Shown piece after piece: positions 1-64,000 of a stretch of DNA of 64,000 bases. The stretch comes from Halicephalobus mephisto (taxonomy: Eukaryota > Nematoda > Chromadorea > Rhabditida > Panagrolaimidae). Where the stretch lies: NCBI GenBank assembly GCA_009193035.1, contig SWDT01000211.1, forward strand, positions 434,001 to 498,000. Reading direction: 5' to 3'. The notes beneath the pieces are model-generated. The model searched no databases and had not been told where the DNA came from. It saw only the letters and a list, made by a program, of their open reading frames with translations. Every line of letters starts with the position of its first letter. Positions within the stretch are counted from its first letter, which is position 1. Both the position numbers and the translations under genes were made by a program.

Positions 1-2240
1 TTGTTATTTTTAATTACGAGAAATTAATTTAAGGACAAGAACAATCGATGATTCTCAGATCCTATTTGCAGCTGGTGGACAGTATTCTGGAGTCATTGTT
101 AACAAGAAAAACCCAAATCCAGATCGTCTGTTGAACTTGTGGTTTTCTGTTTAAGATTACTTTTTTCAGCGGTGGACTTTCATGTTACATTTAATTTTAA
201 TCTCTGGCTTCGGCATTGTACAACTGGGGATCTTCATCAAGAAATCAGAACATTACGGTTTTATTTCAACAATGATTTGCCTTCGGAACATCGTCAACAT
301 AAAGCCATGGATTTTCTACAAACACTAATGGCAGATATGCCTCCCGATTACGGGACGTTCTTCCGGAAACTTATTCAACTGATCAAATTCGATTTCTCTC
401 ATATTGAGATTCTTGAAGTGGAAACAAAGATTGCAGAAACCCATGAAGCTATTGCCATGCCCGATGCCAATAAACTAGGCATGGAGCACGAGATCGAGGA
501 AGTTACAGCGGGCCATGTCCAAGAACTGTTAGAAAGGGCATTCCCAAATGGGTTAACTATGGAAGTAATTGCAGAGTAGGTTCCTGCCATCAATCTTTAT
601 TAAACCAGAATTCCGTATAGGCTCTCAAGATTTTCTAGGAATTTAGCACTAATGTCTGATATCGAAGGTTTTGGAACTCTTTGGAAGGTTCTGATAGTCT
701 TTGTTGGGATTATTTCATAACAACATCTACTTTTACTAGATATATTAGTGTAGAAACATTGAAATTCATTCACCCTTCATCAGATTCAATTCTGGCATTA
801 TTCATACTTTGCCAGAGTTTTGGCTTGTCTTTTTGAACTCAAATTTAGTGAAAAGTTCAGAGACCTTCCAGAATTTCTTGAATCTCTAAAACTCTAAACC
901 TTTCTGTAGTTTTGGAAATTCGTAGTCAAACAATTTCGCAACAAGATTTATTTTTAATTTCCATAATAGTGTAATGATGTAATTGTTTCAGCGTTCTTCG
1001 GGCCGAAGATCTCAGCACAATCGAAAATTTCCTAATTGATTTAGAGAACGCAGGAATTGCGAAAAGATGTGGTGAGGAATGGATCAGAGTCGAAACTGTG
1101 ATTATTCAGAATCCTCGAGACCATGTGAAAGAGCTTCGTCCAACGATCGCCATTATTACTTGTCTATTCGTAGAAAAACTGGCTGTTGATGGGATCATCG
1201 AGGACGCAAGATCTGTTCATAAGTACAAGAGTGGAGGAGACTCTAATATCTACACTATTGGCAGGATTGGGAGACATGGAGTTGTAGCGACAAAACTGGC
1301 GATGATAGGAGACAGTATGGAAGCAACAATCTCGGCGGGATCCATCACGACGAGGTTACTGGGGAACTTCCAGTATGTCGAACACGTTTTTATTTTGGGC
1401 ACTGGGGGAGGTGTTCCTCATTTTACGAGTACGGAGTCTCATGTGAGGAGAGGAGACGTTGTCGTCAGCTACAGTGACGAGAAGAAAACGTATTGTTACG
1501 CCCACAGCTTCAAGAGAAATCGCATGGATACGGATAACGCTATCAGCGGAGTTAGCGTAAGGAACTGGAATCCGAAGACGAATTGTCTTGCCCAAGCCAT
1601 CAGTCAATTGTGGGTTTGATGTACTTCTGAAGAGATAATGAAAACTTTTCAGCACCAATGAAGATGTTGATCAATGGCAGATTGGGTACAAAGATCTCGT
1701 CCACAAATTGAGCGAAATCCACTCTGATTCCAACTTCTCACGACCAGATGAAGATATTCTCGCTCTTCCTATTTGTGAGTTGTTTTCAATTTGCTTCACA
1801 ATAATCCAATTATTGCAGCGGGAGGTGGAGTAGTTGTTGTGAATCATCCAGATTCTCGATCAGAATCTATTCTTCATCTGGCTCCTGTTGGGTCGATTTG
1901 CTCCATGAGAATCCTTCAAAAATCAACAGAAAACGGCGATGATCACGGAAATAATCACTTTGACGACAGTATTGGTCATGTAAATGACACCGACAAGGAT
2001 CTCCATCAATGCATGCTAAAAGCTAGACAAGACTTCATCACGAACAACAATCTCAGAGCTCTCGATGCTGGATTTGACTCTGTCATTGCTGCAATTGAAG
2101 GATCTAGAATTGACTCTTGGGCGGTAGTACTTGGAGTTTGTGACTACTTCCAAGGAAACAGTCGAGGAGCTCAAGAGTGGAAGCCCCATGCTGCAGCCAG
2201 AGCTGCGAGTCTGCTTCGAGAAGCGATTCTTCGTCTTTGA
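1..2240 (+). CDS. winged-helix plus nucleoside-phosphorylase-domain protein, 5' end outside window
   Basis: Partial gene. Exons by my reading: left edge (about 35) to 125, 170-575, 992-1609, 1653-1774 and 1819-2240 (TGA); phases agree at every join and give about 550 visible residues. The segment at about 496-1100 reads as a winged-helix domain (ELLERAFPNGLTMEVIAE, then ENFLIDLENAGIAKR). From about 1110 a PNP/UDP-phosphorylase fold follows: IGRHGVVATKLAMIG, SAGS, the glycine motif FILGTGGGVPHF, RRGDVVVS, and near the C-terminus GVCDYFQ then HAAARAA. These match family positions that bind ribose, phosphate and base, so a nucleosidase or phosphorylase activity is inferred; the substrate is unknown. 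The same phosphorylase class is fused to NLR-type proteins in fungi. The joins at 125/170 and 1609/1653 use weaker donors (GTCTGT, GTGGGT). The 416-bp intron 576-991 ends in a dispersed repeat. Confidence 0.8.
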
Positions 2241-2620
2241 TTGTGTTTTTCGATTTAATCTACCTTTCTTCCCTTCTCATGACCTAAATACGTCCAAGAC
2301 CTTTCTCCTTGAGCATCTCTGCCGTCACGTCGATCGGCCGTCATTCAGTTTGCGATCGACGACGTAGAGTCCTATCCCTTCTATAATATGACTCATGGAA
2401 CTCGTCATTTTGTGTTTATTTCGACATTTTAGCTATTTGGGCCTGAACTTTGTTTGCTTTCACCAGAACAGAGAAGCTTTAAAAGTCTCACTAAAACTCG
2501 GAAAGTCAGGTGCTTTTAACTCGAAACTCGAACATTCCTTAAGTCTTAGAATCACTGTTTCGTGAATTTCTAGGTTTTTAATTGTACATATCTTGTGATT
2601 GTGCTAATTTTTAGAAGAAA
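2241..2620 (+). promoter_or_regulatory. intergenic gap before strm-1, with trans-splice acceptor
   Basis: No coding signal was seen. The gap ends with CTAATTTTTAG at about 2604-2614, six bases before the ATG at 2621, which looks like a spliced-leader acceptor. The upstream gene's stop is at 2240, so co-transcription is possible but spacing alone does not establish it. Confidence 0.45.
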
Positions 2621-3956
2621 ATGTCGATTGATCTTACACGTAATTTTTTCCGTCTTCTCGTCCATTTCCGTCGACAAGATTTGGTATTTATTTTATTACA
2701 ATTATAATAATTAAAATAAAATATGAAACAAACGACTGAACAGTAACGTGGAAATATTGATTTCGGCCGAGAATCAAGGGTAGTACACCTTTAGTCGGAG
2801 TCATCAGAGAGGAACGACCAGTCAAACGCGCATTTTTCAAGGTCTAGTAGGACAGACCCAAATTGTTCTGTCATTTTTGGTTGAAATTCCACCCGTTCAG
2901 TTTGCAATGTTTCCTAGGAAACGCTCCTGGAAAAATAGAATCTGTTGTATCTTTTAAATTCATCTTCATTATTTTAGGATGCTTTCGTGGAGGAACATGA
3001 TAAACTCTTTAAGATCGCGAAACAAACTAATAATCATGCTTCCGTTATTTCCCATTATTATTCCGTTATGTCAACTGTCATTGATGAGTATTTTAACGGA
3101 AATTTCCATTTTGTTCCTCCAGAGAGAGAAGATCTGAAATTGGAAGAAGCTCTTCGGAATTTGCACCAGAAGATCGGGAGATGTCTCAAATTGGAATCCG
3201 GGAAATCTTGTGTCGACATTGGATGTGGAATCGGTGGAGTTATTGTGGATCTCGAGAACACTGAAGCTGAAATAACCGGAGTCACTATTGCTCCAAATGA
3301 GGTATAAATATTCTATTTCGTCAATATGAGAAAACTGTCAATTTCAGGTGGAAATTGGAAATGAGAACTTCAAAGAACTCGGGATCTATCCTCGATGTCA
3401 ACTTATTGAAGGCGACTGTCATGAAATGCCCTTCCCCGACAACAGCCAAGATACGGCCTACGCTATTTATGCCCTGAAGTACTTTGTCGACCTTTCGCCG
3501 ATCCTGAATGAAGTCAACCGTATTCTGAAACCCAAGGGACTCTTCGTCATTTACGACCTGATCAAGACGAATAAGTACGATGAGAACAATGAGGACCATA
3601 GAAAGATCGTTGAAGGTCTGGAGTATGCATGTGGGATGCCATCGCTTCATAAGAGAGATGAGATGATCGAGAAAGCAGAAGCAGCCGGATTAAAGTTGAT
3701 CGATTCCATTGATTTCGGAAAAGAAGCAGGATTTCCATTTTATTATTGTTTCAGTAGCTCTTCATTGTTCATGTGGCTCGTCCGATCTCCAGTGATCAGT
3801 TCGCTGATCAAGATCGGTCAGTACCTCAGAATCCTTCCTAGTGGATTTCATAAGTTCAACGATATTTTCCTAGCAGGAACTGTGGATAAGATTGTTCGTG
3901 GAGGTCAAGAAGGAATTCTTTCTGGCGCTGAGATTCTGCTTTTTGAGAAGAATTGA
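2621..3956 (+). CDS. strm-1: sterol C4-methyltransferase (STRM-1-like)
   Basis: SAM-dependent methyltransferase of the SMT type, 331 aa. Nematodes do not make sterols; STRM-1 in C. elegans adds a methyl at C4 of dietary-derived sterols (producing lophenol-type 4-methylsterols) and so limits dafachronic-acid hormone precursors. Exons: 2621-2683, 2978-3301, 3348-3956. The first exon is short and was chosen because it has an ATG just after a TTTTTAG acceptor, joins in phase, and the next exon has no in-frame ATG at its start. Visible motifs: SAM motif I VDIGCGIGGVIVDLE (about residue 92), motif II LIEGDCHEMPFPDNS, and ILKPKGLFVIYDLI; C-terminal GFHKFNDIFLAG is like the SMT C-domain. The next gene starts 117 bp later, suggesting an operon. 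Confidence 0.85.
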
Positions 3957-4072
3957 AATGTCATATTTTGAATAAATCTGATAATTAACCTGATTTTTAA
4001 ACAATGGGTATTTTTCCCGTTCGATTATTTTGAAATAATTTTTATAAAAATTAATTTACAAAACATTAAGCA

Positions 4073-6450
4073 ATGGAGGCAAAAAAAATCGGCATAATCG
4101 GCTACGGACATCTTGGTGACTTTTTGTACTTTAATTAACAACATTAGAAATTCGTAGAAGCTTCTAGAATCTTCCGAAATCTATAAAATCTTTTAGAACT
4201 ATTTCCAATTTCTGAAAGCATTTTCGAAATCTTGTGGAAACTTAAAACTTTCTAGAGTCTGATGGAATTTTATGGAGCTTTTCAAGATCTCATAATAATT
4301 TCCGAAAATTCCTAAAATTTAATAAGATACTATCAAGTCTGAAAATTTTATAGTTTTCTGGGATGTTTCAAAATCTCTTGGAAATTTCTGGAGTCATAAA
4401 AATCATATAAAAGTTCTAGTATTCTCTAGAATTCCAGAGAAGTTTTCAGAACCCAATGGAAAGTTTGGAAATTTTCCACAATTGCATAGTGACTTTTTGA
4501 GTCTTCTAAGATCTTAGAAATTCTCGGAGTCTTCCAGAATCTAATGAAAAAATTTCAACCAAGATCCGAAATAACGAGTTATGGTATTCCTTAAAAATCC
4601 CAGGAATTCATGTCAAGATAGTTTTGTAATAATACTTATTTTTACTTTTTATGATATAAATACAATTTTAATATTAGTAAGAAACGATGAAAATAATCCC
4701 ATTCGCAGACCATGGTAAACTGCACGTATCCCCTTAGACTGCACGTTCTTTTGACTCCAATTTTTCCCACGTGAGAGCGAGTCAATTCTTCGTAGTAATT
4801 AGGGATTTCACATTGCAAATTCGTTTTATGTTCTTCTACAAAATGTAATCATAGATTTGATTAAAAGTAGTTGACGAGAGTCTTAACAAAAAAAAACAGT
4901 TGAGAGTAATTTATCCGGGGTTTTTCTACATGTGGGGATTTATTTTTTTCTCCATAAAATAGAATTCTGTAAAAGCTTCTAAAATCTCCCAGCATTCAAT
5001 AAAAGGTTTTGCAACCTTCCGAAATTTTATGGAAATTTTGAAAATTATCCAAAATCTAATTGAAGGTTTTAAAGCTTTCCTGGATATCGTGGAGATTTTT
5101 CGGAATCCAATATAGGATTTTCAAAATTTCAAGGTTCTTGTGGAATGTTTTATGACCCTCAGGATTTCGTAGAAATTTCTGAGTGATTTTAAAGCTCTGT
5201 AGCTTTTGGAATGCTATAAAATCCTATGGAAATTTCAAAAACCTGAGAAATTTCATAGAAAGTTCTAAATTTCTTCATTATCTTGTGAAGATATTTGGAA
5301 TATTTCAAAATCTAGTAGAAAATTAAAACAACATTTGAAGCTGAAGATTTTAGAATTACCTAAAAAACTTCACAGATTTGTATTGAGAGAATGTGATAAC
5401 TCTTCTTGAATTTTTTATCTATAAAATTATAATTTCATGGAAACTTTGAATTTTCCAGAGTTTTGAAAAGTTTTGAAATATTTCAAAATATCATAGAACT
5501 TTAAAACTATAAACTTCCCGGAACACTCCAGAAGCCGATAGAAACTTTAAGAATTGACATCTAAAAATTCAAATAGCTTCTAGAATATCTGGAAATTGAT
5601 GTGAAGATAACCTCTTAACAGCCTTTATTTTTAATTTTGCAGTAATGCGATATTAAATAAAATTTTGTTTTTTTCAGGAGAATTTCTGTCAGTAGAGTTG
5701 AGGAACAGGAAAGAATTCAAGGTAGAAAAAATTTGGAACAGAACTGAGATTGAAAAAGAAAACGTCTTGCCTTTGACGGACATTACTCCTGAAAATCTAC
5801 AGGGACTAGATCTGGTCATCGAGGTTGCTCATCCACAGGTCGTTGAGGACTATGGAGAACTCATCTTGGAACATACTAATCTACTTGTCGGGTCACCTAC
5901 CGCTCTTGCCAATGAAACTTTATTCAATGCCATAAAGGAGAAGTTGAAGAAAATCCCCGATCGTCGGCTATTTGTTCCTGCTGGTGCCTTCTGGGGTGGT
6001 GGTGATATCCAGAAAATGGCTGATTGCGGGACATTGAAGGGCTTGACGATAACAATGATAAAACACCCTAATTCCTTGAAAGTGCTGGGAGAACTGGAGG
6101 AACTTTGTCAAAGAGCTAAAAAGACGAACACTGCAATGGTTCTATATGATGGCCCAGTCAGGATGCTGTGTCCTTTGGCCCCCAACAATGTGAACACCAT
6201 GGCTGGGGCTGCAGTCGCGGCTCACAATCTCGGATTCGATAACACCCGAGCCAAGCTTATTGCTGATCCGAGTATGACCAATTGGCATATCGTGGAGGTC
6301 GAAGTGACCGGTCCCAATGGATTCACCGTGAAGACTCGTCGTGAGAATCCAGCTGCTCCGGGAGCCGTTACAGGAAGTGCTACTTACATGTCATTCCTTG
6401 CTAGTATCATCCAGTCATTTTACAAACCCCCAGGGATCAGTATCTGTTAA
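4073..6450 (+). CDS. aspartate dehydrogenase domain-containing protein (ASPDH)
   Basis: 271 aa in two exons, 4073-4115 and 5678-6450. Exon 1 encodes the start of a Rossmann NAD-binding fold, IGIIGYGHLG, split in the final glycine codon by a 1.56-kb intron full of degenerate repeats. Exon 2 continues FLSVELRNR, then DLVIEVAHPQVVEDYG, LVGSPTAL, the loop VPAGAFWGGGDIQK, CPLAPNNVNTMAGAAVAA and NPAAPGAVTGSATYMS, all typical of L-aspartate dehydrogenase/ASPDH proteins of about 270-280 aa. The family oxidises or deaminates L-aspartate to iminoaspartate with NAD(P); the animal role is uncertain. An AATAAA lies about 3970 and only 117 bp separate the strm-1 stop from this ATG, consistent with a downstream operon gene with trans-splicing near 4070. 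An earlier exon end is excluded because the glycine motif only joins correctly at 4115. Confidence 0.88.
4116..5677 (+). repeat. ASPDH intron filled with degenerate TCTAGAA-type dispersed repeat
   Basis: Almost the whole intron is short, diverged, AT-rich blocks built on TTCTAGAA, GGAAATTTT and AATCTTCC words. Three stretches (ending near 4675, 5430 and 5665) finish with related terminal sequence of the form GTCAAGATA...TTATTTTTA...ATATTAAAT. Related blocks occur at 600-975 and 8620-8965. The period is irregular, so I call it a degenerate dispersed repeat rather than a satellite. Confidence 0.55.
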
Positions 6451-6977
6451 TCTATTTTTAGAAGAAGCAAAATATAACAATAAATATTGACCCTAAAGTA
6501 CTATCTCTGTCGTTTCTAATGTGCGTGTTCATGGGTGTCTTCAGGAAGTATAGGAACGTGTCTATCTCTTCTAAATTTGGCAGTTGACTGGTTCCCTTTC
6601 ATCCGGAAGTCAAAAGACGGTTCAAACGAGGAGCTTTGTTAAATCTCTTTCGGACGAGTAAAGTACTTTTCCGAGATTTTCTCTCTGGGTCTTTTTTATG
6701 TGCAGAACTCCCAGACACATCCCAGTCTGCAGTCGTTTTTATCTCCACTAAGCCCGCATTTTGTCTCGTCCAGAAATAATTCAATTTCTCAGGGCAATAA
6801 GGTGAATAAAATGACAATGGCCTCCGGGTAACTCGCTTAAGAGACCAAAGGTTTTATTTTTTCTTTGCATTTTCAAAATTGAATTTAAATTCATTAAACC
6901 TAGTTTTATTTCTTTTTTCAATTTGGCTGCTAGATCTTCATTAGTAGAGACAGTAGTGTTTAATGAGGGCAAAATTC
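6451..6977. other. intergenic, no gene recognised
   Basis: 3' flank of the ASPDH gene (AATAAA at about 6479). Short open frames on the minus strand at 6599-6972 have no recognisable domain or splice structure. AT-rich sequence near 6850-6977 resembles a weak first unit of the following satellite. Confidence 0.4.
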
Positions 6978-7632
6978 GTACTCTGTCAAAAAACGGTTTT
7001 ATTTAATTTTGGAATATGAATTTAGAAACTCAATACCTCATGATGGACATTCCTCAAATTTGGGGACTTCCTCGTTCCAATCTTTGTTCGTACTGTGTCA
7101 AAAATGGTTTGCTTTAATTTTAGAATATGAATTTAGGAATTTAATACTTTACTATTAATGTTTTTTTCCAGTTAGAAACTTCTTCATTAAGATCTATACT
7201 TCATGATATCAGAAAAGATTTTATTTAATTCCAAAATATAAATATAGGAGCATGATAATTTTCGATTATTATTAATTTTTGTAGATTAAAGAATTCCTCA
7301 TTCATATTTATGTTTTGTACTCTGCCAAAAACACAGTTTTATTTGGTTTCAAAATATAAATTTAATACTTCTCGACTGGCATCCTTTTCCTCACACTGGA
7401 AACTTCCTTATTTGTATCCTATTTGTAGCATGTCAAAAAGACGATTTTATTAAATTTCGGAATATGAATTTAGAAACGTAATACTTTATGATTGACATTC
7501 TTTTCCTCAGATTATGGACTTCCTTATTTGTATCTGTACTTTGTACTATGTCAAGAATATGAATTTGGGCACTGAATACTTTAGTATTAACATGACGTTT
7601 CTCGAAATGGAGACCTCTCCATCCATATCCGT
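6978..7632 (+). repeat. diverged tandem satellite, about 113-bp units
   Basis: About six head-to-tail units start near 6978, 7090, 7203, 7317, 7426 and 7544. Shared words in order within each unit: TACT(C/G)TGTCAAAAA, GGTTTTATTTAATTT, GGAATATGAATTTAG, AATACTTTA, then TTTTCCTCA and ACTTCCTTATTTGTA. The last unit lacks part of its first third. Divergence between units is substantial. Confidence 0.7.
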
Positions 7633-9131
7633 GCCAGGCCACTTACCTTATTTGTTCTTCCCTATTCAGGAAAATAGCTTTGCAATCCCGCTGCATCATT
7701 GATCATGGAATGACCACTCTGAGTAAAAATGAGAAATTTGACCAGCTGAAACTTGACACTGCCCCTAGGCAACATATAAATATGGACTCTTCTCGTTTTG
7801 GTCACATTCGAAAAAAATTGTCTGGTTTCTCATTCTTATTTTTTATTTTTATTACGATTTGAAACATTTTTTTTGTCATTCTCCAAGCGTGAAAATCTGT
7901 CATCTCGATGGCAAAAAACCAAGCTAAAGCAATTCGGTTCAAAGCCCTGGGCAAACTGCCTGCCCGACGAACCATGACATTCTTTAGCTCCAGTTATGTT
8001 ACTTTTGTCCTTTTATATGTGCTCAGAAGCCTCTCCTAGACTGTCCCTCACACATTCTGGACTGAATTTGATTGAACGTTTTTCTGCTTGGTGTGAAGAG
8101 AAAAAAGAAGTCAAAGCCGAGAGTGGCATTCTCTGTCGCTTTAAAAAAACTACTTTGTTAGCCGGAAACTATTCAAAATCCAAATTGGTCTCACACTTTG
8201 GGGTCTACTTTGTCAACCTATAAAATTGCTTATTTTTTTAACTCGGGATTTCAATTTTGTCCATTTTAGACTTGTCTAACTTACTTACTTTTGGTCTCAA
8301 GATACCCTTCAAAACTCTAAAAAAGGACTCGTAAAGCAGGCTTTTGGTTTTTGACTTTTCTGAGATTGGGTTTTTGGTCGTAAAAAATATAACTCTAGTT
8401 TTCGTGAATTTTATTGTTTTTCAATTCTAAGGATAAAAAATTGCTCTCTTATCAATCTACTGTAAGAAAAGATTTAGATATTATTACGATCCATTTTATA
8501 TATTTTTGCAAACGAAAAAGACGTTTTTTTAAATTTACGCTCAATTACAAGATTATAAATTATTTATTACATGAATAAGGTAATATTATATCCTATTCAA
8601 AATGAAAATTTTTTCCGGTTGTGAATTTAATATTTCTAGAAGTGTATAAAAATTTTTAGAATCCAGTGAAAGATTCTGAAACTTTTGAAATATTTCGAAA
8701 TGTTATAAATATTTTTTAATTTCTAAAGAAATTAATAGAAAATTTTAAAACCTTAGAAAGCCCTTTTAAAACTTCTGAAGATTTTTATAACTTTAGAAGT
8801 TTTTGGAATATTTTAGGATTCAACAAAAACTTTTAAGACTGATACATTAAATTCTAAATTATAGGAATTTTGGAAAAATCCCGGGAACCTGTGTCGAGAG
8901 AATCTCGTAATATTATTTATTTTTAATCTTTGCAATAGTGCAATTTAAATTTTAATAAATTAGTTTCAGAAAGTCCGCCTTGCTGTCATGAGAAAGTGAT
9001 GGATTAGGCGGACAATCGAACTTGATACTAGCCACAAACGACTGCCCTGGTTTTCCTTGTTGCTGTTTATTGTTGTTATTTTGGCCTCCGTCGAAGGAGG
9101 TGTTGTTGGATCAAGCTATTTCCTAGCTACA
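7633..9131. other. intergenic; second part is the dispersed degenerate repeat
   Basis: 7633-8600 holds no supported gene. From about 8620 to 8965 the sequence turns into the TCTAGAA-type degenerate repeat, ending in AATCTTTGCAATAGTGCAAT and then ATTAGTTTCAG (to about 8969), a good spliced-leader acceptor for the next gene. The gene may therefore have a short 5' UTR reaching from about 8970 to 9131. Confidence 0.4.
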
Positions 9132-9807
9132 ATGTCGTCGTCGTTCATAATCAAGCCGAAAGTGCCTCCGGGCTTGACTTGTGAGGACATCAAAGACGAA
9201 TTAGCACTTATAAAGTCCTTATGCGTCAAACATGAGATGCTTTGTAGTGCCTTTGCGAAATGGAAATCAGATGTCGAACAAGTCAGTTTTCGTCTTTGGA
9301 GTTAAACGGAAAGTAATTTTTCAGAATGATGCACAGCTGGAGATCCTGAATGAAACTTCAATTGCCTTAAGAAATAGACACAAAGTCTTGACTGACATGT
9401 TGACTCAAACGCCTGTAGTGGCCAGTCCGGAACTTCTGCAACAACTCCAAAAGGAGATCAGCGCCATCGAAACTCAAGTGGATATCTGGATAAAGGAACT
9501 GGCCGAGATCAATGGAGACAGAACGAGATTAGATGTGAGACTTTTTTAAATGACAAGAGAAAACTAATATTTGCAGATTGAGTTCATCAAGTTACGGTCT
9601 CAATTGAAATACAGTATGACAAACATGGAAATCGCCCAACTTGATCTGGAAACGATGGAACGTCGACATAAGGAAATGTGGAAAAAGTTCTTGTACAACA
9701 CAGCTCCGAAATTAACGGCTGTTAGTCCTGCTACAGTAATGCTGTCAGTGACGGCCCAAAACTTCGCAAAAGCTGCGACTCAGTCGACAAATCCAGAATC
9801 AATGTAA
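9132..9807 (+). CDS. small coiled-coil protein, function unknown
   Basis: 196 aa, exons 9132-9281, 9325-9534 and 9577-9807, with 43- and 42-nt introns and phase 0 at both joins. I do not recognise the family. The protein begins MSSSFIIKPKVPPGLT, then is mostly helical with heptad-like spacing (LQQLQKEISAIETQVDIWI; MTNMEIAQLDLETMERRH) and ends in a Ser/Thr/Ala-rich tail. An alternative in-frame start at 9057 would add a hydrophobic stretch (LLFIVVILASVEGG), but it begins at a TTG-like, non-ATG position in the sequence, so I prefer 9132. A helical scaffold or kinetochore/dynein-type adaptor subunit is possible but not shown. Confidence 0.72.
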
Positions 9808-11855
9808 TGAAATACGGTATCGATGCGACAGTACAAATGCATCTCGACATGTCTAAACATGAATATACATTTAGCCAAATTAAACAATCACTGTTATGTA
9901 AATCCAATTTGTTATTCATAATGACTTTTTTCTGTGAATCCGTTCCTGAATCTGGGAAACGGATATTCGATTGGTAGTTCTCGGGATTCTGAAGCCCAAT
10001 TCAATCTGTAAGTGTTTCGAACAAAACAACATAGGAAAATATGGAATTCCAATTATTTCGACTTGCAGATATTAATTTTCTGAATTTAAATTCTGGAGAG
10101 TTCGGAAACACTCCAGAGTGTAAATTCTGATCCAAAAAGTGTTTTTCCGAGAAAGTAGTTCTAATCAATCTATTCTTAGAGTTCGATTGGTCTCGAAAGT
10201 CCCTGAAAAAGGACTTTTTGTCTTGTTATGGAATAAAAAATAACTCATTCAATATAGAAGACAAAATCGCATGCATTATATCATCGACAAAAAGACCACC
10301 CACATCGTTTCGTTTTGTGCATGTCAGTTTTCTTCTCTCTCCATGGGAACTCGATTCTTTCGCTTAACCACTAATTATTTGAGTAACTTTGCGTGGATTA
10401 GGAACAAACATCTTAGGAGTCAAAAAACATGTGGAAACGTAGTAGCCGTGGTTACGCTGACTAAATGATGGAATTACATCTCGTTGCTAGAGTATTATGT
10501 TATTGAAGAATTTCAAAGATTAGAGATTTGAATTTTTTATAATTCTGTAAACTAAAGTACTTTGAGAGAATCGTCTGCGTAAACATTGTCTATAGGATCT
10601 TCTCGACTGCGTCCCTCCATTTACTGATGCCACATTGAGGAATTGGTTCCGGATGGCAACTGTCTCACTTTACAAACCCTCCAGAACGTGAGATATTTTA
10701 GTAAAAGCGAAAGACAGGCAACAAGACGTTTTTCCTTTCTCATTAACAGCTCATTGCCTTTTTAGATGGGGTAGCCTTAAGATGCCACGATGTGTTTTTC
10801 GAGGTTTTCAGTTTCTCATAAACTCATCTAGGACAGTTTGTGCTTTATTCTATTGATCTTGGATTATCAATTGAGAGCAGCTCGGATTACATTATTGTCT
10901 GTTATCCACCTGTCATCTTGCGGCATGTCAGAGTAATTGTTTTCAAGTTGTCAACCCGTGTTGTTCCTTTCATCCTTTTTGTCAGGGAAATTAACTTATA
11001 ATCCATTCTCTAATCTCTCGCTCTTGTCCCAGATTTCATTATTGTTATCCTTCCTAGTCATGAACACTAGGAGAGTTTGAGTATTTTACACCCATTGAGG
11101 TTTATAAAATAGTTCGTAAAAAGTTTCAAAATTAATATAAAACAGAAGTTTGTCCTTCATAAATATTCACTTTTCTTTAAATCTGACCTTTAATCTAGAT
11201 TTAGTTGTATTTAAAGGGTGTTCTGAGAAAATCTAAATTTGAAATCATTTTAATTTAAGTAATACTTAACGGCTTTTCGTAATTCTTTTTTGTTACTTTG
11301 GCGAGTTTCCTATTTGATTTGATATAAAAGAGATAAAATTAAAGCGATTTTCATAGAAACATTCAATGTCTGAGGATTTCCCCTAATGTCTGAAAATTAA
11401 CTTTGAAGTCTTGAAGTTCAATTTAAAGTTCAGCTGACTCATTTCCCTAAGAAAGATAAAACCTTTCATTTTGAAGGAAAAAGTGTTGAATTTTGTAGAG
11501 TGCTGGTTGTAGATGGGATGATAGGATTACCTGAATCCAACAAAAAAGAATTATTAAAGTCTTTTCATCATTCCTTTAGTCATAATGTTTTAAAAAACTA
11601 CTTTTTCTTGAAATACTCCATAAAAGTAATTTGAATTACAGCTTTAAGGTTATTTTTCTAGTTTTGAGAAGTTACACATTTGAGATTTATGTTTTACTCT
11701 TTCTATAGGCATTTCTGTCAGCGTTTTTTGCAACATTATTTTGACATCCCGCCTTCAATTTTCATATGCTTCAAAATGCATTAATGTTGCCTAAAAGTTG
11801 AACTTGCGTTTGTTTTCGCTTGAATAACAAGCTTGTTTGTTTTTAGTTTCTTATA
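9808..11855. other. intergenic, 2 kb, nothing recognised
   Basis: No exon chain, RNA gene or strong repeat was found. Short frames (for example 10271-10468) lack splice context and composition of a coding region. The last 300 bases are T-rich and likely hold the promoter of the ELMO-domain gene; TTTTTAGTTTC at about 11840 may be a trans-splice acceptor just before the ATG at 11856. Confidence 0.4.
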
Positions 11856-13001
11856 ATGGCGAGCCACAGGAATAACGGAGATGTGGTAAGTTTGTAATTA
11901 CAGTTAAGTAAAATAGTATGTAAAATGCAGATCGATGTCAACCAAGTTCGACTTAACAGCATAATCATCGAACAACCGAGTTCAAGAAGCTCTTCGTTTT
12001 ACGAAGATCCTGAGAACAACATTGCTGCTTGTAGCTTTCAAAGTGTATGGTCCAGATTATCTGCTCAGGACCTGACTGCTGAGAAAGTTGGTTTTCACTT
12101 GTTGTCCTTATTTCTGAAATGTGGATTTTTAGACTCAAGCAATGGATATCATTGACCGAGCTCAATTGGCTAATGAACGAGCTTCGGCAAATAAAGTGCC
12201 TTATTGCATTTGCGGCTCCAGGAAACCATCAACAGTTTCATTAAGGTCTACTGTATTGGCCGACGAGCAGCTGTTAATAATTGCTCTCAGTAAAGGTGAC
12301 TTTCAAGACATTGTGAATTTACTTAGAATTTAATTTCAGTTGGGTATTCTGACACTAATTACATCCACTGGGAATTACTTTGCTCAATTTATAAACACAT
12401 CATAGACACAGGTCGAGCTGCAGTTCCTCGTCTTGGGAGTCACTGGGAGAAGATTGGTTTTCAAGGAGAAGACCCGGCTGCAGACCTCCGTGGAGTCGGG
12501 ATTTTTGGATTATGTCAGCTCCTCTTCCTGGTTTCGAATGGACTTTCTTCACAAATGACAAGCCAACTTCATGAATTGTCCAATGACAAAGTCCAGGTGA
12601 AATTCAATCTTCTGTTATGACTAATACTCAATGAATTACTTTAGCACTTCCCCTTGGCCGTTGTTGGGCTCAATTTCACGCAATTTATCCTCGAAAGGGT
12701 CAAGTCAGGGAAACTTAACCAGTAAGTGAAATAAAAAATAATGATCAATAATTAATTAAATTCAGCATAGCGACAAAGGAAAATAGCTTCATCAGCGTTG
12801 TCAACGGGATTTATCGGGGATGTTTCATTGCTTTCTTCCGAATCTGGAAAAGTAGAAATTGTACAATTCTCGATTTCTCCAACCTAGCCAACGGTAATTG
12901 TTTCTTTCTTGGTTTTTTGAAAACTACTTTTTCCAGAAATCAAAGGAATGATCAAACGCCGTCCGAAATACTTGTTAAACATGGCCGTCCTTCGAGAATA
13001 A
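11856..13001 (+). CDS. ELMO domain-containing protein (ELMOD3-like)
   Basis: 291 aa over seven exons: 11856-11885, 11931-12086, 12133-12295, 12340-12596, 12645-12721, 12766-12893 and 12937-13001. Phases fit at all joins. The ELMO-domain signature is clear: HWEKIGFQGEDPAADLRG followed by VGIFGLCQLL, then HFPLAVVGLNFTQFIL and an SVVNGIYRGCF motif. The domain in ELMOD proteins is a GTPase-activating domain for ARF/ARL GTPases, with the arginine of DLRG as the catalytic residue, which is present here. There is no PH domain, so this is an ELMOD-type rather than CED-12-type protein. It converges with the S9 peptidase gene, stops 243 bp apart; AATAAA lies near 13051. Confidence 0.85.
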
Positions 13002-13244
13002 GTGAATCCGTTTTTTAGTTTTTTAAAAGTTTATTTTTAAAGATAACACGAAATAAATTATATTCAGAAGGCATTGGTTTGCAGCGGTTCAAGCCAACCG
13101 CATCACAGCAAACTAAGAATTAGACCAGGGATGACCAGCAATTTCTCATTGCTTGATGTAAATGCGCATTAAACGCTTTAGGATAAATGGGCTTCTACTA
13201 ATACTTTTGTAGAATGGAGATATTAGATATCTTTAAGCTCACTT

Positions 13245-16188
13245 TCAAAGTCTGTGAGTGAAGATATCGCCGACGAAAACATCGTCACGAACGACTTGAC
13301 TTGAAGCGGAATTCTGATAATAAGGAGCGTGTCTGAAGCTCGGTGTTCTAGTCAGAGACTGGAGACGAGGTTCATTGGGTTTATCAGCATCAGCCATAAT
13401 CTGAAAACCCACTCTTGTCAATTCAATCGATTAAACCCATCTATTTGTGGATTTCCTTGAGATATGTTGATATAAATATCAAATTGTCTCTTTTAATATC
13501 ATCTTTCTAGTTTATTATTTTTAAATTCATATGAATCTATAGATTCATAATTACCCTATAAAGTGGGATAAAATGACTCGCACTGGATGGTTTCCCATAA
13601 AAATAACTGGTCTGAATCTCAGTGATTAAAATTATGTGAAAATAAATAATTGATCTGATTCATGTATAGGAAACGACCAGTCTTTTTGATTTCATTGCTG
13701 AAAAGTATCTGAATATGCATTTCCCTAACCTATTTGGTTTTTTCAGAGCTTTAGATGAATAAATTTTGATCTAGCAACGGATCGTATTTATTTGTTTGAT
13801 CATATTTTCCTTTCTAAGATTAAGAATGGACAATGTTTTTCCTTTTTGATCTTCTCTACATGTTTTTTCATTTATTTTTCGAGATTTTTTGGAAATAAAA
13901 ATATTGAATTTAGAGGGAAAAATCAACCAAATCCCTAATACTTTTGTTATGCTATTACAAAAACAAACATGTTTGCCCTAAAATCTAAAAAAATCCTCTT
14001 AATCTAAATTTCTCGAATTTTCCAGTCGAGACCAGGAATTATGTAATACTGCATTTAAATGACCATAAGGTCTCGAAAGAAATCGGAAATTATTGAGGTT
14101 TAATAGAAAAATAAAACTCACAATAGCACTAGAGTTGTACTGTCCGAGTTTGAATGGTTCCAGATCGCCCTTCAAGCATTTGTGTAAGAACTCTTCAACG
14201 AGACCTGTCATGGCAAGATTATTCTCGGGTTTCCTCATTCCATGTCCTTCGTCCGGATAGAGAACGTAGGTTACAGGAATGGAGTTGTTCTTCAAAGCGT
14301 CAACGAATTGATCGGCTTCTGCTTGTTTAACTCTAGGATCATTCGCTCCGTGGATGACAAGAAGAGGCTTCTTGACCCGATCAGCGAAGAAGAGAGGAGA
14401 TCGGCTCTTGAGAGACTCTCGTCCTTCATTGGTCTTGATATCTGCTCCGAGCATTGCGGTCATATCTTTGTAGAAACCAACCCAGTAAGGAGGAATTGTT
14501 TCCAGCAAGGTAATCAGATTAGATGGTCCTACGATGTCGACTCCACAAGCGAAAACTTCTGGAGTGAAGGTCAATCCAACAAGGGTGGCGTAACCTCCGT
14601 AACTTCCTCCCATGATGGCGATCCTCTTTTCGTCAGCGATTCCTTTTCCGATAGCGAAATTGACAGCGTCGAGGAGATCATGATGCATCTTTCTTCCCCA
14701 TTCACCGTTCCCAGCATTGGTCAACTTCTTACCGAAGCCAACACTTCCTCTGAAGTTAACTTGAAGGACAGCATATCCTCTGTTGGTCAACCAGGCATTA
14801 GTAGAAGAATATCCAAAGACATCACGAGCCTTGGGACCTCCATGCACAAAGACGATCATAGGTTGGGGTTCAGCAGGCAAGAGTCCGAGTTTAGCAAGTT
14901 CAACATCAGTTCCGTTCACTTGAGAGGGGGTCAAGAGGGCAGCTTTGGGTGGTAGACTGAGATAAGCTTGAAGGGTCAATCCATCACGAGCTTGGAAGGA
15001 GAATCCAACCATCTTGTTCAGTTTCTGACCAATAAGTTCTGGTCGAGTAGTGAAGAGGTATTCGGCCTTCTGTTGCCAGCGACGGTAGAGGTAATACTCA
15101 AATGGTTTGTCATCAGAGACATAGGTGACCAACCAAGTGTGGAAATCCCGACTGATACTCTCGATCATAGGGGTTGCGGAAGGACGGAGGTTGACGAGAT
15201 ACTGCATATCATCGAGAATCGTGTCATTAGCAACAAAGATCTCTGGTTTGTGGTACATTTCGGAAAGAGCAAGAACGTGGCGTTCAGTGGGATGGAAGAA
15301 AACGGCTCCAATCTGAGCCTTGATAGCAGTATAGAGAACTTCGTTGATTTCAGGATGTCCGAAGTCGTGGATAACTAATTGTCCCATGTCACTTCCGGCT
15401 CCCCATTGCCAATAAACCCTCTTGTTATCTTCGCTGAAGGCAATAGGCATGGTCAATGGTCTATCTTCTGGAGCAACTCTCAGATATTCAATCCAGAGAT
15501 CTTTGTCTGAGGTTAATTTCTTAGAGTCGGCTTTGCTTGACGGATGGTAATAAATCAAAGACCCATCATCGCCTTCTTCAACAACCAGTCTGATCTCGAG
15601 ATCGTTGTCGACAACGATTTGTGGAGGGAATCTCTTGTTGTGGAAAATTCTGTGCATCTCGTTTGTGTAAAGGTCAAACTCATAAACATTGTGGAAAGCC
15701 GGATTTTCATCATTCAATCCAACAAGGATACGACGGTCACGGAGGTTGTTTGCGATGATTACGGCTTTCACGCCCGGCTTATCGCTGATGACTGTAGGCT
15801 CATTCTGTGGTGAAGGCTAAAAAATAAAAGTGAAAGTACAAATACGGCAATAAAAACGAACATTCGTGATGTTTAACTTGTAAAGTTTGTAGTTCTCATC
15901 CCCGTCAGTATCTTGGTAGAATAGAATAACATTAGGGACCCCAGTCCATTGGAAGCCGCCGATATGTCTCTTATTATCGAAGGTAACGACTTTGGTGTAT
16001 TGGCAAGTCACGCACTTGGTGTAAATGTTGCTTATTCCCTTTTCATTTGGAGCAAGATAGGCAATAACGGACCCATCGGGACTAAGTGAGACTGAGGAGT
16101 ACTTGGGATCGCTGAAGAGCTGTTCCCTGGGGATAATATCTGCATTAATCAGGGCAAGAAAAACGGCACCTAGTACAAGTCTTAACAT
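13245..16188 (-). CDS. secreted S9 prolyl-oligopeptidase family peptidase (dpf-type)
   Basis: 725 aa, minus strand, exons 16188-15862, 15816-14122 and 13400-13245. A TTTCAG abuts the ATG at 16188, and the protein opens with signal peptide LRLVLGAVFLALINA. A beta-propeller-like region is followed by the alpha/beta-hydrolase domain with all three catalytic elements: GGSYGG (Ser about 514), GANDPRV (Asp about 601) and DEGHG (His about 636). PMIVFVHGGPKARD gives the oxyanion-type loop. C. elegans DPF proteins are the likely orthologues, but I cannot choose a number. The last exon, 52 codons after a 721-nt intron, replaces a run-on frame that continues past 14122 into intron sequence; it was chosen because GTGAGT and TTTTCAG flank it and the phase is kept. 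Confidence 0.88.
13401..14121 (-). other. 721-nt intron of the S9 peptidase gene
   Basis: AT-rich, with no other gene seen on either strand. Its donor is GTGAGT (14121-14116) and its acceptor TTTTCAG (ending at 13401). It is much longer than the other introns of this gene (45 nt). Confidence 0.7.
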
Positions 16189-17211
16189 CTGAAACGAAAT
16201 CATAGAATTCTAAAATGAAGGGAATCCACGAGTTCAACTCCACATCGGGTTTTGGGAACAATGGGGAAAGGAACATGAATGGGATTGACTCGCACATGAT
16301 TGTCAAAATCGTCCATAATCATACCAGTCTCTCAAATGGGAGATGCACACATCTAAGGGAGATTACGCCAACAATGACCAGAGGATTCAAGAGGTTTGCT
16401 CTTTTATATGAGGAAAAACAGGCCAACGAAGTCGACGCTTAGCAAGTGGTTTTCTCGCACCTCGCAAAGGATTTCTCGGTCGCGATCAGTCGAAAAAGCA
16501 TTCAAAGCCATTTTGATCAGATGCGAGAGGAGTTCGATAAAAATTGAAAAGCGGAACGTGAGCCAGCTGAGGACACTCAAAAAATATGGTCAAGTCCCGA
16601 TTTTTGAATGGGCTTTCTCTTAATGAGAAGGCGAAACTATCTTCGTCGGAGAAACGTAGGCATCTGGATCCAGGTCGTGGGATATATACCTTTTTTATTG
16701 CTGGAGTCAGTTAAAACTTATTTGGTCAAAATAAACAGAGCAAATTCAAATTTCAATATTGACTTAGGAATTTGTTCTCGCATCACGTTCACACATGTTC
16801 CAAGTGGACTAAGATAGCCTGATGGTGGTCACTAATCTGATGTACACGTTCCTAAATGCAAACGAAGCAATCCAAGTTAAGTGAAAATGTGTCAACAGAA
16901 AACGTCATTGTCTGGATTCATTTGAACTGTTCCAAAACACGAAACAAAATCATTTATGTCATTGAAAGAAAATGGACAAGAGTTCTGTGTAAAGTTCTCG
17001 AAGACTGAGTTTTTGACAAACAGATAAATCGGGATAAAAGACAGTCAAATACGGAAAACAGCGTTTCTTTTTTAAGTACAGGTACGAGTAGGTACGATTC
17101 CTTTGTTCTTTGCAAAAATAAGAAACCCAATTGTGTAGGAAGCATCGGCTTATTTTAAAGGAGAAAATGGATCGCATTGTGATGACCGAAAATAAAGGAT
17201 CATTTGCAGAA
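16189..17211. other. upstream region of the S9 peptidase, no gene recognised
   Basis: About 1 kb between the start of the S9 peptidase gene and the stop codon of the next minus-strand gene. Overlapping plus-strand frames at 16215-16817 and minus-strand frames at 16954-17145 have no domains or consistent exon structure. This should contain the 3' UTR of the 17.2-17.9 kb gene and the promoter of the peptidase gene. Confidence 0.4.
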
Positions 17212-17890
17212 TTACTCGAGTTCTTCTGTGTCAAATTCATTAGCAAATCTATCGACAGTCTTACAGTACTCCATTCTGACAAGGTTCCGGAGCTCTCGTT
17301 TTTTCCTTTCTCGTTCTTTTTTCTCATGTTCAATCCCGAGACGACAGAGTTCGCAGTCATCTTTAAAGGTCTTCGAAGAACCTACTGTAGTCCAATCGAA
17401 GTACTTACTGTCTGAAACTCGTCGGTACCTGGGCTTGTATCGAATTGGTGATGGTGGGCTTTCGTTCCTTAGTGACGTAGTCTCGAGTTTTCTGGGAAAG
17501 GAAGTTCGATCCTGACCCTCCTGAAACCTTTTTGTGCTTTGCTAGAGCAATTTTCAGACTCACAATTTCAAGCAACCTCAGTTGTTCTCGTAAATGGGCT
17601 TCATTCTCTTGTCGGAGTTTTTCCTTACGTCGTTGTTGAAAAGCCCGTTCTTCTTCGACCAAAATTTTGTTCACTTGGCGTCGGCGTTCTTCTGTTGAAG
17701 GTCTAGATAAGGTTTTTACGTCTTTCACGAAAGAGCTTCGAGTACTTTTCTGGGTAGGAATAAGTGACTTGGATCGAGTTTTATCTACAGTAGGAGTAGT
17801 TTCTCTCTTGAGTGGAGTGTGGAGATTTCTTGATAGAACTCGTAGATCATCTTCTGTGAAAGTCATTGCCAACGGCTTCAGGGATGACAT
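17212..17890 (-). CDS. small charged coiled-coil protein, unknown
   Basis: 211 aa, two exons, 17890-17564 and 17520-17212, joined across a 43-nt intron (GTGAGT...GTTTCAG). The unspliced frame stays open through the intron to about 17405 and looks like a gene end, but the spliced frame is better: after LRLLEI it continues EGQDRTSFPRKLE, SPPSPIRYKPRYRRVSDSKY, FDWTTVGSS, and ends in a strongly charged helix (EHEKKERERKKRELRNLV) and acidic FANEFDTEELE. N-terminal part is basic and Ser/Thr rich, then an EEERAFQQRRKEKLRQ helix. No family recognised. Three residues CELC precede the helix. Confidence 0.78.
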
Positions 17891-18391
17891 TTTGCTTAAA
17901 CTTATCCTGAAATAGGAGAACTGTCCTTCCTAACAACAGATTTTGAATATTATTACTAAGCAACAGAAAAGATATTCCATTTTTTTTCATCGAGTTCAAA
18001 GAACAGATTCGGAGAAAACGATAAATAACTCAAAAGTTTTATTACTTTCCTGCAAAAAAATCCATGCATATTGTATTGGCCTTATTCTGCAGACTTGAGA
18101 AAGGTTAGCACCGAATTACTTCAAATGCCCAAACTCTTTTTTGACATAATGATCTTTAAAAGTAGAAATGACAGCTGCAGTTGCTAATGACGTGAGATTT
18201 GCAGTTGACATCTTCAGTTTATCCCCATTAATAGATAGAAGATTTCCAATATAAAAGGTGGATTTTCATAGAATCTACCAGATTAGATAAATCCACTAGC
18301 TACTCACCTGGATTAATGAATTCCGTCCTTCGTGCTCAGTACTTTTAAATTTTCTACAAGTTCCAATTTTTCAGGAAAACCTATATTGAAA
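17891..18391. promoter_or_regulatory. divergent promoter region
   Basis: 500 bp between the start of the minus-strand coiled-coil gene (17890) and the plus-strand secreted-peptide gene (18392). No exon seen. An ATTTTTCAG at about 18367-18375 is a likely spliced-leader acceptor for the plus-strand gene. Confidence 0.4.
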
Positions 18392-18640
18392 ATGAATCTC
18401 GTCTTCGTTTGCATGATGATTGTTCTGGTGTTATTCACGCCTTTGGAAGCCATCTTCACCTACAATTTCCATCAACCCGTTAATCTTCAAAGAAAACTGA
18501 AACCAGTGATTCGCTCCGAAGCCAGAGTCGGCAATTACTTTGTTCCAGGGTTCAAACGTTTCGTCAGTAATCAACAACCCCAACAAGTGGACTTTGACCA
18601 ACTTGATAAAACTGATTACTTATGGAATGGTCCTCAGTGA
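18392..18640 (+). CDS. short secreted protein or peptide precursor
   Basis: 82 aa in one exon. A signal peptide is clear: MNLVFVCMMIVLVLFTPLEA, cleavage about residue 20. The mature part is about 62 residues without cysteines, containing one dibasic site (VPGFKR then FVSNQQPQQ) and an acidic C-terminus ending LWNGPQ. The start follows ATTTTTCAG by about 16 bases. AATAAAG lies at about 18743. The single KR site and small size fit a neuropeptide-like precursor, but no repeated peptide or amidation glycine is seen, so a small structural or antimicrobial secreted protein is equally possible. Confidence 0.7.
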   Translation: MNLVFVCMMIVLVLFTPLEAIFTYNFHQPVNLQRKLKPVIRSEARVGNYFVPGFKRFVSNQQPQQVDFDQLDKTDYLWNGPQ

Positions 18641-19037
18641 AGACCAAGAATGTTAACGTAACCACTGGACTCTCTTTCCCCATTGAATTTGTCGGTAATC
18701 TCAATAACTCATTATTCAATGGGAGCAGTAACATGCTCCGAGACAATAAAGTTTGTGATAAAGCTATCTAGTAAAGTAGTAACATGATTACTTAGTCGAG
18801 AAATATGGGACTAACGGCGATAGTGGTCACTGGGAACTCTCGCAGGGAATTTGACACAACAACGCGCGTGTGCGTTTCTTTTCAGCTATTACCGACGCAC
18901 ACTATAGAAAGTGCAGAGTTGGTAACACTGGGGCCTTTCTAATTTGTCCAATTTTGGATATTTGTTGATAACTGTAGATAACAATCTGTCCACTCGAAAT
19001 CGATGGCCGATGGTAAAGCCTTTCTATGATATAACAG
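18641..19037 (+). promoter_or_regulatory. intergenic, set-2 upstream region
   Basis: Contains a GC-richer patch ACAACGCGCGTGTGCG at about 18857 followed by TTTCTTTTCAG (to about 18883), a possible acceptor for a first, possibly non-coding, set-2 exon. An ATG at 19002 opens only eight codons before a stop, so a short first coding exon could not be fixed. Confidence 0.35.
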
Positions 19038-22000
19038 AATAGCCGGAAATCTTCAGGCACTCGCCATCCAACTCGATATCGGGTTGAAGACTCTGAACCA
19101 GGTTTCTCGGGAGCCCCACCGCCCAGTACTAGTCGTAATATGACTCCTCTGGAGAAGGTGCTGGCGGCAGAACCCCGATCTGGCAACTGGAAGGTCGTCC
19201 ATGACGGCAAGCGATCCGAATATAGGATTAACGGTAATTGTATCAAATGTATCAGTGTAAGTTTCGTTATTTCCGTAATCTGTTGATGTAGCGATTGAAT
19301 TGTGTTTTTTAGAAGACAATAACCGAGAAACTCAGGGATCCTAGGCAATTTAGGCTTCAAACAGAAGTTAGACTGAGAATCGTAAATTACAACGTAAGTT
19401 CATATATGAAATTCCAGTGTTCTCACCAAGACTCGTTCTAGAATCAGAGGAAAGAGCATATATCTCATTTTGCCGTCAGCTTACTCGATATCCACCCTCA
19501 TGTTTCGGAAAAAGAACTAAACGATCTGATTGGGTAAGTCCATTGTCACTTCACTCTGAGTGTGAGAAATCTGTCATATTTACAGAGAAATCTTCCCGAA
19601 AGTGAAACTATCGAATGAAATTGATATTTATCGGACACCAGCTCCTTACGATATGGCATGCATCGAGTTACCGTCGAAAGATGTTATGGAGATCTGTTAT
19701 ACAGAGATTGTGAAGCGGTGCAGCAATGTTACAATCAATCCACCTTCGATCGTTAAAGATCCTTTCTGTGAGTACTTTATTTCGGGATATGAACAGTAGA
19801 GATTAGCTTCGTTCGCCCCACAAATCAAACATTTCTATTTTCACGGAAGAATTAAAAAAGAGAACGAAAATGCGCAAGTAGGGCAGGTGATCAAAAAGGT
19901 GTTCATTCTGAGATTTAAGAATGAAAAGGGACCAGAAATGTGGACACGATTCATTACTAGATAAACATTAGTCTATGCGTACTTTTTGAAAGTCAAATAA
20001 GCCAGGTGACGCCTAAACCGATTTTGACTAATAAGTTCAGAAAACTGTTCTCAGCACGCGATCCAGACACACCCTTTGTTTTTTCATTCTCAGACCTGGA
20101 GATTAAATCGTTGAATTCTTTTTTACAAAACAATACAACTCACAAACAGATGATTGAATTTACTAAGTTAAATTTATAAAAACAAAAACAATCCATCTGA
20201 ATGTAATCATTGTTTCAGGTCTGAAATTAGCAAAGAGGCATTTCAAGCACAATGGTTTGATAATCCAACCAACGAGGAGGTTATCTTCATGTATTGACAG
20301 TCTTTATGAGATCCACAGAAAAATGGATCCTAATCTTCAACTGCCACCTGATTATTATGAAAAAATGAAGCTGGAATTGAACCAGAAACGAGCAGAGGAG
20401 AAACGACTTTATGAACAACAACCTAGTACTAGTGAGAAAGTCGACGAGAGGCCACCAGAGACTCAACGGAAAGATATAAAGCAAGAGGTCTCTGTAGATA
20501 TCCGACCAGTCAAAAAGCCGGAAATCGATGGAGACAAGTTCGCCGATGGTCGGAAATACGTCGAAAAAGATTCATCGAGATATGAGGAAAAAAGCCGACC
20601 AAGATGGGAAGAAAGCCAAAGAAGAGTTTGTTTTCCTCTTTGAGTTGGACTAATCTTTTTTCTTTATAGGAGAGAGACAATGAACATAGAAATCTATCCA
20701 CACCTTCCACAAGTAGTTCTGACGATAGACGGCATTCTTACCGAAGGTCTCCTCCTAGTTATCGACATCGTTCTCATTATAGTCGTCATCGCCATGATCG
20801 GTCGCGGACTCCAAGTCCGAGGAGGTATAACCGTCATGATCATCATGATAGACGGGACAGAGAACTTGAATTCAGAAAAGTAGAAAATGCTAATGACTTG
20901 ACTACTTCTCGCAAATTGGACCCGGTCGAACGCCTTAGAAGGCTTCACATGCCCTCAGAATCACGTGAATCGTCGAAGGTGGAACCTGTGAAGCAAGAAA
21001 CGAAGAAGATGGAACCCAAGACAGAGCCTGTTAAGAGAAATACTTCTGTGATTCCAAGCATGGTGCCACCAGTTCCCGCTATGCCATCATATCCATTCTT
21101 ATACCATAACTTCAATCCAGCTGAGTTTGGATACAGTATTCCCCCTCCACCGTTTTTGATGGGACCACCACCTCCCCCAGAAAAGACAGTTGATGAAAAG
21201 GTATGGTTTTGAGTCAATTCGTAATCAATTTATTTGCGATTTTAGGAAGTTGCCTACAATAATCTTCTTAATTCGGTTACTAATGATCTCAAAACCCGAA
21301 TCAGACAATCGTTGGAAATCATGTTCCGGAATCAAGTGTCTAATGAAGCTAAGGAACGTGCTAGAAGACATGTGGAAGCGGAAAGAAGGGCTAAAGCAGC
21401 TAGACAGGCCCAATTGAAGGCTGCGAGGAAACCGTCTCCTAAGAGGAATATTCCTACAGCGTATGATTTCTCTCAAAAGACGTTGGATATTTCTCAATGT
21501 GGAAGAATTCCAAAGAAGGAAAACTACTCAAAGAGTTCGGGCAGTCGTCGTCCGTCGAGATATTCACGAGAACATTCCCCAGTGAGTTCTGCTAGTTCTT
21601 CTTCTACAACACGTTCATCTTCTCCTGATTCCTCCACTGCATCATCCAGAGAGGTCAGTCGGAGTTCGTCAAGGAGTGAAAGTCGGTTGCAAGATGACTC
21701 ACCTAGTGCCATAGAAGTTCTGAAAGATCATATGAATGAAATTGATAAGATGCAAGCTGCTTATGATTTAGAGGAGAAATATATTGCCAAACTGGAAAAA
21801 GAACTTAGGTTTTTGAAGTCTGATAAATCTACAAGTGGTAAAGATCACCGAAGACGTGTGAATGACAAGATTGAACGTGCAAACACTAATTTGCTAGAGA
21901 AGAAGAAGAAGTTGACTTCCTTGGTCATGAAGTTACCTGCTTTGAGGAATGAAGCGGCTATCGAGAATTCTGAGGAGTGGCAAGAGCTCTTGGAAAATGA

Positions 22001-23799
22001 AGCAGCAGAGAAGATGAAGGCAGATAAGGAAGCCAAGAAACAGGCCGAAGCCAAAGCTGCTGCTGAGAAGAGAGAGGCGAAACAAGCAGAGAAAAGAGCG
22101 AAGGAAATGGAGAAAGCATTCAAAACAATAGAAAATCGGCAGAAAAAAGAGGATGAAGAGCACAGGAAAGAATCCGTTAGTTCTGATGAGGAAGGTAGTG
22201 AAGACCTTTCTGATGATGATTCTTCGGAGGCGGAATCAATTGTGAGAAGAGTTCATTTGTCTGCTGAGTCTTCTGGTTCTGAAGGAGATATGGAAATTGA
22301 TGAGAAGCCTTTGGAGCTGAACAGAAAACGGAAATTGTCGGAATCTGAATTCAGCTCTTCCGAATCTTCTTCAGAATATAATCCGAGCGACGCTTCGCCA
22401 CCAAGACATGCGAAACGTGGACTTAAGAGAAAGCGATCTACGAGTCTAGATCACAAGGAGAATGTCCCACGGACTGTCAAGAAGATGAAGTCAATACCTC
22501 AAAAGACAGCGGAACCATATATCAAAACGGAGAAAATGTTCGAATCCCCAGTTGAGCATCCCGAGGAGGAGAAAACAACAACCCTAAATCAATATTACTT
22601 TGGTTATGATGTCAAGCCTCTGAAACACCGGGAGAGGATTAACCTTTTGTCCAGGGAGTTCTGGGAAGATGCAGATCGTGAGCAAGATTATGAATCTGAG
22701 GAACCAAGGGATTTCTTTGTCATTCCTGAACCACCTGTGAAGCCAGGTGTTGGGGCCAGAGTGAGGTATGATCGCAGAACTCCATTGGAAGAATATTGCC
22801 TAACGATGTCCATGACTCAGGTAAGTGTTTGCGGATTGGAAATATATTGAAACCCATCATTTCAGCAGCCTTTTGATGAGGAAGAAATCATGTACATGGA
22901 ACTCGCCTTCGCAAAGGTGGTGAAGAAAAAGGAACTTCCGTTCTCCCATTGCTTTAAGTGGAGGAATCCTGCATATCTGCCGGATCCGGAAGAGTACCCG
23001 GAGCCAATTCTTGAGAACGATGTGCTGGAACATTACACCGATCCAGATTTGCATCTCATTACTCCGTCTTTGACTGGTTCCATACGCACACACGGGTTAT
23101 TCCGATACACTAGGATGGAGAAGGTGGCCAGACGACGACTCACAGTCCCTGCTAGGCTAGAAATTACTGATGATGATCGTCAAATGGTGAAGAACTACCA
23201 ACAACAGTACAGAACAGAGAACACATTACTTCGTCAACTCAGAACTGCCGGCTTAGAAGGTGTTTCGCTACTCCAATCTAATGCCCTCACCGTAAGTCGT
23301 TGCTTTTGGAGCCCTAGTGATTTTGCGTTTCAGTCTCGGCCGATTTGTGTCACTTTTGCTCCCTCTAGGATTCATGATTGGGGATTGTTCACCCTGGAGG
23401 ATATCAAGCCTAGGTCGATGATCATTGAATATATTGGAGAAATTTGTCGTTCGACAATCGTCGATGAACGAGAACAACGATACCTCAGAAGTGGGATCGG
23501 CTCTTCTTATCTGTTCAGAATCGATAGGAATTGGGTAGGTCACTGGTTGCGTAGCAATTGAAATCTTGCTTCTTCAGGTTATTGATGCTACAAAGATGGG
23601 AAATTGTGCGAGGTTCATCAACCACAGCTGCACCCCCAATTCATACGCCCGGGTTGTAAAAGGAATGCATATTGCCATCTACAGTAAACGGTTCATCGAG
23701 GCAGGAGAAGAGATTACTTATGATTACAAGTTCCCTGTGGAAGACACCAAGATTCCTTGTTACTGCAACTCAGCAAACTGCCGTGGATCACTCAATTAA
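19038..23799 (+). CDS. set-2: histone H3K4 methyltransferase SET-2 (SETD1/COMPASS)
   Basis: Ten exons: 19038-19256, 19313-19393, 19442-19533, 19586-19767, 20219-20625, 20670-21200, 21246-22820, 22866-23291, 23334-23534 and 23578-23799; about 1311 aa from the first visible exon. The true N-terminus is unresolved: an in-frame stop precedes 19038, and the first ATG in frame is at 19140. Domains: SETD1-type N-terminus with an RRM-like block ([20 protein letters not shown]), an Arg/Ser-rich region (exon 6), long acidic, Ser-rich and Lys/Glu helical middle (exon 7), N-SET region (exon 8), catalytic SET domain ([53 protein letters not shown]) and post-SET Cys cluster [13 protein letters not shown]. 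It deposits H3K4 methylation within COMPASS in the nucleus. The NHSC motif and post-SET cysteines are intact, so it should be active. Confidence 0.92.
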
Positions 23800-24156
23800 A
23801 TTGTTTAGGACGTGGCGGCGTCTCAATCCGCTTTGCTCAGTGTAATTCCAAATTCATTGCCTTACTCGTCTTTCCTTGGACTCAGCTTATCTGACTTCTG
23901 ATTTCTTCTGTGATCTCAGAGTATTTGCAATCTCGTCTTACTAATTATTACCAGTCAACTCGCGCAACTGTAATAATTAATGTTGCTTCGGGCGACTCAA
24001 ACGGGTCAACGATCTCCGTTTTATTTAGTTTATTTCTGACATCGTAATAAAATGGTTCAGCAGACTCGATGATGATAGGGAATTTCAGGGGAACTGATAA
24101 GGTTAATCGATTGACGTGGATGTTTAGTCAATGTAAGCAGTCAGTTTTCTCTCGAA
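23800..24156 (+). promoter_or_regulatory. short gap between set-2 and the PINCH gene
   Basis: 357 bp. An AATAAA in GTAATAAAATGG at about 24044 would end set-2 about 100 bp before the next ATG (24157). Possible trans-splice acceptors, GATGTTTAG and AGCAGTCAG, lie at about 24120-24145. The spacing fits a nematode operon, but no transcript data are available here. Confidence 0.4.
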
Positions 24157-25462
24157 ATGTCTTCATTGTCGTTGAAGGACAGTAATCTGTACATTAGGAG
24201 GCAGTCCAGAGGCCAGATACATACTCAGCCTTCTCCTCAAACTCCAGAAGAGAGGTTTTGTTTCTATTGTCTTCAAGGGTTTGGGAATGGAGAGCAATAC
24301 GTGTCCGTCGATGGGCAGTTCTATCATATACCGTGTTTCAAGTAAGGGGTTTCGTTGAGTTTTCTTATTAATCTGTTATTTTAGTTGCTACCAATGTTTC
24401 AATCCGCTTTTAGATGAAATTTATTTCAATTTCGAGGGGAAATTTTACTGTGAATATGACTTCAAAAGGAATTACGCTCCAATTTGTCAAAAGTGTAGTC
24501 AGTGTTGGTTTTTGTAAGTGGAGTAATTTTAGTTTTATTCCAGAAGAATATGTCATGGGGACTGTGATCAAAACAGTCCGTGGGAATTACCACCCAAATT
24601 GTTTGAATTGTGATGCTTGTGGAAATCTTATTGAAGGATCTTTACATTTCGACATGATGAAGTAAAAGTTAATTAAATTACGTTTTTCATTCAGAGCTTT
24701 AGAAATCTTTGTGAAAATTGCCATAAAAACCGCGAAAAACATGATATCTGTGCAAAGTGTAGGGTAATTGTTCTACCTGAAGAAAGGTTACTGTACAAAG
24801 GCGATATTTGGCATGCGGAACACTTTGAATGTATCAGATGCGGGTAGGACTGATCGCCGTATTCCAATAACCATATAGACTTAATTCAGAATACAACTAG
24901 ACAATGCGGCTCAAATTTGGCATGATCGGTTGTATTGTCATAAGTGTTATGACCGCTATGTGATGGTCACGTGTGCTCATTGCCATAGGGTAATCGACTT
25001 ACAACAGGAACGAGCTAAAGAAGCCAACGGAAAGCACTATCATATCAACGTCAGTTCTCTAATTCCATGAATGATTCATAGACAAAATTTCAGCACTTTC
25101 TCTGTCATGGTTGTGGTCTCGACATTCAAGGGGAGCATATAGAGGTCGACGACCGGAATTACTGTAAGCAGTGCTACTTGAAGGTTGCTTAGCTCTAACA
25201 TGAATTTGTACTCCAGTTGATTTTATAGGAAACCAGGAAGAGTTGCAGTGTCTGCAACTCAGTCAGTGAGGTTATAGTCTTCAACAAACGCTTTTGTCGA
25301 AGGTGCTTCAGATGTGTACATTGTCAGAAAGACCTCTACAAGAAGTCCAACGTCATCAATTTTGACTATCAGCCAATTTGCAGGAAGTGTTTCGACAAAC
25401 TTCCCAAAGAACTTCGTAAGAGAATTAAAAACGGCAATTCGAATCAGGAACAAGAAAAATGA
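24157..25462 (+). CDS. five-LIM-domain PINCH protein (UNC-97/PIN-2 type)
   Basis: 348 aa in seven exons: 24157-24341, 24385-24497, 24544-24661, 24697-24843, 24890-25049, 25094-25183 and 25229-25462. Five LIM modules are visible in order (CFYCLQGF...; CQKC...CDAC; CAKC...CIRCG; CAHC...CHGC; CSVCN...CVHCQ), then a basic tail KLPKELRKRIKNG, as in PINCH. PINCH binds integrin-linked kinase through LIM1 and builds the integrin attachment complex at muscle dense bodies. The protein has a 33-residue N-terminal extension before the first cysteine. The join at 24661/24697 uses a CAGAG acceptor three bases downstream of a better CAG because only that keeps NLCENCHKNR in frame. C. elegans has two paralogues and I cannot tell which this is. 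Confidence 0.88.
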
Positions 25463-25924
25463 GAGTAGTGTTGGCGTTTAAATTATTCTCTCCAAAACAA
25501 TTTTGATATTCTTATTCACATGACTATCACTTATAGCTAATTAATTATTCGTTATAGTTACGTTTACAATTTTTCTCATTAAGAAAGAAATGAAAAATAT
25601 GAATAACCAAATATTTAGTCTCGTAGGAGAATTTAACATTTTTTAATGCATGAAGCCATTCACTTAGTAACTCTCGAGATTTTCAGTGACCTAGAATTCC
25701 TTAACAATCCGAAAAGATACTTTTGTAATCACTATTTATTTTTCTTTTATTGTTTTACAAAAGGCAGATTGTATTTAAAATTGTAAACTTTTCACACTCT
25801 CCTCTTTGATTTAACTTCACCATGGAATTCAAGTCAATCAGTAAGGTATAATTAATGTAAAAATATGAATATATGGATAACATCTACTTCTGTTTGTTTT
25901 TGGTTATTATTTAAATGACATAGA

Positions 25925-25978
25925 TAGTGTTTAATGAGTCAACAAATTGGAATTTCCTAAACACTATTATTTTCTATT
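25925..25978. repeat. ATAGTGTTTA...TAAACACTAT palindromic block, copy 1
   Basis: ATAGTGTTTA near 25925 is paired with TAAACACTAT near 25960, separated by about 25 bases. The outer 10 bases on each side are exact reverse complements. A T/C-rich stretch ending in a TTAGG word follows. Confidence 0.55.
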
Positions 25979-26147
25979 TCTTGTTAGGAAGAGAAATGCT
26001 CTTCTAATAATATAAAAGGTTGGGACAATTAATGTTTTAAATTATACTTCTTTTTAAGGAATAAGAGTAATTTTTATGTCTTTAAAATATAGAAATAGAC
26101 ACTATATATTCCATATTTTCAATTCTTCTTTCAAAGGTGAGGATAAT

Positions 26148-26195
26148 GTTTAAGAAATTCACAAATATAAATTTCGAAAACACTATCTTCTTCTT
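26148..26195. repeat. palindromic block, copy 2
   Basis: ATAATGTTTAAG near 26146 faces AAAACACTATC near 26178, again about 25 bases apart, followed by a TTCTTCTTCTC tract. Left arm has one mismatch against copy 1. Confidence 0.45.
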
Positions 26196-26881
26196 CTCTT
26201 TTATTTGTTTTTCTAAGGACACCAATTATATTCCAAATATCCTGCTGATTAATTCCAAGTTCCGCACTTCATCTCTAAAAAATACGAATAATATTGTGGA
26301 ACTCAAAATGTCGAAGTACTATTCCGTAGACTTCTTGAATTCTTATTCAAATTACACAGGTGATGTCTAAAGTTAAAAATGAAAAATCTGGAGAAAATGA
26401 CTCCTTCCGAATTGTTGAGTTCTTCAAAGAACATGGATTCTGTCGATGAACACCTATTCAAAGATTTAATGAGTGAATCTTCTCCTATACTGTTCGAAAC
26501 TGTCTATAGAACTTAGAAAACATCTTGTACCAGAAACAGGAGATCATGGTGATGAAAGAGTTTCTTTTCTCCTCAAAAAATCTCAAAATAAAGAACTCAA
26601 GTCTGACGGCCTTGGAGCTTTCGTGTCTTCCGAGATCATCTTCAAACAATCTGGTGATGTTAAAATTGCAATTGAATGTCCTATGAGAACGAAGGATTCA
26701 GATTATCTACAAAATTCTTTATTAAATTAGAATAATATTACAATAATAAAAAGTAAGAGTTTCGAAATTAGTTATCATCTTCACCTTATTTAATTCTTGT
26801 TCTGTAAATACAGAAAGTTGATAACATGGAATTATTAACATTGTTTTTGATTTTTCAAATTCCTCCTATATTACAAGAAAT

Positions 26882-26930
26882 AGTGTTCAAAAAATTCGAA
26901 AGAATGCAATTTGTGAACACTATCCTTCCT
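26882..26930. repeat. palindromic block, copy 3
   Basis: ATAGTGTTCA near 26881 faces TGAACACTATC near 26912. The T to C change in the left arm is matched by an A to G change in the right arm, so the pairing is kept. Confidence 0.5.
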
Positions 26931-26979
26931 ATCTTTTGAATTCCTTGTAGTGCACAGTCCCAAAATACTCATAGTTTAC

Positions 26980-27670
26980 CAAATATTAGCGATCTTCCCC
27001 ATCGGCAGTCAGTCTGAAAAAAAAAATAATTCGGGAAATTTGTTTAGATGGTTCAGTGGTTAAAATTAAAACTTTTAAGCCGCTTAAACTGCCGAGGTTC
27101 GATTCCCGCAGGGCACAAGGATTTCAAATTGTCCCTTATGAGTAATAGAAATGGGATAATAGGAGAAGGGATAGGGTACTAGGAATGAAGCATAGGGTAA
27201 CAGAAGGCGAGGATGGGGTAGCAGAAATGGAGAATAGGGTAGTAGGTAGGGAGATTACTGTAACAAGAAAAAGAGTACTGTAATACGAAGATAGGATACT
27301 GTAACAGGCAAAATAGGTACGGTAATAGGCCAAGAAGTACGGTAATGAAAAGTAGGTATACTGTAACAGGGAAAAGGAGTACTGTATCAGGGAAAATAGG
27401 CCAAGGAGTACGGTAACAAAAAAAGGTATACTGTAACAGGGAAAAAAGTACTGTAATTAATAGGTAAAAATTAAAATGAAAAAATAGTGTTTTCTTCGCT
27501 TCTCTGACAGGAATTTCACTTTCTACTTTCTTTGATAGAAAAAGTGATGATTCCTCTCAGATTTGAAGAGCAAACTATGCATCATAGGGTAATCGGACCC
27601 ATAGAATCCGAATCTGAAGTCAGAATTGGGGGCTGACCTTCAAATATTGGAGGTTCTGAGTCCTGAATTC
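26980..27670 (+). mobile_element. tRNA-headed SINE-like element, copy A
   Basis: About 690 bp. Order: 5' leader CAAATATTAGCGATCTTCCC; tRNA-like head with box A TGGTTCAGTGG (27049-27059) and box B GGTTCGATTCC (27096-27106), about 37 bases apart; an internal minisatellite (27130-27475) of degenerate units around TACTGTAACAGGGAAAA; then a tail containing GACCCATAGAATCCGAATCT (27596-27615). All four parts recur in the same order, inverted, at 46498-47050. The head does not fold as a complete tRNA: the 3' acceptor strand AGGGCAC has no partner upstream. Confidence 0.7.
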
Positions 27671-27999
27671 TGAAGTTTCTGCTTTTATCAATGATGTCTG
27701 TCATTCGAAGGTTCAAAAATCAAATAATAACTTCTGAAATCATTCGGAAAGTACTAGATGAATATCTGAAAACTGTTGTTAGTGATATCAATCATCAGTG
27801 TTAATCTGATAAATATAGAATATGATGAAATTCTCCACTTAGTTAATGTCTAAGAAAGGAGCGACTCTTAATTCGACTCTCTCCTTTCTTAAAAAGGGAC
27901 AGAATATTTCAGAAATTAATCATATTGGAACTGTTCTGCAATCTCTCAGAGCAAATTAACGAGGCTTCCCCATTTGTTGCCCAATTGGTTCAACCATCT

Positions 28000-28014
28000 G
28001 AGTAACAAAAAAGA
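28000..28014 (-). terminator. Pol III T-run terminator of the 5S gene
   Basis: On the minus strand the 5S 3' end is followed by TCTTTTTTG; T6 is enough for RNA polymerase III termination. Confidence 0.6.
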
Positions 28015-28132
28015 GCTAGGAGCACTGGAGATTCCCAGGACGTCTCCGATCCAAGTACTAATCGAGCCCTAGGGCGTTTCACTGGCCAGATCGAACGGGA
28101 TGGCGTGCTTTCACCCTGGTTTGACCCCTAGC
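28015..28132 (-). rRNA. 5S ribosomal RNA gene, solitary copy
   Basis: 118 nt on the minus strand, close to the 119 nt of nematode 5S. Conserved 5S blocks are present: CACGCCATCCCGTTCGATCT, the internal control region TTAGTACTTGGATCGGAGAC, and CCTGGGAATC. The terminal helix closes: 5' GCTAGGGG pairs with 3' CTCCTAGC with one G-U pair. The RNA end is followed within two bases by a T6 run, a Pol III terminator. The loop A segment differs from the usual CCATA (it reads TCAAA), so this may be a diverged or pseudogene copy. It is a single copy here, not an array. Confidence 0.8.
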
Positions 28133-28936
28133 GAGAGGTGATTGTGTTCACTGCATTCTATTCCTTTTCTGCTTATCAGTCAGAAAATGTAATAAAATCT
28201 CTGAAATTTCTTATAATATTTCCACCGATTATAAATGAGAAGAAAATTATATCTCAAATCTGATCTTCAAAAATATTCTTTTTAAAAACATTCAATCAAA
28301 ATTTATTGTAAAAATGTTAATTCTTGTGCCCTCAAAGAAATCAAGTCTTGTTTATTTCTTCTATTCATTCTCACCGAACTCAATCAAACGTTACTCTCCG
28401 ATTAATAGTAAAGGGAAATTCAGCAACACAATCTATAAATTCATCTTTATCAAATTTATGAGGGCTGAATATCACATTGTGGATTTTCTCTGAGTCTTTT
28501 AGTGATCCTTGTAATCTTACTAAATTGAATTTACGCAATCATTCCAAATTTGGAACTTTCTCAACACCTGTTTTAAATCAACTGCGTTCTTGATACTGCT
28601 TGTGAAGTTTTATTTCATTTTTAAGAAATGACTTTTGGTTTTTTATACTCCGAAATTGGATATTGAAAAGTGTATTTTAAAATAAATAACTACAGTAGAA
28701 TTTTTTTACTTAATTGCCGACAGATTTCAAGTGTTTAAATTGAACTCTGATGATTCGATTCTCCAGCTCTGAAATTACATCCAGGTGAACTAAACGTGAG
28801 TAATAAGATAATCTAAGAATACAGTATTAAGACAGTGAAGGTTAGACGGATACAAAGTGAAAAAAGAGTTAAAGACACAAAACACAATTTAGACCATAGA
28901 TGATTATTTCCTAACTGATGCTTGAATGAATAATTC
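28133..28936. other. intergenic, nothing recognised
   Basis: AT-rich. No exon, repeat or RNA gene seen. It contains the 5' flank of the 5S gene and the 3' flank of the chemoreceptor gene. Confidence 0.4.
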
Positions 28937-30042
28937 TTAAAATTTGGTAACATGAGATATAGGAGAAACTGGAAGGTTTTGTGGACAGGTGTCAAAGATG
29001 GCTCGGGTTGGAGTAGTTAATTTACTGTGATCTCTGATAGGTCTGCAAATAATATAAGAAAATAAGAGCCTTCGATAAGGTGTGACGAAGAATAAAACAG
29101 ATACGGAATTTCCAGTAGGGATCCAAGAAAGTCCAATGCTAGCACAACTTGTTGGAACTGCAATACTGAGAGATTCAATGTAGAGGGCGATAACGAGAAT
29201 TGAAAGGGGCAAGACAGCAGTAAAAAGAGGGATCACGGCTTGAGCGGTAAGGATTTTGTTGAGCTGCTTTTGAGTGTCCCTCACGTAGTGTCTTTGAAGG
29301 GTCGTGTATCGCTTCATATGTTTATAGACCTTGGCATTACACCAAATGATGACCCCGTAGGACCCGAAGGTGATAACCGTTAACCAGATAACGTGGGCAT
29401 AAAGGACAAAAGAGTTCTGAAACTGTCATTGGATTAAGTGATTCTAACGAATCTACCGTTTTCATCATTCCAGTCGTTCTCACTCTGCCGTCATCATCAG
29501 CCAGAAACTTCAAGTTCTCAGCCATCAAAAGGTCATCTTCACTTGCAAAGAAGTAAGTGGAGAAGATGATTATACAAAAAATCACCGTGGAAGCTGCAGA
29601 CACACTGAGATATTTAAGTTGATCGAACAAGGTGAACGGCTGATTCAGACAGAACACTCTGTATCGAAATATTGTAGCTACAGGAACACTAGTTATGCTG
29701 AAGATGAGAGAAAAGGTCCAAAACTGGTAGAGGATCTGACCGATGAACGGAGTTGTCTTCCTGAAGAAGCCATTCATCAGGAAGAACTCGACTCCTTTCT
29801 CTACCAAAATGATCTGAAATCTTTTTTAATTTCGAAAAATAAATTCGACTTACTGGTTTAACGATAAATGTGGCAATTGTCAAGTAAATATCAACAATAC
29901 AAGCTTGAAGTAAGATTCTGCTGTACTTCTTCATTCCATCGACTTTGACGTTGAAAATCAGCCAAACCAAAAGTCCATTCATAAAGAGGCCGACGAAAGT
30001 AGCTATTTCATCGTTAATTCTGTTAATCTCTCTCAGATTCAT
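28937..30042 (-). CDS. seven-transmembrane chemoreceptor (nematode Str superfamily)
   Basis: 341 aa, exons 30042-29854, 29813-29457 and 29416-28937; introns of 40 nt, phase 0. Hydrophobic segments occur in the pattern of a 7TM receptor: FVGLFMNGLLVWLIFNV, LLQACIVDIYLTIATFIV, LYQFWTFSLIFSITSVPVA, SVSAASTVIFCIIIFSTYFF, LYAHVIWLTVITFGSYGVII, AVIPLFTAVLPLSILVIAL and SVSVLFFVTPYRRLLF. The motif VTPYRR at the end of TM7 and the KxYxxxLLQ entry to TM2 suit the Str superfamily (str/srd/srh/sri). These are G-protein-coupled odorant receptors in ciliated neurons. Ligand and precise family cannot be given from sequence alone. It looks intact. Confidence 0.85.
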
Positions 30043-30760
30043 CTTTTGTTAATTATAGCTATTACTATAAACATCAGAAATAGGCGTTGATATGAATTTA
30101 TGCCGCTAAGAATTTGCAGAACCTTGTCAAAACTACCAGAATACAAAAGTTCACATGGTCTCAAAAGTCCACTAAATTCTAATCTTTTACAATACAAATT
30201 TGGCACCATACATCTGGTAATTTTTACATTTTCAATTATTTGTCTACCCACCTTTCGTTTATAAAAAATAAATCCATAGTTACCGTGAAAAAGAACCTTA
30301 GTTGTGCGATTTGGAAAGCAATTCGTCTGTTTTGATAAATAGCATTTAATTTCCTCGAGAATTAGAAATTTTGTTATTGTTTAGATTTCATAAATTATAA
30401 TTTTTAGAATTATCTACACTTTGATGATACATAAATTCTTGAAAAGTTCATAATAGAATAGTTTCTTTAATAAAAACATTATGATTTCTTAGTTTGAAAT
30501 CTGAAAGAACAAAGACGAACCTTGAAAGCAGATATAACTGAGATTCTAAGAAGCTTTTCAAAGTAATACAGGTTGTTGAACAAGCAGATGCTTTTATAAA
30601 TTCTAATAAAAAATTTAAAGCAGTACTGATTTTCAAACTTTAAAAATCTTTCTCTATTACTGAAATGCTAAATAAAATATTTCATAAAAAAATATTAATA
30701 TTAAGAAAACAAAGTAAAAACTTATGTACAACACACTACCTAGATATAGTCTGTAGAACT
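30043..30760. other. intergenic, nothing recognised
   Basis: AT-rich stretch between the receptor start and the 3' end of the next minus-strand gene. Minus-strand frames at 30039-30251 and 30448-30636 lack domains and splice structure. Confidence 0.4.
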
Positions 30761-31585
30761 TTATTGAGTTCTAAATGGTCTTCTTGCTAAGGTTATTATA
30801 TACCGTCCTGCATTAATCAGTTTGTCTTTAAGAGGTTTTCTTCTTGGCGTGGCTCCGGATGATGAGAGATCCAACTCAACTGCGAACAACTCACAGGAGT
30901 GACTGAGTGTGTCGTCAAAACAATTCTCGTCTTTGGTTATTAATGACGACTGAACACCGGCATTCTCCTCCAAGTGACTTCCTTCCACACTGGCTTCTGT
31001 GATGGTCGAAAGTCTGTCAAAGCGAAGAGGTGAACTCTAAAACAGAATGCCAAATCAAATGAATGATCACAGGAAATAATTGCAAAATCAATGACAAAGA
31101 ATTTGCTATACCTTACGAAAGAGTATCTCATTCATTTCTTCATAGACAAGGTACTCATTTTCATCATATTCACTCTCACCATCCTCCATATACCAATCCT
31201 CATGCTTGCTAGCAAGAAATTCATCATTTTTTGACATCTCATTGTCATAAAATGGTTTACCAATAAGATGTCTCACATAAGGAAACAATTCTTCTTCCAT
31301 AAATCCTTGAATATTTCTGAAAGAAGAAATCTTATTTTATAAATGTAAAATCATTTACAAACTTCAAAATATTATTCATAGTTGGTTCAATACTGTATGT
31401 ATCGACGAGTTCTTGAAGGTCAAAGAAAAGAGCCTTCTTCATGTACGTAGACATCTCATCAGAAACCCGATGAAGCCAGCTGATAAAAACTGTAATTGTA
31501 AATCTCAAAAGTGAAAGACTTACTTACAAAGCTCAGAGAGAGCATCTGGCGAATCATAGTCCGCAATTTCGTCGAGGATATACAT
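30761..31585 (-). CDS. acidic protein, unknown function
   Basis: 221 aa in four exons: 31585-31528, 31489-31363, 31316-31112 and 31036-30761. The ATG opens MYILDEIADYDSPDALS; the 31489 exon encodes ISWLHRVSDEMSTYMKKALF; then a strongly acidic middle (WYMEDGESEYDENEYLVYEE) and a C-terminal part that ends basic (TPRRKPLKDKLINAGRYI and LARRPFRTQ). No known domain recognised; no signal peptide or membrane segment. The second join uses a weak donor (GTTTGT) but is the only one that restores the frame into the acidic exon. AATAAAG overlaps the stop codon region. It may be a nematode-specific gene. Confidence 0.65.
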
Positions 31586-32778
31586 TATAAAAGTGTATAA
31601 ACTTTGTAGAAATGCCGGATGAATAAAACAATTGTGTGTGCCAGTAAGAAAAAACAATAATCAATAATAAATGAAAACAATAAACTATAATGCCATGGGA
31701 ACAATCATTTGTGCTATGACACAGACGTGTTACTGTAGTTCCGTGCCCTTAGAGAATATTAATTGATAACCGAACTTTTTTGTTTCTTCCTTTTTTATGT
31801 TTTCCTCAAGTAAGTATTCGAATATTCATTAATAGTACTCTACAGGATTGGATAATTTATTCATGATGGAAATATACAGAAAAATAACAAAGAACTTGGT
31901 AACTTCCATCTCAGCAATTATATTATTGATGATCAAAATCGATTTTTGCCATTATCCATGACAGAACTGGAAGTTAATAAATGAAGAATTTTACTTGATT
32001 TTGATAAGGATTTTGGTGAAAAATGTTTTGTATTAATCAAAGAGAATCTCATCTAAAATACTCTAGATAAGTTGACAGAAAAAGGATCCAGTGAAGACCA
32101 ACTCATTCCAGTGGATAAAGTTGAATTAATTTATTTTATTGCCAACTTATTCATAGTGGAAGAAAGTGAACTCTGAAACTACCGATTCTATTTCAACTTT
32201 GATAATGAATTCCCTAAATAATATGTTACAAAGTCGAATTCTAACTTTGAGTATATTTTTTTATTTAGTTAACACATTTCGATTTAGACTTTTCGAATAT
32301 CTGATAAGTCGAAATGGATTAAGAATTATTTCATCCAGCAATAGAAAAAGTTCTTGGAAAAGAGTTGTTATAGATGATTTTATTTCCAAAATTTCAAAAC
32401 TGAATGCTTGATAATTTTAGAAAAAGTAGGTTTTAATGAACAAAAAATTAATTGTGGTCCTGACACAAAAAGTAAAAAATCTGAATTTTATTTTCTGGTA
32501 AAATGTAATAAGGACATCTTTTCTATACTTTGTTATCCATGTTATGCAAATCTTTAAATAATCCAATTAATTCTATGAGCTTTATAAAACAAAAGGCACA
32601 ATAAAATCCTTGATAAACCGGGAATTATGAAAATAAATAATTAGTTCCAAACTGAGATCAATATCATCGAAGTTGTTCTGAAGTCTCAGTAAAATACACT
32701 CGTAATTGGTTTAATTATAAAAGGATTTTGATAAACCCAGATGTGAAAGCAATTGATGGTGGTTACATGAGTATACGG
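31586..32778. other. intergenic with possible gene fragments
   Basis: 1.2 kb, AT-rich. Plus-strand frames at 31980-32150 and 32400-32560 (for example ILEKVGFNEQKINCGPD, KCNKDIFSILCYPC) look weakly protein-like but carry stops between them and no splice signals that rescue them. Could be decayed coding sequence; I do not call a gene. Confidence 0.35.
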
Positions 32779-34417
32779 TCACACAAAGTACCAACTATTT
32801 CTGGCAGTTATCCAATCGACTTCCTCCATTTCCGAAATCTGCTTTTCACACGCAAGCAAGTTATGACAAGCTTTGAACCTGTTGTCGTTCTGCTTCTGTC
32901 GGCATTTTTCTAGCTTTAATCCGAGAGTAGGGCCGTAGTTCCTCCAGAGTTTCCCAACTTCTTAAAATGAATGTATATTAACTGACAAAGTAGATTATTT
33001 GCATACCAATTTTACTAGTTCTTAATCTTTGTTGAAAACTGTTGTCCCACTGTTTTGACTTTGCTTCGAGCTCTGTGGAGTTATATGTTCCAAAATTACG
33101 AAAATAATCTTTGAGCCTTCGGAAATGCCAAACAGATGCTTTTATCGGATCAGCATTAATGTGTTTGTATCGCTCTTCTCCCTTTCCGGGAATGAATTCA
33201 GGTAGATTAGAGCGGTGAATATGAACATGCAAATCCTAAACATTATACTGTCAAAAACTTGATTAATCACGTCATACTTACTCTTTCAGGTCGGTGGATC
33301 ATTTTGGTGTAAAGAGGTTTCTTAAAAGGTTTACGATCTACTGAGAAGTTTTCGAAAGGTTTAAAGGAAAAGCGAGAAATATTGGAATTACTGGGATATA
33401 ATTGAGTTTTCATGTGGACTTTTCGACTGAGAAACTGAAGATCAACCATTTCTGGATTTTTTTCGTTCATTTCCTCCAAGTAGCTCAGTAAAGACATATT
33501 ACGAACGAAGAATATCTCGTCCAGATCGGATTGGGCCACATATTTAACGTTGTATCTTGCCATATGCATGCAATCGAAAATCCCAAGGAAAACTTCTAAT
33601 CTGAACCAGAAGGAATTCGGGTTTAATGAAAGATCTTCGTCGGCGTCTGGATGACTCGGAAGCTTCGACCAGTTAATTAATTCGATATCGGCTTCAGAAG
33701 TCTTCTGATAAAACTCAATAATGTTTTGAACTTCTGGAGTGAAAGATTCCCAGTAAATGTAGAATTTAGTGGCGCCTTCGCTCAACCAGTATTCAAAGAA
33801 CTGAATGAATAAAGTATAATCTGTCATTAAGTAGATTGGTTGAATGCAGACTCCAAGTTGATGTTTGTAGGAAATAGACTCTGGAGGTCTCACATCGGTT
33901 ATTGCAATTTTCATTGTGAAGTTATTGGTAGAACTCAGAGAAATGAACGGATAATTGTCAAGTTTTGTGAGGTTTTTTATAAATCCGATATATCCATTAA
34001 TATCGCAGGGAGGAGAAAAGTCATCTGGACAGTGAGGCAAGTGGCATTCTTGTTTAACTACTCCACCTCTGCCACCGTAAGAATAATAGAGTGGATTACT
34101 ATTATTGTAAGATTTGGCAATAGAAATCCGGATTTCATCGTCTCTGACCCTGAAGACACTTTTGATATATATGAATTCCCGGAAATTGGAGCTCGGAGGG
34201 ATTTCTTCCAATTGCTCGTCATATTCTATCGAGTCTGGTGTTTCTGGAACCGGAGAAGGCTGAAAATAAAAATCATTACTTATCATACAATAAGAACTTT
34301 TACCAATTTCTTCATATGAGCCCATTTAGGAATATTCACAAGACAATATAAGGATATTCCGAATAAAGCAATGAGAATCAAGTATTTTTTCAGGATGAAA
34401 ATAACAGTTCTGTACAT
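32779..34417 (-). CDS. GT92-family glycosyltransferase (DUF23)
   Basis: 500 aa, exons 34417-34304, 34259-33282, 33235-33007 and 32960-32779. Type II membrane topology: TM of FILKKYLILIALFGISLY near the N-terminus, then stem and catalytic domain. GT92 signatures seen: LGVCIQPIYLMTDYTLFIQF, FYIYWESFTPEVQNII, DADEDLSLNPNSF, the DLDEIFF metal-binding DxD-like motif in YVAQSDLDEIFFV, and FLSRKVHMKTQL. In C. elegans, GT92 enzymes such as GALT-1 add galactose to N-glycan core fucose in the Golgi. Phases fit at all joins. In-frame open sequence runs upstream of the ATG to an acceptor at 34463, so a trans-spliced start or a further upstream exon is possible. It lies 208 bp downstream of the NALCN stop. 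Confidence 0.83.
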
Positions 34418-34624
34418 CCACACAGAATATCTTATAATAGTTTGAATTGAGAGTGCTAATATCTGAAATTTTCCATTAACTGAAGATTTAAGAAATTTTA
34501 AAGATAAGGAAAATATTCCTCCCAAAAAAGGAAAATTGACATAGACTATCAGGAAATCTTCCGTTTCGACTAGCCACTAGAGATAAGGAAATTTTATGAG
34601 CTGTATTAACTGACCTGCATGATT

Positions 34625-42724
<8,100 letters not shown>

Positions 42725-45700
42725 TGTTGGAGGACTCGTAAACCTATTCCCCACAGCTGTCCTACTGATACAAAAAGGCCATTTGTGCAAATTTGGATGG
42801 CCAAAAATGAGGCAAATGAGCCAGTTACAAGATATATTTAGTAGCGTACAGAAAACTCAAGCTGCGAAACTAATAAAATCCACATCCAGATGACTTGGAG
42901 TTTATCCCATAAGTCAAAATTGGGCCGCTTCTGCCAGGAAGTACTTTTCAACCATCGACAGCCAAAAATCAGTGCTTTCGAGCTAAGCTTTCCTCTTGGA
43001 CGAGCTCATTTCTTCCCATTCCAATCCGCGCTTCTATGGACTGCCCATTTCCCTCCAAACAGCTTCTTTGTAGTCTTCGTCTTCTTCTACGCCCCATATT
43101 TAGTATTGTCTGCTCGGGAAAATGCTAAAGGCACTGACTTTTTGCGAAGACGAGAGCGCTCCCGGCCATCACGCAATAATTTAAATTGTTAGAATGCAAC
43201 CCTCTTAGAAGCAAAAATCGAGACAATTCAAACCAGATGATGTCTTCGAGACGGAATCTCAATTGAATCAGTGCAATTTTCGCTCTTCTTTCTTGTTCCA
43301 GAAAGTTCACGTAAATTGGCTCCCAAGCACGTTCCAACAGAAAATTCACAATGAGAATCTCGTTCGAGATTCAACTATAGTTTAGTAAGATTGTAAAAAA
43401 TACGCTCTAGGCAAAATATTTATGCCCATAATATCCTTTTCTGGGAATAATAAACTTGATATTTACTCTTCCGAAAAGTAAAACAAATTCATAATTTCTG
43501 GGTGGTTGGGATACAAAATGAAAAATTAAGTTTTCTGGATGGACTTCCAAAATTGATGGAAGTTCCAAAATGAAAATGAGCGCAAGTTGGGCATTTTTAT
43601 AAAGTTTGAACAGACACCAAAGGACCAAGTACGAGTTGCTTCTCAATTTTCTTAGTTGGTCGTGAACTCCTTGCCCATGCCCAATTAACGTGTTGTCCAA
43701 GCCAATGCTTCAGGCAATATAGTGGGCCAATGGAGTCTTGTTAAAAGTAAACAAAAGAAAATGACCTACCAAGAGCTCGAAATCCTGAGACATCGTGACA
43801 ATGACCGGTGACATTTCAATCTCGAGACTAAATAAACTCAGATGAGTTTCATTTTCTTCCAAAAACAGAAGCACCACGAAGCGTGGAAGAAGCACGAAAA
43901 ATGTGAGTAAGGTTTGAAGACTGGAGTACTTTTACTACAAATTGCTCTTGTCGCTTCGTCCTTTGAAGAATCACAAAAGCAAACTTCCGAATTTATTTAT
44001 GGATCCAGACTCCGCAACGGTCTTCAACAAATTCCACTTCTTATAAAGTAAAAGGATACAAATTTTGAAAAATAACACCAATGAAAAAGGGGGGACTAAG
44101 AGCGACCACAAAGATTAAAAATAACGACAATTTGGCAAAAGTTTCCTAGTTGGGCAAGTCCAAACTGGATTTGCATAGATCTTAGTTTTCGGATTGCCTA
44201 TTTTCATGGAATTGGGTAACCGAAGTTCAAAGTGAAGATTTGGCACCAAGGGACCTATATTCCCGGAGTTTTGGGAGCTTCAGAACAGATGTTGTTGAGT
44301 GGCCGCTGACCGACGACCGTTCCGAATATTTACGAGGTGAAGCGGCTTTCCGGAAAAGTTTATGCGACGCCCTCTGGCCATATTCAGCCTTCTCTCCACT
44401 TAATTCAATGCGCACGACATTGCCGAAATCATCAAAATCCGTGAAGAGGCGCGAGTTCCCTACTCCTTAGAAAGAGCAGTCGGTGGGAGCATCTTTTTTA
44501 TCTATTTTAGAGCTGTGTGAACTTGTCCAGAATAAGGAAGAGACACAAATGTTTCCTCGCAGGCTTATCCGGTCAGCTGAGCAAGATAAAATAAGCAACT
44601 AGGATGGATAAATACGAGATAAAGAAATCAAGAAGAGATCATTGACTCGTTTTTAGCACTCCCAAAGTACGAGTTAGAAATTCTATTTATGGAGAACATC
44701 TCAAGCTTTAGATACCTCTACCAACAGACTGAATGTCATGCTGAGCTAAATTGGCAGTAATTTGAATAGAGGATGTGCCAAAAGGGTCCTTGAGTAATCA
44801 TCCTCGCGCATTCCAAGACACACTTCCATATCCACTAAAGGATGAACCCAAGAAGGCTAAAAATGTCATTCTGTTCTCAATAAAAGAAAACAATAAAAAC
44901 CAGCGTAATTCAACACGAATTAGAAGCGTTTTTCCTTTATGCGGGATTCTTGTGAATTTAACGTCCAACAGATGTCGACATTATCCAACAGACCTTCCAT
45001 ATGTATCTATAAGTATTTAATTGACTCACCTAGTAGTCTTGTCGGAGCAGACATTTTCCTTTGATCTAGGATAAAGCTACTGGGAAGTTACTTCAAGAAA
45101 GAAAGTCTCATTTACTGAAAAATGAGGACTTTCCTGCACAACTTGGACCGGCCAATTTGGGTAAATCTCATTTGCGACCGTTTAGAAACAAAAACTTGGG
45201 TTGAGGCATTCTGGAGTCCCAATTTACACAGCTCGTTCTCAAAGTAGAATTTAATATAGAAGCAATAGTGGAGAATAAAAGAACCACAATAAGTCTCAGT
45301 TACTCTGTATGAAAATCTCGACAGCAAAAGACGGCAATAGAGACATCAATAGTTGGTTGACCGCTTGGGAATTGAATCGACGACGTTGTGCTTCGTGTTA
45401 AAAGTCGCTTCTAACTTCGATTTTTGTCAAGTGTCTGTGTTGGTCTTGACACTCAATCATGTCTTCACCAGAGGAAGACAAAAGTGGCCTGTTGAGTGCT
45501 TGGATTGCCTTCGTGTTCTCCATCAACGCGTACATATTGCACTTCCTTACATTGATTTGTTTCTTTTACAAATAATGGAGACCAAAACTCGAGTTTTTGT
45601 TTTTTAACAAGCATTGTAGTCTTGACAATATCACAAATTGCAATTTTTGGATTCTCATGTAGAATAAGCAAGCTTTCTGAGAGTAGAAAACAGTAATTTT

Positions 45701-46497
45701 GGAAATTTGTTACGTAAATCAACTCATTTTCTCCTGCTATTCTTGGTACAAACGTTTTTTGAGAAGATTAGACAAAATCGACTCCTTGAAATATTTGTAA
45801 TTCGAACTATTTGTATTGGTAATTCTAATAAGTGATGGATAAATAGTTCATTAATTACTAGTAGGTAAGTAACACTAGTTTTGATTTCCTTCACAAGATC
45901 ATCATGCATTATTCACTACTAATAGGTGTTTTTGGCAACTGTTATTCACTTGCTAAAGTTTCCAATAGTGCATTTTCTCTATTGAAAATTCTTTAAAAAT
46001 GCTTTTAAAAATTACAATTAATTAAATAAAAACTAGATACAGCGTTGGTGTTTCATGGTGTGCAATTTAGTTATCTTGTCCGTTGCACTCATCAAAATTG
46101 CTGAATTTTTAACACGCTTTTCATTTACTTGAGAATCTTCGAGAGTCTATGTAATATGATCATGAAAGTTTTTCAGTTTCTTTTCTTTAATGGTTTGAAT
46201 GACCTGAGTATTTTCTGCTTCCTTTGACTTCTTGAATAAATTCTTTATATCATTATTTTTAGCAGTTGTCATATTTCTAAATTAGTGCTCCTCCTACTTT
46301 ATTTGATTGAGAATTTCCTCTCGAAATCATATGACTGAATGTGAACGTAAAGAAATCTTGGTAAATGCTCTTCCAGTACTAAGACAAAAATAAATGCTGT
46401 AAAGTTTATAAACTTACTCTATTCACACACAGGAACCATACTGCAACATATATGTCCTTTCGTAAATGTTGGATGAGTAAATCGAATGGCATATAAC
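42725..46497. other. long intergenic region upstream of NALCN
   Basis: 3.8 kb to the SINE-like copy. No gene chain found. A GC-richer island at about 44220-44470 is open on both strands (plus GEAAFRKSLCDALW; minus EYGQRASHKLFRK) without known domains; it may be a promoter element or a first exon. AT-rich stretches and short frames elsewhere (43400-43900, 45100-45720) are not supported as genes. Confidence 0.4.
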
Positions 46498-47050
46498 GAT
46501 ATATGATTCAGAATCTCCGGAATTTGAATGACAACCATTAATTCTGACTTTAGATTCGGAATCTATGGGTCAAATTATTTTATCATTCATATTTTTTATC
46601 TTCAAATTCGAAGATAATCAGCGTTTTCTGTCCCAAAGAAAGTGTAAAACCGAGATAGAGAAGAAAAGAAAATACTATTTTCTACTCTAATTGTATACAT
46701 ATTAACTACAGTTTACTTCTTCTCTGCTACAGTACACCTTCTCCTTGTTTCAGTATCATTCCTTCCTAATACTTTATCTTTTTTTTATTACCTTATTTTT
46801 CCTTTCTGTTACTCTATTCTTATTTTCTACTACCTTATATTCTTTTGCTGTTACTCTATTCTTCCCCTCAACTATTGCAGTTCCATTACCTATTAAGGAC
46901 AATAGCAAAACTTTTTGTCCTCTCCACAGATCGAAATTCGGCACTTGAAGCGACTTAGTGGTTGCGATTTTAACCACTAAGCAAATATTCGAAACTCTTT
47001 ATTTTTTTAAATTAATACCGAGTGCCGGCGGGAACGTTGCTAATATTTGC
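46498..47050 (-). mobile_element. tRNA-headed SINE-like element, copy B (inverted)
   Basis: Reverse-complement counterpart of the element at 26980-27670, about 550 bp. On the minus strand: CAAATATTAGCAACGTTCCC leader (from 47050), box A GCTTAGTGGTTAAAAT, a degenerate box B GAATTTCGATCTG, a minisatellite region at about 46690-46890 with TAACAG-type units, and the tail GACCCATAGATTCCGAATCT (46551-46570). Tail sequence is nearly identical to copy A; the middle is more diverged and shorter. Confidence 0.65.
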
Positions 47051-47339
47051 TCAATTTTTCAACTCTAATCATCAGCGAAATGTTATTTTTATTCGAATGT
47101 TTAAAATTTGGAAGTTTCAGCTAATCATCAATACATAAGCGTTAATGGGTAAGCAAGTAGATCATGTTAAAGCTGCATGCATAAGAAATGTAAATAGAAG
47201 CAAGAAAACCAAAAATCGGAGATCCATTGCCCGAGATACAGGGCATCCGAAATAAGTGTTGAACAAAGTCGAAAGACGACTTAGCAGAGCTGGACACATA
47301 GGAATTTTCAGATAAGACTCGTATTGATTATTTTCCTGT
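47051..47339. other. 3' flank of the dystroglycan gene
   Basis: No gene seen; minus-strand 3' UTR of dystroglycan is expected here. Confidence 0.4.
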
Positions 47340-49660
47340 TCACGGAGCCACATACGGAGGAGGAAGACGTTGATTAGGCGTTCCTGTAAGACGGGAAGCC
47401 CCCGCAGTGTTTAAGTTCGTGTTATCGGTAGAGACAGATGTCCTACCCACACTAGGGGCTTTGTAGAGAGGGTTTTCATGGATAGTAGTTCCTTCGAGCT
47501 GAGGTTGTAATGGAGGTCGTTCATCTTTGATCAGCATAGGGGTAGTTACAGAAGGAGTATCATCATTGCGATTCCGTTCATTCGGGAAAACAACTGGATT
47601 TCCTAAAATGAGAAATGATTGAAATGACACGGGTTATCAGACGAACCTCTGGTGACGTATTCAAGGGACTTCTTTTGTTTTTTGGATCTAGATTTCCTAA
47701 ATTTGCAGCAATAGATGATGAGCAACACAAGAACGATGGAAACTAAGCCGGCAATGAAAAAAAGTATATGTATTTGATAAAATAAGGAATCGCCTTCCGT
47801 AGCATGAATGTTCGTCATCTGAGTAGTATCTGGTTTTTTGAGATCTTTGATTTCAATGGAATCGTCTTCGGTCGAGGTGCCGCACTGACCATAAAGCTGA
47901 AGCTTGACCTGAAAAAAGGATTTAATAAAATTGTCTAATTGACCAGCTGCGACGAACCCGTCGAACGTGATAAATTGATCCCATTTGCTTGGCAAATGAA
48001 ATTCTGGCATTACCACTAGTAGTTGCAAGTTGCTTAAAGAGGCTTTGGATTTTTTCCTGATTGCAGACTTCATCCTGATAATGATCCAGAGAATGAAGCT
48101 TGATGGCTGTTTGTCTGTGACCAGCTCCTTCGGAAACTGAGTCTATTCTAAGATTCTCAGATTTCAGTTTCAATACGGAGGCAATTTTCTCCATGAAATT
48201 GCATCTAGCGACACCATTGAAGTTTGAGAATAAACGGTCTATAGTAAACTCCAAATAGTAATTGCTCTTTTGTTCATCCTTGACGTCCACGTTGAATGGA
48301 GCAGAAGCCACCTAGAAATACGATTCATTAATTCTTGACATATTTCTGACAGTAGCAGATGTTTTTGCTTTCACTTTGGAAATCCGTTAATAAGCTCTTT
48401 TTCGGTTATTTCAGACCAAAGCAGCAGTTCAAGAAACATCTGGCTTACATCCTGTCTGATTGTAAAACAAGAAATCGATATAATTTTACAAGTGAGATAA
48501 ACTAATCACCTGATTGCTTCTGTCTCTAGCATCCAGTCTGAATTGGAAGTTTCCGGCTTCCAGTGCGATTCCCTTCATGATGTTAGTTCCTTCTTCTGCC
48601 TCGAGGAAGTTTTGTCTGTTGCTGATTGAATGAACCGAGTACTTCAGATTGGAATCAAGGTCGTCCACAAAAATGTCATTTGGGATCCGCAAAGAGCATA
48701 TTTTCCCCCTGAAATTCGTCCTCATTAGATCACGGCAAGGACACAAACAAGCCTATAATTAGGGATTTCCGCCTTTCATGCGCCAAATTAGGAGTTACCA
48801 AAGTTGCAATCGAAACCAAAGGAACCGTAAAATTGAACCCAAACAATAAATACAATTAAACTTCGAACTCACTTGATACAATAGTAAGTATGGAAACTCT
48901 TGACGCGAACCGGAGGACGATCAGATTGGCGAGTTGTCCTCATGACTGGAGGCTCTGTTACAGGTCTAACTTCCGTAGCTTGAGTAAATTCACGGATGTT
49001 AACATTGTTAACAAAAGCTTGAATGAGTCGATATTTGAACTTATTATCAGATACGACAGAAACAATGTTGATGTAGTCCTCGTTATCATCAATAGATCCA
49101 CAACCGAGTTTCCAGACGACAACGAGTTGATCATTTCTGATATTGTGAGGTTCGATGTTGCTGAAAACTTCATTTTCCTCGGCTCTCCAAATGTTCAAGT
49201 AGTCTGCACGGAAAACTCGGAATTCAGAGACATCAACATCCATGGTTGCTGCAAAGTCTTCGATTTCCTCATTCAGTTCTTTAGGAGAATATTCATTATA
49301 AGATTTGTCCTTGTAAACTTCGAAAAACAGAGTCGCGTCATAACCGCAGGGGTTTTCATCTTTCAAGTTGAAGTCGACGTTTACCCAAGAATTAGCACCA
49401 ATATGGAACTGGATTGGGGATATTTCTTTTTCTTTCAGAGCTGAATCCAATTGGGGAACTCCAAAGATGTAACTCCCATTATAGGCCAACCATGAGGGGA
49501 AAGTATCAAAAAGGATATCATCCTTCGTAGATTCCGCTGGAATAGAGAAAAGCTGGCCGAATTTCAAATTGAAATTCCTGAAAATTGCTTCATCATCAGC
49601 TCTAATGAAGCCGAGAAGGAAGAGAAAGGCGATAAAGACGCCTGCTGATCTCTCGCACAT
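47340..49660 (-). CDS. dgn-1: dystroglycan
   Basis: 621 aa, exons 49660-48873, 48708-48510, 48311-47958, 47908-47647 and 47602-47340. TTTTAG then GC precede the ATG. Signal peptide FIAFLFLLGFIRA follows. Two cadherin-like/dystroglycan-type repeats occupy the extracellular part; a single TM (IHILFFIAGLVSIVLVLLII) is followed by basic CKFRKSRSKKQKK and the intracellular tail NPVVFPNERNRND, TPMLIKDERPPLQPQ and C-terminal RLPPPYVAP. The PPxY end and the tail order match beta-dystroglycan, which links matrix to dystrophin/utrophin. There is no Ser/Thr-rich mucin stretch, as known for nematode DGN-1. The join at 47958/47908 was chosen for phase because the alternative frame stops soon after. dgn-2 or dgn-3 remain possible, but the full tail favours dgn-1. 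Confidence 0.88.
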
Positions 49661-52600
49661 GCCTAAAATAATCATATTGAGATAAAAGTCAAATACGAAC
49701 ATCAAAGAAAACCGCCGTTCAAATTGACAGATTGTGATCTGGAATGAAAACGGACAGTCATGACCGGAATCGGACAATAATCGAAGCGAAAACGCGTCTT
49801 TGCGGTTCCTAATCTGTGCCGTATTGGGAAAACCGAATTTGCCGTGCCTATTCCCTCGCTTAATTACCTTGAGAACAACAGATAATTAGGAGATTTTTGG
49901 ATCGGGAGTGGATTTATTGATGGAAATCTGTCTATGGAGGGATAAAAAAGAATTCAAAATTGGCATCATTCATAATGAGCTCCTCTTTGACATGAGATAA
50001 ATTAGCTCGCAGAGGAAACAAAACCGATGGGCACAAACAGTTTTCTGGTCACTGAGGTGGTGGTAATTCAATAAAGGCGAAAATCGGAAGAATATAAGGT
50101 CAGACGGAACACAAATCTATCATGGAAGAAATAGCAAAATGACAAAAAAGAGAAGGTCAAGTTTATGAATGTTATTTATAGCCCCGATAACTATGGCAAA
50201 AGTCAAACAAATAAGTTTCTCAAGAGGTTCTTGCAGACACTCAAGTCAGTGATCCAGGATTTCCCAAATTTGCCATCCAAGACACCTGGAGAGCAGCAAT
50301 TCGGTCAGAGAAACCCGAGTAAACATGGGAGAGGAGGATTAGGTAACCAATCCATATCGGCATTAGATCAGCTAACCTGATTTAGATCGCGGACAGTTCT
50401 GCCAAATATGCACACTGTACAATGAGAAATCGTTCCGTCATGATGCTTCTTTGGGAAAGACTAGTACCACCGAATACGCGGCACAAAGAGGCGTTCAAGA
50501 TATAAAAACAATATGAATGAAACACCACCGAATGACCATTAGCCTTTTGAAGAATACAATTTTCGTCGAATCAATGTTATTTATCGCCTCGAAATCAAAA
50601 TGTCAAATCTCTCTAGGAGAAATATAACACACTCAGTCAGTAAGCAAATTCGCATAATTAAGTGACAAGTGGCCTCGAGGCTCTTGAGATAACGCCATTC
50701 ATCTATCGGTGTCCTAAAATCAATAAAGATATTTCCATCAAAGGAGGTCGGCAATAAAACCAAAAGCCACTGTGAAAACTCCTCTCGATTTCGTTATCAC
50801 AAGCTCCTGCTCACAATCGACAACAACCAATCTCCAGGAAATCAGCAGCCAAGAAAAGAGACGTTTGTCCTGCAAGTACAATCGGCACCAAGGTGCTGTA
50901 ATACCGGCGCCAACAAGCTTATCAACGTTAGAAATCGACTCAAAGAACCAAAATGACCAATTCTAGCCAAAATTTAAATTTCATATAAGAAGACTTGTTT
51001 GCGAAAATTGAATGAGTGACTCGGACTCTGCTACTGTCCTCATTCATCCACGAAACAAGACAAACTCGGTTTCATAAACTATTTTGGAAATTGTGAATTG
51101 CAAATGGATTCGCAAAGTATGCCGAGAGATTGAACATGGAACAAGTGACAGGGGAAACAATGCAGGGATCGCCAAGAAGGGTCGTTATTATCCACACAAG
51201 CCCGTGTTATTCGGGGTCATGACAAAAGAATTGCATAGAAAGGCAGATGTCTTGGACCACGGATCGGAAACAATTCAAAAGTCGTCTTCAAGTACGGGGA
51301 ATAAATCTCTTCAACATCTCAAAGACCTTCATGTGACGGTCATCATAAACGCAACTTGGGCAGATGTTAAAGTTATAAAACTGATCACCTTAAGAAAACA
51401 GTTTTCATTCAAAACATGTCCGTTTTACCAATCACGAAAAGATTCGTGCGATTCCCAGCTGGTGCCACTGTAGTCCTCTCGGGACTTCGGCACCTCTTTG
51501 AAGCCCGTTTTTCCATTTAAGGATTACTATTTTTTGACAGAAGACCGTATTTTATGATGGACTCTGAATGAAATTCGGAAAAACAATCCTAAAATTGAGA
51601 ATTCGGTTTTTAAGAAACCGGCTTCCGTTCAACTCAAATCGGTAATGGAAATGACGGTTTTGGAATCGAAACATCTGCGCAAGACCAAGTTTATTTCTTT
51701 TGGCCGCTTTTGGAATTGATCCAGATGACTCCAATCAAAAAATATTGAAAGAAAGACTGATATTTCCGGTGAAAGACCTGGTGTCACTAAGTTGCGCCTA
51801 CGTTTCTTGTGGTATTTCAGAGAGATAAGCGACCACCGCATCTGATGAAACTCAAGAAAGGCCATAAAAAAGATAATGCTAATTGTCACCAACTGAGAAA
51901 ACCAGTTACCAACACAGTGGGTGATCCGATGCAAATTCTTCAATAGCCAATTTGAGGAAGATAAACATTCTCAAGGCTGAAATAAAAAATAAAAACAAAA
52001 ACTCTAAAATTCGTTGCATTCGTAAATGACCAGTGGTCATCTAGGACCTTCCTGTCATGCATGCACAAGAATTCCAATTCCATTACTGAATTTCGAGGAT
52101 GAAAATATGCGGAAAGCTACTATAATCGAGGATAAAGGAACACAACAAAGCCTCCAATAAACGCGCATCCGACCGCTTTAATTGGAGTTGAATGCATTGA
52201 AAGCAACCCGGTCAGCTCGAATAATTTAATCCAATCTCGAGAATGAATGACCACAATGGAAATACCGGAAGTCCTGTCGCCTCAAGTCTTCCTCATTAAT
52301 TTTTCCGGCCCAAAAAGAAAACAAAAATTTACATAGGTTTACGAAACGGAGAGGTTGAAAAACGGCAGTAAAGCAGGTCGAGGATATAGCCGATATTGCT
52401 GCCAGTCCGTGCTACCTGACAGTTGCCATTCCGCTGGACCGAGAAGTAATGTGCTCCCATTGACGCCGAGTGAACACCCATTTTATAAACAATCAGGGAT
52501 TCGACCATGCAAAACACCAAGAAGTATAACAATTTTTAAATATCCAGAACCCCCAATGATGTGCATTACAGTCCTAAATGTTGTATCTTTCGATTATAAC

Positions 52601-53167
52601 TTGCTTCCAAATTGTCACACTAAAATTTCATTTTGTGATTAACTACAGCTCTATAAGATCTATCATACAAACTCTTTTATCCCTCCAAATTTTCTATTTC
52701 GGAAGTTATGATGCAAAATATAGACTTCTAGTAAAAATTTGGAAATTTGTGCTACACATAACTCACTTCTGGAGCCCTTTAGAAAGATTCTGGTGACTTC
52801 TCCTGAACGAACATACTGAGATCTAAGGTTTCAATTATATCATTCTAGTTATCTTTTGATTTCTTATCAATTTTTAAAGTCAGCGTCGGGGAAAATCATT
52901 CTTTTTTCCAACTTCATGCTTTCAGAAGCTGGATATTGAATGCGAAATAGTTCCAGAAAACAAAATTCTAATGGGTCTCTAGATCTATCAAAGTAAAAAT
53001 ATATATGCCTATAATTAGCCACAAAGTGAGATCTTAGTGCGATAAATTAGGAGCGAGTTATAATCGAAAGGTACAATATTTAGAACCACACTATAAAACG
53101 TAAAAATCATCGATGTGATTTTTTTCAAAAACAAATCCAAACCAAAGGAATTAAATTAAAAATACAA
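49661..53167. other. long intergenic region upstream of dystroglycan
   Basis: 3.5 kb. No supported exon chain, RNA gene or clear repeat. Short plus-strand frames (50165-50380, 50772-50966, 51084-51473) and minus-strand frames are compositionally unremarkable. Regulatory DNA of dystroglycan and the TraB gene's 3' UTR are expected here. Confidence 0.4.
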
Positions 53168-54860
53168 CTAAAAATATGGTCGAATTTTTCCAAAGGTGAA
53201 ACGGCTAGCCCGATAAACTCCATATGCAAGAGCTCCGTAAATAACGACCCTACATGCAGTTCCAACAATTTTGGAGGTCAGGGTAGGTGGAGGGATGTGG
53301 AGGAGTTCTTCAATGGTTGGTAGATCCTCTTTGTCCCAAGCATTAGTGATCCCAGGAACATGTCCAATGCCAATCACAGCGACGACATTCACGGGCTGGA
53401 AAGCAGCGCCACAGTTCTTCGCAGCGGCCATCTTCTGTTCGGTAGTTTTCTGCAGCATAGTACGAAGGACATGAAGCATATAAACATCTCGTTCATAAAT
53501 AAATATCTGAGAAAGTTGGGGGAATTCACCAGCAATCTCACGCAAAACCTCTTCCAGCATATCTTTTTCCTTGCAACGTTCCACTTCTTCCGGACTGTAA
53601 AGATTGCAATGAGAAAGGTGCATTGAAAGGTAACTTACGTGATGGTCACATTGTTGGAAATAAGCAGTTGGTAAGCCAGACGAATTTTCTGGAAGAAATT
53701 TAATGCAGAAAGAGCTCTCTGGAACGTGACGTTGATAGCACGATCCCCCAAGACAATGCGGCAACGTTCGACATTCATGGCAGCTTCATAAGCAGCTCTG
53801 AATTCACCTCCAGGTGCCATACCAAGTTGACGAGCTATATAGGCTGAAGTCTGGAGCAAAAGAATGTGCAATATGGTCTGAGAGAATCCGTCCTGTTTGA
53901 TCATTGTGATAATGCGCTCACGATTCAAGTTCTTAGCTTGTTCGAGAAGAGTGTCCTTATCCATATTCAAAATAGCTAGACGAGACCCGCAAAGTTCAAT
54001 AAGCAAGATATCTGGTTGAGTCTGTTTGATCACTTGACGAACATCTGCTTGACTTTTCTTACTAAAATGAGCTGTTCCAACGAGATAAACCTTGGATTTC
54101 GAGAGATTGGTCTTATATTCACCTTCATTGATTCCGACAGATGGCTTCGCTTCAATATTATCAGGGAAGTTCAGAACAGAAACTGAAATATTGTACATAA
54201 CACATCAATCAGAATACTCATAAACATACCAACGTCCTTGGGTAAATCTGGAGGGTCAACTCTGAATCTATTGAAGGCAAACTGGTTGCAAGCACTAATA
54301 TGGATATATTTGGATGAATTCTTGTCTTCGATCTCGTCATATTCATCGAAGGGAATATCATCATCATCTTCTTCAGGCGGGGAAGCACCAACGTCTTGAA
54401 CATGCTCTTCAAAATTAGAAGCAGAATCGGCGACAGAGATGGCGGATTGCATCTCACTACCGAACATGGCTCTTTGGGCTGACATGTCTTTCATATTCAA
54501 CATATCCTCTTCAGTTATCTGCATTTCTTGAGGCTGAGTAACGGACGGAATATCGTCCTCATCGTCGTAAGGAATGTCATCTTCGTTACCGTCACTCTTT
54601 ATCCCTTGTTCGCCAGTGTCGGAGTAACTAGCCAGAGTTCGTCCCCCAAAGTTGGAGGTAGAGTCAAGAGTAGTCTCCGTAGTCAATTGGTCAGTGTTAT
54701 ACATTGATCTAGCATCTCTAAGTTGCTTCATCTTGAAGATATCTTCTTCAGTGAGGTTAGACTCATCCATCTCGGAAACTGAGGGAACTTCTCGCATCCC
54801 GTCAGACATCCTGCTTGTTGGCGACCAGTTTCTGTTTTTGGAATTATTACTGGAAGCCAT
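53168..54860 (-). CDS. TraB-domain protein (TRABD family)
   Basis: 533 aa, exons 54860-54230, 54182-53639 and 53594-53168. The C-terminal two thirds is a TraB/PrgY fold: GxxH motif in YLVGTAHFSKKSQADV, PDILLIELCGSRLAIL, MAPGGEFRAA, GDRAINVTFQRAL, and VVAVIGIGHVPGI, with a C-terminal hydrophobic tail (IVGTACRVVIYGALAYGVY) that could anchor it in a membrane. Bacterial TraB-family members are linked to pheromone shut-down and metalloprotease-like function; animal roles are uncertain, and plant members act at ER-mitochondria contacts. The acidic N-terminal third holds a tandem duplication of about 79 residues (TEEDIFKMK at 37 and TEEDMLNMK at 116; each followed by DIP(Y/F)D). It diverges from catp-8. 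Confidence 0.85.
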
Positions 54861-55142
54861 CTTAAAAGTTAGATAATTATGAAATTAGAGATAAAAACAC
54901 GTCAAAGAAAACAACATCAAAACAAATGAGAGACGAGAGAGAGAGGAGAAATGAAGATGGAAGCAGAAATAGACACCTGGCAAAGCTTTCGCGCCAAGAT
55001 CAAACCAATGAAAAAAGGCCTTGTCATCAATGATATTTTCTTAGCAACGAACCTTGCTGTTTTTTGTTTCCGCAACGAAATTTTGTCGTTTCTATACTTT
55101 CCACAGCACAACTTGACTTATTCTTTCAGATCCGGCTTCAAA
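54861..55142. promoter_or_regulatory. compact bidirectional promoter, TraB gene and catp-8
   Basis: 282 bp between the minus-strand ATG (54860) and plus-strand ATG (55143). TTCTTTCAG at about 55121-55129 is a good trans-splice acceptor for catp-8. An upstream frame from 54951 runs in frame into catp-8 but crosses this acceptor, so I start at 55143. Confidence 0.5.
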
Positions 55143-58100
55143 ATGGCTTTGGATTCCCTCGTGGAATCTGTTGCCACATACAATAGAAGGAAGCCACTTG
55201 CTTGCTGGTATACGGGTCCTTTTATTCCAATCTATGGCCTGTGGTTTTACCTATGGTTTGGGATTTACGGTCAGGATGAATTCTGGGAATTTGGCTGTAT
55301 CGGAGTTGTTATTATGGCATTAATTCAAGTAATTTTGCATGTTGTTGATATATGGATGTAATCGAAAACTTGGTTTTAGATCTTACTTTTACTATTTTGT
55401 TATTGGTTCGTCAGCATTAATTGCCTATTCACTTGTTCTTTTGTAGGTTTCCCATTCACTTTTGTGTTGTCCATATATCGACTTTCAGGTGAAAGACCCC
55501 AGAAAAGCATCATTGGCGAAAGTGAATCCTACTCCGAATAACGGTTGGCCTGAACTTGTTCCCCTGAAGCGTGCGACTCGACCAGATGGTTCTCTACGTG
55601 TCTGGTTCGTATTTCAAGAAGTCATTTACAACTACGATGATGACAAAAATCTTTTCCTTGCTGTTGAGTACGACACCAATCGTCCGTTCCGCTTCTACAA
55701 AGATTCACATGGATTTGAATCGGACAAGCAGTTGACTGATAGTGCTTTTGAGCTTGGAACCAACAAGTAAGTTTCAGAAGAACAACTCAATATTGTGTCT
55801 ATCGGTTTCAGGATGATCATGAAGATTCCTTTGTTCTCGGAATTGTTTATTGAGCGAGCCACAGCTCCGTTTTTCGTATTCCAAGTTTTCTGTGTCGGCT
55901 TATGGTGTTTGGAGGATATGTGGTATTACTCTCTCTTCACCCTACTCATGCTCGTCACTTTTGAAGCCACAATCGTAAAACAGCAGTTGAGGAATATGTC
56001 GGAGATTTACAAGATGGGAAACAAACCATACGAAGTCCATGTCTACCGGAATAAAAAGTGGATCAAGATCTCCAGTGAGAACCTTGTCTGTGGTGACATT
56101 GTTTCCGTTGCCCGTTTAAGTGACGACCGAGCAGTTCCATGTGATTTGCTGATTCTAAAGGGCCATTGTATTGTTGACGAATCTATGTTGACGGGTGAAA
56201 GTGTCCCACAAATGAAGGAGAGTATTGAAGAAGTTGAAAATGACCGTTACTTTGACTTCAACACTGATGGCAGACTTCACGTCATCTATGGAGGCACGAA
56301 GATCGTCCAACACACTGCTCCAACAAAAGTGGAATCCTCGCTGCGTCCTCCAGATGGTGGATGTCTCTGTTATGTTCTGAGAACTGGGTTCAATACTAGC
56401 CAAGGATCTTTACTTCGTACCATCATGTTCGGTGTCAAACGCGTTACAGCTAACAATTTCGAGACTTTCTGCTTTATCCTCTTCTTGTTAGTGTTCGCTA
56501 TTGCTGCTGCAGCCTATCTTTGGATCAAGGGGACAGAAGACGAATCTAGAAGCAGATTCAAGCTTTTCCTTGAATGTTCTTTAATTCTTACAAGTGTCAT
56601 CCCTCCAGAATTGCCAATCGAGCTTTCCTTGGCTGTCAACAACTCTTTGATTGCGCTCCAGAAACTGGGTGTTTTCTGTACAGAACCCTTCAGAATTCCC
56701 TTTGCTGGGAAAGTAGATATTTGTTGTTTTGACAAAACGGGAACGTTAACAACCGATAGATTGGTCATGGTTGGAATCGCTGGAACCGATGGATATACTG
56801 AAGAAGGAAATGTCAAAATCATTGAGAATCCGACTGATATTCCTGATATTTCGACACAGGTTCTTGCTGGCTGTCAAAGTGTTGTCAAATTCGGTGATGA
56901 ACTCGTTGGTGACCCTCTCGAAAAGGCTTGTTTGACATGGATTAATTGGAGTGTTTCTCAAAGTGAGTTTCTCTGGACAATATTGATTATTTTGGTTCAT
57001 CTTTTCAGGCGAAGTTGTGATCCCCAGCAAAGGAAAGCTTCCAGCTTTGAAGATTATCCATCGATATCACTTTTCTAGTCAACTGAAAAGGATGACCACT
57101 GTTGCAAGTTACAATGTTCCCGGAATGCCAGACCCGAAATATCTTACACTAGTGAAAGGGGCTCCAGAAATCCTTCGAAATATGTATGAAACAGTTCCCA
57201 CTGATTACGATGTCATGTACAAGAAGTTGGCTTTATCTGGTGCCCGAATTATAGCTCTTGGAATCAGAGAACTTGGCACATGCACTCGTCAAGAAATTAG
57301 AGAACATAAACGGGAATTCTTTGAAGAGAAACTGATCTTTGCTGGATTCGTTGTTATTCATTGTCCCTTGAAGCCCGACACCCGTCAAATGGTCCGTGAA
57401 ATTATTGATTCTTCTCATCGCGTCACAATGATTACTGGAGATAACCCGTTAACTGCATGTCATGTTGGTCAAGTCCTCAATTTTACCAGCAAACATCTTC
57501 ATACTGTCATCTTTGATGAGGCTGAGAATGACGAAGCGCCATGTTGGAAGCTTATGGATGGCTCTGAATCCTTCCCCTTGATTCCAGATTCTCGTACGAA
57601 GATGAGAGTTTTCTTCAAAGCTTACGAGTTCTGTTTGACTGGAGCTGGATTTGAATACCTATTTGATCATCATCCCCTGTTTTTGAAAAGTATTATCGCT
57701 AATGTTCGGATTTTCGCCAGAATGTCCCCCAAACAAAAGGTTGGAATCCCTTGATTGTTAGTAATCTTAAAACTGCCAATTTCAGGAGAGAGTTGTAAAC
57801 TTATTGAAGTCTCTTGGGTATATTACGTTAATGTGTGGTGATGGCACGAATGATGTTGGTGCCTTGAAGCATTCCAATGTTGGTGTGGCTCTTTTATCGC
57901 ATCCATATGATGCTACGAAGAAGAAGGATGCCGAAAAGGACAAGGAAAACGAGAAAGATCCCTCAAAGACTCAACCAGCTTCTGGACCAAGTGCTCAGAA
58001 ATCTGTGTCCTCACCTGCTGGGTCTCATCGACGTGGAGTCAATCGTCAGATTGATAATAGATTGAATCGGCATCAAGAGCGAGTTCAGAACGCCCAGAAT

Positions 58101-59037
58101 CGTCTGGATACGTTAATGAAACAATTGGAAGAAGAAGAGGCTGCTCAAGTTATTAAATTGGGTGATGCTTCCATTGCTGCTCCATTTACTTCGAAATACA
58201 CATCGATTCAGTCAATTTGCCATATCATCAAGCAGGGGAGATGTACACTAGTCACGACCCTTCAAATGTTCAAAATCCTCGCTTTGAATGCCCTCGTACT
58301 GGCTTATTCTCAAAGTGTTCTCTACCTAGATGGTGTCAAGTTCTCTGATTCTCAAGCCACAATTCAAGGTCTTTTATTGGCTGCTTGCTTCTTGTTTATA
58401 TCTCGTTCAAGACCTCTGAAAACACTTTCAAAGCAACGACCAATTCCCAATATCTTCAATGCCTATACATTGTTAACTGTTACTTTACAATTCGCAGTGC
58501 ATTTTTCTTGCTTGATCTATATCGTTCAAGAGTCTCATAGACTCGAACCCAGGTAATTTAACTAGATGATATATTAGTTTTATACTTTGGGAACATTTCA
58601 GAGGCAAGATTGATCTTGAATCAGAGTTCTCACCGAACCTACTGAACACCGCTGTATACGTCATGTCTATGGCCTTACAAGTAGCGACCTTTGCTGTCAA
58701 TTACAGAGTAAGAATTAATTAGATTATTTATGTACTGACGTTTAAACTTTAGGGTCGACCTTTTATGGAGGGTTTAACAGAAAATAAACCTATGCTCTAC
58801 AGTGTTTTCGGATCTGCGTTGGGAGTTTTTGCTTTGGCGGCCAATCTGATGCCAGAAGTGAACGAACAAATCCAATTAGTTCAGCTACCCGATGATGTAA
58901 GTAGAAATTTGTCGATATTGATTATACTTATAAAAATATTTCAGTTCCGACAGACCTTGGTTACATGTGTTGTTGGAGATTTTGTCGCCACTTTTGCCAT
59001 TGACAGAATCTTGAACTTTTTGATCGGAGATATGTGA
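55143..59037 (+). CDS. catp-8: P5A-type ATPase (CATP-8/ATP13A1)
   Basis: 1172 aa in nine exons: 55143-55328, 55380-55442, 55489-55766, 55812-56962, 57009-57739, 57786-58552, 58602-58707, 58753-58896 and 58945-59037. P-type motifs: actuator TGES (about residue 303), phosphorylation site DKTGTLT (Asp about 483), P5-type VIPPELP in TM4, and hinge [13 protein letters not shown] (about 821). N-terminal [17 protein letters not shown] and the sequence after it ([13 protein letters not shown]) match ATP13A1. P5A ATPases sit in the ER and remove mis-inserted or mislocalised tail-anchored and mitochondrial transmembrane proteins. An N/Q-charged insertion (exon 6, residues with KDKENEKDP) lies between the hinge and TM5-6. 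The divergent neighbour may share its regulation. Confidence 0.93.
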
Positions 59038-59373
59038 GCATGATTACAGTTCTTTGAGGTTGTGATAGATATTATTTATTAATAATTATTTTATAATTCG
59101 CTGGGATTGTTTTTATGAAGAATGGAGATTTCATTTTGTCTGACGCTGATTAAAAACGACTTGAATCGTGGAAAAACCACGTGTAACCTTTAAAGTAGTT
59201 TGTTTTTGTCTGTTTCAAGTGTCAAGTGTTCTTCAATCTCAGTAGATTCGCATTAGACAGAAACAAACAATAGTATCGTGAATTATAAGGAAGGCGGGTT
59301 AGGGTATTTGACGAAATAAAAGTAGAAGAGGTTTCTATCGAATAAGGTTCAAACCAAGACCAAGAGTTCAGGA
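59038..59373 (+). promoter_or_regulatory. intergenic gap after catp-8
   Basis: 336 bp with catp-8 3' UTR and the promoter of the next gene. An AATAAA occurs at about 59315. No further gene seen. Confidence 0.4.
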
Positions 59374-59863
59374 ATGTTGTTTTCTTATTGTATTCTGATT
59401 TTTTTCACCTCGTCTGTTATTCAGGCTGGAGTATTTAATCGGTATTACCCAAATCCCCGGATTGGATCTGAGAACGGCGTAGAACTACATAAAATATATG
59501 TGGATAAAAGCAATTTCAAGAAGGTCGAATGTGTCGCCAGTTTTGGTCTTACTCCTGAAATGAAGGCCACTGCAGAGAAGTCAATCCTTGACCACTTTAC
59601 TGGCATTATTATGAACTCTGGTCTAGAGGCCCATCAAATAACAGTAGTGAGTAGTTCTTTGAAAGTCGTTTTAAAAAGTTGAGCTTTGTTCTTTTTAGGA
59701 CATGGAAAACACTTACGGAGGATTTTGGATGGTCGGGATCTTCAGTGCGGACTTTGATGTTGCTTACACAATAACTCGGAGATCCAGACATTATGGAGTG
59801 TTCACAATCGACGACAGAATGATCCTTATTGCGGAAGACGGAAATACAGGATTTCATGGTTGA
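59374..59863 (+). CDS. small secreted protein, unknown
   Basis: 145 aa, exons 59374-59646 and 59699-59863 (52-nt intron with GTGAGT donor). Signal peptide MLFSYCILIFFTSSVIQA is clear. The mature protein has one cysteine, and repeated charged/aromatic stretches (KIYVDKSNFKKVECVASFG; YGGFWMVGIFSADFDVAY). The joined reading frame keeps phase 0. I do not recognise the family; no transmembrane segment beyond the signal peptide. Secretion is inferred. Confidence 0.75.
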
Positions 59864-59991
59864 TTCGTTTACTAAATTGAATTTGTATTAAATACCATTT
59901 GAGCTTATCTGTAGAAACGGGTGAAGCTTTGGTAATTATTATAATCTAAGATATTCCACTGAGGTGCCTTTTCTGAGAAGAAAAATAAACC

Positions 59992-60843
59992 TCAAGCATC
60001 TTCTATTTTGATAAGTAGGGCATTAGCTGGGTTGTCGTCGTCTTCCTCGTTGGCCTCCATTTCCTCTTCCTTCTCCTTCTCAATTATGATCTCTTCAGCT
60101 GTGTGGAAAACTTTCTTGCCTTCTAATTCCTCATCCATGACCAAGTCACAAATATAATTGAAAAGTCTCCAAGTACTGACGAGAGTGTAAACTTCGAAGG
60201 AGATTGCAAATACCTGGAGTTCCAACATAAATGGACTGTAAATTCGATCTTTACTTACCTGAACCAAAAAACCTGAAATTCTATAAGAACTAAGAGTATC
60301 CTTGGTATTTGCACTATCTAGAAAATCCACAAAGAACTGGATAACTAAAGTAATAACGAAAATAAAACTAGTAAAGAAATAAGGAATAAAATAATGGAAT
60401 TTTCGTAGATGAATCCCAGTGAAGAGAATCACATATGTCGCGATTGCAATGAAGAATGCTACTGTACACGCTGAAACCCAATTATTTATGGAAAACAATG
60501 AATTTACAAACAGACCAAAAATGAATAAGAATGAAACGTTCATGAACACAACTGAACTTATAAAAATAAAAAATAAAAAAGTTTTCATGTAAATAAGGAG
60601 ACGAACGAGCTTCTTCACGTGGATGAGACCCATCCAAGAATAGTATCTCGGATCATTGGGCTGAAAAATCAGTTTTTATAAACCTTTGTTAGTTTCGGTT
60701 ACCGAGAAGACAAAAGGATCATATTCCTTCTTCCGTAATAGACAGCAACAACAGTAATTCAATAATCCCTCGACAAAGAGATCCAAGCAACTCGCCAACC
60801 CTAGGGCGTTCTTGGAAGATAACGAGATTCCATCTGGATCCAT
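59992..60843 (-). CDS. multi-pass (about four-TM) membrane protein, unknown
   Basis: 254 aa, exons 60843-60703, 60660-60259 and 60213-59992. The first exon encodes a Cys cluster (NYCCCCLLRKK) that may be palmitoylated. Four hydrophobic segments follow: MKTFLFFIFISSVVFM-, FLFIFGLFVNSLFSI-, ACTVAFFIAIATYVILF- and IPYFFTSFIFVITLVIQFF-type, with a fifth weaker segment (LQVFAISFEVYTLVS), then a very acidic tail (EEEMEANEEDDDNP). The intron 60214-60258 is 45 nt, a multiple of three, with no stop, so a retained form would add 15 residues in frame. No family recognised; topology suggests a tetraspan-like protein. Confidence 0.72.
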
Positions 60844-61114
60844 CGACAGAAAAAGTAATTCACTTTGTCGTAAAATTAACGGTTCAATTCATCAATATGA
60901 ATTCCGCAGTGATGTCAAACTGTTGGTTGTTCTTTCGGTCCAATTATATCGATCTAAAGGGTCCCGTTGATTTAATTTCCTTTCCTAGGAAGATTGCACA
61001 AATGATTATATTCAAAATTGGCAAGAAATTCCGTAATCTAACGATTCAGAGACGACCAGAATTCCAAGGTTATAAAAAATTGATTTTATTGGGTATTTTC
61101 TTTCAAAGGAAAAA
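60844..61114. other. short gap
   Basis: 271 bp between two minus-strand genes: the start of the four-TM gene and the stop of the proline-rich gene. No supported gene. Confidence 0.4.
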
Positions 61115-61768
61115 TTATGGCTTAGAACCAAAGTGATGAGAAATAAAATCCGCAGTCAAGGGAATAAACAACGGTATCGGATATGGAAATGGGATTACGC
61201 ATAGTTTTTCTTCTTGTTGAAGATTTCTTTTCATCAGAATACTGTCGGCGATTTTGTCAACTTCCTCGTCCGTTGACGGTTTCGGAATCGATGTCGTTTC
61301 GGTCCTGAAATTAATAGTTAGCAGTTGATACTGTTGATTAACTAACTTGATACTGGGTAAACTTCCTGGAAGACATAACGGCTCTGGCAAGAACGACAGA
61401 AGTGACTTCGAATTAAATCCGAAACTTTGTTGTGGAAATGGACTCATCGAAGACATCAACGGAAATGAAGGATTGAATGGTGGTGGAAATAAGTTCATCC
61501 CGGGTTGAGGGAAAATATGAGATCCATACGGTAAATTTTGATTTTGGAAGAAATAAGAGGGTAACTTCAAATCAGTCGGCTTCTGTTGCTTAGAAGAGTT
61601 ACAATGAGGTTCTGGAATTCTTCCAGCTCTTACGTCATCCCAATATCTCTTATTCAGACAATCAGGAGGATGGGGTCGGGGCTCCGTGACCCTCTTTCTC
61701 TTCTGCTCCCCCTTCCTCGTCGTCGAAGCTCTCTTCCTGTTCTCGACTTCCAGAACGGACGATTTCAT
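61115..61768 (-). CDS. proline-rich nuclear-type protein, possible SOBP-family C-terminus
   Basis: 208 aa, exons 61768-61347 and 61304-61115 (42-nt intron). A basic N-terminus (RKRASTTRKGEQKRKR) is a possible nuclear signal. The middle is Pro/Phe/Asn rich (FPQPGMNLFPPPFNPSFP) and the C-terminus holds CVIPFPYPIPLFIPLTADF, which resembles the alternating Pro/hydrophobic tract of sine-oculis-binding (SOBP) proteins. The FCS zinc fingers of that family are not visible here, so the family assignment is tentative. TGTCCAG lies directly before the ATG at 61768. Upstream open sequence may hold further exons, so the N-terminus is uncertain. Confidence 0.6.
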   Translation of the reverse strand: MKSSVLEVENRKRASTTRKGEQKRKRVTEPRPHPPDCLNKRYWDDVRAGRIPEPHCNSSKQQKPTDLKLPSYFFQNQNLPYGSHIFPQPGMNLFPPPFNPSFPLMSSMSPFPQQSFGFNSKSLLSFLPEPLCLPGSLPSIKLVNQQYQLLTINFRTETTSIPKPSTDEEVDKIADSILMKRNLQQEEKLCVIPFPYPIPLFIPLTADFISHHFGSKP

Positions 61769-62767
61769 CTGGACAATCCCCACAGATCCATCAAAACAAG
61801 AAAAAGCTTGAAATTGTTAGAAAAGTGCTTGACACTGAATCCAAAATCATCTTAGGTTCTCAGTTTTCTGCCGGATCAAGTTGCTCAATCGCCACGCCTC
61901 CAAAACCCATGGCGGTCTTGCCGTCAGAGAGAAAACAGATAGCAAACCGAGAGTTCTCATTGCTTCGGAGTTATGGACACCACCTTTTCTTTGTAAACGG
62001 CACACCAGATTCGATTTCAGCATTCGAGCTCGAAAAAGCAGATCAAATTCATCGCGCCTTCCTTGATTCTTCTCGCCAAGGGGAAGATCTCCGTTTACCG
62101 AGTTAGTTCGGAAGACACGTGTAAGTTTCCAGTCCCGACAGACGCACATGAAATCTGAAGCCGACCATCGGTGGCCACGCAAGGAAGCTATTCGTTTGCA
62201 ATTTGAGTCCATTTCATCGAAACCTAATATCCTGCAACACGATGGGATGAACACACTCCCGACCAAGTCACCTTAAATTTTATGATACATTGATATTTCA
62301 TTATTGAAGCGAAAATATCTTACTGACAAACTCTTTAACAAACAGCACTGAAGCATCACCACGAAGAGCAACAGAAGTAGAAGAATGAAGATCCAAAATT
62401 AAAAAAGAATAAGGTACGTGTATCTGTTGAATTTATTTTGAAATATTCCCGCCAAAAATAATTAGGATATTTGTCAAGGAATTTGGCAAAACGCCCACAA
62501 TAAACCTTATTGATGACAGACTTGCAAACAATAGAAAATCAAAAAATGAAAGGCTTGGCGTTGTGTTCCTAAATTTCTTAATTCAAGTGACAAAGTTTGC
62601 TTTCTCGTTATCCATTAGCCTTCCTTGTTTTATGTTCTTCCTTGGCATAATTTTAAACGTTTTGATTTTATTATTGGGTGTACATTGATATTGTCGTGCA
62701 TTTCTTGGCAAAATATCTGAAAATCGTGGTTTTCATATATAAAACTGATAGTTTTTCAGCATCCACC
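61769..62767. other. intergenic with GC-richer island (61830-62270)
   Basis: The island at 61830-62270 has long frames on both strands (plus PMAVLPSERKQIANREFS; minus SASDFMCVCRDWKLTRVF) without domains. It may be a missing N-terminal exon region of the proline-rich gene or a conserved regulatory block. From 62280 the sequence becomes AT-rich; TTTTTCAG at 62752-62759 is a likely trans-splice acceptor for NDUFA5. Confidence 0.4.
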
Positions 62768-63322
62768 ATGCTGGCTCGAACATTGAAACAACTCCCTGTA
62801 GTTGACGCTCATCGGGTTGTTGCTGCTCGATCCATGTACAATAATCCCTATATTTTCCGATTCAAGAAAAAGAACGAAGTTTCTCCAGATTTCCACAAGA
62901 AGGTAGTTATGATTTTACGTACGAAAATTTGAATCACATCTTTTACAGACTACTGGATTGACGGGACTTTTCGTCAACGAACATCCTCACCACACTCTGA
63001 AAATCGTCTATGGACGTATCTTACGTGCTCTTCAACAGATTCCAGCAACTGCTGCGTACCGTCGTTACACCGAGGAAGTCATCAACCAGCGATTGAGTTT
63101 GGTTGAAAATGTAAGTGGAGAAAACTGTTCCTATTCGAAGTACTTTTTCAGGAGTCTGATATCCAGAAACTAGAGGATAAAATTGGCATGGGCCAGATTG
63201 AAGAAGTTATTGAGCAAGCTGAATACGAACTCCAGACTGTTCGTGCCATCATCGACAGCAAGGCGTGGGAACCTCTGGTAGAGGCTCCACCAAAGAATCA
63301 ATGGCGTTGGCCCGTTGCTTAG
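62768..63322 (+). CDS. NDUFA5: mitochondrial complex I subunit NDUFA5
   Basis: 155 aa, exons 62768-62902, 62949-63110 and 63152-63322. A mitochondrial presequence-like start (MLARTLKQLPVVDAHRVVAA) is followed by the family signature TTGLTGLFVNEHPHHTLKIV, ALQQIPATAAYRRYTEEVIN, and the C-terminal AWEPLVEAP, QWRWPV. It is the B13/NDUFA5 accessory subunit of the matrix arm of NADH:ubiquinone oxidoreductase. TTTTTCAG lies 8 bases before the ATG. It converges with the ZP gene: the stops are only 62 bp apart, so the 3' UTRs may overlap. Confidence 0.93.
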
Positions 63323-63384
63323 GCTTTGAGACCTAGATGTTTAGTAATTGTATGAACTCCAAAATGAAGAACTTTATTCAAATG

Positions 63385-64000
63385 TTATTCACTGTTCCGA
63401 TTTGCTATTTTCAGAGTAGTTCGGAGTTTTACAGGAGGCAACTCTGCCCCTCTTTGTAGTTCAAATGCCTGAGGAGCTGGGATAGGAGAGGTGTCCTGTT
63501 GACACTGTTTTTTAGTACATTCATATATGCACGGGATCACAGTGCATTCGAAATGGACGAATTCAGAACTCGAGAACTGAAAGCCGTAAATATAGGCGTA
63601 GATATGCTTAGTTGCGTTCTTCTGAGGGACACTGGAGAATACTGGGACATCCACGGCTCTCGGGAGACCAACAGCACAGCCATTGGAGTCTATTACGTTG
63701 ATTGAAGCATCTGGATTATCCGTTCCATCGGAAGCAGTGCAGTTGTGAACAAAGAGATCATAAATTGCTGGAAAATAGACGGTAATTTATTTTTCTAGGA
63801 AGAGAACTCACAAGTGTCCCGCAAATGAGCATCTAAGGTAAGTCTTTGGCCGATGGTGGATTGATTGGTAACTTTGCCAAATAATCCATGGCCTTCCACC
63901 AGTTGTAGTCCGAGTTGTGGAGAATCTCCTCCGGTCCCAAACACAGTCATGGACTCTATGTTCCTGAAATATGTCTATTATCGATAAATATTTCCAGAAA
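63385..64000 (-). CDS. cuticlin-like ZP-domain protein, 5' end outside window
   Basis: Partial gene; last exon 63767-63385 and a preceding exon 63963-63812, both in phase, extend upstream past the right edge. Visible ZP-C features: YDLFVHNCTASDG, the loop VIDSNGCAVG, FQFSSSEFVHFECTVIPCIYEC and KKQCQ, with the conserved cysteines. Cuticlins polymerise in nematode cuticle alae and surface layers. There is no C-terminal TM segment, which many cuticlins use for membrane attachment before cleavage, so this may be a secreted form. AATAAAG on the minus strand lies about ten bases past the stop. Confidence 0.8.

What the first reader, a model, noticed from the sequence alone, without database searches (positions are those of the whole stretch)
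26980..27670. tRNA-headed SINE-like family with internal minisatellite, copies at 27 kb and 47 kb
Two inverted copies share four parts in the same order: a CAAATATTAGC leader, a tRNA-like head with box A and box B spacing, an internal TACTGTAACAGG-type minisatellite, and a near-identical tail (GACCCATAGA(A/T)TCCGAATCT). Coordinates of the second copy are 46498-47050. Head and tail conservation with a fast-changing middle is what a short retroposon transcribed by Pol III would look like. I know of no named family with this layout, which I cannot verify.
Basis: partly seen in the sequence, partly recalled or inferred. Interest (0 to 1): 0.75.

Follow-up and report, generated by a model that had tools for sequence, protein, structure and literature searches.

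The report
tRNA-like cassette inside TTAA DNA transposons
Two scattered repeats in a roundworm genome that look like tRNA-headed retroposons are better explained as old, non-coding cut-and-paste (piggyBac-type) DNA transposons that picked up a tRNA-like piece and a short tandem repeat.

Summary
The window (inferred Halicephalobus mephisto) carries two inverted copies with leader, tRNA-like head, minisatellite and tail in the same order. A head pattern finds 27 places in the 59.9 Mb assembly and 0 in its reversed control; all 27 have the tail downstream. The SINE reading does not hold. Six head-bearing copies are flanked by inverted repeats (36-103 bp by BLAST) with consensus start TTAACACTTGGA; two have TTAA exactly at both ends. 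Elements without the head share these ends, and one inverted pair of the end pattern encloses broken piggyBac transposase matches (PF13843). The tail pattern occurs 225 times and also lies in elements with different TTAA ends. The head has Pol III A and B boxes at tRNA-like spacing, but no tRNA fold scores and the boxes are no better conserved than the DNA between them. Best reading: a composite, non-autonomous piggyBac-type element (MITE) with a tRNA-derived passenger. Copy 1 and eight other young copies sit in duplicated blocks with a 5S rRNA gene. No empty site was found. Closest in kind: coral CMITEs. Interest is modest.

The parts
26459..28353 (+). Larger dispersed block holding copy 1 and a 5S rRNA gene; L002 matches all of it (88%), and L003, L004, L005, L010, L011, L012 and L013 match its right part into the 5S gene
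26978..27014 (+). Copy 1 leader (CAAATATTAGC...); no terminal inverted repeat detected near this copy
27015..27667 (+). Copy 1 core, the stretch shared by copies with different flanks
27049..27059 (+). A-box-like TGGTTCAGTGG
   Evidence: joint A+B test
27096..27106 (+). Exact B box GGTTCGATTCC
27171..27485 (+). Purine-rich minisatellite region, mainly ~21 bp units (TACTGTAACAGG type)
27490..27493 (+). First TTTT after the B box, a possible Pol III stop, before the tail
27560..27662 (+). Copy 1 tail; the tail pattern occurs 225 times in the genome at <=3 mismatches
28014..28132 (-). 5S rRNA gene inside the duplicated block
   Evidence: Rfam RF00001, 102.3 bits
46498..47050 (-). Copy 2, older (64-69% identical to copy 1)
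46868..47012 (-). Copy 2 head region; A box core kept, B box degenerate
46505..46606 (-). Copy 2 tail
46422..46521 (-). Copy 2 3' terminal inverted repeat (outer end TTCACACACAGG); no matching 5' end was detected for this copy

Best explanation
The two copies are relics of a composite non-autonomous DNA transposon family of piggyBac type. The ancestral element had ~100 bp terminal inverted repeats beginning TTAACACTTGGA and was presumably cut and pasted at TTAA sites by a piggyBac transposase supplied in trans (inferred). Inside it carried a passenger cassette: a tRNA-derived piece with Pol III A and B boxes, a purine-rich ~20 bp minisatellite that grows and shrinks, and a tail module that also occurs in other TTAA-ended elements. 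Old copies, such as the one at 47 kb, moved by transposition (inferred). Many younger ones, including the 27 kb copy, spread by duplication of larger blocks that hold a 5S rRNA gene. Shown: inverted repeats, TTAA at part of the ends, co-occurrence of head and tail, headless elements with the same ends, and, by coordinates, one pair of such ends around broken piggyBac transposase matches. Inferred: transposase dependence, tRNA origin of the head, no present function.
For: Inverted repeats of 85, 103, 53, 54 and 36 bp flank the core in L033, L036, L037, L038 and L021, and of 54 bp in L016. TTAA is exact at 11 of the 24 ends listed, and at both ends in 2 of 6 two-ended head-bearing copies (L016, L036); flanks differ between the loci listed. 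Headless elements L089, L092 and L093 share the end, their homology starting at TTAACAC. The TIR pattern gives 114 genome hits against 9 in the reversed control. The inverted pair C266:184733(+)/188024(-), two identical 26-mers, encloses PF13843 matches at C266:185874-186705(-). The genome has 37 PF13843 matches, five with open frames above 500 aa and no stop. The C221 element ends TTTAACACGTTGACGAC on both sides, and the same motif follows the C267 ORF. 27 of 27 heads have the tail. Copy 1 and 8 others of the 17 loci L001-L017 share the 3' flank reaching the 5S gene.
Against: Copy 1 has no detectable terminal inverted repeats, and copy 2 only the 3' one, so their membership rests on homology. 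One search left out 17 of the 34 ends aligned; 3 of these 17 (one shared flank) read TTAA and 14 do not, mostly ends inside duplicated blocks. Overall TTAA is exact at 14 of 41 ends. No empty site: the joined flanks of L016 match only themselves; those of L036 were tested only against the fetched loci. The C266 transposase matches are broken and that DNA could not be fetched. The two long piggyBac elements whose ends I read share only about TTAACAC with this family. TTAA cannot be told from a conserved terminal motif without an empty site.
Confidence: 0.72

Rival explanations
1. A tRNA-derived SINE: Pol III transcript from the head, retroposed by a resident LINE that recognises the tail.
For: Exact A and B boxes at tRNA-like spacing in copy 1. 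The heads' 20-mer matches TGGTCTAGTGGTTAGGATTT, a tRNA-Glu-type D arm by recall, at 12-16 of 20 in 11 rows. All 27 heads have the tail.
Against: The head is internal, ~100-650 bp from a terminal inverted repeat, in the copies where one is found. In 21 of 26 copies scanned the first TTTT after the B box lies 84-119 bp before the tail, and in 4 more an earlier TTTT is seen, so a Pol III transcript would usually stop before the tail. The tail occurs far more often than the head (225 against 27) and lies in other TTAA-ended elements. No tRNA match at E<=10 in copy 1 or L036.
Confidence: 0.1
2. A SINE inserted once into a piggyBac-type MITE, and the composite then amplified as a DNA transposon. This is a special case of the best explanation (origin of the head), so the odds overlap.
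For: Explains both the tRNA-like head and the inverted repeats.
Against: No free-standing SINE with this head is seen: all 27 pattern hits have the family's tail. Copies diverged beyond 3 mismatches would be missed.
Confidence: 0.15
3. A functional Pol III non-coding RNA gene family (head promoter, purine-rich RNA, TTTT stop), with the inverted repeats incidental.
For: A-B spacing is constant in 11 of 11 aligned rows. Mean pairwise identity is 0.78 in the head, 0.73 in the tail, 0.68 in the 5' and 0.57 in the 3' repeat, though over different sets of copies. An imperfect hairpin is predicted in the head.
Against: A and B boxes (0.844 each) are less conserved than the DNA between them (0.881) in 7 rows. 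The hairpin's covariation measures are reached by 52-171 of 500 shuffles. Older copies have broken B boxes.
Confidence: 0.06
4. Only segmental duplication of 5S-bearing blocks; no transposition of the element at all.
For: Nine of 17 young loci, copy 1 included, share the flank reaching the 5S gene; some copies lie near contig ends.
Against: Older copies have unrelated flanks beyond the ends, and headless relatives share the same ends.
Confidence: 0.05

Closest known systems
CMITE elements of Acropora corals (Wang et al. 2010, PMC2872659; abstract and sections 10 and 14 read)
   Same: TTAA-flanked MITEs linked to piggyBac-like transposons. An internal region is shared between families with different TIRs and is more conserved than the TIRs. 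Tandem arrays occur.
   Different: CMITEs are ~100 bp with 13-14 bp TIRs, mostly starting CCCT. Here two complete elements are 0.61 and 1.47 kb with ~100 bp repeats starting CAC, and carry a tRNA-like head and a minisatellite.
mPok1/mPok2, MITEs of the Pokey piggyBac family in Daphnia (PMC4912750; passages read)
   Same: piggyBac MITEs averaging 760 bp; some copies sit in ribosomal DNA.
   Different: mPok can insert at a fixed 28S site and has 12-16 bp TIRs. Here a 5S gene merely lies in the same duplicated block. The passages read mention no tRNA-like head.
piggyBat of Myotis lucifugus (PMC11707139 and PMC8086355; passages read)
   Same: Inverted ends next to TTAA. From memory its end reads CACTTGG, like this family; I did not see those letters in any call.
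   Different: Codes its own transposase and has simple 15 bp TIRs; here non-coding with ~100 bp repeats.
tRNA-derived SINEs (recalled)
   Same: A and B boxes at tRNA-like spacing, non-coding, dispersed.
   Different: Here the head is internal, the ends are inverted repeats starting TTAA, and the tail is shared with other TTAA-ended elements.

Membership tests
tRNA-derived SINE | Pol III promoter at the 5' end of the mobile unit | tested here: not met
   Where a 5' inverted repeat is found the head lies ~100-650 bp inside it
tRNA-derived SINE | Head derived from a tRNA | tested here: inconclusive
   A/B boxes at tRNA-like spacing; 12-16 of 20 to a D-arm-like 20-mer. No Rfam tRNA match at E<=10. 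Best scores of three heads against 40 fetched tRNAs are 14, 12 and 15, with 95% shuffle values 13, 13 and 14
tRNA-derived SINE | Variable-length target-site duplication | tested here: not met
   In the two copies with both ends intact the boundary is TTAA (L016, L036); other copies were not tested for longer duplications at the head and tail
tRNA-derived SINE | 3' end shared with a resident LINE, or A-rich tail | not tested
   No LINE search was made
piggyBac-type MITE | Terminal inverted repeats | tested here: met
   Six head-bearing copies; not found at copy 1, 3' end only at copy 2
piggyBac-type MITE | TTAA target duplication | tested here: inconclusive
   TTAA at both ends in 2 of 6 two-ended copies; exact at 14 of 41 ends in all; no empty site found
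piggyBac-type MITE | Ends shared with an element coding a piggyBac transposase | tested here: inconclusive
   Inverted pair of the end pattern around broken PF13843 matches at C266, by coordinates only; the two piggyBac elements whose ends were read share only about TTAACAC
piggyBac-type MITE | No transposase of its own | tested here: met
   Longest stop-to-stop frames 125, 82, 183 and 91 aa in four copies; no domain search was run on them
piggyBac-type MITE | Mobilised by the transposase | not testable with these tools
   Needs a transposition assay

The most novel reading that the evidence does not exclude
A DNA transposon lineage captured a Pol III promoter and carries a transcribed passenger RNA (tRNA-like head plus a purine-rich repeat RNA, stopping at the TTTT before the tail) that still influences its spread or its host.
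Probability: 0.07. Interest if true: 0.6.

Novelty: new variant of a known kind. Interest (0 to 1): 0.32.

Why it matters
In H. mephisto 21.1% of the genome was masked as interspersed repeats, 87.3% of them unknown to RepeatMasker (PMC6872716, passages). This gives anatomy and boundaries to one family. It shows how a MITE can hold Pol III boxes and so be mistaken for a SINE, and it suggests that the coral pattern, internal modules shared between TTAA-ended families with different ends, also occurs in a nematode.

Tried and rejected
SINE: rejected as the mobilising mechanism, on boundaries. tRNA gene: ARAGORN finds none in the window, and Rfam shows no tRNA in the window at gathering scores or in copy 1 and L036 at E<=10. 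Conserved RNA hairpin: seen by folding, but covariation is within shuffles. Tail as part of an autonomous element: a 2.58 kb headless element in L046, with identical TTAAGAG... ends and the tail motif near both, has no frame above 95 aa inside. tRNA-Glu as parent: an exact two-arm pattern gives 0 matches; the one-arm pattern gives nine places at one mismatch, letters shown for three, with two control hits at <=3 mismatches. None of the nine is in the capped tRNA list, and the fetched Gly tRNA L062 matches the same 20-mer at 15 of 20, so Glu is only a lead. Sex-chromosome element: heads are over-represented on C55 (7; 1.1 expected), C146 (4; 0.3) and C99 (3; 0.1), but no chromosome assignment is held and block duplication inflates the counts. 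Covariance models R1-R3 were built and could not be used on this genome. Literature: (nematode, SINE, tRNA-derived, MITE, minisatellite) 0 papers; (4 of 5 MITE and Pol III terms) 2 papers, seen in the listing only; led to the papers cited. I found no print record of this family in those five searches; no wider claim is made.

Full report
Identity of the source. The window is C146:434001-498000 of a 59.9 Mb, 331-contig assembly. A window-encoded peptidase is 95% identical over 97% to Halicephalobus sp. NKZ332. Contig C55 is 2,546,343 bases, matching the longest scaffold (2,546 kb) reported for Halicephalobus mephisto (PMC6872716, passages). I take it to be H. mephisto. Against this stand small differences: the paper gives 61.4 Mb in 880 scaffolds and 32.1% GC, and this window has 38.1% GC; the held assembly may be a subset.

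The observation. Copy 1 (26978-27667, +) and copy 2 (46498-47050, -) are 64-69% identical over most of their length and share leader, head, minisatellite and tail in order. Copy 1's minisatellite has ~21 bp units; a cleaner array, ten 20-bp units at 94%, is in L021. Copy 1 has the only exact B box of the window, with an A box at tRNA-like distance; simulated windows average 0.05 B boxes and none of 60 has both.

The family. A DNA search with copy 1 returned 53 matching pieces (40 of 41 candidates scored). The head pattern at <=3 mismatches finds 27 places, 0 in the reversed control. The tail pattern finds 225, 0 in the control; about 100 of the 225 places are listed. For 23 of 27 heads a listed tail lies 152-667 bp downstream on the same strand. 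The other four are shown otherwise: C99:224538 and C99:168578, C55:1237616, C55:250434. So each head found has the tail, while by the counts roughly nine in ten tails have no head. Some headless tails are probably shortened copies of this same family (L022, L032 and L034 have the 5' repeat and the tail but no head hit).

The boundaries. Older copies on C55 and C17 were aligned with copy 2. Their outer parts are inverted repeats: 85, 103, 53, 54 and 36 bp in L033, L036, L037, L038 and L021, 54 bp in L016. No such pair was reported for L035, L020 or either window copy. Nineteen ends were aligned; the outer consensus is TTAACACTTGGA. Of the 24 ends listed, 11 are exactly TTAA; two of the 24 (L094, L090_3rc) were badly anchored. 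One search left out 17 of the 34 ends aligned; of those, three (L006, L007, L009, one shared flank) read TTAA and 14 do not, 12 of them 5' ends of young copies or their shortened relatives with near-identical sequence. In all, 14 of 41 ends. L016 (1.47 kb) and L036 (0.61 kb) have TTAA on both sides. The joined flanks of L016 find only themselves in the genome, so there is no paralogous empty site; common words are skipped by that search. L036's joined flanks were compared only with the fetched loci and gave no empty site.

Relatives without the head. A search with one 5' end gave 15 places. Six places without a head hit were fetched. L089, L092 and L093 begin at TTAACAC, share 116-338 bp of the 5' module with one another, and have different outer flanks. 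L090 and L091 share the module with decayed ends (TTCA, TTAG); L094 shares it without a clear end. The end pattern finds 114 places, 9 in the reversed control.

Link to piggyBac. The genome has 37 matches to PF13843, five in frames above 500 aa without a stop. The C221 element ends, and one end of C267, read TTTAACACGTTGACGAC: the same TTAACAC start, but a different continuation, so these two do not share the family's full ends. One inverted pair of the family's end pattern, C266:184733/188024, encloses broken PF13843 matches; I could not read that DNA. TTAA insertion is characteristic of piggyBac elements (PMC8086355 and PMC10813416, passages); CACTA is among the four end motifs named in the latter.

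The tail module. Seven loci with headless tails were tested for a second kind of end, TTAAGAGCGATTCTACGTAACTTT. L042 and L046 have it at both sides starting TTAA; L043 has a TTAA end and a decayed TCAA one; L047 has one; L044 (a tandem array), L045 and L048 have none. So the tail module is shared with at least one other TTAA-ended kind of element with different ends. Coral CMITEs show the same pattern (PMC2872659, sections 10 and 14).

The head. The heads' 20-mer matches TGGTCTAGTGGTTAGGATTT at 16, 16, 16, 16, 15, 15, 14, 13, 12, 12 and 12 of 20 in 11 rows; 1 of 2000 shuffles of the L021 head reaches 16. That 20-mer is a tRNA-Glu D arm by my recall; it or a like one occurs nine times in the genome at one mismatch from the recalled pattern. 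Whole heads score 14, 12 and 15 against the best of 40 fetched tRNAs, with 95% shuffle values of 13, 13 and 14; the 40 lack several isotypes, Glu among them. No Rfam tRNA match at E<=10 in copy 1 or L036. A tRNA origin is likely, the parent is open. A-B spacing is constant in 11 of 11 rows, but the boxes (0.844 each) are less conserved than the DNA between them (0.881) in 7 rows. A hairpin folds but its covariation is within shuffles. In 21 of 26 copies scanned the first TTTT after the B box falls 84-119 bp before the tail; L012 has none before the tail, and L035, L039, L020 and c2 have an earlier one. The script mis-placed the B box in c2 and L038 and found no A box in L020. No chance test was made for this.

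Young copies and 5S. Copy 1 sits in a block, 26459-28353, with a 5S rRNA gene at 28014-28132. Of the 17 loci L001-L017, copy 1 and eight others share the 3' side into the 5S gene (L002, L003, L004, L005, L010, L011, L012 through it, L013 to 28116). Others have another 3' flank, and two kinds of 5' flank occur in combination. At least 47 5S genes are dispersed in the genome, a capped list in which the window's own gene does not appear, so the neighbourhood looks incidental. Block duplication and exchange, rather than transposition, best explain these copies.

Conclusion. What it works like: a non-autonomous cut-and-paste element with a captured, tRNA-derived passenger. Membership in the piggyBac group: inverted repeats are met; TTAA duplication and ends shared with a transposase-coding element are suggestive but inconclusive; mobilisation is untested. 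It is not filed as a SINE, because a promoter at a free 5' end and SINE-type target duplications were tested and not met.

Noticed in passing
window 39405-40308: A ~900 bp stretch that matches its own reverse complement at 72% identity (large palindrome or foldback element). A weaker one at 52571-53086.
   Followed up: no
window 28014-28132: 5S rRNA gene on the minus strand; 5S genes are dispersed over many contigs (47 listed, capped), some in pairs ~280 bp apart.
   Followed up: partly
L046:2613-5190 (C174): A 2.58 kb element with identical TTAAGAGCGATTCTACGTAACTTTGG ends and the tail motif near both ends, without a long ORF.
   Followed up: partly
C55:632769-634767, C76:27561-29557, C85:85181-87175, C190:106284-108277, C12:6633-8629: Five inverted pairs of a closely similar end (TTAACACTCGGAGGCCCG type) at almost equal length, 1,994-1,999 bp: perhaps a young, uniform non-autonomous family.
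   Followed up: no
C55, C146, C99: 14 of 27 heads lie on three contigs that make up about 6% of the assembly; duplicated blocks inflate this.
   Followed up: partly
L044:4554-5096 (C106): Tail motif five times in a row with a 129 bp period.
   Followed up: no
window 6975-7629 and 4158-5677: Local tandem or dispersed repeats found by self-BLAST.
   Followed up: no
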